From Corythucha ciliata (lineage: Eukaryota; Arthropoda; Insecta; Hemiptera; Tingidae), in contig CM075940.1 of assembly GCA_038030265.1 (NCBI GenBank), positions 1,860,001-1,924,000 of the forward strand: a stretch of 64,000 nt of DNA, read 5' to 3'. Positions within the stretch are counted from its first letter, which is position 1, and the number at the start of each line of letters is the position of its first letter. The notes below the pieces were generated by a model. That model was not told where the DNA came from. It did no database searches and was given only the letters and a program-made list of their open reading frames with translations. Of the stretch, positions 1 through 64,000 are shown piece after piece. Both the position numbers and the translations under genes were made by a program.

Positions 1-1
1 G

Positions 2-2335
2 TACCTCAAACACGCCCGTTATTTCAGTATTATTGACCTCCGAAAAGCGTACCACCAAATCCCCCTTGATAAGTCCAGCCAAAAATACACCGCATTCACC
101 ACCCCATTCGGCATTTTTAAATATACGACCCTTCCCTTTGGAATTTCCACCGGAGCCCAAATTCTAAGTCACTTGCTGGACAGTATCCTAAAAGACATAA
201 AATTCAAAGGCATTTTCAATTTTCTTGACGACATACTAGTCTATTCTAAAACCAAAGAAGAACACTTCGCCCTCCTCGATTCCCTCTTTACCAGGCTACA
301 GAGAGCCGGTCTCACCGTAAACCCGAACAAAATTAAATTCCTCCAAACTTCTGTGCATTACCTCGGTCACATAATATCAAATGGTACTTACAAAATCTCC
401 GAAGAAAGAATCAAAACATTAACCAACCTCCCCAAGCCCCGAAACTCAAAACAAATCAGTCAAGTACTTGGTGCAATCCAATTCTTCGGAAAATTTATCC
501 CAAATTTAGCCCAAATATCAGCCCCTTTAAACGCTCTCCGCAAAAAGGACACACTCTTTAATTGGACTCCAGCCTGTGAAACAGCATGGAAAACATTACT
601 ACAAACTATTTCTACTCCTCCTGTATTATCATTGCCAGATTTCACCCTACCATTCGCCCTGTTCACCGACGCCAGCAACACCGGCATAAGTGCGGTCCTC
701 GTGAACATCCACAACGATGCTTATAAACCCATCGCCTACGCGTCCAAAAAGTTAAATGAGAGACAACAAAAATATTCTACCTATGACAGGGAACTTCTCG
801 CCATACAATATGGATTGGAAAAATTCCGAATATATCTCCGAGGCCGTCATTTCCACCTCTATACAGACAATGCGGCCCTATCCTTCATTAATAACCATGC
901 CACTCAAAATCCAAGAGTACTCCGCACCATGTTGAAAATTAACGAATTCCAATTTACCACCCATCACATTCCCGGAGATCAGAACACTATAGCTGACCTC
1001 CTCAGCCGATTCCCTCACGAAAATCCAGACGCCCAAGAAACTAAAACCTATACCCTTGCCACCATTAGCGCCCAGTCTCAACACCCCCAAAATGAATCAA
1101 ACAACCTCCTTACATCCTTCCCCCTCTCGTACAACGACATTGTCCAACACCAAAAAGATGACCACGAACTTGGCCCAATTTACACCCAGCTGAAATCAAA
1201 AACTTACACAGGTCCATATTCCCTAATTCGCGGCAAAATAACCATAAAAAACCAGGCAGACCAGAACCCAAAAATTGTAGTACCCAAAAACCTCCAACAT
1301 CTTATTACTTCATATTATCATGACTCCCCCATCGCCGGTCATTTCTCATCAGAGAAAACAATTCAAAAAATAAAAGAAAATTATTTCTGGCCTAACATGT
1401 CTACCTCCATCACTAGTTACGTTTCATCCTGCGACATCTGCCAACGAGCCAAACAAAAAAATTTTTCTACGCAGCCACCCCTCGCGTCATACCCTAGCGA
1501 ATTTCCCCTCCAAAAAATTTATATTGATATCACCGGTCCACTACCAGCCTCCAACAATTTCAAATACATATTAGTAATAGTCGATGCATTTACCAAATAC
1601 ACCATCTTAAACCCTCTTAAAACAGCCACAACCCAAAGCATCATCACAGCCCTCCAAAACGAACTTATTAAAAATTTCGGATACCCAGTTTCCCTCGTCA
1701 GCGACAACGCCTCCATATTTACTAGTTCAAAATTTAGAAATTTCCTGTTTAGCTCTGGGATTCGCCACATCCTTCTCGTTCCGTATCGCCCCCAACCTAA
1801 CATCTGCGAACGCCAGATTAAAACAATCAAAACCATCATTACCACTTACCACCACTCAAAACATACAAATTGGTCCCAAGACCTATACCTCGTTCAATTT
1901 GCTCTAAATACGGTGCAAAATGCATCAACCAAGCACTGCAGTTCCCTACTAATGTTTGGAAGACATCCCAATACCCCCCTCGACCTGCAGTGGCATCTCT
2001 ACGACCTCCCTAAGTCCGTTTCCCCACAAATATTTAACAAAGCGCTTCAAAACCTAAAAAAGGCCCACCAAAAGATGGAAACGCAGTACAACAAGAGCAC
2101 TGGACGTGTCACATTCAAAATAGACGACATCGTAGTAATAAAACAGCACCTCCTTTCAGACTCGTCCAAGAAATTTACCCAAAAATTATCCTTAAAATAT
2201 AGTCCTCCCCATAAACTTATAAAACAGATAAACAAAACGTCATTTATAGCCATACCTCTTGATAGTTCCGATGATCCCCCAAAACAAAGAATAGTCCATC
2301 AAACCCAAATTAAACCTTATAAACAACGGAAATAA
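2..2335 (+). CDS. Ty3/Gypsy retrotransposon pol (RT-RNase H-integrase), 5' truncated by window edge
   Basis: The reading frame is open from base 2 to the stop at 2333-2335, so the gene enters from outside the window; the first internal ATG (173) is not a real start. Reverse transcriptase shows LPFG near 133-145 and the catalytic FLDD at 221-232. RNase H follows with a FTDAS motif near 663, DREL near 767 and YTDN near 861. The integrase has an HHCC zinc finger (final CDICQ near 1432) and the DDE residues in YIDITGP (about 1525), SDNAS (about 1699) and CERQIK (about 1806). No frameshift or stop interrupts about 778 codons, so this is the best preserved element ORF in the window. No chromodomain is recognisable. 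The codons are strongly A/C biased. The element makes a nuclear-integrating cDNA copy of itself. Confidence 0.93.
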   Translation, partial: YLKHARYFSIIDLRKAYHQIPLDKSSQKYTAFTTPFGIFKYTTLPFGISTGAQILSHLLDSILKDIKFKGIFNFLDDILVYSKTKEEHFALLDSLFTRLQRAGLTVNPNKIKFLQTSVHYLGHIISNGTYKISEERIKTLTNLPKPRNSKQISQVLGAIQFFGKFIPNLAQISAPLNALRKKDTLFNWTPACETAWKTLLQTISTPPVLSLPDFTLPFALFTDASNTGISAVLVNIHNDAYKPIAYASKKLNERQQKYSTYDRELLAIQYGLEKFRIYLRGRHFHLYTDNAALSFINNHATQNPRVLRTMLKINEFQFTTHHIPGDQNTIADLLSRFPHENPDAQETKTYTLATISAQSQHPQNESNNLLTSFPLSYNDIVQHQKDDHELGPIYTQLKSKTYTGPYSLIRGKITIKNQADQNPKIVVPKNLQHLITSYYHDSPIAGHFSSEKTIQKIKENYFWPNMSTSITSYVSSCDICQRAKQKNFSTQPPLASYPSEFPLQKIYIDITGPLPASNNFKYILVIVDAFTKYTILNPLKTATTQSIITALQNELIKNFGYPVSLVSDNASIFTSSKFRNFLFSSGIRHILLVPYRPQPNICERQIKTIKTIITTYHHSKHTNWSQDLYLVQFALNTVQNASTKHCSSLLMFGRHPNTPLDLQWHLYDLPKSVSPQIFNKALQNLKKAHQKMETQYNKSTGRVTFKIDDIVVIKQHLLSDSSKKFTQKLSLKYSPPHKLIKQINKTSFIAIPLDSSDDPPKQRIVHQTQIKPYKQRK

Positions 2336-2719
2336 TTGTAAATAAAACCTTTTTTCACCCATAATAAATTATTCAACCCACAAAATATAACCCCCCCCCC
2401 CCAAATCCACCTTCATGTTAACCATCCCGGCAACCCAAACCTACCATGTGCCCACGCTAAGCCCCGTTGAAGCTTTCTTTCAGCAACAACATCCCCTCAT
2501 CATCACCACCATTACCATCAACAGCATCATCACACAACAACTCCCGTCCCGTAAAAGCAAGCCACCACCACGGAAGACCTTTCAGCCACACATCCCCCGC
2601 CAATCCAACCCAGCAACCAAGGAATACCCGGGACCAGCCACACCAGGACCCCCAACCTCCAAGCATCACTGGATCGATGATTGCTCCCGGATTTCGAGTT
2701 TCCCCACCCCCGGGGAGAG
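2336..2719 (+). other. Gypsy 3' untranslated segment, poly-C run and polypurine tract
   Basis: Between the pol stop and the LTR lies non-coding, C-rich sequence with a run of 12 C at 2391-2402. A proline/threonine-rich open frame (2415-2747) runs into the LTR, resembles nothing I know and is probably chance. GGGGAGAG at 2712-2719, immediately before the TGTG that opens the LTR, is a good polypurine tract for plus-strand priming. Confidence 0.55.
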
Positions 2720-3362
2720 TGTGACCGTTATAAACGCACACATTTAAAATTCGCGGTGATAGTTTCACCCCTCACCGCATCACCCAATTCTTTATTAGAA
2801 TTATAAATAATTAGAAAAATAACGAAGGCCGTGAAGAAGGAGGAAGAGGAGAAAAAAGCCCCGCGGATCGCCAGACACTCCCGCCGCAGGTCTCCGCCAA
2901 GAAGAAAGGGGCCAAGCCGAAGAAAAGAGCCCGCGTCCCTGGAAGAAAAAAGGAAATCAATCTGTTCCCAAATTTAATATTATCCCCAAAATACCAAATA
3001 CAAACTTGGTTGTGGCATTTCCCCCTTTTTCCCTTCACCAGAGAACCTCGGACGACATCTACACGTAATCAATCGCCGGTTGGCCAACCTAAAGACAAAT
3101 AGTGAGTGATTGTGTAGAATAAGTTATATTTTAGGACTTACCTTAGTCATAAGCCGTTCGTAGTAAATAATTTTTATGTCATAAGTCCCTTGTAAACTAT
3201 TTCGACCACTTAATATAATTGTGTCCACCCAACTCTCTTTATTATTATTTTAAATCCGAACCAATTTTCTCCCCTTCATCCAAGGTTCGTCGTTGATTGA
3301 GCCCTAGTGCTAGGCGACGGACTCCCTTAAATTGTTGGCCCTACGAACCCCTAGGCCACACA
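2720..3362 (+). repeat. Putative 3' LTR of the upstream Gypsy element
   Basis: The segment starts TGTGACC directly after the polypurine tract and ends GGCCACACA, giving matching TGTG...CACA termini over 643 bp. It holds a TATAAA near 2730. The 5' LTR lies outside the window, so the pair and the target duplication cannot be checked. Its right end falls inside the 3' end of a P-element transposase frame on the other strand, so insertion into that relic is the simplest reading. Confidence 0.55.
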
Positions 3363-5420
3363 ATAATACCTCTAATGAAAATATTTTTATGATCTGACAA
3401 TGAGCTATTATTTTCTTTTTCTTGAATGTGGAAATCGTCAAAGGAATTAAACAAATATCTTATAGTCTCTAGTCTTTTATGGGTTAACAGTGTCATCTTA
3501 TTTACTTCTGAGAACAACGTATTTGTCGACTCAAACTCCCTAAAAGTTCTTTCTGATTCCTGGCAGATTAGACTTATACTTTTCGAGGGGATATGAAGCC
3601 CCCCTTTGTTCTTCGAAGCTATGAGAGCACTTTCATCCCTTACTTCGTGTGACATGCACTCGATACACTGAATACATTTCCATTGTCTTCTAAGTGACCT
3701 TTCCGCAAAACAAGATATATAACCGACAACATCAGAAACGAACTCGTTAAGTGGTTCAAAAGTGCTATTACAACAATAATCGTGATCGTGAAGGATGGCT
3801 GAACTGGAAGCATCGTAAATACTTTCTTCGTGGGGTTCTTTTTTTTTACAAACGCTGCTCGGAACGTGCAGAATGTCAGTGGAATTCAAAGCTACACAAT
3901 TTGCTCCTTTTGTGACCTTGAACCTGTTATTAGTAAGGGAACGTTTGTACGAAGCTTCGAACTGCATTGCAGTGGGGTTATTGTTGAACCCTCCCTTCGA
4001 CCTAATGTCGCTAAAAAAAAGTTCAAGGTGATCCTGACTAAGCTTATAAGTAAGAAGAAAATCTAACTGTGGATTCTCAGTGTTTATATACTCGAAATAT
4101 AAACTTTTGATGGCATGTATACCTACAACAAATCCTAAAAACCCTGTCTTGCGATTGCTTTTCAAAACTGGCATCCCTTGTACAGTTAAATTTCTGGTGT
4201 AATCATTAGCAAAATCCATAAAATTGAATAATTCCCCGTCATTACCCTTACACAAAGTTTTTTCAAAATTTCTTGACATAAGATTCCGGGAATTTAGTAC
4301 ATCGAACAAATTATTGAGTATTCTCAGGAATTCGGTGGTGGCCTTACTCCCTTTAAAATTTACGTCGCCATTACTTTCTCTTAAGTAGTCAATTGCGTCT
4401 CCGACGCTATTGCTTAGTAACTGAGCTGCGAGTCGAACTTTCATTTTTTCTCGGAAAAAAATTACGTGGCGGCTAGTCAATTTATTTGCAACATGCATTC
4501 CTGTTTTTTCTTGAATATCGTGCAATTTGTGGATAAATCCCCAAGAAATCGCTTCTCCCTTTTTGTTCTTCAGTTCAAAAGCAGCAAAAGTGTTTCGGAC
4601 CAACTTCAACATATGACTTACGTCGAGCATCGTAAGTATTTTTTTTTGTCAAACATGTGAACCATGGAGTAATATTATTTATTTCGAACGATGCTCCGAG
4701 TTCTTTAGCCATTCTCAAATTGCTTTTTGCCCCGTCAAATGTTACGCATACAACATCAATGCCACATTTAGATACTTCGTCTATTATGTTCCTTACAATC
4801 ACAGACCTGTGGTATCCATTAATTCCATTAACAAGATAATATGCTACTGGTATTTTCCACGAATCATTTATGGCAGCAAGCATGACCTTTTGCATAAGCA
4901 AGCTTTTTAAGAAATTGCTTATGGCTTTTGCGCGTATGCTCATAAAGACGTTTTTTCTGGGAGTATTAACTTCAGACCTAGCCATTTTTAGTGAAGAAAG
5001 CAAGTTCTTGGAGGATCTTTTAGGTTTTTTAAAATTTTGTGGAGGTTTTTCGGGAGGGTTTTGAGATGATGCATTTTCCTCACAAGACATAAATGGATTA
5101 GAAACGGGACATGGAAACACATTTCAGCGGGCATTGCTAACAGTGGGTTGACTAGTCTTGTCCATTGGTAGCAGTTGATGATCTACTTTGTCGTTGATGT
5201 TAGCGATTTCAATTACTGGGGAGTTACACTGGAAATTATTTTGAATGTCAGAATATGATAATTTAGGCCCATGCAAAGTTGGAACGGCAGTTTTAAAGAG
5301 TCTTGTAACGGACGGAGAAACAGACATGAATTTAGGTTCAAAATGTAACGAACAAACACTGGCTTCCGGACCTAGATGTTCGTCTGGACGGCCAATAAAG
5401 GCAAACCAAGCATCACGCAT
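3363..5420 (-). pseudogene. P-element/THAP9-type transposase relic
   Basis: Read on the minus strand, the N-terminal part (5420 to 5127) holds the second half of a THAP zinc finger (VCSLHFEP and a KTAVPTL-like AVPTLF box). The same frame then meets a TGA at 5124-5126 and continues through an RNase H-like catalytic region containing VTFDGAKSN near 4735. A frameshift at the T/A run near 4640 leads to SHMLKLVRNTF and later QDHLELFFSDIRS with NNNPTA, which are the P-family C-terminal landmarks. The first zinc-ligand half of the THAP domain is missing, perhaps on an upstream exon. The 3' end is cut by the Gypsy LTR, which supplies the last few codons before the stop. It would encode a cut-and-paste transposase but is dead because of the stop, the shift and the truncation. 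Confidence 0.85.
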
Positions 5421-5674
5421 AAAAACCGTGAAAAAAAAAATTAATTTTCCTCGAAATCACTGTACTTTGTCGTTATGTGAAATGAGCTATTGACCTGAAT
5501 TGAATGAGAGTTAAAAAGTACTTCACAGGTTGATTGGGTTTTTGCAAGAGGGCATGAACAGAAAACGGGGGAATCCTTGTTAATTACCTCTTACAATAAC
5601 GAATTCAAATGCTGTTAGAGAATGAACCCAAAAAATCGACAGCAATCCCAATAAAAATGCAAAACGAAGGCGAG

Positions 5675-5821
5675 TAAAGCTTGGTTTCCCTAGCGGCGCA
5701 GGATCCTTAGCGCTGCGTGTTTCTAATTGTTTCCCAGTTGAAAAGTGAACATGTTAGCTTAGAAATGAGTTTGAAACACGCTGCGCTAAGCGTTTTGCGC
5801 TGCTAGGAAAACCCCGCTTTA
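5675..5821. mobile_element. Foldback (hairpin) MITE with 49-bp arms
   Basis: Arms 5675-5723 and 5773-5821 are imperfect inverted repeats (about 80% by eye), starting TAAAGC and including a TAGCGCTGCG-type core, with a 49-base spacer. Nothing is coded. The flanks 5422-5674 and 5822-6349 hold no gene or repeat I can name. Confidence 0.7.
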
Positions 5822-6349
5822 GGCAAAATTTACCTCACTTTAAGTAAACCAAATACAAATATACCATTAAGCTCAAAACGTTTTTGAAAATAATTAGAAT
5901 TGCCTATTTTTAAGGGGGAGGGGAGCTGTCAATTAAGTCAAGGCAAGAGCTGAAAATTAAGTTACATTAATAAATTAACAGATTCTCAACAAATAACTGC
6001 AAGCTTACCTGCTATCATTAGGAACCGTAAAAAAACTCATACACCTCTCATCTCCTGCATTCCATTTAGAAGCACACCCTTTCACACAATACTTCCTGAT
6101 GAAAACCATTGCGGTCGACGCGTTCAATCAAGCAAGAAGCAGAAAATACTAAAAAAAAAAATAGCAATTAGGCAGCAAAGTCACATGTACAGTACGTTCG
6201 CCTCATTCGAAATGATAGTTTTCGTTTCGTTTGGTTGGCCGTTATAAATAACATCACAAGGAAGGTTCTACAATCTTCCCACCAACCATCCAAAAGTCAC
6301 GATTACCGCGCACTCTGTTTGTCTGGTAAGCCGAACTAAAGCCAAGAAA

Positions 6350-8024
6350 TTAGTCCGAACTTCCTTCGCTGTGGGTTAAGGGGACGTGGTACTGAGTATC
6401 ACCTGAATAAGAATTATCTTTATCGTCTGAGAGGGTTGAATATTCTATTTTGGACTCATCAAATCTGCAGTCTCTCGAACTTATGATTTTGCGAGTTGAC
6501 GGAAGCCACAAGCGATATCCGCCTCCGCAGTAGCCTACGAAGACACCACGGGCTGCCCTTGGAGAAAGTTTCTCTGGCTTCGGCATAATAGTGTGCCAAG
6601 TTCGACAGCCGAAAATCTTCAATTTTGAGAGATCCTTTCTTCCGTGCATCAATTCTGCTGGTGTCTGCCCTCGTTTTAGTGTTGATGAAGGGGTCCTATT
6701 TAGTTCAAAAGGCCGAAAATTTTATCCCCATTAATACTTGGGTTTTCCCGAGTCGAGTATTTTTGTACGCACCTTCTCAACGAGAGTCCGATTCATCCTC
6801 TCCGATTTTCCGTTCATCTGAAGGGAGTAACTTGTTGTATATTCCTACAGGATTCCTTGCGATTTGGCGAAATTTTTGAGCTTATGAGAGGTGAATTCAC
6901 TACCATTATCCAGCCGTAGTCTTTTAACTGATGAACCCATTTGAGTTTGATTGTTGAATGCGATCAGGTTGTCTCCGGCTTCTCCCTTGTGTTTAAGTAA
7001 CTTTACCACAACAAAGTGAGAATAGTCGTCCAATATTACCTGAAAGTACCTTTCGCTGTCTTTCGTAGCTGGCGTTATAGGGCCACAAATGTCTCTATGT
7101 ATCAGTTCTCCGACGCTAGAAGCTCTTTTTTCATTTCACTTGAAAGGCAGCCTTGTTGCTTTGCTTTCGACGCAGATAGTGCATTGTTTCTTCGGTGACG
7201 GGAGTCCAAGTTGGTCGAGGGCTTCTTTTCCTGCGTGTCCTAGTCGTCTATGCCACAGTTCGTCGTTTTCCATTACGATATTGCAGTTTTCAGTGGTTGG
7301 CTCGGTGAATTCGAGGACGTAGACCACATTTCTTTTCTCGCACTGTAATTTTTGTGTTCTGTTGGCACATATGATTGCTTTTTCTTTGAGCATCACAACT
7401 TTGATTCATTTTTCGACCATCTTCGATACGTAAAGTATTGTGCGTCAATCCGGGGACTATCAAGGCTTTGATTGTGACTGTTTGCTCTTCACAATGAACT
7501 TTCATCTGTCCGAGTACTTTACCGTTCGCGATGTGGATATTGACATCCCGACCAAGCTCCGTGACGTTTGTCATGACGGGTAGCATTTCTACTCTTACGA
7601 AATGATTACTCGCTCCGGAGTCGATGACGAAAGATTGACGAGGGATATCCTTTTTACCTTCACACACGTTTGCAGCAAACAATGCGATATCTTTAGCAAC
7701 TTTGGCTTGTTCTGACCTGTCAGGCTGGAATCTTCGTCTGAAACTGTGACCACGACCTCTTCCCCGAGAGCACCTTTTTCTTCTCGGGCAGTTCACCTTG
7801 AAGTGTGTATTTTCGCCGCAAATGAAGCATCCTTTTCCACCCGACGAGTTCATCGTGGTTGAGCGGAAGCTGATTTCCGATGAGCCTCCCGCGTCGTGCT
7901 TATGTATCATTTTTAATTCTTCATCCAAAAGACGAGCTTTGACGAAATCCATCTTTAGATCCAGTACCGTTTCTAATGTGGTGATAACTGTGTCATACTT
8001 GTCATGATCGTACTCATGCCTCAC
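6350..8024 (-). pseudogene. Ty1/Copia gag-pol relic (gag C-end, protease, integrase)
   Basis: On the minus strand 8024 to 7404 reads as the end of a Copia gag with a CCHC knuckle (CFICGENTHFKVNC, about 7820-7780) followed by a protease with VIDSGASNHF (about 7625). After a shift, 7396-7136 is the pre-integrase zinc region (ELWHRRLGHAG ... CTICVESKA). 7033-6845 carries part of the integrase core with RLDNGSEFTS. 6845-6652 has the ERMNRTLVEK motif in broken frames, and 6652-6350 is the post-core region with LKIFGCRTWH and GVFVGYCGGGY. RT and RNase H are absent. Several frameshifts separate the pieces, so no polyprotein can be made. Confidence 0.85.
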
Positions 8025-8049
8025 TCCAACTCCACATAGACGCCCCTCT

Positions 8050-8218
8050 GATTGACATTCTACACTTGCAATTGTTTCCTTTTAAACCATATGTGTCTCT
8101 TTCCTTTTTATCCCTTAGTTCCTTTTGATGATTAAAATAAATGATATAAAAACTATTCAAAACTCGTGTCTCCGTGTTTATCCCTCATTAATACACAATA
8201 GTTGGCGACGAGGATGGG
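8050..8218 (+). repeat. 3' part of a Gypsy 5' LTR plus primer-binding site
   Basis: An AATAAA signal (about 8138) and a TCCCTCATTAATACACAAT terminus precede GTTGGCGACGAGGATGGG (8201-8218), the usual position and form of a Gypsy tRNA primer-binding site. The left LTR boundary is not visible. It directly precedes the protease/RT relic. Confidence 0.55.
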
Positions 8219-9440
8219 GAAAACCGCACCTTCTGAGTTCAATAGAATATTATCACAAATTTTACAAGGACTCAGGTTCATTCATGGTCGCTCTCAGCGT
8301 TTTGAGGTCGATTCTGGCGCAAAATTCTCGATGCTGAATGAAGCCGATTTTCAGCGCTTAAACTTTCCACTTAAACTTCAAACTCCAAATATAGCATTCC
8401 GATCATGTTCTGGCGATATTATTCAACCGATCGGTAAAGTTCAAGTTCAAGTTTCGTTTAAAAACAAGACTACTACAGGTGATTTGTACATCGTACCTAA
8501 TGGTCACTCTGCTCTCCTTGGCCGCGCATGGATTAGGAGTCTTAAAATCAACCTACACGAGATCGATTCTGAAAATCTCTCAATTTCCTCTGCAAACAGT
8601 ATTTCGCCTGTTGATCTCGTTCCTAAGATTTATCAAGAATTTGCCCACATCTTCGAGAAAAAATTGGTTGCACTCCAAATTTCGAAGTCAATCTCCAGTT
8701 AAGAGAGGGAGACAAGCCAATTTTCACAAAAGAACGCAATGTTCCATATTCTTTGCACCAAAAAGTTGAGAAGCAACTCGATTCCCTGGAATCCAGTGGC
8801 ATTATTACACCTGTTACAACAAGTGATTGGGGATCTCCTATTGTCGTCATTCCTAAAGCAGACGGAGGAGTAAGGATATGCGTCGACTATAAATGTGGCG
8901 TAAATGAGCGTCTTGTTAAAGCAAGTCACCCCATCCATCGAGTCGAAGACGTCTTGAACAACCTGCGTGATTCCCGTTATTTTTGTAAGTTAGACTTGTA
9001 TAAAGCTTACTTACACATCAAAGTGGACCACGAAAGTTCCCTCATTCAAACCATCACAACGCACAGAGGAACATACAGAATGAATCGTCTCAGTTTTGGT
9101 GTAGAAACCGCACCTTCTGAGTTCAATAGAATATTATCACAAATTTTACAAGGACTTAGAAAAACCTAGCATTATTTCGACGACATCATCGTCCATGGTG
9201 CATCACTTCAAGAGTGCCATGAGAATATTTGAAGCGACTGTCACAATTCGATCTCCATCTCAATAAAAACAAATGCCAATTTTTCGAACAAAAATCGAGT
9301 ATTTAGGCCATATAATCGAGTTCAATAAAATTAGAACAAATCCAAACAAGGTGCGTGCTGTTAACGAAATGCCTCGACCTCGCAACGTTCAAGATATTCG
9401 ACGTTTCCTTGGGCTTGTCACTTATTACTCGCGTTCATTC
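8202..9440 (+). pseudogene. Gypsy protease-RT relic lacking gag
   Basis: Just after the primer site come 52 bases (8221-8272) copied from this element's own RT (identical to 9105-9156). Next is an aspartic protease with FEVDSGAKFSML and the flap/core GHSALLGRAWI (8300-8560). A shift near 8670 leads into the RT: GIITPVTTSDWGSPIV, RICVDYK, LDLYKAYLHI and an intact FDDIIVHG near 9178 that lies after an in-frame TAG (9167). A second stop follows at 9230, then the RT thumb (EYLGHIIEF). Homology ends near 9440, where Harbinger-like sequence begins. Gag is missing entirely, replaced by the RT duplication. Confidence 0.85.
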
Positions 9441-10018
9441 AGCAAGAGAGCTGGACGAAGAATCTTCTGGATACACTCAAACTAAAAAGAAAAGTTCCCT
9501 TGAATCTGACGTTGATAAGCTGTGCACAGTCATGAAACAATGCGCTTGTTCTCCTCCGCCAACCTCCCAGATGATGGACGAAGAAACAATGTTTCCTATG
9601 TCTCTCACCAAGGACTTAAAAAGCATTCCCGAGGACAGAAGAATATTGGCAAAATGTGAGATGATGCAAGTGCTTCAGAAGTATAAAAATGGCCAACCAC
9701 CTCACCGTCACTATAACACTGGACAATACCAGCAATCGTCGTAATTCCACTCAATGTATCCTCCTCATAATTACTACCCGCCAACTATAAATATTTATTC
9801 ACAAACACAAAGCAATAATTTTGATCTACGCTCGCCACCACGAATTCATCCGCAAGGGAACAAGAGGGTCAAACTCAAATCAATAATAATGAGGGCCAGC
9901 AGCAAGGACCCTAACAATCCTACAATTCCGCTCAACTTTCACCAAAAACATAATAGGTGCTTACGTGTGATTCATTCCTTTGATATTTTTTTGGATTTTT
10001 TACTTATTGTTTATTGTT
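9441..10018 (+). pseudogene. BESS-motif protein C-terminus (Harbinger accessory-type)
   Basis: The + frame contains a BESS-like motif, MFPMSLTKDLKSIPEDRR followed by a helix ending MMQVLQKYK (about 9590-9690), then a glutamine/histidine/proline-rich tail. An in-frame TAA at 9742 splits the tail, which continues to 10018. MADF/BESS proteins are common partners of PIF/Harbinger transposases, and a Harbinger transposase N-terminus lies convergent on the other strand right after it. The MADF half is absent, lost at the junction with the Gypsy RT near 9440. Confidence 0.6.
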
Positions 10019-10320
10019 AGTACATATTGAGTAAAACTTTGCACTCATTAAATTTTGTCAAACTTATTATTGCGATCCTTTCCTCCACTGAAATGCACTT
10101 CCTCATATTTGTATCTACCAAATAGAAGTGGCGCTTCAATTTTCCGATGAGAGTGTCAAAATAAACAGGTGACATACGGTAAAAGTTGAAAAATGTTGAT
10201 ACATCTTCCCTCAGAACTCCTTGCTTGCAAGCAAATGCACCTAACTTCAATCTCGAGCTGTTTAGGGGATGGCACCAAAATATCCTCCTTCTATTTTTCT
10301 TTTTCTTTGCAATTAAATGT
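10017..10320 (-). pseudogene. PIF/Harbinger transposase N-terminal fragment
   Basis: Minus-strand frame with RRRIFWCHPLN, STFFNFYRMSPVYFDTLIG and CISVEERIAI, the typical N-terminal helical region before the DDE domain (family: WVHP ... YFRMS ... FDxLL ... ISPEERL). It runs into a stop after about 100 residues and the catalytic domain is missing. With the preceding BESS fragment it forms the convergent two-gene layout of a Harbinger-type element. Confidence 0.7.
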
Positions 10321-11100
10321 GAACTGAAAGTGAACTGAACTACACTCTACACTGCCATATTTTCTACATCAACAGCGGCTAGAGCACGGCTGGAAGTAAT
10401 CGTAAAAACTGGTGGGTAGTATTGATACACCACCGTAAGTTTTTGACGTGAAACATCTTTTTTAGTTTTTTGTTTGGGAAGAATAGTTATTTATTATAAA
10501 AAGTGAAAAACTAGACCATAAGGCCTATCAACAGGATTTGTTTTCAAAATTTTATCTCACGTATTTTCTGATATAGAGGGGGGGGGGACAGGTCATGTCG
10601 TCACGTCTGACGTCATTACTTCGTCCATGTTTGACTTAACAATTTGAAAAAAATACATTTGTGATCCTTGGACCAAGCTCTTTCCAATGACACCCCACTC
10701 GACGGGATAATTTGAATTTGTTTTTTATGCCCCCACTTTCTTCGTCACTCCGGGGAGTGGAGGAAAATAAAAATTCATTTTTTATGATTGAACTTGAATG
10801 TCCTTCACTCATCACACAAGTATGCAACATTTCAAATTGCTAACACATTTCAGTGCTGAGATATTTGAGCGTTTCACTTCAACGCTTGTCGTTACACCAC
10901 ATAGCCATTTTAAATCAGCGTCCCGAAGCTCTTCCTGGAAAATTCCCCGACGGATTGGCACTCGGCCACACGGAAGATTTTCGACGGTCACAACAAAACT
11001 TGGAAGGATTTGAGCCAATCATTTTTGGACACATTTGGAGATAAAGGTTGGTCTGACGTTGCGTTTGCTTATAATTTTAGGTATATAAAAGGGCCACTAA
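10321..11100. other. No gene identified
   Basis: AT-rich sequence with a G10 run (10578-10587) and no recognisable coding or repeat structure. Confidence 0.4.
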
Positions 11101-11109
11101 CATAATATG

Positions 11110-12260
11110 CTGTAAAAAAATAAAATACATCTACTGGTCGACGCAGACCCCGACCTAACTGAAAAATCTAAGATCATGCACATTGCAATAGGTTTGCCCC
11201 CATTCATCCGCGAGAAACTGAATAAAAGAGAAATCGGCACTCAGAGTAAATTAACGATCGAGCTCAATCAGCTTGAATCCTTAGCGAATAAGACAAGCAA
11301 TCAGTTTAAGTATTCCGAGAGCCCGAACTATACTGTAAGTAATAAACCAAATTCCAGTAACAATCAGGACCAAGGGAAATCTTCGTGCACAATATGTGGA
11401 AAATAGGGGTTCCCGAGCCGTTATCATCCGAAACAATTTTGTCGCAATAAGAAATCACCAAACGGGTTTATTAAGGTAGCTAATAGTACAGAACTAGAAG
11501 ATGCCTTAAACGATAAGATTCTGGATCAAAAAAACTAAATTTGCCTTCGCTCATTGAACTGAAAGTGCTTGTAGAAAATAAGCCCGCAAAGGGATATATA
11601 TGTACATTGCCGATGCATTGTCACGAGCGTCCCTACCAGATAAAGATGACCACCTTGATAATCCGATACAAGTTCATGTCAATTTTCTTAAGTCAAATTT
11701 GTCAATTTCTCCAGCCACTCTATCCGAAATTAAACGAGCCACACAGTCTGATTCAATTCTTCAAACTTTGATCAACTATTGTAAAAATGGATGGCCAATG
11801 TCAAAAAACAAATTATTACAAGAAAAAAAGCCGTACTGAAACTTTAAAGAAGAAATTCATGTAAATGACAGCCTAGTTTTTCGGAATAATTGTATAATAG
11901 TTACTGGAGCCCTACGAAAAAGTATGTTATTCAAAATTCACAATAATAGCGATAGTGGCAGTGAAAGTATGAAGTCTTTAAATCGTGGAATTTTATTCTG
12001 GCCCCAAATTTCAAGCGAAATAAAAATTTTGTTGACCAATGCCACATTTGCCTGAAGTATCGTCCTAATCATCAAAATGAGCCTCTAATAAGCCACGAAA
12101 TACCAAACTTGTCATGGGAAAAAGTAGGCATAGATTTCTTAAAAAATAATGGACGAGATTACATCGTAATTTTTTATTATTATTCCAATTATATTGAAAT
12201 TGCATCCACTAATTGTCTCAAAGCGCCAACTGTCATACTGCATATTAAATCTATTACTTC
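11110..12260 (+). pseudogene. Gypsy gag zinc-knuckle and RNase H/integrase fragments
   Basis: 11110-11520 reads as gag: an IAIGLPPFIREKL helix region and the CCHC knuckle CTICGK-(stop)-GFPSRYHPKQFC, with a TAG at 11404-11406 inside the knuckle. After a deletion of protease and RT, 11600 onward gives the RNase H end (MYIADALSRA), then a degenerate integrase H2C2 finger (KIHNNS ... CHICLKYR) and a first-Asp region VGIDFLKNNGRDYIV near 12125. Frames change at several points. Homology stops near 12260. Confidence 0.75.
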
Positions 12261-12985
12261 CATGTTCCCGTAGGGAAGGAAGTTTGGTAATGACAAAAAA
12301 AAAAAATTTAGCTGACACCCAGATTCTTGTTCCTGGACCCCGAAAAGGCCTAAATCTCGATTTTCAGTATGGCGTCTGTCGACCGTCCTTCGTCCGTCGT
12401 CCACTTTTATTCTCGACAGATCTGGACGAGTGATGGCTCAAAAGTTGTGTCTTCATCTCTACATAGATGTACACCGTAAAATTTGAAAACGATTGGTTGA
12501 GCGATATGGAAGATATTATAACAAATGTGCTAGATGTAAAAATGGTTGGATCCTTATAATTCCAAGTGAATATTATAAAATTTGATGATCGATTGTTCAA
12601 AATCGTCATCTAGGTTCCTAGAAGACGCTGCTAAAATTTGAATGAGATTCGTTGAGCGGTACAGTTGCTAAAGTTTGGAATGCGTTTCAGCTCTATTTTT
12701 GCCCCAAACCTATTTCCTATCAGAATTTTAGTCTGATTTCCTCTCATGATGGCTTAAAATGACCACAACAAACTTCCCCATCGATGAACTGGCCTTTTTG
12801 TCGAAATTAAATTTGGTTATTTTTAAATTAATTTTTTAAACAAATTGACGAGGATGAATTCGAAGATTCGTTTCTCTTCGATTATTTTGAGTTTTAGCGA
12901 GTGTCTTACTGATCAAATTTTGTCCATTATTTCATTCATTGATCGTGCTGAATATTTCAAATTGATAGTTACCGTTAAAGAGAAC
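12260..12985. other. Insertion of unknown type splitting the Gypsy integrase
   Basis: The flanking integrase reads up to about 12260 and resumes near 12990, so this block interrupts it. It is AT-rich with an A12 run near 12300 and no coding signal. I could not find terminal repeats. Confidence 0.4.
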
Positions 12986-13726
12986 TATATTAGACTACAA
13001 AATTCTTTATTTTTAGCTGCCACGGCATTCCATTTGTTATATTCTCAGATAATGGTCCCCCTTTTAATTCAAACGAATTTTCTAAATTTTGTAATGAATG
13101 GGAAATTAAACATATTACCAGTAGTCCTAATTACCACAAATCCAATGGTCATCGTTCCTTTCCTAGCTCTTTTACATAAGAGAAACACCCCAAAAGGTAA
13201 TGTTCCTTCTCCCGCTCAATTGTTACTGTCCCGTCGACTTCGTTGTAATTTTCCTACTAAGTCTAAATTATTGAAACCCCATGTTGAAAGTGTTACTAAA
13301 TGCAGATCAGCCTATCAATCCATATAAACCAGGTCAAACCAATATAATAAATCTTTGTCAAAACCCTTGTCTACTTTGTCTATCGGAGAAGAAATTTATT
13401 TTAAAATAACTCCTTGCAGCCATTGGGAACCCGCCACTGATGTCTCTTTCTTAGAATACCCTCGATCTTATATTATAAACAGAAATCATTTACTTGCAAA
13501 GCCCAAGTCAATTTTAATGCCTAACAACAGAGATAATAATAACGCAGATGACACAAACAAAACTGTATCATCACCCCCTGTCACCTCTACTTCTGTAGTA
13601 ATTTCTCCTGAATCAGTTAATTCCCCTCCTGCTCACCCATCAGGTGCACAACTTCAACGTTACACCAAGTCAGGAAGAGAGATAAAAGCACCCAAGTGCT
13701 TCACCTTTTCGGAATTTGATTAGTCA
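12986..13726 (+). pseudogene. Gypsy integrase core end and C-terminal tail
   Basis: In one frame 13020-13150 gives GIPFVIFSDNGPPFNSNEF (second catalytic Asp) and NYHKSNG. The segment around the catalytic Glu is lost. Further down NRxxL-type ends and a 3' frame (13355-13723) carry a basic TKSGREIKAP motif typical of Gypsy pol tails. It belongs with the fragment before 12260. Confidence 0.7.
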
Positions 13727-14540
13727 TTCATTATAGAAACTCTTTTCACCTTCCTTCCTTTTCCCAGCTCGCTGAAACACACATTTTGCTTTCCCATCAG
13801 CACTGCTTTTATGATCATGATCTTCCTGAGCCTCTAGGACTTCATTTCCAACATTTTTCAGGTACGATTTACAAGATCAGTTGTGAGCACATATTTCCAT
13901 CTTTTGACACCACCCGATAGAAGTTTGTGAAAACTAAACTTGAATTCTCCACGGAAAATGACAGTGCCACCGAACTTGCAAAAACACTTGTTAAAGAATC
14001 TTCCATTAGAACGTTTAAAACGACACTATAAACCTTGTGTTTACAAATCCTTGACCTTTCTTTTTTTTCCATCTTGTTTTTCTTTCCTCTATTTATCGTG
14101 TTTTTTGTTTTTGCAGAAATGTTGAAACTTTTTTGTAATTCAGTTACACTTTTTGTTTAGCTCATCAGCAGACCTCACTCGTTCTTTGAAACATCTTTCC
14201 TGACGGGAGCAAACTTACAACACCTACTGCTCTCTACCCGGAGCATAATTACATACTCCTCTGCCAATTTTCCTCGGCGGGAGCAAACTTACATTTGCCC
14301 GTTTTTACAATCCCCCTAGGTACGAGTTCAGAGCCGGAGAGCCCATGCCCTCCCGCCCGCACCACCGTTTTACACGCTACACCAAGGCCGTATGTAGTCC
14401 GTATTGGACTACACCAAGGCTTGAGATTACTCATTTTGAAACCTGACCCCCCCCCCTCTAAACGATGTCACGTTTTGGGCGAGAAATGCCCTTAACTCTC
14501 CGTTCTTTAGCTAAATGATAACTTGGAAACTCGAATCATG
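13727..14540. other. No gene; short 16-bp direct repeat
   Basis: CGGGAGCAAACTTACA occurs at 14204 and again at 14278 in the same orientation. A C-run lies near 14447. No coding evidence. Confidence 0.4.
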
Positions 14541-15240
14541 AATGAGAATTACTCTTTAGCCGTTTAAATTTGTCTTGAGGCAGACGACGAGGTTTGGCGT
14601 AACATGGGGCTCCTTTCGTTGGAATGTGATGGAAGACAGGACGGATTTTTCTGGAATCCCCGGAGATTTGGTAGGCGTTGTGGGAATGGGAGACACTGTG
14701 ATTTCGATCAACTGATGGATTGGAGTAGGGATTCTAGGTTTGATAGGAGTAGTTACCACTCCGTTTGATCTAACAATGGAGCCGCGGAAGTCCGGTTCGT
14801 GAGAGGGTAGATTTATTGCCCGAGGCCGCAGGTCAAACAAAAGACCGTACGATTGGCGGGAGTCACCCCCGAGATAGGAACGGAAACACCAGCGATGATG
14901 AAGACAAATGGGAAATTACGCCGTCCAAGTTGAATGGCCGTTGGCCATATGTATTAATTTTTGAGTCGTTGGCCGCGGACAGGATGTGAGACGAAACTGT
15001 TTGGAGGCCCTTTCTTTGGACGGGGTGGCAGCCGAGACATGCGGACCCCGGTGTCGACCAAAAAACGAAAGACCCGATTATTTGTAGGCGGCCGGAAGAT
15101 ACCCCTTACGCGACAGCCGCTATTAAGTCGTGCCAGGGTGGTAGTTTTCTGGATTAGCGACGGAACGGTTGCACACACCGTAGGGCTTTGTTTTTGAACC
15201 GTCTGTGCCACAGCGAAAGCCAATCGGTATAATCACGCGC
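14540..15240 (-). pseudogene. Gypsy protease to RT-start fragment
   Basis: Minus strand: 15223 to 14954 contains a protease-like FRFLVDTG (about 15075) in an R/P-rich context. After frame changes 14700-14575 gives HHIPTKGAPCYAKPRRLP, the conserved linker that opens Gypsy RT. Neither domain is complete. It lies antiparallel to the preceding Gypsy pieces, so it is a separate insertion. Confidence 0.6.
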
Positions 15241-15383
15241 GGAATCACGTGAAGGCGACTTTGATCGTAAAGGGGAACGAGACTGGTTCAAGAGTTGTGA
15301 AATAGAGCGACTAATCCGGTCAATTTGCTTCGTAAGCTCCGAAATTTGTGCCTTAATGCCTCATCTTAAGGCACTTCATCTTA

Positions 15384-15523
15384 AGGTCCGTTCACAAGCT
15401 CTATGTCTTCGTTGTGTGGTGTCTATGCAACCTATCAAAATGCTTCATTTTTCGAGGGAGTAAATTTATTTGGTTGCACATCAGACTCCACACAACGCAA
15501 ACATAGAGCTTGTGTACGGGCCT
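15384..15523. mobile_element. MITE with TTA target duplication (Harbinger-type)
   Basis: Terminal inverted repeats begin AGGTCCGTTCACAAGC on the left and AGGCCCGTACACAAGC read from the right, about 42 bp each at close to 90% identity. TTA flanks both ends (15381-15383 and 15524-15526), the PIF/Harbinger target pattern. 140 bp, non-coding. Confidence 0.75.
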
Positions 15524-15639
15524 TTAGCAATGCTCCCGCATTCGTAATCTAAACATAATTGTATATAAATACAAAATTTTGGTTGTGGTAGGTTGGGGGG
15601 GGGGGTTCAGAATCCTGCTCCCCCAATGCAGAATGGCTT

Positions 15640-15653
15640 CCGCCGCCACTGGA
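15640..15653 (-). repeat. hAT-type terminal inverted repeat end
   Basis: CTTCCGCCGCCACTG ends at 15653 and matches the terminus at 31157-31171. The partner end was not found, so this is a lone terminus. A G-run precedes it near 15596. Confidence 0.35.
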
Positions 15654-17206
15654 TGTTTAGGTACTCAATATATAATTTATCTATGTGCTAGTCGATGTCC
15701 ACATCTCTACTTGTTTGCTGCACTGCCACAAGCAACCGAACAGAGCTAATGTTGCCCATTTTTGAAGCATTCCTGCTGTCCATTTATTGAATAATGGTTT
15801 TCTGGAGTTGTGGTAGTAGGTCTGTTTGCGAAGCTACACTAGGTTGCCCGAGGGTACACTCGGGCGCCCGAAAAGCGTTCGCGAGCAGACGAGTGTAGTT
15901 AGTGTAGCTAGTGTAGCCAGTGTAGGGCGTTCGTGACGAGTTCAGAGCTACTCCGGGCTGCCCGAAGTTACTCCACTTTTTTTATCATTAATTGATAACA
16001 GTCTCGTTACCAACACGTTCTGATTTTTTCCTGTATTGTTTATTTTTCGTGGAATTGGTTCTTAATTATTTGGGTTAGTACACACATTTCTTGTATGAAA
16101 AACCGTTCAACAATCGTGCAGTAATTATGAAAAAATAATTGTGTCATAAATTTTATCTTATTTATACTTTATTTCACCTTCGCATTGAATGTATGCATGT
16201 GGTTTGTTACGGCCCTCTGCTACGGCTTTTGGAATGATTACGAAGAAGAATGAACGAAAAGATTCTTATAAAGAATCATCAGAACACTTCGATAGTCTGT
16301 TCGGCTCAGGCAGCGGTTTGAAGTTGAGTCGCTTTAATTAGGCATGTGTGTCTCAACGCTAATTATTTCTCTTGATTCTGATTGTGCCGTCAACGTCAAC
16401 GTAGCTTGAGCCCTCAGCGTGTGCATACTTTGTAGTTCGAGCAGTCCGGGATTGACGTCATTTTTGAAAAGCAAAAGAACGTTTTTCGTGTAAACGCCTA
16501 GCGGAAAAGGATTCCACGTTCGTTTGTATATTGAGTTTCGACGTCGAATATCCGCTTCATCATCGCTATTCTTCCGTCTATTTCGATCTATTTCTTGCTG
16601 CTGAAAATTTGGCCCCGTAAAACTTGATTGAAGAATATAATTTTCCTCTTAAGGCGAAAACTCGCTCTTCAGTACAGCTCCCTCGACAGCCGACCACCTC
16701 TCCATTTCTTACAATTTTCAATTTTACAAAATTGTCCACAACAATTATCCTCTTTTTAAATTTTTTTATCAGGTCCACTTGAATCATAGGTTCAACTTCT
16801 ACACGCTAATCCTTTCCGCTTTCCTAGACGGGTGATGAATACGCAACAGTTATTCGGACCATATTACGGGAAACGGTAACGCGGTGGCTTTTCTCGATTC
16901 GGGAAACACCGTTTGGTCTGGGTGAAAATGCGATCACTAAGCATGTGCTTGACTATATGATCTTTAATGGTTCGTGTCATCCTATGATTCATGAGCTGCC
17001 CGATGAAAAGGTTCATATTTGACAAATTGCGAAACGGTGCTGAGACATGACCAGGATTTCCTGAGAGGAAAATTATAGTGGATGTGATTCATAAGAGGGG
17101 AGATCACAAAGCATATTTGTTTACTAGTATTCGTAATTTTGATTGAGTCAGAAATGCATGGTTACTGAAGTTGGTATGTGTCTCTTCCAGGACAAGCAAA
17201 AGAAAA

Positions 17207-17472
17207 ATGAATTCCCAACATGAAAACATTGTAAGTTTGTTTGAAGATGCGGAAGAAGAAGGTACGATTCTGATTTCAAACACAACTGACAATTTTGTAA
17301 TCACTTCATCCTTCAGCTATTGTTACATGGACAGATAATGCCACTAAATTATTAATTTCAAACTACGAGGCCTTCTTGTCTAAAGTTGGCAAAAGCGCCA
17401 AACTCAAAACGAAGAAAAAAATGTGGATACATATTTCTCAATATTTATCAAAACATAACTATTCATTTTCTG
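17207..17472 (+). CDS. Myb/SANT-like (trihelix) DNA-binding protein, first exons, Harbinger accessory gene
   Basis: A CTCTTCCAG acceptor at 17191 opens an exon with ATG at 17207. It ends at 17261 before GTACG, and a 55-base intron (17262-17316, ending CTTCAG) leads to 17317-17472, followed by GTAAGG. The spliced frame gives an acidic N-terminus and then TWTDNATKLLISNYEAF, KTKKKMWIHIS and YLSKHNYSFSG, a complete Myb/SANT-like domain of the kind encoded beside Harbinger transposases. Such proteins bind transposon ends and bring the transposase to DNA. The C-terminal exon is probably the block at 19721-20194, now separated by insertions. Confidence 0.75.
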
Positions 17473-17670
17473 GTAAGGATATACTTCATCGATGGGTGGT
17501 AACGTGAGCTATGTTTCTTCGACGACGATCTATTTCCTCGAATAGCATCTATTGTTCCTACAGGGCAACGAAAATTGTGGCCAACTTGGATTATTCAAAC
17601 GTTTTCTTGATTAAGTTCTCTATTCTAATTCAGGGCTTACTTTTCCCTCAAGTCTAACCAATTGATACCA

Positions 17671-17885
17671 AACATGCAAAGTCATATTTGCCAGTTTTGT
17701 CAGTCGTACCTCCTGAGGGTTCGTTACTTACGACAAACAAGTTTTGGTGTTCGCCATTCTCAGTGTCTTGCCTTGAGTTCAATGCAAGACATTGAGAATG
17801 GCGAACAACCGAAACGTGTTTGCCGTAAGTAACGAACCATCAGGAGGTATGACTGACAAAATGAATAACCATGACTTTGCATGTT
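17671..17885. repeat. 215-bp foldback element
   Basis: Long inverted repeats of about 100 bp: outer ACATGCAAAG / CTTTGCATGT and an inner 70-bp arm pair (17701-17770 with 17785-17855, about 90% identity) around a 14-base loop. It lies in what should be an intron of the Myb/SANT gene. Confidence 0.75.
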
Positions 17886-18000
17886 CGTCTACTAACTCCC
17901 ATAGCATAAACGATTTTACTAACACCTTGAAATTGATACCGAGTCAAGTCAGTACTAACGTTGGTCTCACATTTCATGAAGGGAATTTGAATTGGATTGG

Positions 18001-19125
18001 GGGCGTAAGAATTGGATTCCCGTGACGGACTTGATCCGTGTGAATGGCTACAAACCTTTCACGGGGTTCGTTTCCCCTATCGGGCGCGTCCCCCGGGTTG
18101 CGGATGGGGGACCCCACCATTGGGTCGACCTACTCCCCGATACGGTGCGATGGTGGGTTGGGTCGGAATAAGGCGCACCGTGTGCGGTGGGGAGTCCGTT
18201 ATCGGACACACCCATTGGACATGGGGGCCGAATACGACCCCGTGGACAAACAACGGGTTAGGGGCTGTCCTGAGTCCGGGACAGAAGGGGGTGGCGTCTC
18301 CTACCTCCTCCAGCTATTCCTCCCCCCCCCCCAAGACAAGGTGTTTGGTCCGTACCTAAGGTCTGCATGGCACAGGGGGCAAAGTGTGCTTTGAACGGAC
18401 CCCCAGGGCACCGGCCGATCCCCTGGTGTAATAGGCTTACCGCAGGCCTCGGCGCTTTACGGCATGCAGGGCTCTGCCGGCGGTGGACTTATATTACCCT
18501 GGCTTCTGGCAGGACCTTCAAGGGCTCACCCAGAAGTTTATATGAAGAACTCGGAAGGGGCTCAGAGAACCTTCCGTGAACGCCGCAGTCACCGGCTGCT
18601 CCGTCCATGGAGACCACCGAGGTCAAACACGACATTGATGGGACCAGGGACGTACCTGTGGAGGGTAGTTCTAAGGAGCATACCCGCCGTGGGGAGTTTT
18701 TAAAAAACATACCCTCGGTGGGCCGTTCTAAAGAACACACCCCGGTGCAGGGGCTCATCTCTTCAAGTGCAACGCACTCGGCGCGCGCTAGCTCATCATT
18801 CTTGTCACTCTCGTGCTCAAGGGACCAGTTAGCGATTATCTCTTATCGCTTCTAAGAAGCGACGACCTCTCTAACCTTATTAAGAGGAGAGAGCTATCTT
18901 CGCAGGATCAGCATTTTCGGGCTTCACACGCCTGATATTTATGTTCCGGCCAGCGAGACACTAGCTGAGGACCTCCTCAACCTCATACGGTGAGAGGGAC
19001 TCTAGACTAGATCAACCGATCCAAGAGCGGCACAATAATCCACTTAGGATTCCGTGCCTGGGGCGTGTGCCATGCCCCTGCTCTTGGATAGTGGAGGAAA
19101 AAAAAAAAAAAAAAAAAAAAAAAAA
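18001..19125 (+). mobile_element. GC-rich retroposon with poly-A tail and 12-bp target duplication
   Basis: GAATTGGATTGG occurs at 17989-18000 and again just after an A-run that ends near 19125, framing a 1.1-kb insert with a poly-A tail. The insert is much more GC-rich than its surroundings. It has no RT and ends in a TGCCTGGGG / hairpin-rich segment before the A-run. A short frame from 18607 could be a truncated ORF1. It looks like an internally deleted LINE or a non-autonomous retroposon moved by LINE machinery; the clade cannot be named. Confidence 0.65.
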
Positions 19126-19241
19126 GAATTGGATTGGAATTTAACCTGTTTCAAAATTGCCTGTTTGTGCCCAGTAGTGATGATTGGGAAGAGCGGGGTT
19201 CATCGGAGTCCCCCGACTCACAAATTTGGGAATGATAGAGT

Positions 19242-19386
19242 TAGGCCCGCTTTACCAATTGTCGATTAATAAATTCAAAGAACTGATTAAGAAAAATCAT
19301 TTCTGTGAACCATGACGAAATATTTGATATGAAACAGATGACTTTTTTAGTCAGCTCTTTTATCAACGATTTATAAAGTGGGCCTA
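19242..19386. mobile_element. MITE, TIR TAGGCCCGCTTTA (copy 1)
   Basis: Ends TAGGCCCGCTTTA and, reversed, TAGGCCCACTTTA. A second copy lies inverted at 30113-30236. 145 bp, non-coding, possibly Harbinger-type given TTA/TAA at the edges. Confidence 0.65.
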
Positions 19387-19388
19387 AA

Positions 19389-19531
19389 AGGCCCCTTTTA
19401 CACGAGTGAGTTTTTTTAATCAAAGTAGCTATTTTTAAAAATATTAACAGATGTTTCCTGCCTGAAATCGACTGTTTGCGATCAGATTGAATATATTTTT
19501 GAAAAAAAACTTACTCGTGTAAAACGTGCCT
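19389..19531. mobile_element. MITE with 28-bp TIRs, adjacent to the previous one
   Basis: Left end AGGCCCCTTTTACACGAGT and reversed right end AGGCACGTTTTACACGAGT, followed by T-runs in both arms. It is 143 bp and starts 3 bases after the previous MITE ends. Confidence 0.65.
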
Positions 19532-19720
19532 GATAATTATAGTAAATCAGATGGATCGTGTCCAAGAAATTTTTTCTCTTGTGGCGATGAATTCAACAGA
19601 AACTGTATTAAGCATAAGGTTGTATTTAGCGGCTCAGTGTGAGAACCGGTGAAAGACTCTTGAAAGAGGATATAAAAGAAAGAAAAGTGATGATAGCGCG
19701 ACAGGGAGAGGGCAACTGGA

Positions 19721-20194
19721 TTGCGCGTTCGAAAAGTTCGTAGGAGTCAACTTTTTTTTTTTAATCCTAAAATGCATATCTATACTTTTTCGGTCAGAGA
19801 GCTCGACGCCGTGCTGAGGAAAAAATCCGCTATAAATCCAGAATACGTCTTGGACGGGCAGGGAAGCGGACTGTGCAGAGTTTCACCGCAGCGGTTCTCT
19901 GTCCCTCCGGCAGGGACTCAGGAAAACTCGCACGAAACAGTATCGTCGGGTAACATAATAGTGGAAGACGAACAGCCTATACCAGGGCTGATGTTTTCGG
20001 AGCCTCTTGAAAGCTCCCAAAGAATCTTTCCCTCTGTCGACGTCGCGACTCGTCCCAAGAGAAGGTTGACGGTTTCGCAAGAGCTGAATTTACTTCGTGA
20101 TCAACGGGAAAGACACCACCTGGAAAGCATGGAGTACAAAAAAAAAAAAAAAAAAAAAGAGTTGCTAAAAGAACTTTTTTTATCCAAAGACTAA
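19721..20194 (+). CDS. Probable C-terminal exon of the Harbinger accessory (Myb/SANT) gene
   Basis: The open frame has a middle rich in S/P/E and ends in a charged helix (QELNLLRDQRERHHLESMEY, then a lysine run and ELLKELF), the tail style of Myb/SANT transposon proteins. The lysine run is encoded by an A-run of about 20 at 20138-20158, which is prone to slippage. The true exon start is uncertain; a CTTTTTCGGTCAG acceptor-like string precedes 19799. It is collinear with the SANT exons and convergent with the transposase. Confidence 0.45.
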   Translation: MRVRKVRRSQLFFFNPKMHIYTFSVRELDAVLRKKSAINPEYVLDGQGSGLCRVSPQRFSVPPAGTQENSHETVSSGNIIVEDEQPIPGLMFSEPLESSQRIFPSVDVATRPKRRLTVSQELNLLRDQRERHHLESMEYKKKKKKKELLKELFLSKD

Positions 20195-20316
20195 ATTTAC
20201 AAGGGGGGGGGGGATTACCGGCTTTTAGGCCTTCCTTTCTGTTCCTATATTTCATATTTACTTTTTGCTCTTCTTTTAAACTTTTCTATTCTTCTACTCT
20301 ATTCTTTTCTACTTAT

Positions 20317-20400
20317 TGTTTGTAGTTCATTGTTTGTTGTTCATTGTTTGTAGTTCATTGTTTGTTGTTCATTGTTTGTAGTTCATTGTTTGTTGTTTAT
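20317..20400. repeat. 14-bp minisatellite (6 units)
   Basis: Six tandem copies of TGTTTGTWGTTCAT, with alternate units differing A/T so that a 28-bp dimer is the higher-order unit. Confidence 0.8.
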
Positions 20401-20895
20401 TGTTTTTGAGTGTCTCTAATACTTTACAATGTATAGTTTTGCATGTTGGTGGTTTTGCTAATTCATTTTTTATGTTATAAATTTTCAACTGTGCGTTTGT
20501 TAACCATTACCCTCGTGTACTCAGGTTTTTTAAAAACTAAAGCTAGTGTTAGTATTAATCCCTCGAACTACCTCGCATGCATTTTTGAAGTTTGATTCTA
20601 TTGGGCAGCGAACGCGAGAACCCCTATGCAAAATAATTATAATAATATTTAGTATGGCAATCCATATTTTCACAGAATGGCTTAGGATCCTTCACATCAA
20701 AATTACATAGGATTTCAAGTGACGTTCAATCACGTTGGCACACACCCGTGAGAGAAAAAAAAAAAAGGCACATACTGTATTGTTGATATCTGCGCAGTCC
20801 GTAACGAAGCTACCCTTTGCCTGTTCATTGCTTGTCATTTGTGTCATTCATAGCTGCAAAAACCAGGTAACTGTATTCTTATATTTATTGTGCAC

Positions 20896-22810
20896 CTATC
20901 TTATTTTTCTTACCTCATCCAGCTGTCTGGCAATCTCATCTCTCAGAGCCACACCTCTCCCTACAGCTGCAGTGTGCTCACTGGTCACTGGTGCTGATGG
21001 CTGGTCGGTGGTGGTGGTGTGGTCACTCGAATCTTCTGTCAGCCTTGCACTCTCCTCTTCGAACACTTCGACGTCACTCATGTTATGTAGCACAACACAT
21101 GCGCGAATGAAGTGGCACAAAGCAGGTATGCCACGCAGCTTGCAGTAATACAATTGCCGAAATCTTTGCTTCAGCACACCGATGGTGTGTTCAATTATTA
21201 CTCTAGTAGAGCTTAATTGTCTATTGAAATGCTTTTGTTGTCTCGTCAAATGGCCGTTGTCTCTATACGGCGTTAAGAGGAACTCCTCACATGGATAAGC
21301 TGAGTCCCCAAGTAGGTAGCTTCCTTTAAACAAGTTAACAACATGCGGTATACAATTAAAAAATGGAGAGCGAAAGTGCGAAGGGTGGGATGATTCGGGG
21401 CATTCGTCTTCATAGTGCTCATCAAAGTGAAGAACAAACAACTAGATGAGTGATAAACTTGAATGTGGTGGTTGGTATTGCGTATACATATAATATGTAT
21501 GTATAAATTAGTCTGAGTTAAAAACGTAAATTTTGATGTAGCTATTTAAGAAGCATTTTACTAATAATAGCAAGCACGTTTCTGGAGTAGGGGGAAAAAT
21601 GGGCACGTAGCCAAAGAGCCAAAAACAAGTGTTTTTCGTACGGCGCGCTTTTACCAGAGAAATCGCATCTTGTGAAAAGGGCTTAAGGGGGAGCTGCAGG
21701 AATGATTTCTCTACTCCTCTCCTATTAACCCGTCGTAAACTACTCGGCATTCACTTTCTCGCCCCATTTCTGCACCAATCCTGGTTTTTGGAATCGTTTC
21801 AATCTAAAAAAAAATCTGCATATGCGGTAGTATCATGTTTTAAAATTTCGTCCCCAAAGTAACTTAAAACCCGCCTTGAACACCTGACCTTGAGTCCCTG
21901 AGGACCTGGAAATTTCACGCTCTTCCTTCTATTTGGAAAAAGGCACACTACTGCATGCGCAGAATTTCCTGGAGATTGAAGCAAGTGTTTAAAAACAAGA
22001 ATTGGTGCACAAATTAGGCGGGAAAATGTAAACCGAGTAGTACGCGAAGACTGATTGGAGGTGGGTTGAGGAATAATCAGTGCAACTACCCCTTAACAGA
22101 TGATGAAAGTTTAATATTGTACCCACCTGAACTCAAAGCTGATTGAAGTTTGGATCTTAATCCGGACATCGTGTACAATCTCGCGTCATGCACTGATCCA
22201 GGAGGTCCAACAAAAAAATCAATGATCTTCCTGTTATGGTCGCATACTAATTGAAGACTTAGCGACGTGTGTCCTTTCCTGTCTATGTACTCATCCCTGT
22301 TTTTCTTTGGCGGGTCTATTAATATCTTCGTACCGTCGATACAACCTGATGAAGAATGATGGGGAAATTCAATGGAATAATAAGAATTACTGGATTAAAA
22401 TATTTACCTACGACACCAGGAAAATTTTTATTCACGGAGAAAAAATCGATAGTTTGTTGTTGTTCGGATTCGCCGGGGAATTTGATATATTTTGGGGCCA
22501 GTCCACTGATGAATTTGGTCATTTGTATTATTGTCTTGTGGATGGTCGACAAAGAGAGATTAAATCTGTCGCTTAGATCGCGGTATGAACAGCATTCGTG
22601 CCCGGCATACCACAAAAAAATCAAAAGTTTCTGTTCGTTGGGAAGTCCTCTGCTGCTTTCACCCTCGTTGCCACGAAGGTGGATCAGATTATTGAATAAC
22701 TCCATTGAGATTCGGAAATGCTCGATAAATTCTTCATGGTCGTAGTTAGGCACGACGTTATCGACAAAGCCGATGATGCTACAACGCTTCCTCAAGCCAG
22801 AGCTTGCCAC
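20896..22810 (-). CDS. PIF/Harbinger DDE transposase, three exons
   Basis: Minus strand. Exon 1 (22810-22408) holds the N-terminal region (FRISMELFNNLIHL) and helix-turn-helix (YRDLSDRFNLSLSTIHK). A GT-AG intron of 62 bp (22407-22346) restores the phase. Exon 2 (22345-22127) begins GCIDGTKILIDPPKK with the first catalytic Asp and has GHTSLSLQLVCD and GPPGSVHDARLY. A longer intron ends before exon 3 (about 21441-20896), which contains YLLGDSAYPCEEFLLTPYRD with the second Asp, the FNRQLSSTRVIIEHTIGVLK region with the catalytic Glu, and RACVVLHN. All three catalytic residues are visible and no internal stop is seen within the exons. Family length is about 350-400 residues, consistent with this. 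The exact 3' acceptor is uncertain. Confidence 0.85.
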
Positions 22811-23434
22811 AATGCATTGTCTTGGTCGCTGTCAGAGCTCGACTCGTCCAGCAGGAAGTCGATAACTAATTCTTTCAGATCCATTCTGCCAAACAAATGC
22901 ACAGTAGAATGATAGTTTTTCAAAGCATTTTATTGTTTAATATTATTTTCTCTAGTTTTAGTTCATTTAATTTTTCATGTTTTTACTCTTTACTTTTTAA
23001 TTATTATCTCATTTTTACTCTTTATTGTAGCGTCTAACATAAATTTAAACGTTTATTTCCCTCCCACTCTGGCCATCACTCCCACTACACCTTTCGGAAC
23101 GATCGGAAAGTGCGTCTTTTTGTAAATTACTGTTTATCGTTGTATTAGTTTAGTTTTATAGTTGTAGATATTCTGTTTTCCGACGATTAGGCACATAGCC
23201 TTCGTTTATTTGTTGTAGATTTCCAATTCGGAGGAGGGTCGAGAAATCACTTGTGACCCCCCCCCCCCCCGCGCCGTTGATTTCTTCATTGAGTGGCATC
23301 CCGATGCATCATAAAGTACTGCCGAGAGGGATTTCGGAGCCAGGTCTGGACACAAATTATCTAATCTATCTGTTTATTTTTATTTGTTTATTGCTATTTC
23401 ATCTGGTAGCAAACATTTCTAATGAATGGATATA

Positions 23435-23985
23435 CAGGGTGTTCATGAATTACCTTGACAGAGAAAGTATGGTGATAGTACACCTCATTGGTGATCGAAA
23501 TTACTATTTGAGGTTTTTTGTATTTCCTCTTGGTTTTCGAGATATCGCCAATTTCGTGTTTTTTTGGTGACCATCTGTTGTTTTTTTACAACAAGTGTCA
23601 AGTACGAACTCATCAACAAGTGCTAGACTAAAAGTAAATAGGTCATTGAAAAGAGTATACAATTTACTTCATTATTGGTCCTCAACTCAATAAAATTACA
23701 CCATGGCCCTGGCCGTTAGGGCATTAGATATCCGAAGGAAACTTGTTATTCTCATTTTTGCCCAATGTTCATAAGCGATTTTTACCATTTTGTCAAAGGG
23801 ATTTGACAAATTACCTTACGTGACTTGCAGTTTAATTAGACTACTTCCTCGAAACTGCCGACCGGCATGTAATATTTTGGAATTGAATTTCCTAATTAGA
23901 CCGGGAAGAACGTTCCTTAATAGCTAATGAAAAATTTAGGACAATCATATTTGAATTAGAAACATTTATTCTCAACACTAGCAAT
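23435..23985 (+). mobile_element. Possible Tc1/mariner-type end and remnant
   Basis: TATACAGGGTGTTCATGAAT at 23431 resembles the CAGGGTGTT termini seen at 41205 and 55512, beginning after TA. No second end or transposase motif is convincing. A start-like frame follows ACCATGGCCCTGG near 23701 but stops soon. Confidence 0.3.
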
Positions 23986-23995
23986 TCCAGAAATC

Positions 23996-24277
23996 GAGCG
24001 CGCCTCGATGGTGTAATGGATACAATGCTCGCTTCGCAACTCACCGGGCCTGGGTTCGAATCCAGCCATTGCCCATTACACTATAAGGCTGCGGCGAGCT
24101 GTGACACGGCACACTCGGCTTCGTGTGGGCGTTCCCGGCGGTGTGCGTTCAACAAACCGCGCACCGACCGAAACGCCGGCGTAGTACGGGAGTGAAGTGC
24201 ACAGTTAGATCTGGGTATGGCGTAGAAGCCCAATGGAGGCTTAGGCGCCTGCCGGGTTCAAAGCCCGGCGCCCCCGA

Positions 24278-24309
<32 letters not shown>
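23996..24309 (+). mobile_element. tRNA-derived SINE with two tRNA-like modules
   Basis: The 5' head has an A box (TGGTGTAATGGATA) and a B box (GGGTTCGAATCC, about 24051). The 3' end carries a second T-arm-like stem (GCCGGGTTCAAAGCCCGGC, about 24251-24269) followed by an acceptor-like GCCCCCGACA and a run of about 31 A. CCAGAAATC flanks both sides (23987-23995, 24310-24318). It is transcribed by Pol III and moved by LINE enzymes in trans. The clean tail and exact duplication suggest a fairly young copy. Confidence 0.88.
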
Positions 24310-24311
<2 letters not shown>

Positions 24312-24617
24312 AGAAATCTCTGCGAAGATAAAATTATGCCGGTCTGGCTTATCAAACGTGTATGGAAAAATTGAAGGTAACGTGACTGTTATGTTTCTAC
24401 TCCGCCTACACTGAAAGCGTTCGCGTAACAAAAAAATCCTCGCTGCCCTCGCCTACACCAGCTACCCCAACCTGCCCTACACTACACTACACTACCCTAC
24501 ACTTTTTCTCCGCGAACAGACCTATTCTTTAACTATACATATTTTTCAGGATGATTCGTCAAAACCGGTCACTTGTTCTGAGAGTCATCAATAGGTTTTC
24601 TTAATTGATTCACCCAG

Positions 24618-25643
24618 CTTGGGAGCGATATTGTCAAAATTGGATGAACGTAAGTATGAGCCGCCTCCACTTCTTTTTTTCTACGTATCCACGTGTTCCC
24701 TGTAATTAGATGGATATAATGAATAAATCTGTCGCCGGTATTTTAATTAATAAGACTGATATTAATTAATTATTGATTAATTAGACTGATATTATATTGA
24801 TATTATTTTCAAGAAACAATGGACCTGGGTGGGGTTCGGCTTAGCTTATCCCTCGGAGTACGACTCCCATAGGCGTCTCCGTGGCGCAAATGGCAGCGTG
24901 CTGGACTGGTAATCCAGAGGTTGCGGGTTCAAATCCCGCCGGGGAGTCATTTTTTCTCGAAACTCGAATCGTGTTGGGCTATGCCCTTCCATCGTCGTCC
25001 GGATAATATCAGTCTAATTAATCAATAATTAATTAATATCAGTCTTATTAATTCCCTGTAATTTTTAGTGACGACGAATTTGGAAAAAATGAGAGCTGAA
25101 ATGCACGTCAGAATCGACAACATCGGTACAAAACTGAACGGCGAGATTCAATCCATACAGCAAATTATTGAGAAAAATCGAGCACCGGAAGGAGCAGGTT
25201 TTGGGTTTGGATGGCCTTTTTCGACTGACGATTCAGTCAAGAGTTTTGATCAAGCTCTTTTCAATGATAAACTCTTTCGTGATATTTCTGACCACCTCAA
25301 AAGTGTAATGGGAAAATGCCTTAAGGGCAAATCCGTTTGTCATAAGATGTCTGATATTTTGTTTACGAAAGGTTTGTTAACTAAATTCTCGTGGACAGGA
25401 GTGAGTCGGTCGGACTGCCCAAAAAAATGTTTCAGTAAATTTAGAAATATTGTAGCCCTGTTTTTCAGCATGACAAACGCTAGCGATTCTACTTTCAGCA
25501 TGGTTGATTGCGAATTTCTTTTCAAGTCATGTGTACTGAAGTATAGCACTTCTAGAGCGATGGTGAAACCAAAAATAGCACCCACACAAGTCACACAGGC
25601 TAAGTATTGCCAATATGGGAGATGGATCATCAATTATCGTTGA
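24618..25643 (+). CDS. DUF4806-domain gene, two visible exons
   Basis: Exon a (24618-24649) ends before GTAAGT. Exon b starts at 25069 after ATTTTTAG and runs to the stop at 25641-25643. Joined, they give an unbroken coiled coil (ILSKLDEL, then TTNLEKMRAEMHVRID). This is followed by WPFSTDDSVKSFDQAL, FRDISDHLKSVMGK and LLTKFSWTGV, which match the DUF4806 pattern (FPL...eF ... L...GG ... SLA..FSWTGR). DUF4806 proteins are common in arthropods, often in transposon-like families, and their function is unknown. Upstream exons are not identified: an in-frame TAG lies at 24588. A short frame at 25614-25712 overlaps the end. The intron contains the tRNA/inverted-repeat insertion. Confidence 0.6.
24745..25053. 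mobile_element. Perfect 51-bp inverted repeats flanking a tRNA-like gene
   Basis: 24745-24795 and 25003-25053 are exact reverse complements over 51 bases (AATTAATAAGACTGAT ...). They enclose 207 bp with a tRNA-like gene. TTCCCTGTAATT stands at 24696-24707 and again at 25052-25063, so the block may be framed by a 12-bp target duplication, with 37 extra bases on the left. It sits in the DUF4806 intron, ending 15 bases before the acceptor. Confidence 0.8.
24875..24947 (+). tRNA. tRNA-like gene, anticodon GGT (Thr) by fold
   Basis: The cloverleaf by hand gives a D stem GCGC/GCGT, an anticodon stem CTGGA/TCCAG with loop CTGGTAA (anticodon GGT), and a T stem GCGGG/CCCGC with TTCAAAT. The acceptor has 6 of 7 pairs with G1:G72 mismatched. 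A box (TGGCGCAAATGG) and B box (GGTTCAAATCC) fit Pol III, and a T6 run at 24950-24955 fits termination. GGT for Thr is rare in eukaryotic nuclear genomes, and GACTCCC at 24862-24868 would pair better with 24942-24948. It may therefore be a tRNA-derived pseudogene or mobile tRNA. Confidence 0.6.
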
Positions 25644-25712
25644 TCCAATAAACGATGACCTCTGCTTAAGCAACGGTGACATTATGGATTTTAATGATGG
25701 TCTCGAAGTCTG

Positions 25713-26425
25713 AAATTTATGGGTTTTGTTTTGTTTATTTTATTTTTTATTTTTGTAAACAACCAGTTTCTTTCGTGTGTTACCATTATTTTAGTACAAG
25801 ATTTTTTCATTTCATTATTTGTGAATTTTTTCTACAGTAAATAAAAAGAAGACTAACGCTTTCAAAATTTAGAATCATTGTTATTTTTTTAGCTAACCCG
25901 TATTATAATTCAATCTAGTTAGTGACTCTGTTGAGACAGAGACTTAAAATTAACTCAACCATATTATTATTTATTTTTCCAGAAATTAGGCCCGAGGGTG
26001 TGTAAAAGCGGCAGAAATACATGGGTCTCGTCTTAAGTTAATTAAAACACTGTATATGTATTTGATACTATTTAGAAAGAGCTAGAAAACTCCAGCTTCG
26101 GGCAGCTGAAAATATTAAGTTTATTTGAAAGGAAAGGATAAGTGAAATATGTTTCAAGCTTCCCCATCAGTTTTTCCGCGAGCAGAAAGAAATGTTCTCC
26201 ATGAAAGTAAATGCTGATTATTTTCAAAATGGAATTATTGACATCAGGACCCACTGGTCTTTTATCGTTGCAGCAAGAACAGTATTGCGAAACACAACAC
26301 GCAAGTACGCTGTAGGGCACCCTGGACCAAGTTTCATTGGGTCAGAGGTAATCGAACTGCACTGGAAAATGGGCGAAGTACTAAAAGACTGACAAATTTC
26401 TGACCCTTCAGTTATTCTTTTTGCT
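25713..26425. other. No gene identified
   Basis: AT-rich sequence; a minus-strand open frame at 26224-26583 overlaps the Gypsy RNase H and resembles nothing known. Confidence 0.4.
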
Positions 26426-26460
26426 TCTTGAGCCAGAGGTCTATTACCACCAGTAGCCAG

Positions 26461-27914
26461 GGATTTCGTCATCCAACGGACCACAAACCCCTCGTACACG
26501 CCATGGCTCAGAAAACAACCAACAAATACCCACGTCGCACGAGGCAACTTAGCTACATTTCTCAATTCTACACCAACATACAATATAGCCCAGGAGAAAA
26601 AAACGTCGTAGCGGATACTTTCTCAAGGATCGAAGAAATTGAAGTTTCCGAGAATTTCGAGGAACTCATCACCGCGCAACAGACAGATCCGGAACTAAAA
26701 AAACTAAAGGCTCACAACCCCCACCATGCCTCCCTGAAGTTTTCCGACGCCCCACGTACAACAAGCTGCACAACCTCAGCCATCCCGGAATACAAGCATC
26801 AAAACTCCTCATAACACAACGCTTCTTTTGGCCCAATATGCAAAAAGACGTTGGGCTATGGGCAAAAAGCTGCATACCATGTCAAAAAGCCAAAGTCAAC
26901 CAGTGTACGATAACCCCACTGGGCACTTTCCAATCCTCGGCAAAATTAGAGCACGTTCATCTGGACATCATTGGACCCCTACCACCATCAGCATGGAAAC
27001 TCTACTGCCTAACCATGATGGACCGACTGGGCCGAAGTGGTACCTCTAAAAAACATAGAAGCTTCCACTATCACTCGTGCTTTCTTAACAAACTGGATTT
27101 CTCGCTTCGGAATGCCTCTAAGGACCACTACAGACCAAGGGCGACAATTCGAATCGCATCTCTCCAGCGAGCTCACAAAACATCTTGGTATCCACAAAAT
27201 CAGAACAACGCCCTACCACCCACAATCAAATGGAGCAATCGAACGTTGGCATCGTACTCTCAAGACAGCATTCACAGCTCGTCTCACTGAGCCTCAATGG
27301 ACCAAAGCTCTACCCACGGTGCTTCTAGGACTAAGGTCTGCCGTCTGGTAAGATGAAGCACGCAGCACTGCGGAATTACTCCATGGCCAACCGCTCCGAC
27401 TCCCAGGTGAATTTTCATGCCAGCAAAAACTACGACACCGTCAGACGACTTAATTCGACTCCTCAAGCAAGAGATAGCTCGGAATCGGAACGATTACAGT
27501 AACTCAACGTTCGTCAGCAAGGATCTCACAAACAGCACACACGTATTCATGAAAGATGACCAACATAAGAGATCACTCCGACCATCGTACACCGGGTCAC
27601 ACAAAGTCACAGAGAGAGACGATAAAACAAAGAAAATTGTGCTACCCATCCAAAATATTCGCGTTTCCTTAGACCAGATGAAGCCCGCCTTCTTGCTCAA
27701 TGAGAACCCCGCTGGACCGCAGACAATCGACGAAGATACTCCCGTCGTTCAACCGGCCGCACCACAAAATCAGTCAACATGTCCGACGGAGGAAACACCT
27801 GCAGCATCCATACCCGGAACAATAGCATCGAACCCGGTGACGTGTCCACAGCCATCGAACCTCAGGACACGTAGCGGCCGAGTCATTCGACCACCCGTTC
27901 GATTTCCCTCCTAA
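26461..27914 (+). pseudogene. Gypsy RNase H-integrase relic
   Basis: It begins mid RNase H with TDHKPLVHAMAQK and NVVADTFSRIEE. The H2C2 finger follows (LSHPGIQASKLL ... CIPCQKAK), then the first Asp in HLDIIGPLPPS (about 26960), a shift near 27040, TTDQGRQFESHL with the second Asp, and YHPQSNGAIERWHR with the Glu (about 27240). A TAA at 27349 and a shift lead to a last frame ending with TRSGRVIRPPVRF, the usual Gypsy pol tail, at the stop 27912-27914. Gag, protease and RT are missing. Confidence 0.88.
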
Positions 27915-28206
27915 CAAAAAATTAATAATAGATAAACAATCCCTTTCATACAAACCAATTGGAAAAACGAAAACGTATCTCAAGTTAGCCAAGAGCCCGC
28001 AATACCTCACCTTTAATTCTTTCTTCACAAATAATTTCAAGCACGATGGACAAAGTTCAATCTATCATTTCTTCAAATTCTCTCCAAATTCGTAACTTCA
28101 ACGGCCATCGTCCAATTCCACACTGAAACTCCGAACATTCAGCATCGTACTCTCACTGTGAAACGACAAGCAGTCACCATGGGGAACAAACGGCAAATAA
28201 ATATTA

Positions 28207-28620
28207 TTGCACCTCACACATACCCGCCCAAGAGACCAAGACTGGATATCGAAGAGGACGACAAGTTTAAGTCAGTCCTTCAGTCCTCCTACAGATGAGA
28301 TTGCTGCGCCTCCAGGTCGACAACCCAGTAACACCTGCCGTCGACTTTCAAGTAGCAACACTCGTCGAAAACCCCGTGACATCGCCAGTCGAAGAACACA
28401 CCGAAACCAGCCAGCCCACGCCGCGCCGTACGTTCCACCGGAGTTACCACCGCACGCCCCAGCGTACACACCGACGCCAATAAGGCGATACGGCGAGGCA
28501 AAGTTCAATAACCAAGGACTACAAACTCCAGCGAAATGGATCAAAAAGCTGCCTCAACCAAACCCAGTCGTTGAAAACATTCAAGCGGGGGCTATTCGCC
28601 ACAAGGCAACACAGACTTAA
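28207..28620 (+). other. Uncharacterised proline/arginine-rich ORF after the Gypsy pol
   Basis: 137 residues, rich in P, R, T and H, with no recognisable domain, signal peptide or membrane segment. Position suggests a third ORF or LTR-proximal region of the same Gypsy element. Two other frames are also open here, so coding status is doubtful. Confidence 0.25.
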
Positions 28621-28750
28621 CCCCCAGCCCGGGACCTGGAAGAATGTAAATAATTTCATGTAAATATTGTTCCTTATTATGTTCCTATTTTGTCGTACCT
28701 CATTATTACGTTTTTTTTTTTTACAATAAACTTCACGATGTATATGTTAC

Positions 28751-28860
28751 GCCGAATCTCGTGAATTCGGCACGCCTTATGCCTATTACATGAAATAGGC
28801 AATTTTTTGCCGATTACGTGAACTGGGCAATTCTACAGTTGCCTAGTTCTTGAAATAGGC
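28751..28860. repeat. Array of four ~20-bp dyads spaced 28-32 bp
   Basis: Imperfect palindromes of consensus GCCKATTWCRTGAAATRGGC begin at 28751, 28781, 28809 and 28841. Each could form a hairpin or bind a dimeric protein. The following 28861-29137 holds no gene I can name. Confidence 0.6.
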
Positions 28861-29137
28861 AAGCCCTTGTATTATAGCCTTATCAAGTTGTTATCAGTCT
28901 CCGTATTCGTTGTTAAATGAACTGTGTACACCTTCGCCGGCCGGCTTTCTGAGTGATTTTCAGTGTCTGATTGGATTTTTTTAGTTGATGTTAAGGTACT
29001 GTTAAGTTACGAACTTGTTCGCGTTCAGTGTGACCGAGTGAGCATCAGCGAGAAGTACAACCGCTCCCTTAGTTGTGGTCAAAGTGCTATAGGTATTGAA
29101 TTCTCCGACATGAGTATGAGCAAGAGTATGACGTGAA

Positions 29138-30462
29138 CAGTAGCGTACCGAGGTAAGGGCGAAAGGGGCGGACCTCCCTGGGCCCCCTAAAAGCTCAAAT
29201 GTGGAAAAATGATGATATTTAGGTTCATGTTCATAGATTTAGGAACGTGAAAAGGAGTTTAGGTATACGAATGGACAGTGACTAGGCTCCTTTCGACGAT
29301 TTTCAGCCCATCCGACTTGGAGAATAGAACGTTACTGGTGATCAGCAAATGTGTGGCTAAATATTCGTTCGAGCCCACGAAAGCACAATTCTGACGGCTA
29401 AAATTGAGAACATTTGTGCCTTCTGGAAGCCAATTCGCGGCTAAAATAGATAAAATATGCGGATTCCCAAGATTCGTTAGGTCTTTAAGCAGATGAAATT
29501 GAGAAGGCGCTCTAATGTGCCGATGTTGGGGCGAGTAGGCGGCACACAATTTGGAAAAAGTGCTAATATTCGAGGCTAAATGTGCAAAAAAGCGCTCATT
29601 CCTGGTTTCTCGATGCAACTTTCAGACCATAATTTGGAAAAATCGCTGATTCTCGGTGTATAGTGGCAATTTTACGGCTAAAATGTACCAAAAAACCGCG
29701 AATGGGCCGATGAAATTGCGAAAAATCTCCTAATCCATCGATGAAATTGAGGAATGCGAATAACCTGTAGAAAAAACGTTAACTCGCTGATAAAAATGAA
29801 AAAATCACTTATTCGCGGCTAAAATTGAGAAAACGCCAATCCAAATCTTCTAAAAGATATTTCGAAGCTAAAAGTAAGAAAAAGTGCCAATCCATAACTG
29901 AATTGAAATGAAATGGCCAATGTGGGGCTAAAATGTAAAACAAACGCCTTACTGTCTAATATTGGAAAATTCACCAATTAGCGCTGCTTAAATTAAGGAA
30001 AATTCTAAATTTCAGCTCAAATTGAGAAAATGGGCTAATTTGCGGCTAAAAATGGAGCAAAACGCCAATATGGATAAAAATCGCTAATTCGTGGAATAAT
30101 AAGCCCACTTTATCAATCGTTCATTAAAGAGCTGACTAAAAACTTCATCTGTTTCATGATCAAATATGGTACGAAGATGATTTGTCTAAATCGGTTCTTT
30201 AAATTTCTTAATCGACAATTGATGAAGCGGGCCTAAAAATGATAATTTTACGTTCAAATTCAGAAAAGTGCTATAATTTCCTGCTGAAAATTGAGAAAAA
30301 ACGCTAATTCGCGGATAAAATGGACAAAAATCTCAATAACCCAAATTGAGAATACGCCTATTCTCGGCTTCTGAATGCAACTTCTTTGCAGCTGAAAGTA
30401 AGAAAAAGCACTAATACACAGCAAATACTAAGGGGCCTCCGATAGGTGTAGGTCCGCCAGTG
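29138..30462. mobile_element. hAT-like element filled with degenerate short tandem repeats
   Basis: Ends CAGTAGCGTACCGA and, reversed, CACTGGCGGACCTA, flanked by GACGTGAA (29130-29137) and GCTGTGAA (30463-30470), a 6/8 match to an 8-bp duplication. The interior from about 29200 is a degenerate array of a 30-40 bp unit around GCTAAAATTGAGAAAA and GCGCTAATTCGCGG, with no ORF. A MITE copy (30113-30236) sits within it. Confidence 0.55.
30113..30236. mobile_element. MITE, TIR AGGCCCGCTTTA-type (copy 2, inverted)
   Basis: Reverse-orientation relative of 19242-19386. It begins AGCCCACTTTATCAATCG and ends CAATTGATGAAGCGGGCCT. Confidence 0.65.
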
Positions 30463-30479
30463 GCTGTGAAATGTACTTT

Positions 30480-31171
30480 CCCCTCTGAGCCAAAATGCCC
30501 ATTTAGCACATTAAAATATAATTTTCTTGGGGGTTAGCCTTTCAAAGCCCAAATTTTGTGGATTTGTATCCCAAGGAACCAAATTTCTCGAGTTTTAATC
30601 ACCCAAAGGGACCGACCAGGGGGACGAAACAGATGATTCCTCTTCTTTATGGTCTTGACTGGAATTGTCTTGGTTAGATGGCTAGAATTGACAGTTTTCA
30701 CCCCTTTAAGCCCAAATTTCAAAGATTTGGCCCTTTGAAAAATCAATTTTGAAGGATTGATTCCCTCAAAATCCAAATTTACCGGGTTGACTCATTAAAA
30801 AGTCATATTTCACGGGGTTCAAGACAACAATTTCACACGTTTGTGGCCTTCATAGAAGTAATTTCGAGGATTTGGCACTAAGGGTTGCTGTTTCGGCAAA
30901 TTCGAGAACCAATTCCACGTTTGGCTCCATAAAAACAAGCAACTCCGGTGTTTATATTTCTATAACTTCGTAGCCCAAAGTTTGCATCGACTGGTGAACC
31001 CGAATCATGTCGTGGAAAGTGCGAACGATAATTTATAGGAGCCAAATTCAACACGAAGCCACTTTTTTCTCGATTCCTGAAACATCGGATTAGATCGGGG
31101 GAGCAGCGCTCCCCCAACCAGACCATTGCAGGAGCATTCGCTGACCCTGAACCCCACTTCCGCCGCCACTG
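30480..31171. mobile_element. Second degenerate repeat block ending in a hAT-type terminus
   Basis: 30480-30890 repeats a ~38-bp theme around CCCTTTGAAAAATC and CCAAATTT. The right end CTTCCGCCGCCACTG (31157-31171) is a hAT-type terminus that abuts and truncates the BEL RT frame. The left terminus is not found. Confidence 0.4.
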
Positions 31172-34100
31172 GTCATAACACAATCCCAGATGATCGTTAA
31201 GCTTGTCCCACTTAAGTCCTTGGACGCGGGTGGTAGGGGGGTCCGCCTCTCCTCTCCTCTACGCTCCCACCCTCGAAGGTCGAGCTGGTGAGCCGCAAGC
31301 AAACGCGTCGCCGCCTCCTTCACAATTTCCACCCCTTCCACACTATGTACACTCGCAATAAAATTGTCAACATAAAAACTATTTTTTAATAGCTGTACAA
31401 TCTGCACATCACGTTCATTATCGCACGTCTCCTCCGCTCGTTCAAACAAGTCCTTGAGAGCCGCTCCTAAATGAAAAAGGCTACAAGTCACGCCGAAAAC
31501 AACCCGCGCGTGTCGATATTCTTCCTCTTCACCCGCCTCCGACAACCACAAAAAACGTAAAAAATCTCTATCCTTCTCCTCGACGCCGATCTGTAGAAAA
31601 GCCTGTCTGATGTCAGCGGCTACTCCGAAGGCGTTTACACGAAAGCGAAGTAAAATATCTGGGATAATCTCTGTAAGAGTGCTCCCACACTCCGAACAGT
31701 CATTGAGGGACAATCCGTTTTCCGTCTTCGCAGACGCGTCGAAGAACGGAGAAATTTTCGTGGTGCTTTCAATAGGAAGAAGTGGGTCAACTTTTTCAAT
31801 TATCCCCTCCCTCTCCCATGACGCAAAAACTTCTCGATAACCCGTAATCAAACCATTTTTATTTAATCTCGCCCAAACCTTTTTTGCCCTTTCTAGGGCT
31901 CTCTCGTAATTATCTAGGGGTACGTCACTCTTCCACGGGAGACTTACAGTTTATCGACTTATCAATCATTACTAGGGTCGATTGATTTGGTTTCACGCAA
32001 AAAACGTATAACTTCTTCCATCTTTTCAGCGGCGCTCTGTTTCTCCCCCGACTCCTTAATACCGAGAAGATCCATTTCCCACAATTTGGGTAACTCGTCG
32101 CTTCTCACGCGAGAAAGACTGGTGACCTCGACTGGTCAGGGGGGGTCATCCAAGCGAACTTCACCGAAAGCCGTCCACCCTAGCAGTGTCCGGGTGGCCA
32201 CAAGCCCGTTAGATAAGGTTTTCTTTTTCTCTGCTAGAAGAGAACCCATGATGTCGGCTCCTATCAATAACTCACCATCAATAACACGGGTCCGGGTCTG
32301 TCCCTCGTTCCCACTTCACCACCACACGTCTCGTCTGTTGAAATCACTTGGGCGTCGAGTACATCGAGGTCGCTACAAAGGTTCTCCATTTCAACGGCCT
32401 CAAAACCGCACAAAAAGTCCCGCTCCATACTCGTGACACGTTTTCTGTAAACATTGTGTTCCCGACTGGTCAATTTACTACCTCCGAATCCGAAGACAAT
32501 GTGTCCGAACGACTCTTTCCTCAAAGGAGCCATTTTAATCTTTCTGTCACTGACTTTTCCACGTAAGTTCGCTGTGAACCTGAGTCGAAGAGCACGCGAA
32601 TCGGAAAACTCTCTTGTTCACCTTGCACATAGACCAATAAAGTTTGGAGGAAAACTTTTCCGTTTGTCAACAAACTCGCTAGGCTCACTTCTTGTGTTGG
32701 TCTACGCGGTGGCGGTTGGGAGGGGGGTTGGGGCAATCCCGAACAAACAAAAGTGTGGTGCGTCAAACCGCATTTATCACACTTAATATTCACATGACAC
32801 TTATTTGCTTGGTGTCCATATCGTGTGCACCTAAAACAACGTCCCCCTCTCCCTATCACAATCTTTATTTTTTCAAGAGGTGCCCTTTTGAAACTCTTTC
32901 TCTTTTTCACAATTATCAATAATATGAGGGCCTCCACAAAAAAAAAAACAAAAAAACATCGAGAAGGGGGCTCATAAGGACGCGTCGACGTCGTAGCCAC
33001 CAGTCCCGCCGCCGTCATTCTTCCCCCCGTCACCGCCGCTCCACTCTTCTTAACTGCTCCATCACTGCTCTTAAGATTTTCTTTTTTGCTTACTGTGCCC
33101 CTCAACTCCAGTTCAATCTCTTCTTCGTTTTAGTGCATTTCATTCTGAAAATGCACTATTGGTCTCGTCGTGATGGTGGCAAACATGGGTCATGTCATGT
33201 TTTTTTCATGTTCAGAACCTTTAGAACACGAATTCAGTGGTCCCCGGAATTCTTATAATTTAGCGGAACGCGCTTTGGCACAAGAATCAGTCGTCATAAG
33301 ACCCCGGTCGGTATTAATTCCATTAGGGCCCAATCGGTCGTGGTGGAGGGGGGGGGAAGGGCTTGAAATGGTCAAAAAATCACTACAAATCACCAGTTGA
33401 ATCTAGAAGCATCATATTCGGTACGTATACTCCATGATAGACTAGCCTTTGATTCCCATTTTAATTTTTTGAAAAAGTCAAGGTGGAGGGGGTGGTGCCC
33501 CGGAGTGGAAGTAAGTGTGTGGTCTTGGTAGCACGATAACTCTCGAATAAATTAATTTATCGGAACGAGATTTGGCCCGGAAATCAGTAGTAATTCGACC
33601 TCGGTTGGTATTGCATTTGGGCCAAATCGGTCGACTTGGAGGAGGGGGGGTAATATGGCTTGAACTGGTAAAAAAATCACTACAAATCACTAGTTGGTTC
33701 CAGGAGCATTATATTCGGTACGATGATTTCTTTTTGAAGTAGCCTTTGATTCCCATTAAGCTCAGCTTAAACAAACCCGGCATCAAACGGTACGAGGAAG
33801 GGTCAAACATTAACGAAACAAATCATGGTCTCATCATTATTACTTCTGGGACGGCTTAGGGTATCCGCGTACGAAATGAAGTGCACTCTTTCCGACCGCC
33901 AGCTACCGGAGCGAAATTTTCCACTTCTCCTTTCAGGAACTTCATCAGCTCAACCAAAACGTGTTTTCGCTGGCGTGTCTTCTTTCTCAGGACCCTCCTC
34001 TCCTGTTTCACGTTGTCTTCTCCTAAAAAGCCGAATCAGATCTTCGTCAAGACATGACTCAATTAGGGGGGTCAAAAGTGCAGCACAAAGCCCAATGTCT

Positions 34101-34272
34101 ACATTAAGCGACTTCAAATCATTTATCTGTGCCTTCAGACGGTCATGAAAAACGGCCAGTCGTTCTCTATCAGCCCGCTGATTATTGATGACAAGGCCTG
34201 CCAGCTCCCTCATGTACATGTCAATAAGCAAGTCTTTACGCCCAAATCTCTTTTTTAAGGCTGACACGCCTT
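31172..34272 (-). pseudogene. BEL/Pao retrotransposon gag-protease-RT relic
   Basis: Minus strand, 5' to 3'. 34267-33950 is gag (RFGRKDLLIDMYMREL, then LTPLIESCLDEDL; DUF1759-like). After a repeat insertion, 33105-32521 has two zinc knuckles (CFRCTRYGHQANKC; CDKCGLTHHTFVC) and the protease VLFDSGSQRTYV. Shifted frames give LLIGADIMGSLL and GLVATRTLLGWTAFGE (about 32270-32150). 31851-31172 is RT with FFDASAKTENGLSLND, ADIRQAFLQIG and FYVDNF at the active site. The second active-site Asp is Asn here. I believe YVDN occurs in some BEL lineages, so this is not proof of decay. RNase H and integrase are missing, cut off by the hAT-type terminus. Confidence 0.88.
33130..33940. repeat. Dispersed repeat (copy A) inserted in the BEL gag
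   Basis: Two diverged halves (from 33257 and from 33556) share GGAACGMGMTTTGGC, a GGTCGGTATT-like core, and ATTCGGTACG. Related sequence occurs at 59744-60089 and 39008-39092. The edges carry GTGCATTTCATT and, reversed, GTGCACTTCATT. Non-coding; class unknown. Confidence 0.6.
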
Positions 34273-35159
34273 TTCGTACTTTTCCTTACATGGTGGGTAT
34301 GCCGCAACCACACGAAAGTGAAACTAGCAGCCGTATGTAGCAGCAAAAAAAAAAAAAAAAACAACAACAACAACAATAGAACCACACTACGATTTAATCG
34401 ATAGTAGCCCAATTTCGAACTTGTAGTCTGGGGAAAGCCCGTGGACGGTAACGAATAACATTCTAAATTCAATTCTTCACCTAACGGATTAACGGTCTCA
34501 AAGTTTGACTACAATTAGCCTGAAAATAAAAACCTAGGCTCCGATCACTACTAAAAGTTCTTAACAGTTCACATGTCATAGTACGACCACTACGAATTTC
34601 GGAAGGAACTACACACTGTTACTTTCATGAAATATTGGGCGTAGGTAACCCGCAACCAATATTCACGATTTTTTCTCGCATTGACCATGCTACAATGGGA
34701 GACAACCCGCGACACTATTTATAGTTCTATAATTCAGGTCGTTGTTGGGGGTCAGCACATGGGCACAATGCTATCATCAGCCGGTAATACGATGTGTGAT
34801 GGTGTGGCTCGGTGGTCCATTCTATAATCCTGTTTTTGGGAACTGGCTCTCGATCCTACTTGATATATCTCGGAGCCACTATTTTTAGTTTTCTTATTGG
34901 GGTCGTTTTTGGGGTCAGCAGACCCCATTACATTTTAATGTAATGGGGTGAATTACATGTTAAATGTAATTATTTGCCGATAATTCGATTTGTATGTGTG
35001 TGGCTCGGTGGGTCATGCCGAAATTGGGTTTTTGGGCACTGGCTCTCCTTCCTCCTTGATATATCTCGGAGCCACTATTTTTATTTTTTTTACTAAGGTC
35101 GTTTTTGGGGTCAGCATATGGACTCAAAAGTAATTATAGGCCGATAATTCGATTTGTAA

Positions 35160-35741
35160 TCAGATCAATTATTTCATGATTTTGATGTGATGCCCGTGAA
35201 TTATTTATACATAATTTATGCATGTTCAATTTTTCTCATGCGTTCTTCTTTCAGTGAGTATTATCATACGCATTCGCACTTAACTAGACTGTCCCAACCA
35301 ACGAACGTGTCGATTCCTAGGCACAACACTAGTTTTTATTCGAGGCATGCTAGTATATTTGCGCTCAAATTGGCTTTACTTAATAAATTCAATTATAGTG
35401 ATTTAACTTCTAGTCGTTTGAAAAGTCATTTGTGTAGAATTATAAAAGATAAGACTATTATTGTTCCAGTTACCTAAAAACGTTTTGAATTTTTTGTTGC
35501 CCTGTCACTGTTTTGTTGTGCTTATGGTGTATCGTTATTGTTTATTGTTCTATGATTTATGTTTATTGATGTTATTTATTTATTGAGGTTTTTTTTGTTG
35601 CAATAATGGTCTTTATTAGCAAAAATAGAATTTGTAAGTTCCCATATAATTAATGATTTATTGATGTTTTAGTTAGTTTCGATGCTGTACTCAACTCCAG
35701 CTCTCGCACAAGTTTTCTTTTGAGAGCTGGCAAATAAAATT

Positions 35742-35777
<36 letters not shown>

Positions 35778-35790
35778 CAAATAATAATAA
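35160..35790 (+). mobile_element. LINE 3' end with (AAT)n tail
   Basis: The open frame 35187-35477 contains SIPRHNTSFYSRHASIF and LNKFNYSDLTSSRLKSHLC, the pattern at the C-terminus of Jockey/I/CR1-type ORF2. A 3' UTR follows with AAATAAAATT and an AAT-repeat tail (about 35745-35790). It is 5' truncated and inserted in the satellite. The microsatellite tail favours an I/Jockey-like lineage. Confidence 0.6.
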
Positions 35791-36154
35791 TATATCTCGG
35801 AGCCACTATTTTTAGTTTTTTTATTAGGGTCGTTTTTGGGGTCAGCAGATGGACTCAAAAGTAATTATAGGCCCAAAATTCGATTTGTAATGGTGTGGCT
35901 CGGTGAGTAGTGCCCAAATTGGGGTTTTGGGCACTGGCTCTCGTTCCTCCTTGATATATCTTGTAACGGGAAATCACAAATGGGGGGGAAAAATATTTAT
36001 CCACGAAGCGTCGGAGAGCAAAGGGCGTATAAATGTTGCGGGTGTTGAGTCATTCTTTCCTTTTATCGTCCCCCCCCCCCCGTCCTGTGAGGGAACGTCC
36101 AGGCGTGAATGAGGAACATATTTTATTTTCATTTCTTTTAATTAACCGAGCGTG

Positions 36155-36377
36155 GGTGGCGTTCCTTGAGCTCCGAGAAATTGGTTGAGTTGGAGTTCCG
36201 GCTGGTATTTTGGATTTGTTGCCGGTGCAATTATTGTTTCTCGGGTACGTAGAAGCTTTCCTTTTTGTTTTAGAAAATAGCTTATAAACAATATATTTCA
36301 ATTACTCCTTCCCCATAGAGCTTAGTTGACCCACTTTTTCCCTTCTGGAGTGACGGGAGGAGACGACCGGAAGTCGG
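36155..36377 (+). repeat. Left 223-bp arm of the perfect inverted repeat
   Basis: Starts GGTGGCGTTCC and ends GGAAGTCGG before a T24 run. I checked it in 10-base blocks against 38274-38496 with no mismatch. Confidence 0.92.
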
Positions 36378-36516
36378 TTTTTTTTTTTTTTTTTTTTTTT
36401 TGCTTTTTATCAGATTTAATAGAAAAGAAAAGAAAGGAATAATAAAACTGTATATTAAAGAAAATTTAGGGAAAGCAGAGCCCTCTTACAAAAGAAAAGA
36501 AAAGAAACTAGAAAAC

Positions 36517-36849
36517 TCAAGGGAAAACGAACCAAACGTGTGTCATGTTCGAAACCAGAGGGAGACGGCTAAGTTGCACAAAGGTGTTCGTGGCAACCCG
36601 ACGCTCAACCATTGAACGGATCGCAAAGAATCCCGTTTTCGGCAGATACACGCACAGGGCGTCAACCTTACCATCCTTTGGAACGAACTCTGGTCCGACC
36701 ACATGCAAGACTACTTGTTTCGTCAACGCGGTCCTATTAGCGAAATCGCGTAAGAACGCAATGTCCATGGCGATGATATCTCCCTTGAGCGGCGACCCTG
36801 CCTGAATGGCGGAGTTTAAAAGAAAAAGGACAATTATCAGACGCAGCAT
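36517..36849 (-). CDS. Signal-peptide ORF, function unknown (ORF3 of inverted-repeat element)
   Basis: 110 residues opening with a clear signal peptide (MLRLIIVLFLLNSAIQAGS). Two N-glycosylation sequons (NRT, NMT) follow. The rest shows no family I know. Position after two other ORFs, in a block that looks retroelement-derived, would fit the start of an env-like glycoprotein truncated early. There is no transmembrane anchor. Confidence 0.45.
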   Translation of the reverse strand: MLRLIIVLFLLNSAIQAGSPLKGDIIAMDIAFLRDFANRTALTKQVVLHVVGPEFVPKDGKVDALCVYLPKTGFFAIRSMVERRVATNTFVQLSRLPLVSNMTHVWFVFP

Positions 36850-36956
36850 AATGTTGACGTATTTAGATCATTTTAAAACTTTTATTTACGTTAAACTTTT
36901 ACAATGGGACGTTTATTTTATTGTTACAAGATTGCTTAAACTTTTGAAAAGAAAAT

Positions 36957-37409
36957 CTAACCACCGACGCGGGCCTGACCGTCGTTTTCCGCCACCTCTT
37001 CACAATCCGGCGCCAGAAGATAATTTGCTCCTTTTAAGATGCACATGATTATAAAGCGCAACATGTAAAACACATGTCGCAATAAAGACATTAGGAACGA
37101 CGCGAGACGATCGAGCAAGCCGTTCCCCACCGTACACCGCCAAGGGGCCCCCACTGTCCTTATGAACCAGCAGGGGCTCGTTGGGTGCGGGGCCAACAGG
37201 ACTTTGAGCCGTAATGCATGTCCAATTGGCCCGGCTGGCGGCTGCTCAGGAATGACCGCAGGTGGCGGCGGTGGTGCGACCATTTCCTCCTTCGCCGGAG
37301 ATATCGGTGCGGCCGGTGGGCGCGAATGTTGGGGTTCCCCAGAACGCCTTACCGGCGCGACCATAACAGCCGATAATGGCCCTCTAGCCAATCGCGCCCA
37401 ACCGAACAT
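36957..37409 (-). CDS. Proline-rich ORF with hydrophobic segment (ORF2), function unknown
   Basis: 150 residues: a proline-rich N-terminal third (APPPPPAVIPEQPP), then a hydrophobic stretch (ASFLMSLLRHVFYMLRF) near residue 110-130 that could span a membrane, and an acidic tail. It overlaps ORF1 by 61 bases in a different frame, a layout typical of compact viral or retroelement genomes. No catalytic motif seen. Confidence 0.4.
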   Translation of the reverse strand: MFGWARLARGPLSAVMVAPVRRSGEPQHSRPPAAPISPAKEEMVAPPPPPAVIPEQPPAGPIGHALRLKVLLAPHPTSPCWFIRTVGAPWRCTVGNGLLDRLASFLMSLLRHVFYMLRFIIMCILKGANYLLAPDCEEVAENDGQARVGG

Positions 37410-37810
37410 TTCCAGAGTTTAGCCGATCTCTCGACTGCGGTCCGCGAGTCCTTTCCTTCTTTCAGGTATTTATCGAGCTTCGACTTACACACGTATCGGG
37501 ATTCGGGCAAGCGATAATTCTCGAATATATAAATCGGCAACACTTCCGGGTAATCTTTAGCGCAATCAAAGAGATCAAACCACTTGCCCTTTCTATTAAA
37601 GATCTGGACGCCGCAAGAATTTCGATAGCTCGACGACAAACTAGGCACGACTTGTGATATCGAATGCGCAAGTCTCGTTACGTATTCTGCTACGAGTAAC
37701 TCGTCGTAGTCGGCGGTGGTCAATTCTAATTTCAAATCTGTAAGGTCAGAGAGTAATTTTATCCTAATCTGTTCTTTTATTAAAGGTGTCACAAAACGTA
37801 CGGAAGCCAT
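37349..37810 (-). CDS. ORF1 of the inverted-repeat element, function unknown
   Basis: 153 residues with ATG about 25-40 bases after a primer-site-like string. Helical, charged N-terminus (PLIKEQIRIKLLSDLTDL) and mixed C-terminal part (IFNRKGKWFDLFD; YIFENYRLPE). No zinc knuckle or protease motif. By position it could be a gag/matrix-like protein, but that is guesswork. Confidence 0.4.
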   Translation of the reverse strand: MASVRFVTPLIKEQIRIKLLSDLTDLKLELTTADYDELLVAEYVTRLAHSISQVVPSLSSSYRNSCGVQIFNRKGKWFDLFDCAKDYPEVLPIYIFENYRLPESRYVCKSKLDKYLKEGKDSRTAVERSAKLWKCSVGRDWLEGHYRLLWSRR

Positions 37811-38273
37811 TCACCATTTTCAAAAATTATTTGTAGTGGGTTCACCAAAAATAACTAACTTAGGCGGAGCAAGGGAAGGAACAACTTATAATTTTGGCAA
37901 TTCTTCTCAGACATTATACAAAAATGAGATAAAATAACTGAAATACAACCAACTCTTCGAGTGCCCGGGAGCTCCTTACAATTTTCGGATGAATACTAGG
38001 GGGGGGGGGGGAGAAATGAAAAGAATGACTTGCCGAACCTCTAGTAAAAGGATAGTTGTCACTTGTCAGGCACAGGGCTTGGGGAACAAGACAAATAATC
38101 TCGCCTCCGATCGAGGCATCAGTGTCGTTCGCTGGCCAATAATGGAACTCGACGCATAAAAAGGATCGGACTCACAGTTTCGGTGCTTCGGCTTGACAGT
38201 CCCGCTCACATGCCAACTCACTGTTAGTCATCTAATCAGACTGCGAAGATTCCTCTGCGGGGTAAAAAAAAAA

Positions 38274-38496
38274 CCGACTTCCGGTCGTCTCCTCCCGTCA
38301 CTCCAGAAGGGAAAAAGTGGGTCAACTAAGCTCTATGGGGAAGGAGTAATTGAAATATATTGTTTATAAGCTATTTTCTAAAACAAAAAGGAAAGCTTCT
38401 ACGTACCCGAGAAACAATAATTGCACCGGCAACAAATCCAAAATACCAGCCGGAACTCCAACTCAACCAATTTCTCGGAGCTCAAGGAACGCCACC
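38274..38496 (-). repeat. Right 223-bp arm of the perfect inverted repeat
   Basis: Exact reverse complement of 36155-36377, preceded by A10 at 38264-38273. A TATA-like ATAAAAAGG stands upstream at about 38155. Confidence 0.92.
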
Positions 38497-39491
38497 ATAG
38501 GGGAGCCACTATTTTTAGTTTTTTTATTAGGGTCGTTTTCGGGGTCATCAGATGGACTCAAATGTATGTATCATCTGATAATTCGATTTGTAGTATCGTG
38601 GCTCGTTTGTTTATTCTCTAGTTGGTTTTCTGGGTCTTTGATTGCTATCTAAATTTATTGAAAAGATTTTTAGGATGGCGGGTGGGTTGCAATTTGGGGT
38701 GAAAGTAGAAAAACTTGCTATAATTCATTCGTTTGTTCGTACGCACGACAGATTGTATTTTTATGATAATGATTTGATGCAATTGAATGTACTATAATGT
38801 ATCAAGTCCATTAGAAAACCACAGATACTTTTCAAAATTGTTGTTGTTGGGGGGCTGTATTTTTAGGTGATGAAATACGGCTCAAACACAGCCGCGAACA
38901 TTGATGGGCGTCGGGGGTCCATACGAACAATAATTACACAAATGGGATTGCAAATCAGGAGATAATAGATTATAATTGGAGAATGTTTTATTAATTTATG
39001 AAATCAAAATTATTACACCTGGGACGGCTTCGGGTATTCGTATAAAAATGAAATGCACTCTTTCCGACCGCCAGCTGCAGGAGCGAAATTTGTTTCAGAT
39101 CCGAAGTGTTGGTCTCTTGCTCTTCCCTCATGCCATGACTTGAGGGGCCCTCTTCTTCTTCGCTGCTCGTTAGGTTTCGCGCGCACGGGTTCTCCGTGTT
39201 GCAAGTACATTGCTATTTGTGCTGACTAACTCGTTTTCTGAAACTCTTTCTTTTTTATAGCCATCTTTGCGCCCATGCCGTCTTCCAAGGAATCGGTTTC
39301 AGCGTATGGTGGGGTGATAGACAAATAACCTGTTCTTTCTCATTCAATTTCCCAGTCTTTACGTGTTTTGTTTTTGGTGAGCTGAATAGTTTCATTCGTA
39401 TCATAATCATCTGAAGCATTACCAGCTTTTCTTTGAGGAAGACGTCTCAGTCTCAGGGTCTCTCTTAGGTTCGTAATACAAATCTCTACAC

Positions 39492-41200
39492 CAGCGATCG
39501 CTAACCTTTTTCACCTCGCGGACCCCCTAACATCAAATCTAATAACAGCAATCTATTTTTTTTTTTTAATTTTGCGTTTTTTTTATTAACATTTCAACTG
39601 GTTCCCCCCCTTGGGGGGAGAAGGGGCAGTTAAGCGAATATATCGAGGACTAGGAGTTTTCACTTGGTGGGAACTCCCTCTCGACTTAGCCTCTGCTGCC
39701 CCAGACAACTGCACCTCCTCTGTGGTTCCTCCTGGAAACTCGATTTTTTTTTTTTGAGGCTAACGCAGCTCTGTCGGTGCTTGTCCAGAAGATGGGCCAG
39801 ATATGCGAATATATCGAGGACTAAGAGGCTCGCCTCTCTCTCGACTTAGCCTCTACTGGTCAAGATGAATGCTCCCTTTGGGGCTTCTGGCTGGCTAGGG
39901 TCCATTCCCTAATTAAAGCATCTCCATCGAATTTCAAGCCTGTTTTGGCTGACTGTAGGGGGCAGTCCTCTGCGTCTCGCTTCCGTGGGTTCCGCTCGTT
40001 TGTTCTGCGAGGGGAGACCCCCGGGGGTGGCGCGTGGCTGCGGTGGCGGACCTTTGGCCGCGGGGATATGGGGCCCAATCACCTTGTGTAAGGGGAGACC
40101 CCCATGTTTTACCGTGGAGCCGGGGTTTTGCTTCCGTGGCGCGCGTTCCCGGGGCCCAACCGTCTGACGGCGGGTGGTGCTCGTGGGGCGGGATGTTTTG
40201 TACTAGCGGATCGAAAGTCAGTTGAGGTCGGAGACGCGAATATAACCGCGGGACAGCTGCCTCCCTAAACCCTGAATGCCGGAGCACCAGGGATACTCGG
40301 TGAGGGGGGCAGTTTTGTCTTGCGTCTAGCCTAGCTCCGACTTAGGCGACCCTCGACCTTCGGGTAACAGGTGGCAACTGCATAACACGCGCATTTTGCA
40401 CAACTATGTGCGCGGATGCAAGCCAACGAGGGCTCCGCCCGGGTGTTAGTCACTTCTTTTGTTGTAGCTGCACCTGGTCTCTATACGCCGGACTCGGGCG
40501 CCATTCGTGATTAAGCCTATCACGAATTAGAGCAGGTGGTTTCTTTTTTTTTTTTTTTTTTTTTTTTTCGCACCACCGACCATGGCAACACTGGGACCAC
40601 GGGGTGCCACTCATTCCTAGCCCAGGCACAGTTTGGAGTTGGATTCGTGGTGGCCTATGGTTTCACGACTCGTAGAGGAGGGCATTTCGATGTCCGAACT
40701 AAGTACTGACTTTTTATCAGGAGCATCAACTAGGTAGTGATGCCGCCTACCAGTGCGCGGTTGAGGTAGGCTTATCCTCAGCCAACTGGGAGGTGTGTAT
40801 ACACACCGAGCACGATTTACTTGAAAAATCCGGTTAAGAACCCGTGCAGACCAACGGGTTGTAGTTTGTGACCATCTGATGGAGCCTCACCTGCCTGGTG
40901 ACGGGTGGGGCGGCGGAAGAACGGTACCAAATGCAAAACTGAACATCTGCACGTAAATATCTCGGCTGCTTGCAGTCGAGCGGCGGGTGAGACCAAGAGG
41001 TCAGGTACCGCCGTTACTATGCTCATGGCACAAGTCATGACCATTCAGGGCACTCAATGGTTCCCCCCCTTAACTTTGTCTTTGGTACTTCGATTTCAGT
41101 GACTTTCTTTTTGAAAATTGTCATTTTATCTAGAAAAAGCTAGAATTTACCGAGGCTTTCCGTGGTTCGCGGTCCGCGCACCCCAGGTTGGCGACCGTTG
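39492..41200. mobile_element. hAT MITE (interrupted), 8-bp target duplication
   Basis: Ends CAGCGATCGCTAACC and, reversed, CAACGGTCGCCAACC, both followed by a CGCGGACC motif. Flanks CTCTACAC (39484-39491) and CTCTACAG (41201-41208) match 7/8. Without the inner insert it is about 250 bp. Its target is the very end of a Tc1/mariner-type terminus. Confidence 0.75.
39613..41058 (-). mobile_element. 1.4-kb GC-rich insert flanked by 13-bp direct repeats
   Basis: GGTTCCCCCCCTT stands at 39600-39612 and 41059-41071. Inside are a T-run of about 27 (40543-40569; a poly-A tail on the minus strand), two copies of a GCGAATATATCGAGGACTA ... CTCTCGACTTAGCCTCT block (39634 and 39806) and no long coding frame. 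The interior T-run implies a second, nested retroposon, because neither end of the whole insert is A-rich. The class is unknown. Confidence 0.5.
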
Positions 41201-41203
41201 CTC

Positions 41204-41258
41204 TACAGGGTGTTTGGTAAGTCGACGGCAGTAATGCAGGGGGGTTTTCTAGTCCAGT
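41204..41258 (+). repeat. Tc1/mariner-type terminal repeat (solo)
   Basis: TACAGGGTGTTTGGTAAG and the following GGGGGGTTTTCTAG match the two ends of the element at 53814-55512. No matching second end is nearby. Confidence 0.7.
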
Positions 41259-41599
41259 TCTCCCAATCTCAGACAAAACCTCATCACTCGTCGAAATCTG
41301 TGATAGCACGACCGTAGCATCGTTCTGTGGCATTGGGGAAAATTCAACTCGTTGTCTCCTCAGCCGCCCGTCCATTACTCACGCAAATAAGCAGGCACCT
41401 GAGTTCAAAATCCCTTCGAAAAAGAACCTAATCGAAAAAAGCAGGGCCAATTATCTACAGCGAGCGACAGTTTGACGGTCCCTCAACATTTTTGGCAGAA
41501 ATTCCACACAATGTCAGGTGATTTGAGTACTGGATGGTCAGATTCACTGAACGACATTTTCGAGAAAAAAATTTACTTGTGTTCTGTTTTTCAAGTATC

Positions 41600-43088
41600 A
41601 CAAGTACAAGCCGGTCGTCTCAAAAAACGGGAAAACGTTTCTAGCCGTTGCAAATTGCAAACATTCTGGTTGCCGTAGGTTTGAATTTGTTACTTCCAAA
41701 AAAATAACCCGTCAAGAAGATGTCAATATTGCCGTCATCATTTCTGGGGTTGTTCGGCATCAAGATGAAAAACATAGGCGATTCGTCAAAGGTGAAAAAA
41801 GAAAGGAGTTTAAACAAAAATTGCTCCACACAGTTCCTGGAGTTGTAGCTTTCGACGAACTCGAAAACCCCTCTGTTCAACGAATTGACGAGGGTAATCT
41901 TAATCAATGTCCATCGGCCATGATACTAAGAAAAATGGCATCTGAAGCATACAAAGCTAATGACTTGGACCAAGACAAATTCAAATCGCTTATCCTTCTT
42001 GAAGAAAAATACGCTCAAGCTTCTGATTGGAAGGGGAAGCATCTATCTGGATTTATAAGGAGCCTTTCGTATTCACCTTTTGTGGTCCGAATGATGTCTG
42101 AGATGCAAATCAACTATTTATGTTCCGTAACAAAAAAACAAAACGTCTCTGCCTACTTTGATGCCACTGGTACGATTGTTGTGAAACCTTCTTGGGTAGA
42201 CAAGAGAATTTATTATTATGCTTTAATTCTTCCGGGGGGTGAAGACTTCGGACCTGTCCCCCTGGCAGAAATGTTGTCGTCGGAGCATAACATTCCGACT
42301 CTAAATTACTTCCTCTCGGAAACAATTTATGACATTAGAAAGGTGTCTTCAAAATCTTTAAGCCGACTAAAAAAGGTGGAAGTTGACTTCTCCTATGCTC
42401 AACTTCAAAGCGTCTGCGTAAGCTTTAATAAGTTCGTAAGTATATGTATAAGTGTAGGCTGGTTATTTGCAATATTCGTGGAACTGGCTTGTGGATCCGC
42501 ATTCACCGCTGTTCTTAATTGAGAACTTGACGATCATTCACATTTGTTCCAGTCATTTCTTGAAGCGAGGAATAACAAATATCAACAGATTAACGAGAAA
42601 AAAAAACCGTTCGACGCCTTGCTGCAAAATTTCTAGGCCTTTAAACAGCTCATCTATCAATGAGGTAGTTAATTTAATGGAAGACGGCTTTATAGTTTTC
42701 GGATGTAAGGAGAAAAATGAAGCATTTCATGACGCTCTACGACGACTGGATAAAGGCGATATTTCACCGTACCGCGAGAGTGCTATCCATGACTCAAATT
42801 CGTCTTTGTCACTCGCTCCTTAACGAGAAAAGTAAAGTTTTGTTGAATTCTTCACCATTCAGACAATATTTTTCAGACGTTTGCGACAGAATAAGGACGA
42901 TAATTTTAAACACCATGACCTCAGACAGCAATGAATTTTAGTACATGTGTTTTTACTATACGCAGAACGAAAGCTTCTCTCTATGATCTGGCATCCTTCT
43001 CCGACCAACTTTCCACATCCTACGAGACACTAATGCGTCAGTTGAAAATTGGAATAAGCTAATAAAAAAAGACTTATTCAAAGGAAAG
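41600..43088 (+). pseudogene. DDE transposase-like domain of a Ulp1/PHD-containing element
   Basis: The frame from about 41640 reads CKHSGCRRFEFVTSKKI, then from 41821 to 42434 continues with YFDATGTIVVKPSW, RIYYYALILPG, PLAEMLSSEHNIPTLN and KVEVDFSYAQLQ. The last contains the second likely catalytic Asp. GTAAGT at 42436 suggests an intron; the next exon has IHICSSHFLKRG and a helical stretch. ENWNKLIKKDLF near 43035 carries the probable catalytic Glu. Large eukaryotic transposons of the MULE/KDZ/EnSpm assemblage combine such a core with Ulp1 and PHD modules. The exact superfamily is not settled. Shifts and stops after 42560 suggest decay. Confidence 0.6.
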
Positions 43089-44188
43089 ATGAGGAGATTA
43101 TGTCCACGTTTTGTGGCGCGATGTGCGTCGGTTATAAAGGCACGTGTGTTGTTTGCAACAAAAGATTTAATAACGACGCGCATAAAAAAAAATCGGGCAC
43201 AAAAAAGCAAAAAATGCCTGGCCAAACCGAGTAAACGCCGCGCCTGCAAGCCGAAAAACGCAAAGAGGAAAGACGAAATAAACGTTTCGAAGGACGCCGC
43301 ACTGAATATTACCCTTGCGAAGGAGACATGGAAGGATAGGAAAAACAAAAGTAGTTATTTTAAATATATTCCAAAAACTTACTTCTCGAACCTACAAAAC
43401 ACAGATGAGGAACCCTCTTCCACACTACAGACAACAGAAAATGAAATATTAATCGGAACGCCAACGAAATCCACGAACCTCGAAATCACATCGTTGAAAA
43501 TCGTTGCAACGAACACACCCAATAGGACTTCAACTTTCTTCCAATTTGACTGCTCCCCAATAAAACGTAAGGTGGTTGTTCCTGCGGTTGCGAGCATTTC
43601 CGGCAGAAAACTGTACACATCTGAATTACAGTTTCTGCTTCCCAGCGAAGGGATTATGCCTAAATTCGAAGCTGACCTGTATTTTAGCGAATCTATAACT
43701 GATGTGTACTTATAAATTCTGTGCCACGAGGAACGATATATTAACGAAGAAAAGAACCACGTCGTGATTTTCTCTGTTGAAGGGTTCATTTTCAACTCGT
43801 CTGATGAGCCTGACTGGTTTTATTCATCTCTGAAATATTTAATTCACTCTGATATACTGTCTTACGACATTGTACTGTTTCCGATAGTATCAGGCGGGTA
43901 TTGTACTCTGGCCATTCTATACAGTGCTCAAAAAACTGTCATGTACCCCTAGATAGCATGGGGGGAGAGAATGTTTATCTGGTCAAAAATATAATGCAAC
44001 TGCACAAAGCAGCTGCAGGGGTAAGAAACTACCACTTTGACTTGGAAGAATGGACATTTTACGCTCCAAAAGACATACCTTTACAGAATAACAGCGTCGA
44101 CTGCGGCGCCTTCGTTTGTTTGTATTCTGAAGTTCTAATTTGTAGAACAGGCGAAATTATCAAGCACTACAAAAATCAGCAGCCATAA
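43089..44188 (+). pseudogene. Basic linker and Ulp1/SENP (C48) cysteine protease domain of the same gene
   Basis: 43089-43715 is a lysine/serine-rich linker. From 43750 in broken frames: DWFYSSLKYLIHSD, then the catalytic end QNNSVDCGAFVCLYSE at about 44080-44130 with the QxxxxDCG signature (Gln and Cys of the Ulp1 catalytic set). The catalytic His is likely in the frame-shifted stretch near 43900. Ulp1 proteases cleave SUMO; in transposons the role is unproven. At least two frame changes occur (near 43715 and 43950). Confidence 0.7.
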
Positions 44189-44379
44189 AAAAACGGCCAA
44201 GAATTTCTTAGCGAGTACAGGAAGAAAATTCGTGACAAAATATTTCATTATAATGCATACTCCCGAATATACCAACAGCGGGCCGAAAAGAATCAAACTT
44301 CCGGACAATATTCTCAAGACAGACATGAATATCGACTTCAAGAAAACAACAAAAAACAGCAAGCTACCTAACACGTTAG

Positions 44380-44580
44380 ACTCTTTAGCGAAAAATGTAT
44401 CAACATACTGGGACGAAACGAGCATGATTTGCCATCACGGAGAGTGCAAGCACTCTCAAGGAGGCAACCAAGTTGCTGTGCATGAAATGCAGGCACTGGT
44501 ATCATCTTCTCTGCGTGGGACTGTCCGAGTCAGCTGAGCTTCCGAGAAGCTATTTCTGCAGCAGTTGCACGGCATTGTGA
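44380..44580 (+). pseudogene. C-terminal PHD finger of the Ulp1-containing transposon protein
   Basis: In the third frame about 44385-44575 reads ICHHGECK, then LLCMKCRHWYHLLCVGLS and SYFCSSC before a stop, fitting the C4HC3 spacing of a PHD finger. It lies after a shift from the Ulp1 frame. 44590-45380 beyond it has no gene I can identify. Confidence 0.6.
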
Positions 44581-45469
44581 GCGACGGAATCACAGAGTAA
44601 TAAAATGACCCAAGAACAAAATATTCACAAATTGGATCCTTTCACTTGGTGCGTTCGATCACATGAAAAGGAAAAAAAACACATAAGTTAATTTACAAAT
44701 AGAATAAAAAACTCTTCCTGATAAATATCCAAAAGGATTCTTAATAAATAATTTTATTACTCCAAATGCACATGAGCCTCCACCTCCCCCCATGAATCCT
44801 CCCATCTTCACTGCCGAAATTCGTCGCAATGTGGGTCCTCACGCACTCGTTCAATACTTTTGTGTAGAGGCCTTATTGTACCTCTGGGGTTTTAATTTCA
44901 AGTATGGAGACAGGGCTCCCGTCCCGACCCCCCAGAACCCCTAAGAACAGGAGTTAACAGGAGTTTTCCTGAGATTTCCTTTGTCGACGACATCGTTTGT
45001 TTATGTTTCTGTTTATGATGACGAAGACGTTGAAACCCCCTATCGTTAGTAGCCTTTGGGCCGCAGGGTTTAAGGGAGCTATGTCCGCTGCAGTGACACT
45101 TCCGTTATTGTCCTGATTCTAGCTTATGGGCGATTAAGCCACGACAGAGGCTAGCTGTTCAAGATGGAGCCGAATACGGAAAATGTACCCATTATAGGAA
45201 GACAAAAGCTTACAATTTTATTTTTCGGAACTGGCCTGAAAGCTCCGGGCACTTCGTCAGTTTCCTAACAACATTTTTAATCGTGGGTTGATGAGACATT
45301 ACAATTTTTTAAAGTTCTGTTTTATTACGTTGTCTGAATGAGAAACGGAATTGTTCAACTTTAAATCGAAATCAAGACTCCATGACGAGCATATCAACTA
45401 GGAACTATCTCCAACCGAACGTTACCAAACTCCATACTGAGTACCCTCAAATCCCAGAAAATAAAAGGC

Positions 45470-46303
45470 TGACCCCCCCCCCCCCGAAATGTAGTTGCTT
45501 GCGATGTATGGGTGCGTCTTTTGCGCCCTGATTCGCCAAGCCTACTGTTTGAGACCACTGTCTGCCTACGAGGCTGGTTGAATACCTTGAAAGTATCACT
45601 CGAGTCTGTAGGAGGAAAATCCGGGAGAAATTGTACATTTTTGGCTCGCAATCCGTGATACTTCGGGAGCGACGGCCTTGGAAACGATTTCATCGAAGTT
45701 GATGGAGATGGATTGCAAAAGTTGTTCACGAATCCAGTTGTCTTTTAACCCTCTAATGAACTGGGCACGCAAGAAAATGTCGGAGGCGGAAACGTTGGTG
45801 TCACATTGGCATTTAACGAAGAAATCGCAATCGTTTAAAGATTCACGAAGGCTGCAGACAAATTCAGTAATCGTTTGATTGTCTTTCTGCGTGACACTGA
45901 GAAAATAATGTTGATTTACGACCACGTTTCGCTTTGGAATGAGCATTTCTCTTAATTTTGGTACGAGATCGTTGTAATTGAAGTCTTTGGTGGGTTTGTC
46001 AGGTCCGAGAAATGAGGCTAGATTACTGTAATGAGTAGGCCCAACTGAGGCGCACAGAAGCTGAGCTTGACGAGTCTGATCCGAGAGATTTTTAATTGTT
46101 AAGTAATTTTCGAATCGTTCGATGTAACGGTTGAACATTTCTTTTGTCGAATCGAAATGTTCAAAATGTTGCACGCTCCATACATTGTTTTCATGTGCCG
46201 ATGAAGACGATTGGTTGGATTGGATGACTTGAAAAGATTGGATTAGGCTGAGTTGTGACTGTGTAAATGCGTTTAAAAGCTTTTCAGACTGTTCCGGGTC
46301 CAT
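45470..46303 (-). pseudogene. Gypsy gag (retrotrans_gag type)
   Basis: The minus-strand ATG at 46303 opens 236 residues: a Q/S-rich start, MFNRYIERFENYLTIKNL, LVPKLREMLIPKRNVVV and QTITEFVCSLRESLNDCDF, the landmarks of a Ty3/Gypsy capsid. A frame change near 45600 leads to a degraded knuckle (GLANQGAKDAPIHRKQ) and the sequence ends at a C-run (45474-45485). Protease and the rest of pol are missing. The capsid frame itself is intact. Confidence 0.85.
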
Positions 46304-46348
46304 TTTAGCCTAGTCAAAGTATACTTGACTTCCTGTTGGCTGAAATTT

Positions 46349-46830
46349 TCACCGAGACGCCAATTATTGTGTCTTTTTAATATTAGAACCGCGTTTAGAA
46401 ACTTCTTTTATATATTTCGAATATTTTGATAAATCATAATGAACATATGCAAATAAAAACATGACACATGATCGGGGCTCTCCCCGAACAACAACAGAAC
46501 ACAATTCATAGGATGTTCGGCTCATAAAATAATGGAGGAGGGACTTATGTCCTCTGAGGTGACCGAACTGGTCACAAAAATTAAAAAAAAAAAGTTTCCC
46601 TCCTACGATCGCCAAATGGGTCAAACTTCGCGACTCCATCAAGAAAAGAGAGGGAATCCACCACCCGTTGAAGCTGGTAAATTCCGAAGAAACTCGGGGG
46701 AATTCGACTCGATATGACCGAGTGATTCGTACAGTTTGCAAGTTCGTGTAAAGACGGCGCAGCGCAGGCACTAATAGATTCTGATTTACCCACTCTCACC
46801 TGCGTAAATACCGCGACGTAATGATCCAAG
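46349..46830 (-). repeat. LTR (right part) and primer-binding site of the Gypsy gag element
   Basis: Minus strand: LTR ending AAAGACACAATA, then TTGGCGTCTCGGTGA (46363-46349) as primer site, 45 bases before the gag ATG. The LTR extends to an undefined point before the piggyBac target at 46843. Confidence 0.5.
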
Positions 46831-47174
46831 GGTTGAAAACCCTTAACACTCGAACGGCCGGAGGTTTATCCCTACCTAGAACGGCCAAGAGCGGTCATTT
46901 CTGACCGCAACGGTATTAGAGAGTGAATGAGTTCAATAAAGTGACCAAATGTAATGAGAGTCTGAAATTTGTTGGTTTTTACTTCCATTTTTGTAGTTTT
47001 TAATTCAAAGGTGCAATAAAGTCCAAAGAGCAAGATAAAAAATAAATAAATTAATTTAAAAAATAATAATAACGATCGAAAATTATATAATTTCAAGTAT
47101 TCCAAACGTAGGTACACTCATGAATGTAAAAATATTTTCTTATTAACGAACAGGGAAACTGGAAATGAGTAAGA

Positions 47175-47520
47175 AATATGTGACATGCTAATTCTGACAG
47201 TTATTGCAGGATACTTTTGTAATTTTTGTTACAACACTGCATTTCCCACATACGGCCTTCGAACATCCACCACAAACTTGCGACGTTTTGTTTCACCAAA
47301 GTTGAGATTGACACTGCTTTCGTTTGAGACTCGTTCTGGGTATTTCCTCTTCTTTCGAGCTCGAATTCGTGTTTCCGTTTACACCTTGATCAAATTATGT
47401 TGATGCTGAAGCATTCTGATCGACGTTCGGCCCACGAAGTTCTTCGACCAGTTACAACAAGAATTTTTCTCGACTAATGTTCGATTTCGTCGCTTCTTTA
47501 TACAATACCCATGCATTTTT
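47175..47520 (-). pseudogene. piggyBac transposase C-terminus (cysteine-rich domain)
   Basis: Minus strand: LLQLVEELRGP-like helix near 47460, then basic sequence and VCGGCSKAVCGKC ... SCNNC near 47290-47205. This is the PHD-like Cys-rich zinc domain that ends piggyBac proteins and contacts transposon ends. The DDD catalytic region is gone. Confidence 0.75.
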
Positions 47521-47529
47521 GCCGGCTAA

Positions 47530-47830
47530 ATGTTAGTAAAACCTGTTAGTACTTCTTTGGAATTGAGATCTGGCATACCACAGGGTTCGGTCCTGATACC
47601 TTTGTCATTTATAGTATACTATAACATTATTTTTTCGTTGGATACGTCGTCTTCTCCATTTTGCTTCGCTGATGACACCGTTTTTTTTTATTCAATGGCA
47701 AAAATACTGAGGATGTGAAAAGTAAAATTAGGAAGGATTTTAGCTTAATTAAAAAATGGTTAAATACAAATTGTTTGTTACTAAATTTAGACAAAACGTC
47801 GATTGTTAAATTCTCTTTAGGAGCTAGAGC
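47530..47830 (+). pseudogene. LINE reverse transcriptase fragment
   Basis: LRSGIPQGSVLIPLSF and PFCFADDTVFFY give the RT SGxPQGS and FADD active-site motifs. After a shift the frame continues (LIKKWLNTNCLLLNLDKT). It is truncated at both ends and lies in the position where the piggyBac catalytic domain should be. Confidence 0.85.
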
Positions 47831-48354
47831 TCAAATGTCATGAAGTTTGAAATTAAAATAAATTATCCTTGAGAAGTTACAAGATGTAATAAAGAGCGAG
47901 CGGTCATGAATGACCGCTTTGGCCGTTCGAGTGTTAAAAAATGAAAATTTGAAAGGCCGGAACGCGTTAAGGCATGGATTTCTGGACTCATACGCAATCT
48001 CTTTAAACGACGACACCGATGGAAACATTGGATTGAACTTTGATTTTTGTGTTAAGGGGCAAATCATGGTATAGAAATTTCGCTGAGTATTTATACCAGC
48101 TTAATTTGACCCGCTTAGTACGAGAAGGAAGGGTGTTTTTCTGCTCGTTGCCTAGGTGTCTGGACACGTGATCTGCTTGGTTAATCAAACGCTCTGCCAC
48201 GGTGGGGTATGCTGACTGGCAGAGGTGGATCATATAAGATTTAAGACGTTAAATTCAGTATGTCACGATCCTGTCTTACTGACTAAAAACTCTCAGAAGG
48301 CACACTTCTAAAGGAAAGAATGAAAACTTCAAGCACCACATTATTAAACCCACT

Positions 48355-48506
48355 TTGCCTGAGTTGTGTTAGGGATTATCCACAATGCCTGAAAACAGCC
48401 AGGTAATGTGAGAAATAATGCCCAAGTTTCCCACATTGCCTAGCAGAGTTAGGCATTGTGAACAATGCCTAGCCATTCCCCCAATGCCTGAGTTCCCAAT
48501 TTGCCG
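48355..48506. repeat. Array of RTTGCCTRR / dyad motifs
   Basis: TTGCCTGAG, ATGCCTGAA, ATGCCCAAG, TTGCCTAGC, ATGCCTAGC, ATGCCTGAG and TTGCCGG occur at intervals of about 16-33 bp. One pair forms TGCCTAGCAGAGTTAGGCA. It resembles the dyad array at 28751 in core and spacing. Confidence 0.5.
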
Positions 48507-48570
48507 GTAACAATACATGGACAAGATTGAAAAAGTTTAATCATCGAAAAAAAAGCTGAGATCAAACTTT

Positions 48571-49287
48571 TTGAGTTATCGAAATATATTTTATCTGGTC
48601 ACTCTCATGAGCGGTTTAGTTGAATCAAAAGTAGTGAACGCTGTGAATTATTCAAAGCGTGATTCGGTGATTCTTGAATCAACCCAGGACATCAGCAAGA
48701 AAGAAGCCACTGCAGTTCTAGTTCGGTATGTGGAGCAAATTAATACTCAAGTTGAGCTGAAAACCAATTTGAAACCGCAAGAGGGGCTGATAAATGTGTT
48801 TACTTGTAGGGATACGAGTGGTGAAAATCTATCGAAGCAATTAATAGAGGTGGTCAAATCAGGTGGCATCAAATTGGATTGTATGGTTGGCCAAAGCATG
48901 GATGGTGCCGGAAATATGAGAGGAAGATACAATGGGGTCAAAACTTGGGTTTTGAAGGAATGCCCGTCTGCTTTTTACACGTGGTGTTCTCATCAATTCG
49001 CCCTCATAATAGAAAAGTCGATCGATATTTGCCTGGAGATGAGAAATGCTGTTAATTTTCTTCATGAAATATACGTTTTCATGTGAGGACACAAACGGCA
49101 TCACTTGTTCATCGAAAATTTGGAGAAAACAGATGCTACAAACAAAACGAAATGGCTGAAGAGAGATATGACAACCAGGTGGTCGAGCAAAAGTTGTGCT
49201 ATACGAACTTTCCTGGCGTGTTATGGCACTTTACGAGATGCTCTTAGTGACATTAGTAAAATGTCAAGAGCATGGTGTGGGTTTTAA
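48571..49287 (+). pseudogene. hAT transposase relic (DUF4371/ZMYM1-like)
   Basis: Contains ESTQDISKKEATAVLVRYV, GGIKLDCMVGQSMDGAGNM (catalytic Asp region) and YTWCSHQFALIIEKS (CxxH), the hAT RNase H-like core. An in-frame TGA at 49084 interrupts; RDMTTRWSSKSCAIRTF continues in frame to 49285. The N-terminal zinc finger and C-terminal dimerisation region are missing. Confidence 0.85.
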
Positions 49288-49311
49288 TAGTGAAAAGATG
49301 AACATATTAAG

Positions 49312-49805
49312 CTGGAATATGGTAGTACGAAGGGAAAAAATTACACTTGAACCTCTCAAGCATCCAAAAAAACTGCATGTTTCATTTCATAATCCTGGAA
49401 CATGAATTCAACGCGAAAAACAGACAATTTAAATAGGAAAATCTGGGATTTATGGTCCATTATCTTGTGTGGTAATTTTTGCCTCCATCTTGACCGGTCT
49501 CGGGAAAAGTAATTGATGAGTAACGGTAACTTCCACTTGGTTACTGACAAAATAACGAGTTCCTGACACGTACAAGAGTTAAATTTTTTGGTAACGAAAA
49601 CGAGTTGACGTTGTAATTAATGATGTCCAGATTGATGACCATAAGTAAAGTAGTACCTAACCCAGGTTAGGTCCTATAACCGACAATGCATCATATCTAC
49701 ATCATGATTCACGCAAAGTTCCCCACGTTTAATTTGGTGCTGGAGAGGGTTGAGCGGGGATTCTGGGAGGGACAATGCGCCATTCAGCTTGGGGGGGGGG
49801 CACCC
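49312..49805 (+). repeat. Dispersed repeat copy B1
   Basis: Collinear with 53230-53640: shared ATATGGTAGTA, CAATTCAACRCGAAAAACAG, GTAATTAATGATGTC-like, and a G-run before CACCCCTG. Non-coding. Confidence 0.7.
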
Positions 49806-49976
49806 CTGACTATAGAAACGGTTAAGATTCGATACCGGGACTTATGTGAAGCGCTTTTGAGTGGGAGGACCATTAAATACTACATTTCCAGTATTTTCCC
49901 GGATTTGTCCGAGGAAAAAACGAAGGTACTGTTCGAACAACTGTACAAACGTTACATTCCCCACTTTAACCAATAG
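49806..49976 (+). other. Unassigned coding-like fragment
   Basis: The frame after the repeat reads TIETVKIRYRDLCEALL and ends YKRYIPHFNQ. The composition is protein-like but the family is not recognised, and no start is evident. Confidence 0.3.
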
Positions 49977-50179
49977 TTTAATGATGTTGATCGCACTAAA
50001 GTAAAGTTCTTAAAGAAACATGAGACTTGGATGGAAGGTGAGTTCTCGAAAACAAGAAATATCTTTTCTCTCGTCCAAGTCAACGACTGTCTTCGTTTTT
50101 AACGGAGCGGTTTCAAAACCGCCAAGTGACGAGTGATTTCTGTTGGGTTGTGATATCCGTTATTTACCTCATTACAATT

Positions 50180-50770
50180 ATGGGGAAGAGGACGTGCACG
50201 TTTAACTCTGAACTCGCGCTTCATTACAAAAACATTTTCGAAGAAGGCCGAACAGGTGATGAGGCCGAGTGTGTGGTGTGCAAGTCCGGGTCCTATGTTT
50301 CTGTAGCTCAACAAGGGAAACAGGCTTTGGAAAGGCACATCAACACTTCAAAGCACAAGCTCAGTCTACAGCAAGTATCTTTAACGCCAAAAATAAATTT
50401 CCTGTGAGTACCTCAGTATTTACATCCTCTTTTGGACCTATAGAGTTTTTAGTTGGTGTGTTTCTGATTTAATTCAAGTCCCGTTCAAACGCCCCAAACT
50501 AATAAAATTCATGCCGCGGAGGGAGCATTGGCATTTCACACCGCGGCACGTCTTCGTCTTCGTCTTATAAATCATTGGACTGCATGCCAAAATTGAATAT
50601 GAAAATTCATCCTGATTCTGAGCTCGCAAAGTAGGCAGTAGGATCATGACTTGGATTTAATGCCACATCTAGTGTGACACTATGAAGTTATTTTTTAAAC
50701 GATTTGTCTTCGATTAAGTGCGCTCGAACCAAAGGTGAAACAATGATAAACGGCGTGCAACGCTAAGCGA
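50180..50770 (+). pseudogene. hAT transposase N-terminus with BED-like zinc finger
   Basis: MGKRTCTFNSELALHYKNIF, then CVVCKSGSYVSV and HINTSKHK form a C2H2-type (Cx2C...Hx4H) finger characteristic of one hAT group. After a stop near 50406 and frame changes, AAEGALAFHTAA and DLSS...CARTKGETM-like remnants continue to about 50760. No catalytic core remains. Confidence 0.7.
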
Positions 50771-51072
50771 GCAAATACAACCTACGGTGGAGCGGAGAGG
50801 TATGGGCCGCCTCCCTAATCCTCTCCAACGCCAGGAGTATGCGAGTAAAAGGCGAAACAAAAATTAAATTGCATAAAAAAAGGAGAGGACTTTCGGACAC
50901 GGAAAAAGCGAGAGCAAGAGCGGAGATCGTCATCATAGAGGTCAGATTCTACAACTGTAAATTGTTTAACCAAATTGATTGTTCTTTTCGCTAGCTCAAG
51001 TTTTGTCCCCTTTTTATAAATCCGCCAAATATAAATATTTCATTCGGTTTCGTCATACCCCTCATTTCTACC

Positions 51073-51095
51073 AAATTACCCCTTCCGGGTAATTT
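51073..51095. other. Short perfect hairpin
   Basis: AAATTACCC-CTTCC-GGGTAATTT. It lies in otherwise featureless sequence (50771-51189). Confidence 0.45.
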
Positions 51096-51189
51096 GCTTG
51101 ATTGAGGTGCTGGAGTTATAAGGCTATTTTCCCTTATTTTCTTGTAATACGATATTTCTGGGAATCGCTTAGTTGGCGTCTTCCTATTA

Positions 51190-51850
51190 ATATATATTTT
51201 CATGTAAAGATGCTCTTTACATGAACGAGTCGACTGTAGAAGCGCGGCGTGTTAAGTTGTTGTTATTTTGTGTAAATTAAAATAAAGTTTTTTTTAAAAA
51301 ACAAAATTCTCGACTTGTCGCATTTAACTCTCGTAGTGAGAACAAAAGCATTATGATGCAGACTGGCGCCCAAACATTTTGAACCCATTATTTTTCGGTT
51401 ATTTTAAAAGCCCTTCACCCTTCGTCCCAGTAATTCGTAAAAATGTCGTCCACCTCCCAACCGTCCACAAATTTCAAGTGCTCTTCGTGCAAAAGACAAT
51501 CCTCAGATCCCCCAACTGTTTGTTCACAATGTCAATCACAAAGGTGCGAAAATTGAACGCTCATAAATTTCAAGAAGTTAAATCAAGAACGAAAAGAATC
51601 TTTTGTCAACAATTGTTGCAGCATACACCCCCAAATCGAATCCCTTAAAACCGCTGTACGATCGGTTCTTGATAAACAAAGAACATTCACAAACGATTTA
51701 AACGAATGGTTGGTTCCATAAAGAATTGGAAAAAAGTCCAGTAATAAAAAAAATAGAAGAGTCCCAAAATGGATAAAGAGTTAGACCAACTCATCAAATG
51801 CTGACCACGAGGACAATAGATACAGTTGAACATCTCCAGCGATTTGCAAA
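51190..51850 (+). pseudogene. 5' end of an LTR retrotransposon (LTR end, PBS, short gag-like ORF)
   Basis: An AAATAAAG signal lies near 51283, and CTGGCGCCCAAAC at 51362 is a standard primer-site form. An ATG at about 51442 opens FKCSSCKRQSSDPP and TVCSQCQSQRCEN, a cysteine-rich start, then a stop and a helical frame to about 51720. The right side is lost. 51851-52249 has no gene. Confidence 0.5.
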
Positions 51851-52249
51851 CGCATATTTGATCCACACAGATGCCCAGAAGGTGATTGACAACTCAAGGC
51901 CCATCAAAGAGAGAACCCATGATGACCTTGATGTATTCAGTCATAATGAGTTTTAGTCCCAGCAACCGTTAGTGGTTTTTTCCGGCCGACACGGAAGGAA
52001 AAAAAAAACTCTCTTTTTTCCCAGGAGAGCAGGGGTGTCTACAAGGGGAGGGGGCAATGGCACGGAGTGCGCCATGAAAATTTGGGGGGGGGGGATTTTT
52101 TTTTAAATAACCTGAGCGTAGCCCCTCGCTGGCCAAATGGGTTTTCCAAGGTCTACTTCTCCTTTGAGTAGGGTGAATTTGAGTCAAACACAAAGTAACT
52201 CTCTATATGAGTGCAGTGGCTGATAGGAGTTCCGTTCGAGAAGGTCAGA

Positions 52250-53100
52250 CGATACTAACGACATCGCGAAAAGTTCATCGCTCCCCTAGGTGAGTTTTAG
52301 CCAGAACCGACTGCATTTCGCGATTGACAACGGTCTAAAAGACTCATAAACCACGTGCAGCTCAAATCAAAGCATTGGAGAAACTCGTTAAAAACGCTGG
52401 CCACCTTGCCTCGTGAGCGTTTCTTAGTCAAAAAAACTATAATTTAAAGTTGGTCGAAACAAGAATTCTCAAACAACAAGTTGGACGATACTGCGTTTGA
52501 CGGCACGAGGGATCCGAAAATCAAAGCTGATTTTCGATCAGACGATCCAGCAGCGGGTATTCCAGTGTTTCAAGCGTTTATGACAGCATTGGCCCGGTTT
52601 CAGCGGCCGCTCAAAACTTTTTGCGGACGGTGGGCACGCATCGGAGCCCCTTAAGTCCTAAGATGAAAGAGGAGCCTCGATGCAGTTGGACCTCAATGGC
52701 CCGCTCTAGAGACAAAAATGTGGGCTGATGGCAAAGACATTGCAAAACGCTGATTTTTGTTTTGGGTCGCTAACGCAATTAACAATCGTCAGAGGCAATC
52801 ATAAACCACGTCCGGCACAAATCGAAAAAATGGCACAACATGGAAGAATCACCCACGCGATTATGAACGATCGGATTTTCGATCAGACGAGCAGTTGAAG
52901 GGGTTCTGACTGTCATTTTGACGTACTTGACCGCATTGCTTTATCCTGTTCTCCCGTGAACGAAGGTTACGGAATCGACATCACTGAAGTCCAAAAGGAA
53001 GAGTCTCTCGAAGCACATGGACCTTATCGCTAGGCTGCTTTGGTGTCGAAGAATCTGCCCAACTAACGACATCGCTTAACGTTCATTTTCAACCCTTTAA
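52250..53100. repeat. Degenerate large tandem repeat
   Basis: CATAAACCACGTSCRGC, ATTTTCGATCAGACGA and ACTAACGACATCGC each recur two or more times at spacings of roughly 350-450 or 800 bp. Units are heavily diverged. Confidence 0.4.
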
Positions 53101-53229
53101 TAGTGAGAATTAAATAAGTAATAGAGAAGGTATCTCAAGGTATGGTGTGGGAAAAGGGAAAAAATCGAGTAGTAGTGGATCCAGAGGGCCTTTATAACTA
53201 GGTAAAAAGCTAGGCGTATTACTCCGAAA

Positions 53230-53640
53230 TATGGTAGTATGAAGGGGGAAAAATTACATTTGAACCTCCCAAGCAGCTAACAAAGTGGATGTTTCATTCC
53301 AGAATCCTGAAACATCAATTCAACACGAAAAACAGAATCTTGTGACGTAATTTTGGCGTACAGACTGACTGATTGGTTTCGGGAAACGGTTACTAACAAA
53401 ATAACAAGTTCCTAACGCGTTAAAGAGGTAAATTTTTCGGTAACGAATTAACGAGTTAACGTATTAATTAATGATGTCAGGTTGATGACCACAAGTAAAG
53501 CAGTACCACCGATAATGTCCAATTTGCTCTAATTTGTTCACCCCGTTAAGTTTTGGTGCTGAAGAGGGGTGGGAGTGATTTTTTGGGGGGGAGATGCGCC
53601 CTTCAGCTTGGGGGGGGGGGATGGGCACCCCTGCAGGAGA
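53230..53640 (+). repeat. Dispersed repeat copy B2
   Basis: Second copy of the 49312-49805 repeat, including the terminal G-run (53608-53620) before CACCCCTG. Confidence 0.7.
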
Positions 53641-53813
53641 GCGCGGTACCGACCGGGCTTCCGTAACAACATAACCCCCGCCGTGAAATAACCTATTTCT
53701 CTAAGTTTGAAAATAAAACAGAGCCGGGAAGGGGCTGGTAGCAGCACGTTGTACAGGTGAAGAGTATTGCTAATATAATATAACCTCGAAATCAATGAGG
53801 TTAGAATAGAATA

Positions 53814-55512
53814 AATGGTGTTCGGTAAGTCGACGGCAATAATGCAGGGGGGTTTTCTAGGTCCAAAATGGACCAAAAAATTCCATATAAACATAAGTCC
53901 GATTTCCAACCGTTTTCGAGATAATCGATATTTTAGTATTTTTAGCCATTAACGTTAATATCATTGGATTCAGCGCTTATAAGTCAAGAAAAGTTACACG
54001 TACATTAAATCTGAGGGCACTACCGAAAAGAGCAGACATTTTTCAGCGGGAATTGGTCCAGTTATCCCCGAAAGTAGTCGCACTTTTCCAGTAACCAGTC
54101 AGATTATGGAGATTTGTACCGATTTTAGGCAATTTAGCCGTAACTTGATTGCATGATAGCGAATCTTGAAATGCCATCCAGGTTTGGCAAATTTCATAAA
54201 AACTTGCCTCATTAGTGAGGATCAAAGTACCAAACTCAGATTATCGCACCTCTTCGTAAAAATTTGAAGAAATGAACACATTTCCAGCGAAAAGTGCTTG
54301 TTTGGGTGTTCTTTGCAATAGGCCTTTGCGAGGAAATGAAGGGGAAAAAATTGAGTTGATCAAACTACTTCTTATTTAAAATGAAAATAAAACTTCTTTT
54401 AGGCCTTAGTCAAGGTCAGCGATGCAAATAAAAACTTCCCGTAGTGTATTTGAACTTTATTCAGAACGATTTGCCTCATTCAATCCAAAATCTGGGGGAT
54501 TGGATCTTCGAAGCCTTATTCTTAACATGATCGTGCCCCCTCCCGCCTAATTGATCGAATTTCGCCAGTATTTGGATTGAAGTTATGATATGTGGATATG
54601 ACGAGGGGGTTCAATTCCACTACCACTTCGATCGCGGGACATGGCGCCCATGGATTTCCACGTCTGGGGTTTGGTAAAAGACAAATGTTTACTGCATCAG
54701 GAGGAGCTTCGAAGAAGGATTACAGGAGCTTTTGAGGCCCTTCGAGCCGGCATTTCTCCTCGCGTGACCAGTGGGTGCCACGAGAAAAAGGGCACGAGCC
54801 TGCCTTCGGAACAGAGGAGGACATTTGGAAAATGTATTGTAAAAAAAGAAGTTTAAGGAAATTTATTTGTTATTTTTTTACTAATTGTTATGAATTGGTG
54901 GAATAAACGCTACGAAATGTTTTTATTTTGCATCGTTGACCACGATTAGACCTACGAGAAGCTTTATTATCATTTTTAGAGAAATGATAGTATGCTTGAT
55001 TCCATTTTTCACTTTCATTTATTCAAAAAGGCCTATTGCAAAGAACACCCAAAAAAGCACTTTTAGCTCGAAATGTGTTCATTTTCCCAAACTTTCACGA
55101 AGGGGTGCGATGATCTGGGTTTGGTATTTTCATCCTCACTAATCAGTCAAGTTTTTGTGAAATTTGCCAAACCTGGATAGCATTTCAAGATTCGCTATCA
55201 TGCATTCAAGTTACGGCTAAACTGCCTAAAATCGGTACAAATCTCCACAATCTGACTAGTTACTGGAAAAGTGCAACTACTTTCGGGGATAACTGGACCA
55301 ATTCCCACTGACAAATGTCTGCTCTTTTCACTAGTGCTCTCAGATTTTATGTGCGTATAACTGTTCTCGACTTATGAGCGCTAATCCAATGAAATTAACG
55401 TTAATGGCTAAAAATACTAAAATATCGATTATCTCGAAAACCGTTGGAAATCGGACCTATGTTTAAGAAAACCCCCCTGCATTATTGCTGTCGACTTAGC
55501 AAACACCCTGTA
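53814..55512 (+). mobile_element. Tc1/mariner-superfamily (IS630-like) element with ~490-bp TIRs
   Basis: 53814-54327 and 55031-55512 are long imperfect inverted repeats; outer ends read GGTGTTCGGTAAGTCGACGG and, reversed, TACAGGGTGTTTGCTAAG. They enclose 0.7 kb with a transposase C-terminus. The arms are diverged by several percent with small indels, so the element is old. Confidence 0.8.
54620..54856 (+). pseudogene. IS630/mariner-like transposase C-terminal fragment
   Basis: SRDMAPMDFHVWGLVKDK corresponds to the SPDLxPxDFxLWGxLKxK motif near the third catalytic residue. EELRRRITGAFEAL and the RTFGKCI tail follow. The N-terminal HTH and first two catalytic residues are missing. Confidence 0.75.
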
Positions 55513-55909
55513 TAAACCAAATGAAAACATTCAAACTGCTGAAAGGAATGAAATAAAGAGTCAAACTAATTAGCGGAACTGAAATAATGAAGGAACGAGA
55601 AGAGAGAAGAATGAACGAGGAGAGAGAGGCAGAAAATAAAATTAAACGAGAGAGTGTAATTCAAAGAGTATCTCCGACCTGCTTCGAGGGGAGCGGTGCC
55701 ATCAAGGGTGTTTGAGGCTTGACCTTGAATTTGTAACCCTGGACGCATTGGAAGGTCCTATTTCGTATTAACTGTCGTCTTTTTTTTTTTGTCAAGAACC
55801 AAGAAGGAGACGCGAAAAGTTCCACACGCTAGGCATCGAGTAAAAATCCGGCAACGCTCAATTCTGAAGGCCACCATTCTTCATTTCACTTCGCTAACAG
55901 TGAGACTCG

Positions 55910-55940
55910 CAGTGGCGGATCCACGTGTCATAATAAGGTC

Positions 55941-55990
<50 letters not shown>

Positions 55991-56334
55991 GAAATAAATA
56001 CAAAACATGAAAAAAAGAGGTAAGAAAATGAACAAAATTAGTAAATTAAGTGTGAAAGAGCGAATCGACAGTTATCACATCACTACAAACACTACAAAAG
56101 CAGCGGGAAAATTCATAAGAAACTCAGGGTGGTAAAGGACCTCCCTCTTCCGTCGAAGATTTTGATTTCATTCTTCCGGGAAAAGAAACACGAAAAATCA
56201 GGAAAAGTGGCTCCTTTGTATCTTTCTTTTTCACTGGAGGTGTAAAATCCCCCCCCCCTCTCCCTCTTTCCAGGGAGTTGATAATTTTTGCTTCGACCCC
56301 CCCCCCCTTTGATAAAATGCTGGATCCGCCACTG
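55910..56334. mobile_element. hAT MITE with 8-bp duplication and (TAA)n
   Basis: Ends CAGTGGCGGATCCA and its reverse complement, with GAGACTCG on both sides (55902-55909, 56335-56342). A TAA microsatellite lies at about 55943-55990, and two C-runs lie near the right end. Non-coding. Confidence 0.9.
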
Positions 56335-56342
56335 GAGACTCG

Positions 56343-57110
56343 GAAAAAGGAGTGCACTTTTTCAAACACAAAATATAAGCGTCCTGGTAAACACAATATT
56401 AATTTATAGGTACCCCATGAACATTTTAAAAATCCCAGACATATTATGCAATGTTGACATGAGGTTGCCAGATCACCGGTTTTTGCCAGGAGTCTCCGGG
56501 ACCTGTGACCCGTTCTCCGATCTGGCCGAAAATATTTCCGGGCCAAAAAATCTGTAACAACAAATCTCTACCTATTATTTTCATTTTTATCTCTTGGTAG
56601 ACAGATGCTGCTATTGCAAGGGCAAGGGCCAGCTTTAACCGGAAAAGTTTCAAACTACAATAAAGTCCCGACCATAATAATGTTCCGACCATGAGAAAGT
56701 TCCGACCAAATAACTGCCCCTCCTCGGCCCTTCCGCATGCCATGAAAATAAAATTTTCCCTCAGACTCACTTGATCCAGCAAATTAAAATTTAAATTCTG
56801 TAATCAAAACGTCTGGTTTTCCATTCAAAACGTTGACACCCCCCCCCCCCCCGTCAGGGTGTCCCTGTGCATATTCCTTGACTGTCTGACATGTAATCTG
56901 AACCTTGAAATCTGACATGTGGCTCTCGGTGAATAACGAACAAAATATTTTTCAATTTTCGGTTGGTCGGTTTCTTGGCAATGCTAGAAATTGATTAGTA
57001 CTTTGCTCGTTATTTGGCAAACGCCTCATGTCCGATGCCGGCTTAAGTGTAATCACTGGGGAAACTACATTTTTCAGGGCCTGTGGTGGAAATCTCAATG
57101 AGGCCTCTTA
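56343..57110. other. No gene identified
   Basis: Contains a C-run of about 15 near 56830 and no coding signal. Confidence 0.4.
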
Positions 57111-57252
57111 TGGCGTTTTCTATTTACATAAAATTCCGCTCTGGAGCTGAGCATTTCCACCCGTCTTCTCCGTTACCATATGATGTAATTCAGAGAAGAC
57201 GGGTGGAAGTGCTCGCCTTCAGAACAGAATTTTATGGAAATGGAAAACGCTA
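57111..57252. mobile_element. Foldback MITE with 55-bp arms
   Basis: 57115-57169 and 57194-57248 are inverted repeats of about 85% identity (GTTTTCYATTTMCATAAAAT...), with a 24-base spacer. Confidence 0.75.
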
Positions 57253-57299
57253 TCAGTCTCTAAATTAACAAGAAATATAATTAATTTTTATGTATCGTT

Positions 57300-58440
57300 A
57301 AATTATGGTTTTTTCTCAATTTAAGCGATAAGCATTTTTTCTCAATTTTGGTAACGATTCAGCGCTTTTCCTAAATTTTGCAGTTATTATCGATGTCGTC
57401 ACAATTGGGCAAAAATTAGCACTTTGTACACATTTAGCCATGAGTTAGCGCTTTTTCTCCATTTTAACAGTGAATTACTGTTTTTATCCATTTGGGCAAC
57501 GAATTAGCGCTGTTTTTTCTTTTTTAGCAGTGTATTAATGGATTTATTCGCATTTAGCCTCGAATTTGCACTTTCCCTAAATTTTAGCAGTAAATTAGCG
57601 CTATTTCTCCACATTAGCAGCGAATGGGCTATGTATTCACATGATAACAATGAATTAGCGCTTAGCCTCAATTTTAGCCCCGAATGAGCGCCACTCAATT
57701 TCACGCCACATGGCGTTGCCTCCAGAAATCGTTGATTGTGTTTTCTCAATTCTAGCTTTAAATGAGTGCTTTTGGTTTAATATTCATTCTAAATAATACA
57801 CCTATGTTTTCGGTCAGAATTTTTTTTTTTACAACCCACCCTCAAACTTTTTCTGTGTACGTTTTAACATGTCTAGATTCGATTTCTGCAATGTCCGTCC
57901 GCCGTACGCCGTCCGGGCCATATCTTGCCCTAGGATTGCTCGAAAAAATTCGTTCTTTCACACATAGACTCCATTTGGGATCTAGTTGGTCCTAACATCT
58001 GATCAGTTTGATCAAATAACTCCCTGGCGTTTTATGCGCCAAAAGCGGGTCCAAAATGGGGGTTTTCAAAGGTTTTGAGATCATAGGGGTGTGGGGTGTC
58101 GATTTTCATGTAATGTCAAGCCGGATTTGACTATTCATGAATTTGCAGTAAAATTTGCAGCGTTTTTCTCAAGACTAGCCGTGAATCAGCGTCTTTTCTT
58201 AATTTTGTCCACGACTTTGAGATTTTTTCACATTAAGCCATGGATTAGTGTTTTCCCTCAATTTTAGCAATGAATTAGCGCTTTTTCTCAATTTCAGCCA
58301 TGAAACCGTGAATTGTGTTTTTAAATTTTAGCTTTATATGAGCGCTTTTTCTCAATTTTAACCTTAAGTTAGCGCCTTTTCTTACTTTTGCCAACGAATT
58401 GACGATTTTTTCACATTTAGTCATGAATTAGCGCTTATTG
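57300..58440. repeat. Degenerate short-repeat array, reverse complement of the 29.2-30.4 kb array
   Basis: Repeats GAATTAGCGCTTTTTCTC and AATTTTAGC at 30-45 bp spacing, the reverse complement of the GCTAAAATTGAGAAAA/GCGCTAATTC theme. No clear hAT ends were found around it. Confidence 0.7.
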
Positions 58441-58479
58441 TTTGAACCCTGGACCATCACATACACATGTGTTCCTACA

Positions 58480-58642
58480 TAATAAAATAATATAATTGTT
58501 GATTCGAACGAATTTATCGCGTTTCTGTTACGAGTCGAAACATTGGTGCCGAAACCCGGGAACCATGCCTCAGCAACGTTCTCCCATCGTCACGAGGAGC
58601 AGAAGTCAAGAAATGTCCGTAGAAACACACGCGTTATTTTAA
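58480..58642 (+). repeat. BEL/Pao-type LTR end, primer-binding site and 25-codon leader ORF
   Basis: The sequence ends GTTACGAGTCGAAACA at 58542 and continues TTGGTGCCGAAACCCGGGA (58543-58561), the LTR/primer-site arrangement of BEL/Pao elements. ATG at 58565 opens 25 codons (RSPIVTRSRSQ...) that stop at 58642, six bases before the viral ORF. The left LTR boundary is not seen. Confidence 0.6.
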
Positions 58643-58648
58643 TTAATT

Positions 58649-59767
58649 ATGAGTCTGCCCACCAGGAAGTTTGAGTACAAGACAAACACGCTGCTCAAGG
58701 CAGCCCTGACAGAGGATCGCGACCCCAGGAGGATCAAGAATAAGTCCTTACCGTCATGGCCGAGCCAGAAGGAGTTAAACAGTCTGGGCACTGTCAGCGC
58801 ACTATATGTATATACTAATCCACCACCCATGGGATATGGAACCCCAGCACTTAAAGTGGCCGAATCGGTACTCCGAGCTTACAGCTACAACAAAAGCCCA
58901 GAGAATGAGAGGGAGAGAATCATAGATGGATACCGGGTCAATGTTCCTTACTGGAAGGGCCCTGATAAGGATTTTCCTTTCGAACAAATACACGGAAATT
59001 TCCACGTAGGGTCGGCAAAAGTGATGGCAATACAGATGTTAGTGAAGAATTTCCCACAAATTCAGACAAGCTTGCAATCTACAATGAACTTCCTGATGAG
59101 CACTAATTCATCAGTACTTACAAGAGGTAGGCAAACATGGTGCCCATTGTACAAACAAAGTCTTCCCAGCGCCCAGGCCTATGTGAACATGGCAGAGCTC
59201 ATTAAAGATAATCTTGGCATCTCGTCTACAACCTGCTTGGAATGGATGCAATGTTTCACTAAGCTTCTAAACCTCGAATCGCTAATTTTCACCACAACTG
59301 AGGATCACAGAGTGACGAACTTCCATGTGGACGCACTAACCAGGCAGAAAATCCCACAAGTGAAGATATTAAAGAAAAGGGTCAAGAAAACTGTACATGG
59401 CAATGAAGCCGTTTACAGAGAAGTGATGGACATCGCTAGATCATTTTGCTCGTACATCAAACATGGTGAAAGGGCTAAGCTGAAACGCCGTGCAATTGCA
59501 TCAGCGAACATGATACTTAGGATGTTCCTGACCGCAATCGAGGAGTTCCATTTGTCTCTCTCAAAAGGGATGACTGGGTCAACAATAGGTGTTGGGGGAG
59601 AAGAAAAGAAGCACAAAATCCAAACATCAATGCAATCTGCCACTCTTGAACACGGGGAAATGACAAACCAGTTCCAGGCCACCCAAGACGCCACCAAGTG
59701 GAACGAGTGCTTGTCCTCTGACTTATTCATGTTACTACACCAAGCGCTTTGGCACAAAAATCAGTAG
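58649..59767 (+). CDS. Endogenous orthomyxovirus (quaranjavirus-like) PB1 polymerase fragment
   Basis: 372 codons without a stop. Landmarks of the PB1 RNA polymerase subunit: VYTNPPPMGYGT near the N-terminus, RRAIASANMILRMF about residue 280, GGEEKK at 316-321, and DATKWNE ending near 353, which is polymerase motif A with the first catalytic Asp. Homology stops a few residues later at a junction with a dispersed repeat, so motifs B-E including the SDD centre are absent. It cannot be an active polymerase. The ATG is chosen because the frame begins there, shortly after a BEL primer site. About 50 residues precede the conserved N-terminal part. Quaranjavirus-like endogenous copies are known in ticks. 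Retention of an open frame may mean recent integration or selection. Confidence 0.88.
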   Translation: MSLPTRKFEYKTNTLLKAALTEDRDPRRIKNKSLPSWPSQKELNSLGTVSALYVYTNPPPMGYGTPALKVAESVLRAYSYNKSPENERERIIDGYRVNVPYWKGPDKDFPFEQIHGNFHVGSAKVMAIQMLVKNFPQIQTSLQSTMNFLMSTNSSVLTRGRQTWCPLYKQSLPSAQAYVNMAELIKDNLGISSTTCLEWMQCFTKLLNLESLIFTTTEDHRVTNFHVDALTRQKIPQVKILKKRVKKTVHGNEAVYREVMDIARSFCSYIKHGERAKLKRRAIASANMILRMFLTAIEEFHLSLSKGMTGSTIGVGGEEKKHKIQTSMQSATLEHGEMTNQFQATQDATKWNECLSSDLFMLLHQALWHKNQ

Positions 59768-60086
59768 TCATGAGACCCTGGTCGGTATTGCATTTAAGCC
59801 CAATCGATCGTGGTGGAGGGGGGAAGCATGGCTTGAAATGATCAAGAAATCACTAAAAATCACCCGTTGATTCCAGAAGCATTATATTCGGTACGATGAT
59901 TTCATTTTGAAGTAGCCTTTGATTCCTATCAAGTTCAGCTTAAACAAACCCGGCAGCAAGCAGTACGAGGGAGGGTCAAACATTAACGAAACAAATCATG
60001 GTCTCAACATTACTACTTCTGGGACGGCTTACGGAATCCGTATACAAAATGAAATGCACTCTTTCCGACCGCCAGCTGCCGGAGCG

Positions 60087-60089
<3 letters not shown>
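59744..60089 (+). repeat. Dispersed repeat copy (relative of 33130-33940)
   Basis: GCGCTTTGGCACAARAATCAG through TCTTTCCGACCGCCAGCTRCCGGAGCGAA follows the 33.3-33.9 kb copy. It begins exactly where PB1 homology stops and ends at a T27 run. Confidence 0.8.
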
Positions 60090-60120
<31 letters not shown>

Positions 60121-60876
60121 TGTTCGGTCCGTTGGTTGGGGGGGGGGGTCTGAGTTAGCTCGTGGCGTTGCCCGGTAGAGGTAGGGGAAGGTTTAGGATA
60201 TTGGCGGCGGTAGGAGCTCTTTTCAGGCGGCGGAGGTACCATGCCAGCGTTAGTATGGCAGCCGCGGCAATTATCACCGTCACCCCACCTGCCGTGGTTG
60301 TTACGACGAGGTGGCGCCGAGCCACGTGGTGCTGTGGAAGTGAGATTGCCGCTACCGTGGCTATAGTTCCGTTGGAGAGAAGTGGCAGGAGTTCGTCGAG
60401 GTCCAAGTCGGCTAGCCGCTGCAGGTGGCTCTGCGAGCAATTTACCCACCGAGGAGTTCACATGGATGATTCCATCGACGCTAGCCCCCACGTAGACACC
60501 CCTGGCATGGAGTTCACACCCTGCCGTTTCTGGTAGGTGACCCTTTCCGCGCAACGTGATGGTTGTCATATTAGGTTGTCCGCCGCTCGCTACAAAATAT
60601 ATTTTCAAGTTAGCGTGCATTGAGTTCGATGCGATAATCCGCAACTCACCTGGAGAGGGTCCGCGCAGAACCGAAGTTGAAGCACCGTGATACGGTGATA
60701 GACGGGATTGCGCCGTCGCTACTCAAATAATAACCCAGAATGAGAGTCAATATTATTGGTAGGTAATCATTGAACTCGACTGTAAATAAAGAAGGGTTAC
60801 CGGTTAACGCAATTACAAGTTCTGTGTGTGCGTGTGGACAATTTACTTTACTTTTGGAGGCAAGAACGAAAAACAC
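60090..60876 (-). pseudogene. Env-like glycoprotein C-terminal relic with A-tail
   Basis: On the minus strand 60876-60646 and 60644 onward contain MTTITLRGKGHLP and CELHARGVY. After a frame change (about 60405) comes a C-terminal part with sequon NGT, a hydrophobic anchor (VIIAAAAILTLAWY) and a basic juxtamembrane RRLKR. The stop lies about 40 bases before a run of 27 A (T on +, 60090-60117). This fits the membrane-proximal end of a retroelement env-like protein. The A-tail suggests retroposition of an mRNA. Frames are broken. Confidence 0.5.
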
Positions 60877-60911
60877 CGAGGTTTCATATTAAATTGCTGT
60901 GGCTACTATTT

Positions 60912-61061
60912 AGACCCCGTTCATAAGCACTTTGTTATGCGCCTGTGGAGCCTATAAAAGCATTTAGATACGTTGTTCAGACTCCACAGACGCATACCAT
61001 AAGACTAAACGGTGGACGTAAGGATTTTTTGTGAATATTCATATGGTTTGTGAATGGGGCT
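60912..61061. mobile_element. Harbinger-type MITE
   Basis: Ends AGACCCCGTTCATAA and, reversed, AGCCCCATTCACAAA. The inner pair TATGCGCCTGTGGAG / CTCCACAGACGCATA also forms a hairpin. Related in style to the MITE at 15384. Confidence 0.6.
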
Positions 61062-62190
61062 TTGAAAATGCCACTGGTTGGGTGGTATTACAATGGTTTG
61101 GGTAATCCTATAGTCCGGTCAGAAAATGAATCCCGAAAAAGAGAGCGAGAGGAAGTGGCCGGTCGTACTCCGGTTAGTACGATTTTTAAAGAAGTATTTG
61201 CACCAATATCAAACGGTGGGTACGAGCTGGTCACTGAAGTTTCCTCTCACGCAAACATAAAATCAACACTCTGCCGCCTTCGGCGAACCACACTGGGGAC
61301 ACTGCAGAATCCATCTTCAAGCCGCGAAATCTAATTAACAGACGAGATGCTTGTTCTGTCCGTCGGGGCATCTTTTCTATTGTGTGACATCAATTGCCTG
61401 ATTGGGAAAAGAGCCCTTGTATTCAGCAGTACATCTGGTCGCGAGCTCCTGAAGCATAAGAATGATTTCTTTTTGGATGGGAGCTTCAAAAGCTCGTCCA
61501 AGCAATTCCTTTAACTTTTCACAATACCCGCGGACCTGGGAAGCTTCGAAGACGAAACAAATTTGGTTCCCGCAGCGTATGTCCTTCTCCAGGTTAAAAA
61601 AAGGGCACCTATACAATGTTGTTGGAGACCCTAAAAAAGTGGGGATGGTCACCGAGAAAGGTGAAACTCGACTTTGAATCCTCAGTGATTGTAGCCATAC
61701 AAGACGTGTTCAGTGATGTGATAGTGTCGGGCTGCAGCTAACATTTCAATCAGTGCCTTTGGAGACGGATTCAGCTGATAGGGTTGACGTTTGATTACAA
61801 AAACAACGAGGAAATCAGAAAGATCTGCCGGATGTGCTCCACCCTAGCATTGATCCCGCCGGACAAAGTGAGCGATGGCAGGGCAGTTATTATGGAGTTC
61901 GCTCCACGACAAACGAAATTGACAGAGTTTCTAGATTATTTCACAGATCAATGGCTCGGCAACGAAAACATACCGATTTCGACGTGGGATGTTCATCAAG
62001 AAAGGCATCGGACCAACAACCCAGAAGAAGGCTGGAATAGCAAAATCATCAAAGTAGTCGGGCGAAATAGCTCCCATACATTCTTCCTTCTCAACAGACA
62101 CGGAAGAAACTTCTGGGCGAATAATGTCTGCATAACTGCGAATTCCAGGGAAGAAAAGGCGAAAGGTTTACGAGGACCTTGACGGCAGGA
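61062..62190 (+). pseudogene. MULE (Mutator-like) transposase relic
   Basis: The N-terminal part reads ANIKSTLCRLRRTTLG. After frame changes near 61330-61680, KLDFESSVIVAIQDVF (catalytic Asp) and SGCSYHFNQCLWRRIQ (CxxH) appear. An open frame 61784-62182 then gives LTFDYKNNEEIRKIC, STWDVHQERHRTNNPEEGW (catalytic Glu region) and the C-terminal end. These are the MULE-domain landmarks. Stops and shifts in the middle make it non-functional. 62191-62880 beyond it has no gene I recognise. Confidence 0.85.
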
Positions 62191-62889
62191 TACGGAGCAT
62201 TCTCACCAAGTACCAGCAGGAGGGTAATCTGCTTTCCCCTCAACATCTCGCTACGCTTTACCCTCAACAAAGCAGTACATAATAGGATTAACTTTGACAA
62301 GGGTCTGCTCCCAGGTAATGCGCGCTAAAGTCCTGATTTTTTCTTCGCGCGGGAAAAGCACGAGCTCTAACGGCACGTAATCATAGGCCATAAACGAAAC
62401 TGAAACAGAAAAATAACCCGCAAAGGGGACCCATTGAATGAGGTGAATATAGCTCTAATTACTTGTTTCCAACTGGTTAGACAAACGGAATGCAGGTGGT
62501 CAGCTAAATCTTACGCTAATTTACGTTTGTGAGTTGAAAAGGGGTGGTGGTGAAGTTCAAAATATTGTTAGAGGATTGGGCTTCATGGACCGGTAAATTA
62601 GCTGGTTCAAAATATTCAGTTGACTTCCATCAGTAATGTCAAGTCTTTTTGGTCTTTTTTTAGTTCCAAGCGGTGGTGGAGCCCTTCCTGTTTTCACTCT
62701 GACGGTAACAAGCTTTCGGACGCATTGCTTATCTCCGGGACATTCGCTCAAATGTTCGATCGAAATGTTCGTGTACCTATGTTATCCCAGCGGCATGATG
62801 TAGGGTTGAATCATGTGGATTTTTCTGAACACCCACACAGTCTTTGCCTACAATTCATCCCCTCAGGAATCTTCGAAAATATTGTGAGG

Positions 62890-63390
62890 AAAGGAGACCC
62901 CCACCACCACCCCCAATGACAGCACAAGGCGGCGAGCCAGACGAAAAGGATCAGAAGAAAAAGGAATTCGGTGGGCGAGGGAAGCGGAAGAAATAAAAGC
63001 GAAAAGAGAAGATAACCTCACCCCTAACGTAGAATACTTCGATATAATATCAAAATTACGGGAAAGTGCAAAACAAAACAAACAAAACATAAAATGGAAA
63101 AACGCTATGACAAATTGACAACCGACACCGGGCAGTCAAGTTCAGTCTGGGTGACAAGGTTCTTCTTTACATTCCCATTAGGAAAAAGGGTAGAAGCAAG
63201 AAATTGTTATGAAGGTATTTTGGACCATTCAAAATTATTAAAAAATTATCCGAGGTAAATTATTAAATCGAAAAAAGAAAAAGAAATAAATAGGTAAAAG
63301 ATGTCGTTCACGTGGCACGTCTAAAACCGTACTTCTCATGGGAAAATAAATTCAATGTCCATTGTCCTCAATAAATTCATAATTCAGCAA
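62890..63390 (+). pseudogene. Gypsy integrase C-terminal end
   Basis: REDNLTPNVEYFDIISKL, then FSLGDKVLLYIPIRKKGR and YFGPFKIIKKLSE in shifted frames, then KDVVHVARLKPYFSW, the standard post-core end of a Gypsy integrase. Everything upstream of the C-terminal domain is missing. Confidence 0.75.
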
Positions 63391-63562
63391 TAAAAAGGAA
63401 GAGAATAATATATTACGACATAAGGCCGGAACGGCAACCAAATCTGGAAAGGTTCTTCCGAAAATTGAAAAGGAGAACAAATGTTAGTTTGTACAAAAAA
63501 GGAAATTACGGCGCCGTTAGAACATAACAGTCCAACATTGGAAAGTATATGTAGAATAGAAC

Positions 63563-64000
63563 ATGACTCGGTTGTTGTTAGTTACGAGCATGATCACGTT
63601 GTGTCGGGGTGAGGAAATGCGAGTTGCTGTCTTCCCAGTGGCGGGACATTCTGGAAAGAATGGACTGAGACAATAGGTTTCGAGTCTACCGTACCCCTCA
63701 TCTATAAAACCTTGTGGTTTAGGGAGTTCGTGGAAGAAATAACGAGTACCGTCCCCCATTGCGCGCTAGTCTAGCCAATTATCTAGAAAGAGTGAGGAAA
63801 CAACTAGCATCAAAAATTAAAGATCTACACGTCTACAAGTCTCTAAGATATCTTCAAGTCTAGAAACCGTGGAGGGTAATTCGACCGCGAACGTACGTGC
63901 GAGCCACGGGCTTCAAATAGTGGGAGACATTGCAGTCTGGCGTTGCTCGATCATGACGACCCGAAACAGTGAACCCCTTGTGACACAATTCTGTCAATTA
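63563..64000 (+). pseudogene. Env-like ORF start with signal peptide (partial)
   Basis: ATG at 63563 opens a signal-peptide-like segment (MTRLLLVTSMITLCRG). A shift near 63640 continues as FWKEWTETIGFESTVPLIYK and a helical VRKQLASKIKDLHVYK with stops between. It directly follows a Gypsy pol end, the position of env in errantivirus-like elements, and continues past the window. Confidence 0.35.

What the first reader, a model, noticed from the sequence alone, without database searches (positions are those of the whole stretch)
58649..59767. Uninterrupted endogenous orthomyxovirus PB1 fragment
372 codons of PB1-like sequence remain open to motif A (DATKWNE) in a window where nearly every transposon frame is broken. 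Neutral decay should have introduced stops, so the copy is either young or maintained.
Basis: partly seen in the sequence, partly recalled or inferred. Interest (0 to 1): 0.92.

Follow-up and report, generated by a model that had tools for sequence, protein, structure and literature searches.

The report
Flu-like gene captured by jumping gene
The DNA of an unnamed animal, probably an arthropod, carries an undamaged piece of a flu-like virus's polymerase gene joined to the front end of a recently active jumping gene, which shows how such viral fragments can get into animal chromosomes.

Summary
The open frame is real and is orthomyxovirus PB1 (Flu_PB1 E 8e-44), in a clade of unnamed relatives, within a 30.9-Mb contig. 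Viral similarity ends near 59746; the last six codons are host repeat.

PB1 follows in sense.

The genome holds at least nine PB1 places. At C6, PB1 replaces most of the interior of another LTR element that keeps two LTRs and a 4-bp target duplication. At C1 it lies antisense inside a gypsy-type element with identical LTRs. The other six show no LTR pair.

Best reading: a recent endogenous viral element made by LTR-retrotransposon reverse transcriptase switching templates onto viral RNA; open because young. Selection is not shown. The kind is known; my searches listed no orthomyxovirus example.

The parts
58434..58438 (.). 5 bp of host flank (CTTAT) next to the LTR; the second copy of a target duplication is not found because the 3' LTR is missing
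   Evidence: four LTR pairs examined elsewhere have 5-bp duplications (read by eye).
58439..58542 (+). 5' LTR of a BEL/Pao retrotransposon, 104 bp, TG...CA, with AATAAA at 58481
   Evidence: 100% identical to the 3' LTR of L027.
58544..58561 (+). Primer-binding site, 18 nt, exact complement of the host tRNA-Phe(GAA) 3' end plus CCA
58565..58642 (+). Start of BEL/Pao gag (retroelement sequence to about 58614) running into the following leader; 25 codons then TAA, in frame with the PB1 ATG
58614..58619 (+). Retroelement/virus junction; the BEL copies continue differently from here, with at most a few shared nt
58620..58648 (+). Probable viral 5' leader of the PB1 RNA (29-34 nt before the ATG)
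   Evidence: Not in the BEL copies compared; viral origin is inferred from position.
58649..59746 (+). PB1 codons 1-366, open, reaching just past motif A; the later polymerase motifs are absent (motif names recalled)
59747..60117 (+). High-copy interspersed repeat R, truncated at the PB1 junction, followed by a T-run (60089-60117); supplies the stop at 59765-59767

Best explanation
This is a recent germline integration of part of an orthomyxovirus PB1 RNA, captured by a BEL/Pao LTR retrotransposon. While copying, the element's reverse transcriptase switched between viral PB1 plus-strand RNA (at or near its 5' end) and the element's own RNA in gag, so that LTR, primer-binding site and gag start became fused to PB1. 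The LTR end integrated normally. The other end of the viral piece was lost or joined to host repeat R, most simply by a later deletion, so no 3' LTR remains. Shown: the chimera, the identity of its parts, the near-identical retroelement copies, and a two-sided event of the same kind at C6. Inferred: the template switch itself, the 3' deletion, and the present role: at most a sense transcript from the LTR that encodes a truncated PB1 without the later polymerase motifs (so no polymerase) or feeds small RNAs. The frame is open because the insertion is young; selection is not shown.
For: PB1 identity. Context in a 30.9-Mb contig. BEL 5' end: 40 of 80 candidates scored, window included; 30 of the 39 others are 97-100% identical over the part they match, and 7 stop at the LTR end (a lower bound). 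Four of four LTR pairs examined have 5-bp duplications (chosen because two LTR matches lay close together). BEL/Pao domains in relatives. 0 of 176 differences from L004 and L005. PBS equals tRNA-Phe. C6: LTR, PBS-like site and 5' internal part match two parent copies at 96-97%, PB1 stands where the parents have 3.1-3.7 kb of their interior, then parent sequence resumes; LTRs 98.8% identical, TSD AGTA. C1: PB1 between LTRs 100% identical over 138 bp, TSD CAAGT. Youth: 52 of 52 conserved columns kept; joint 95% upper bound 0.5-0.9% substitutions per site, depending on the assumed indel rate.
Against: The window copy has no 3' LTR, PPT or target duplication, so the capture is one-sided there and the junction could have been made at DNA level. 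The C1 copy could be a nested insertion; its parent family was not retrieved. Six of nine PB1 places show no LTR pair in the 10 kb around them. Of four BEL copies fetched first, three showed no second LTR in the stretch fetched and one a partial one. No reads were available.
Confidence: 0.8

Rival explanations
1. DNA-level joining: an episomal PB1 cDNA was ligated to a broken BEL copy, or inserted into an existing one, and to repeat R by end joining, with no template switch.
For: The 3' side ends abruptly in a common repeat without LTR, and the 5' junction has at most a few nt of shared sequence.
Against: The junction falls 29-34 nt before the PB1 start, as expected if the enzyme runs off the viral RNA 5' end (inference). 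C6 shows a two-sided replacement with LTRs and TSD, which needs the retrotransposon's own cycle or two separate joins (inference).
Confidence: 0.15
2. The frame is kept by selection as a domesticated host gene, for example a truncated PB1 that interferes with an infecting relative.
For: Open over 366 codons, all 52 strongly conserved columns kept, sense orientation behind an LTR. Between the two duplicated C5 pairs dN is 0.21 with dS saturated, which I put down to evolution as virus before separate integrations but which selection in the genome would also give.
Against: The attached, presumably unselected BEL piece is equally undamaged, so youth suffices. Within 2 of 2 duplicated PB1 pairs dN/dS does not differ significantly from 1 (few changes, low power). 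One other PB1 place carries a stop, one is broken into several frames and one has frame changes.
Confidence: 0.05
3. Contaminating virus or assembly error.
For: None found; reads were not available.
Against: Embedded in a 30.9-Mb contig, flanked directly by two host repeat families with many copies on other contigs.
Confidence: 0.01

Closest known systems
eBxnv-1, nodavirus RdRp captured by a Bel/Pao element in Bursaphelenchus xylophilus (PMC5177903; passages read)
   Same: RNA-virus polymerase gene inside a BEL/Pao retroelement; described as relatively recent; capture by non-homologous recombination proposed.
   Different: Other virus family; there both LTRs remain. Here BEL keeps only its 5' end, but the same genome has PB1 between LTRs of two further elements.
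Chuvirus glycoprotein-BEL/Pao hybrids ('Anakin') of mosquitoes (PMC7642597; passages read)
   Same: Viral gene acquired by a Pao element.
   Different: That is an envelope gene multiplied with the element; here a polymerase fragment, and no second copy of the BEL-PB1 junction among the 40 places scored.
Bunyavirus integration inside a full-length Pao-Bel element, and LTR association of viral integrations, in Aedes (PMC5497376; passages read)
   Same: EVE embedded in, or next to, BEL or gypsy elements.
   Different: Other viruses; here the 5' junction is located to a few bases and the primer-binding site matched to a host tRNA.
PB1 EVEs of Campodea augens (PMC6938034; passages read) and ixodid ticks (PMC10675110; passages read)
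   Same: Quaranja-like PB1 fragments in arthropod genomes.
   Different: The Campodea pieces are reported with stops and/or frameshifts; no retrotransposon capture was described in the passages read.

Membership tests
Orthomyxovirus PB1 endogenous viral element | Significant PB1 homology | tested here: met
   clade with SH-aLRT 99 in a tree of 115 rows (quick method, no bootstrap).
Orthomyxovirus PB1 endogenous viral element | Integrated in host chromosome | tested here: met
   Contig of 30.9 Mb, host repeats at both junctions; no reads available.
LTR-retrotransposon-captured EVE | Viral piece joined directly to LTR/PBS/internal retroelement sequence | tested here: met
LTR-retrotransposon-captured EVE | Both LTRs and target-site duplication | tested here: not met
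   Window locus: 5' LTR only. Met at C6 and C1.
BEL/Pao superfamily (the capturing element) | Pao peptidase A17, DUF1759 and integrase domains | tested here: met
   Spread over relatives L011, L012, L014, L027 and L029; not testable in the window copy, whose coding region is absent.
Domesticated EVE | Purifying selection on the frame | tested here: inconclusive
   No orthologue of the window copy; dN/dS 0.80 and 0.41, p 0.57 and 0.30, within two duplicated pairs elsewhere.
piRNA-producing EVE | Small RNAs of 24-30 nt from the locus | not testable with these tools

The most novel reading that the evidence does not exclude
Three different LTR retrotransposons in one genome have independently captured orthomyxovirus PB1. 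The window copy is an LTR-driven, sense, truncated PB1 that the host now expresses, as an interfering fragment or as a small-RNA source against a circulating relative.
Probability: 0.12. Interest if true: 0.8.

Novelty: new member of a known kind. Interest (0 to 1): 0.55.

Why it matters
How RNA viruses without reverse transcriptase enter germlines is mostly inferred from association. Here the 5' junction, primer-binding site and sister copies, and at C6 both breakpoints and the target duplication, can be read directly, more than once in one genome and for a segmented negative-strand virus. The window copy is young enough that presence/absence in wild populations, small RNAs and a still-circulating virus could be looked for.

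Tried and rejected
Rejected: PB1 continuing in another frame downstream (no further PB1 in the window or the next 10 kb). The downstream T-run as a retrotransposed viral poly(A): 5 of 7 other R copies fetched carry such a run at the same end, though the two copies of that end within the window do not. The C6:32335116 fragment as a copy of the same insertion: about 67% nt identity, no BEL match. A viral-contig relative: none in two scans.

Led nowhere: host identity. A BEL frame found only one distant Tribolium protein; COX1 by family did not complete. Other orthomyxovirus genes remain unsearched (NP asked once, unanswered; PA, PB2 and glycoprotein not asked). Whether the C1 PB1 replaced part of, or was nested into, its element is open.

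Full report
Observation. The frame 58643-59767 (+) is open for 374 codons with ATG at 58649. It is PB1: Flu_PB1 E 8.1e-44, polymerase catalytic subunits of solved structures with best E 8.2e-26, 50 database proteins with E from 1.1e-120 to 4.5e-14, the best 60% identical (that search sees only proteins of 0.55-1.75 times the query's length). In 40 mononucleotide shuffles of the window the longest frame was 208 codons.

Limits of the viral part. In alignments with relatives that go on past this point, similarity ends at 59740-59764, with one gapped alignment to 59782; repeat R begins at about 59747. So 366 codons are viral and the last six codons and the stop are host repeat. The fragment reaches just beyond motif A; the later motifs are absent (names recalled), so it cannot be a working polymerase (inference).

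Relatives. In a 115-row tree (quick method) the copy falls in a 9-row clade (SH-aLRT 99) whose eight other members are all unnamed contig proteins, apart from the group with Quaranfil and Johnston Atoll viruses. Named viruses match P0007, a member of that clade, at 43% identity or less. No relative was found in viral contigs.

Genome. The window is C4:1860001-1924000 of a 400.9-Mb, 57-contig assembly. The host was not identified. The N-terminal query finds 2 PB1 places; P0007, which reaches the C-terminal half, finds 12 matches at 8 loci, the window and 7 new ones. Together nine places: C4 (window), C6:32335116, C6:47774-48794, C5:39562909, C5:39864079, C5:39965763, C5:60252876, C5:60381801, C1:28334561. 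Two C5 pairs are duplicates (96.9% over 2.4 kb; 99.5% over 1.1 kb). By best match, at least two virus lineages are present, P0007-like at C6:47774 and P0126-like at C1 and four C5 places; no tree was made of these.

Upstream anatomy. 58441-58648 was searched; 40 of 80 candidates were scored. Besides the window itself, 30 of 39 places are 97-100% identical over the part they match, none goes beyond query position 185 (window 58625), and seven stop at positions 102-105, the LTR end (a lower bound). The LTR is 104 bp, TG...CA. In four loci chosen because two LTR matches lay near each other, all four have two LTRs and a 5-bp target duplication (CGTAT, GACGG, CGAAT, CTGTG, read by eye); of four copies fetched earlier, L011-L013 showed no second LTR in the stretch fetched and L014 a partial one. 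Frames in these loci carry Pao peptidase A17, DUF1759 and integrase domains, so BEL/Pao. The 18 nt at 58544-58561 equal the complement of the host tRNA-Phe 3' end plus CCA. Ten copies were compared without gaps over 58439-58614: 0 of 176 differences in L004 and L005, 1 in six, 2 in one; L029 gave no such match. After 58614 the BEL copies compared continue with gag, and the window with 34 nt and then PB1. The gag ATG is in frame with the PB1 ATG, with one TAA between.

Downstream anatomy. R has 2627 first-look candidates in the genome, of which 40 were scored; these match at 92-100%, window included. A run of A or T stands at the same end in 5 of 7 other copies fetched. No BEL 3' part, second LTR or further PB1 occurs in the rest of the window or the next 10 kb. 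The left flank of the LTR holds no R; weak matches of its 30-bp array lie near two of the seven R copies. A deletion after integration that removed the 3' part of the chimera and the start of R is the simplest account (inference).

Independent cases. C6:46544-50364 (L041 2544-6364): an LTR pair of 497 bp, 98.8% identical, a primer-binding-site-like sequence directly after the first LTR (its tRNA was not checked), TSD AGTA. Two parent copies match L041 2542-3798 at 96.5-96.8% and 5240-6371 at 96-97%; 4781-4939 matches one parent at 98.7%, and 4931-5296 the other at only 78%. PB1 lies between, at 3777-4791, in three frames with a gap of about 86 nt, where the parents have 3.1-3.7 kb of their own interior. 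That parent interior has a zinc knuckle above its cut-off and only sub-threshold gag, protease and RT matches, so the superfamily is not settled. C1 (L047): PB1, a 239-codon open frame with Flu_PB1 E 4.6e-30, antisense within an element with RT, RNase H and integrase zinc-binding domains (gypsy-type by recall), direct repeats 100% identical over 138 bp, TSD CAAGT. The other six places have no direct repeats of 90 bp or more within the 10 kb around them; longer elements, or a one-sided join like the window's, would not have been seen by that test.

Age and selection. All 52 columns that are at least 90% conserved among 114 relatives are kept; 80 of the 114 relatives keep a smaller share of such columns when tested the same way. 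With 177 nt of BEL sequence taken as unchanged (176 were measured) and no frame lesion, the joint 95% upper bound is 0.5-0.9% substitutions per site, depending on the assumed indel rate; at an assumed 2.8e-9 per site per generation (recalled) about 2-3 million generations. dN/dS within the two duplicated pairs is 0.80 (p 0.57) and 0.41 (p 0.30); few changes, and the frames include some flanking codons that are not PB1. Between the pairs dN is 0.21 with dS saturated; I take this as constraint while they were viruses, but it does not exclude selection in the genome. There was no orthologue of the window copy to test.

Literature. Orthomyxovirus PB1 EVEs (PMC6938034, PMC10675110) and LTR-captured EVEs (PMC5177903, PMC7642597, PMC5497376) are known (passages read); PMC6191289 reports EVEs of orthomyxo-like viruses in a firefly (passages read). 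Searches (20 of 74 listed; 15 of 42; 2; 2; 6; 0; 11) listed no paper whose title or abstract start describes capture of an orthomyxovirus gene by an LTR retrotransposon. I did not read most of the listed papers, and subscription journals are mostly not held.

Verdict. A genuine, young, genomic PB1 fragment; most interesting not for its open frame but for the readable trace of LTR-retrotransposon capture, seen again in the same genome.

Noticed in passing
2-2335 (+): Open 777-codon gypsy-type pol frame (RT, RNase H, integrase) running off the window's left edge.
   Followed up: partly
3341-4648 (-): Open 435-codon frame of a THAP9-like (TNP-like) transposase.
   Followed up: partly
57293-58438: Diverged array of about 30-bp units directly left of the LTR; similar units (72-74%) lie near another BEL copy (L011 380-505).
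   Followed up: partly
59976-60722 (-): 248-codon frame across the T-run without a Pfam match; an overlapping 100-aa frame looks membrane-spanning by eye.
   Followed up: no
24875-24948 (+): tRNA-Thr-like gene with anticodon GGT; a 53-bp stretch overlapping its end matches DNA near the C6 PB1 fragment (L002) at 81%, perhaps a tRNA-derived SINE.
   Followed up: no
L037/L038 (C5:60252876, C5:60381801): Two PB1 EVEs about 129 kb apart, 99.5% identical over 1.1 kb: a recent duplication.
   Followed up: partly
L041 2544-6364 (C6): Chimeric LTR-PB1-LTR element about 46.5 kb from the start of contig C6.
   Followed up: yes
L031 5036-5121: Short tandem repeat inside the decayed PB1 fragment of C6.
   Followed up: no
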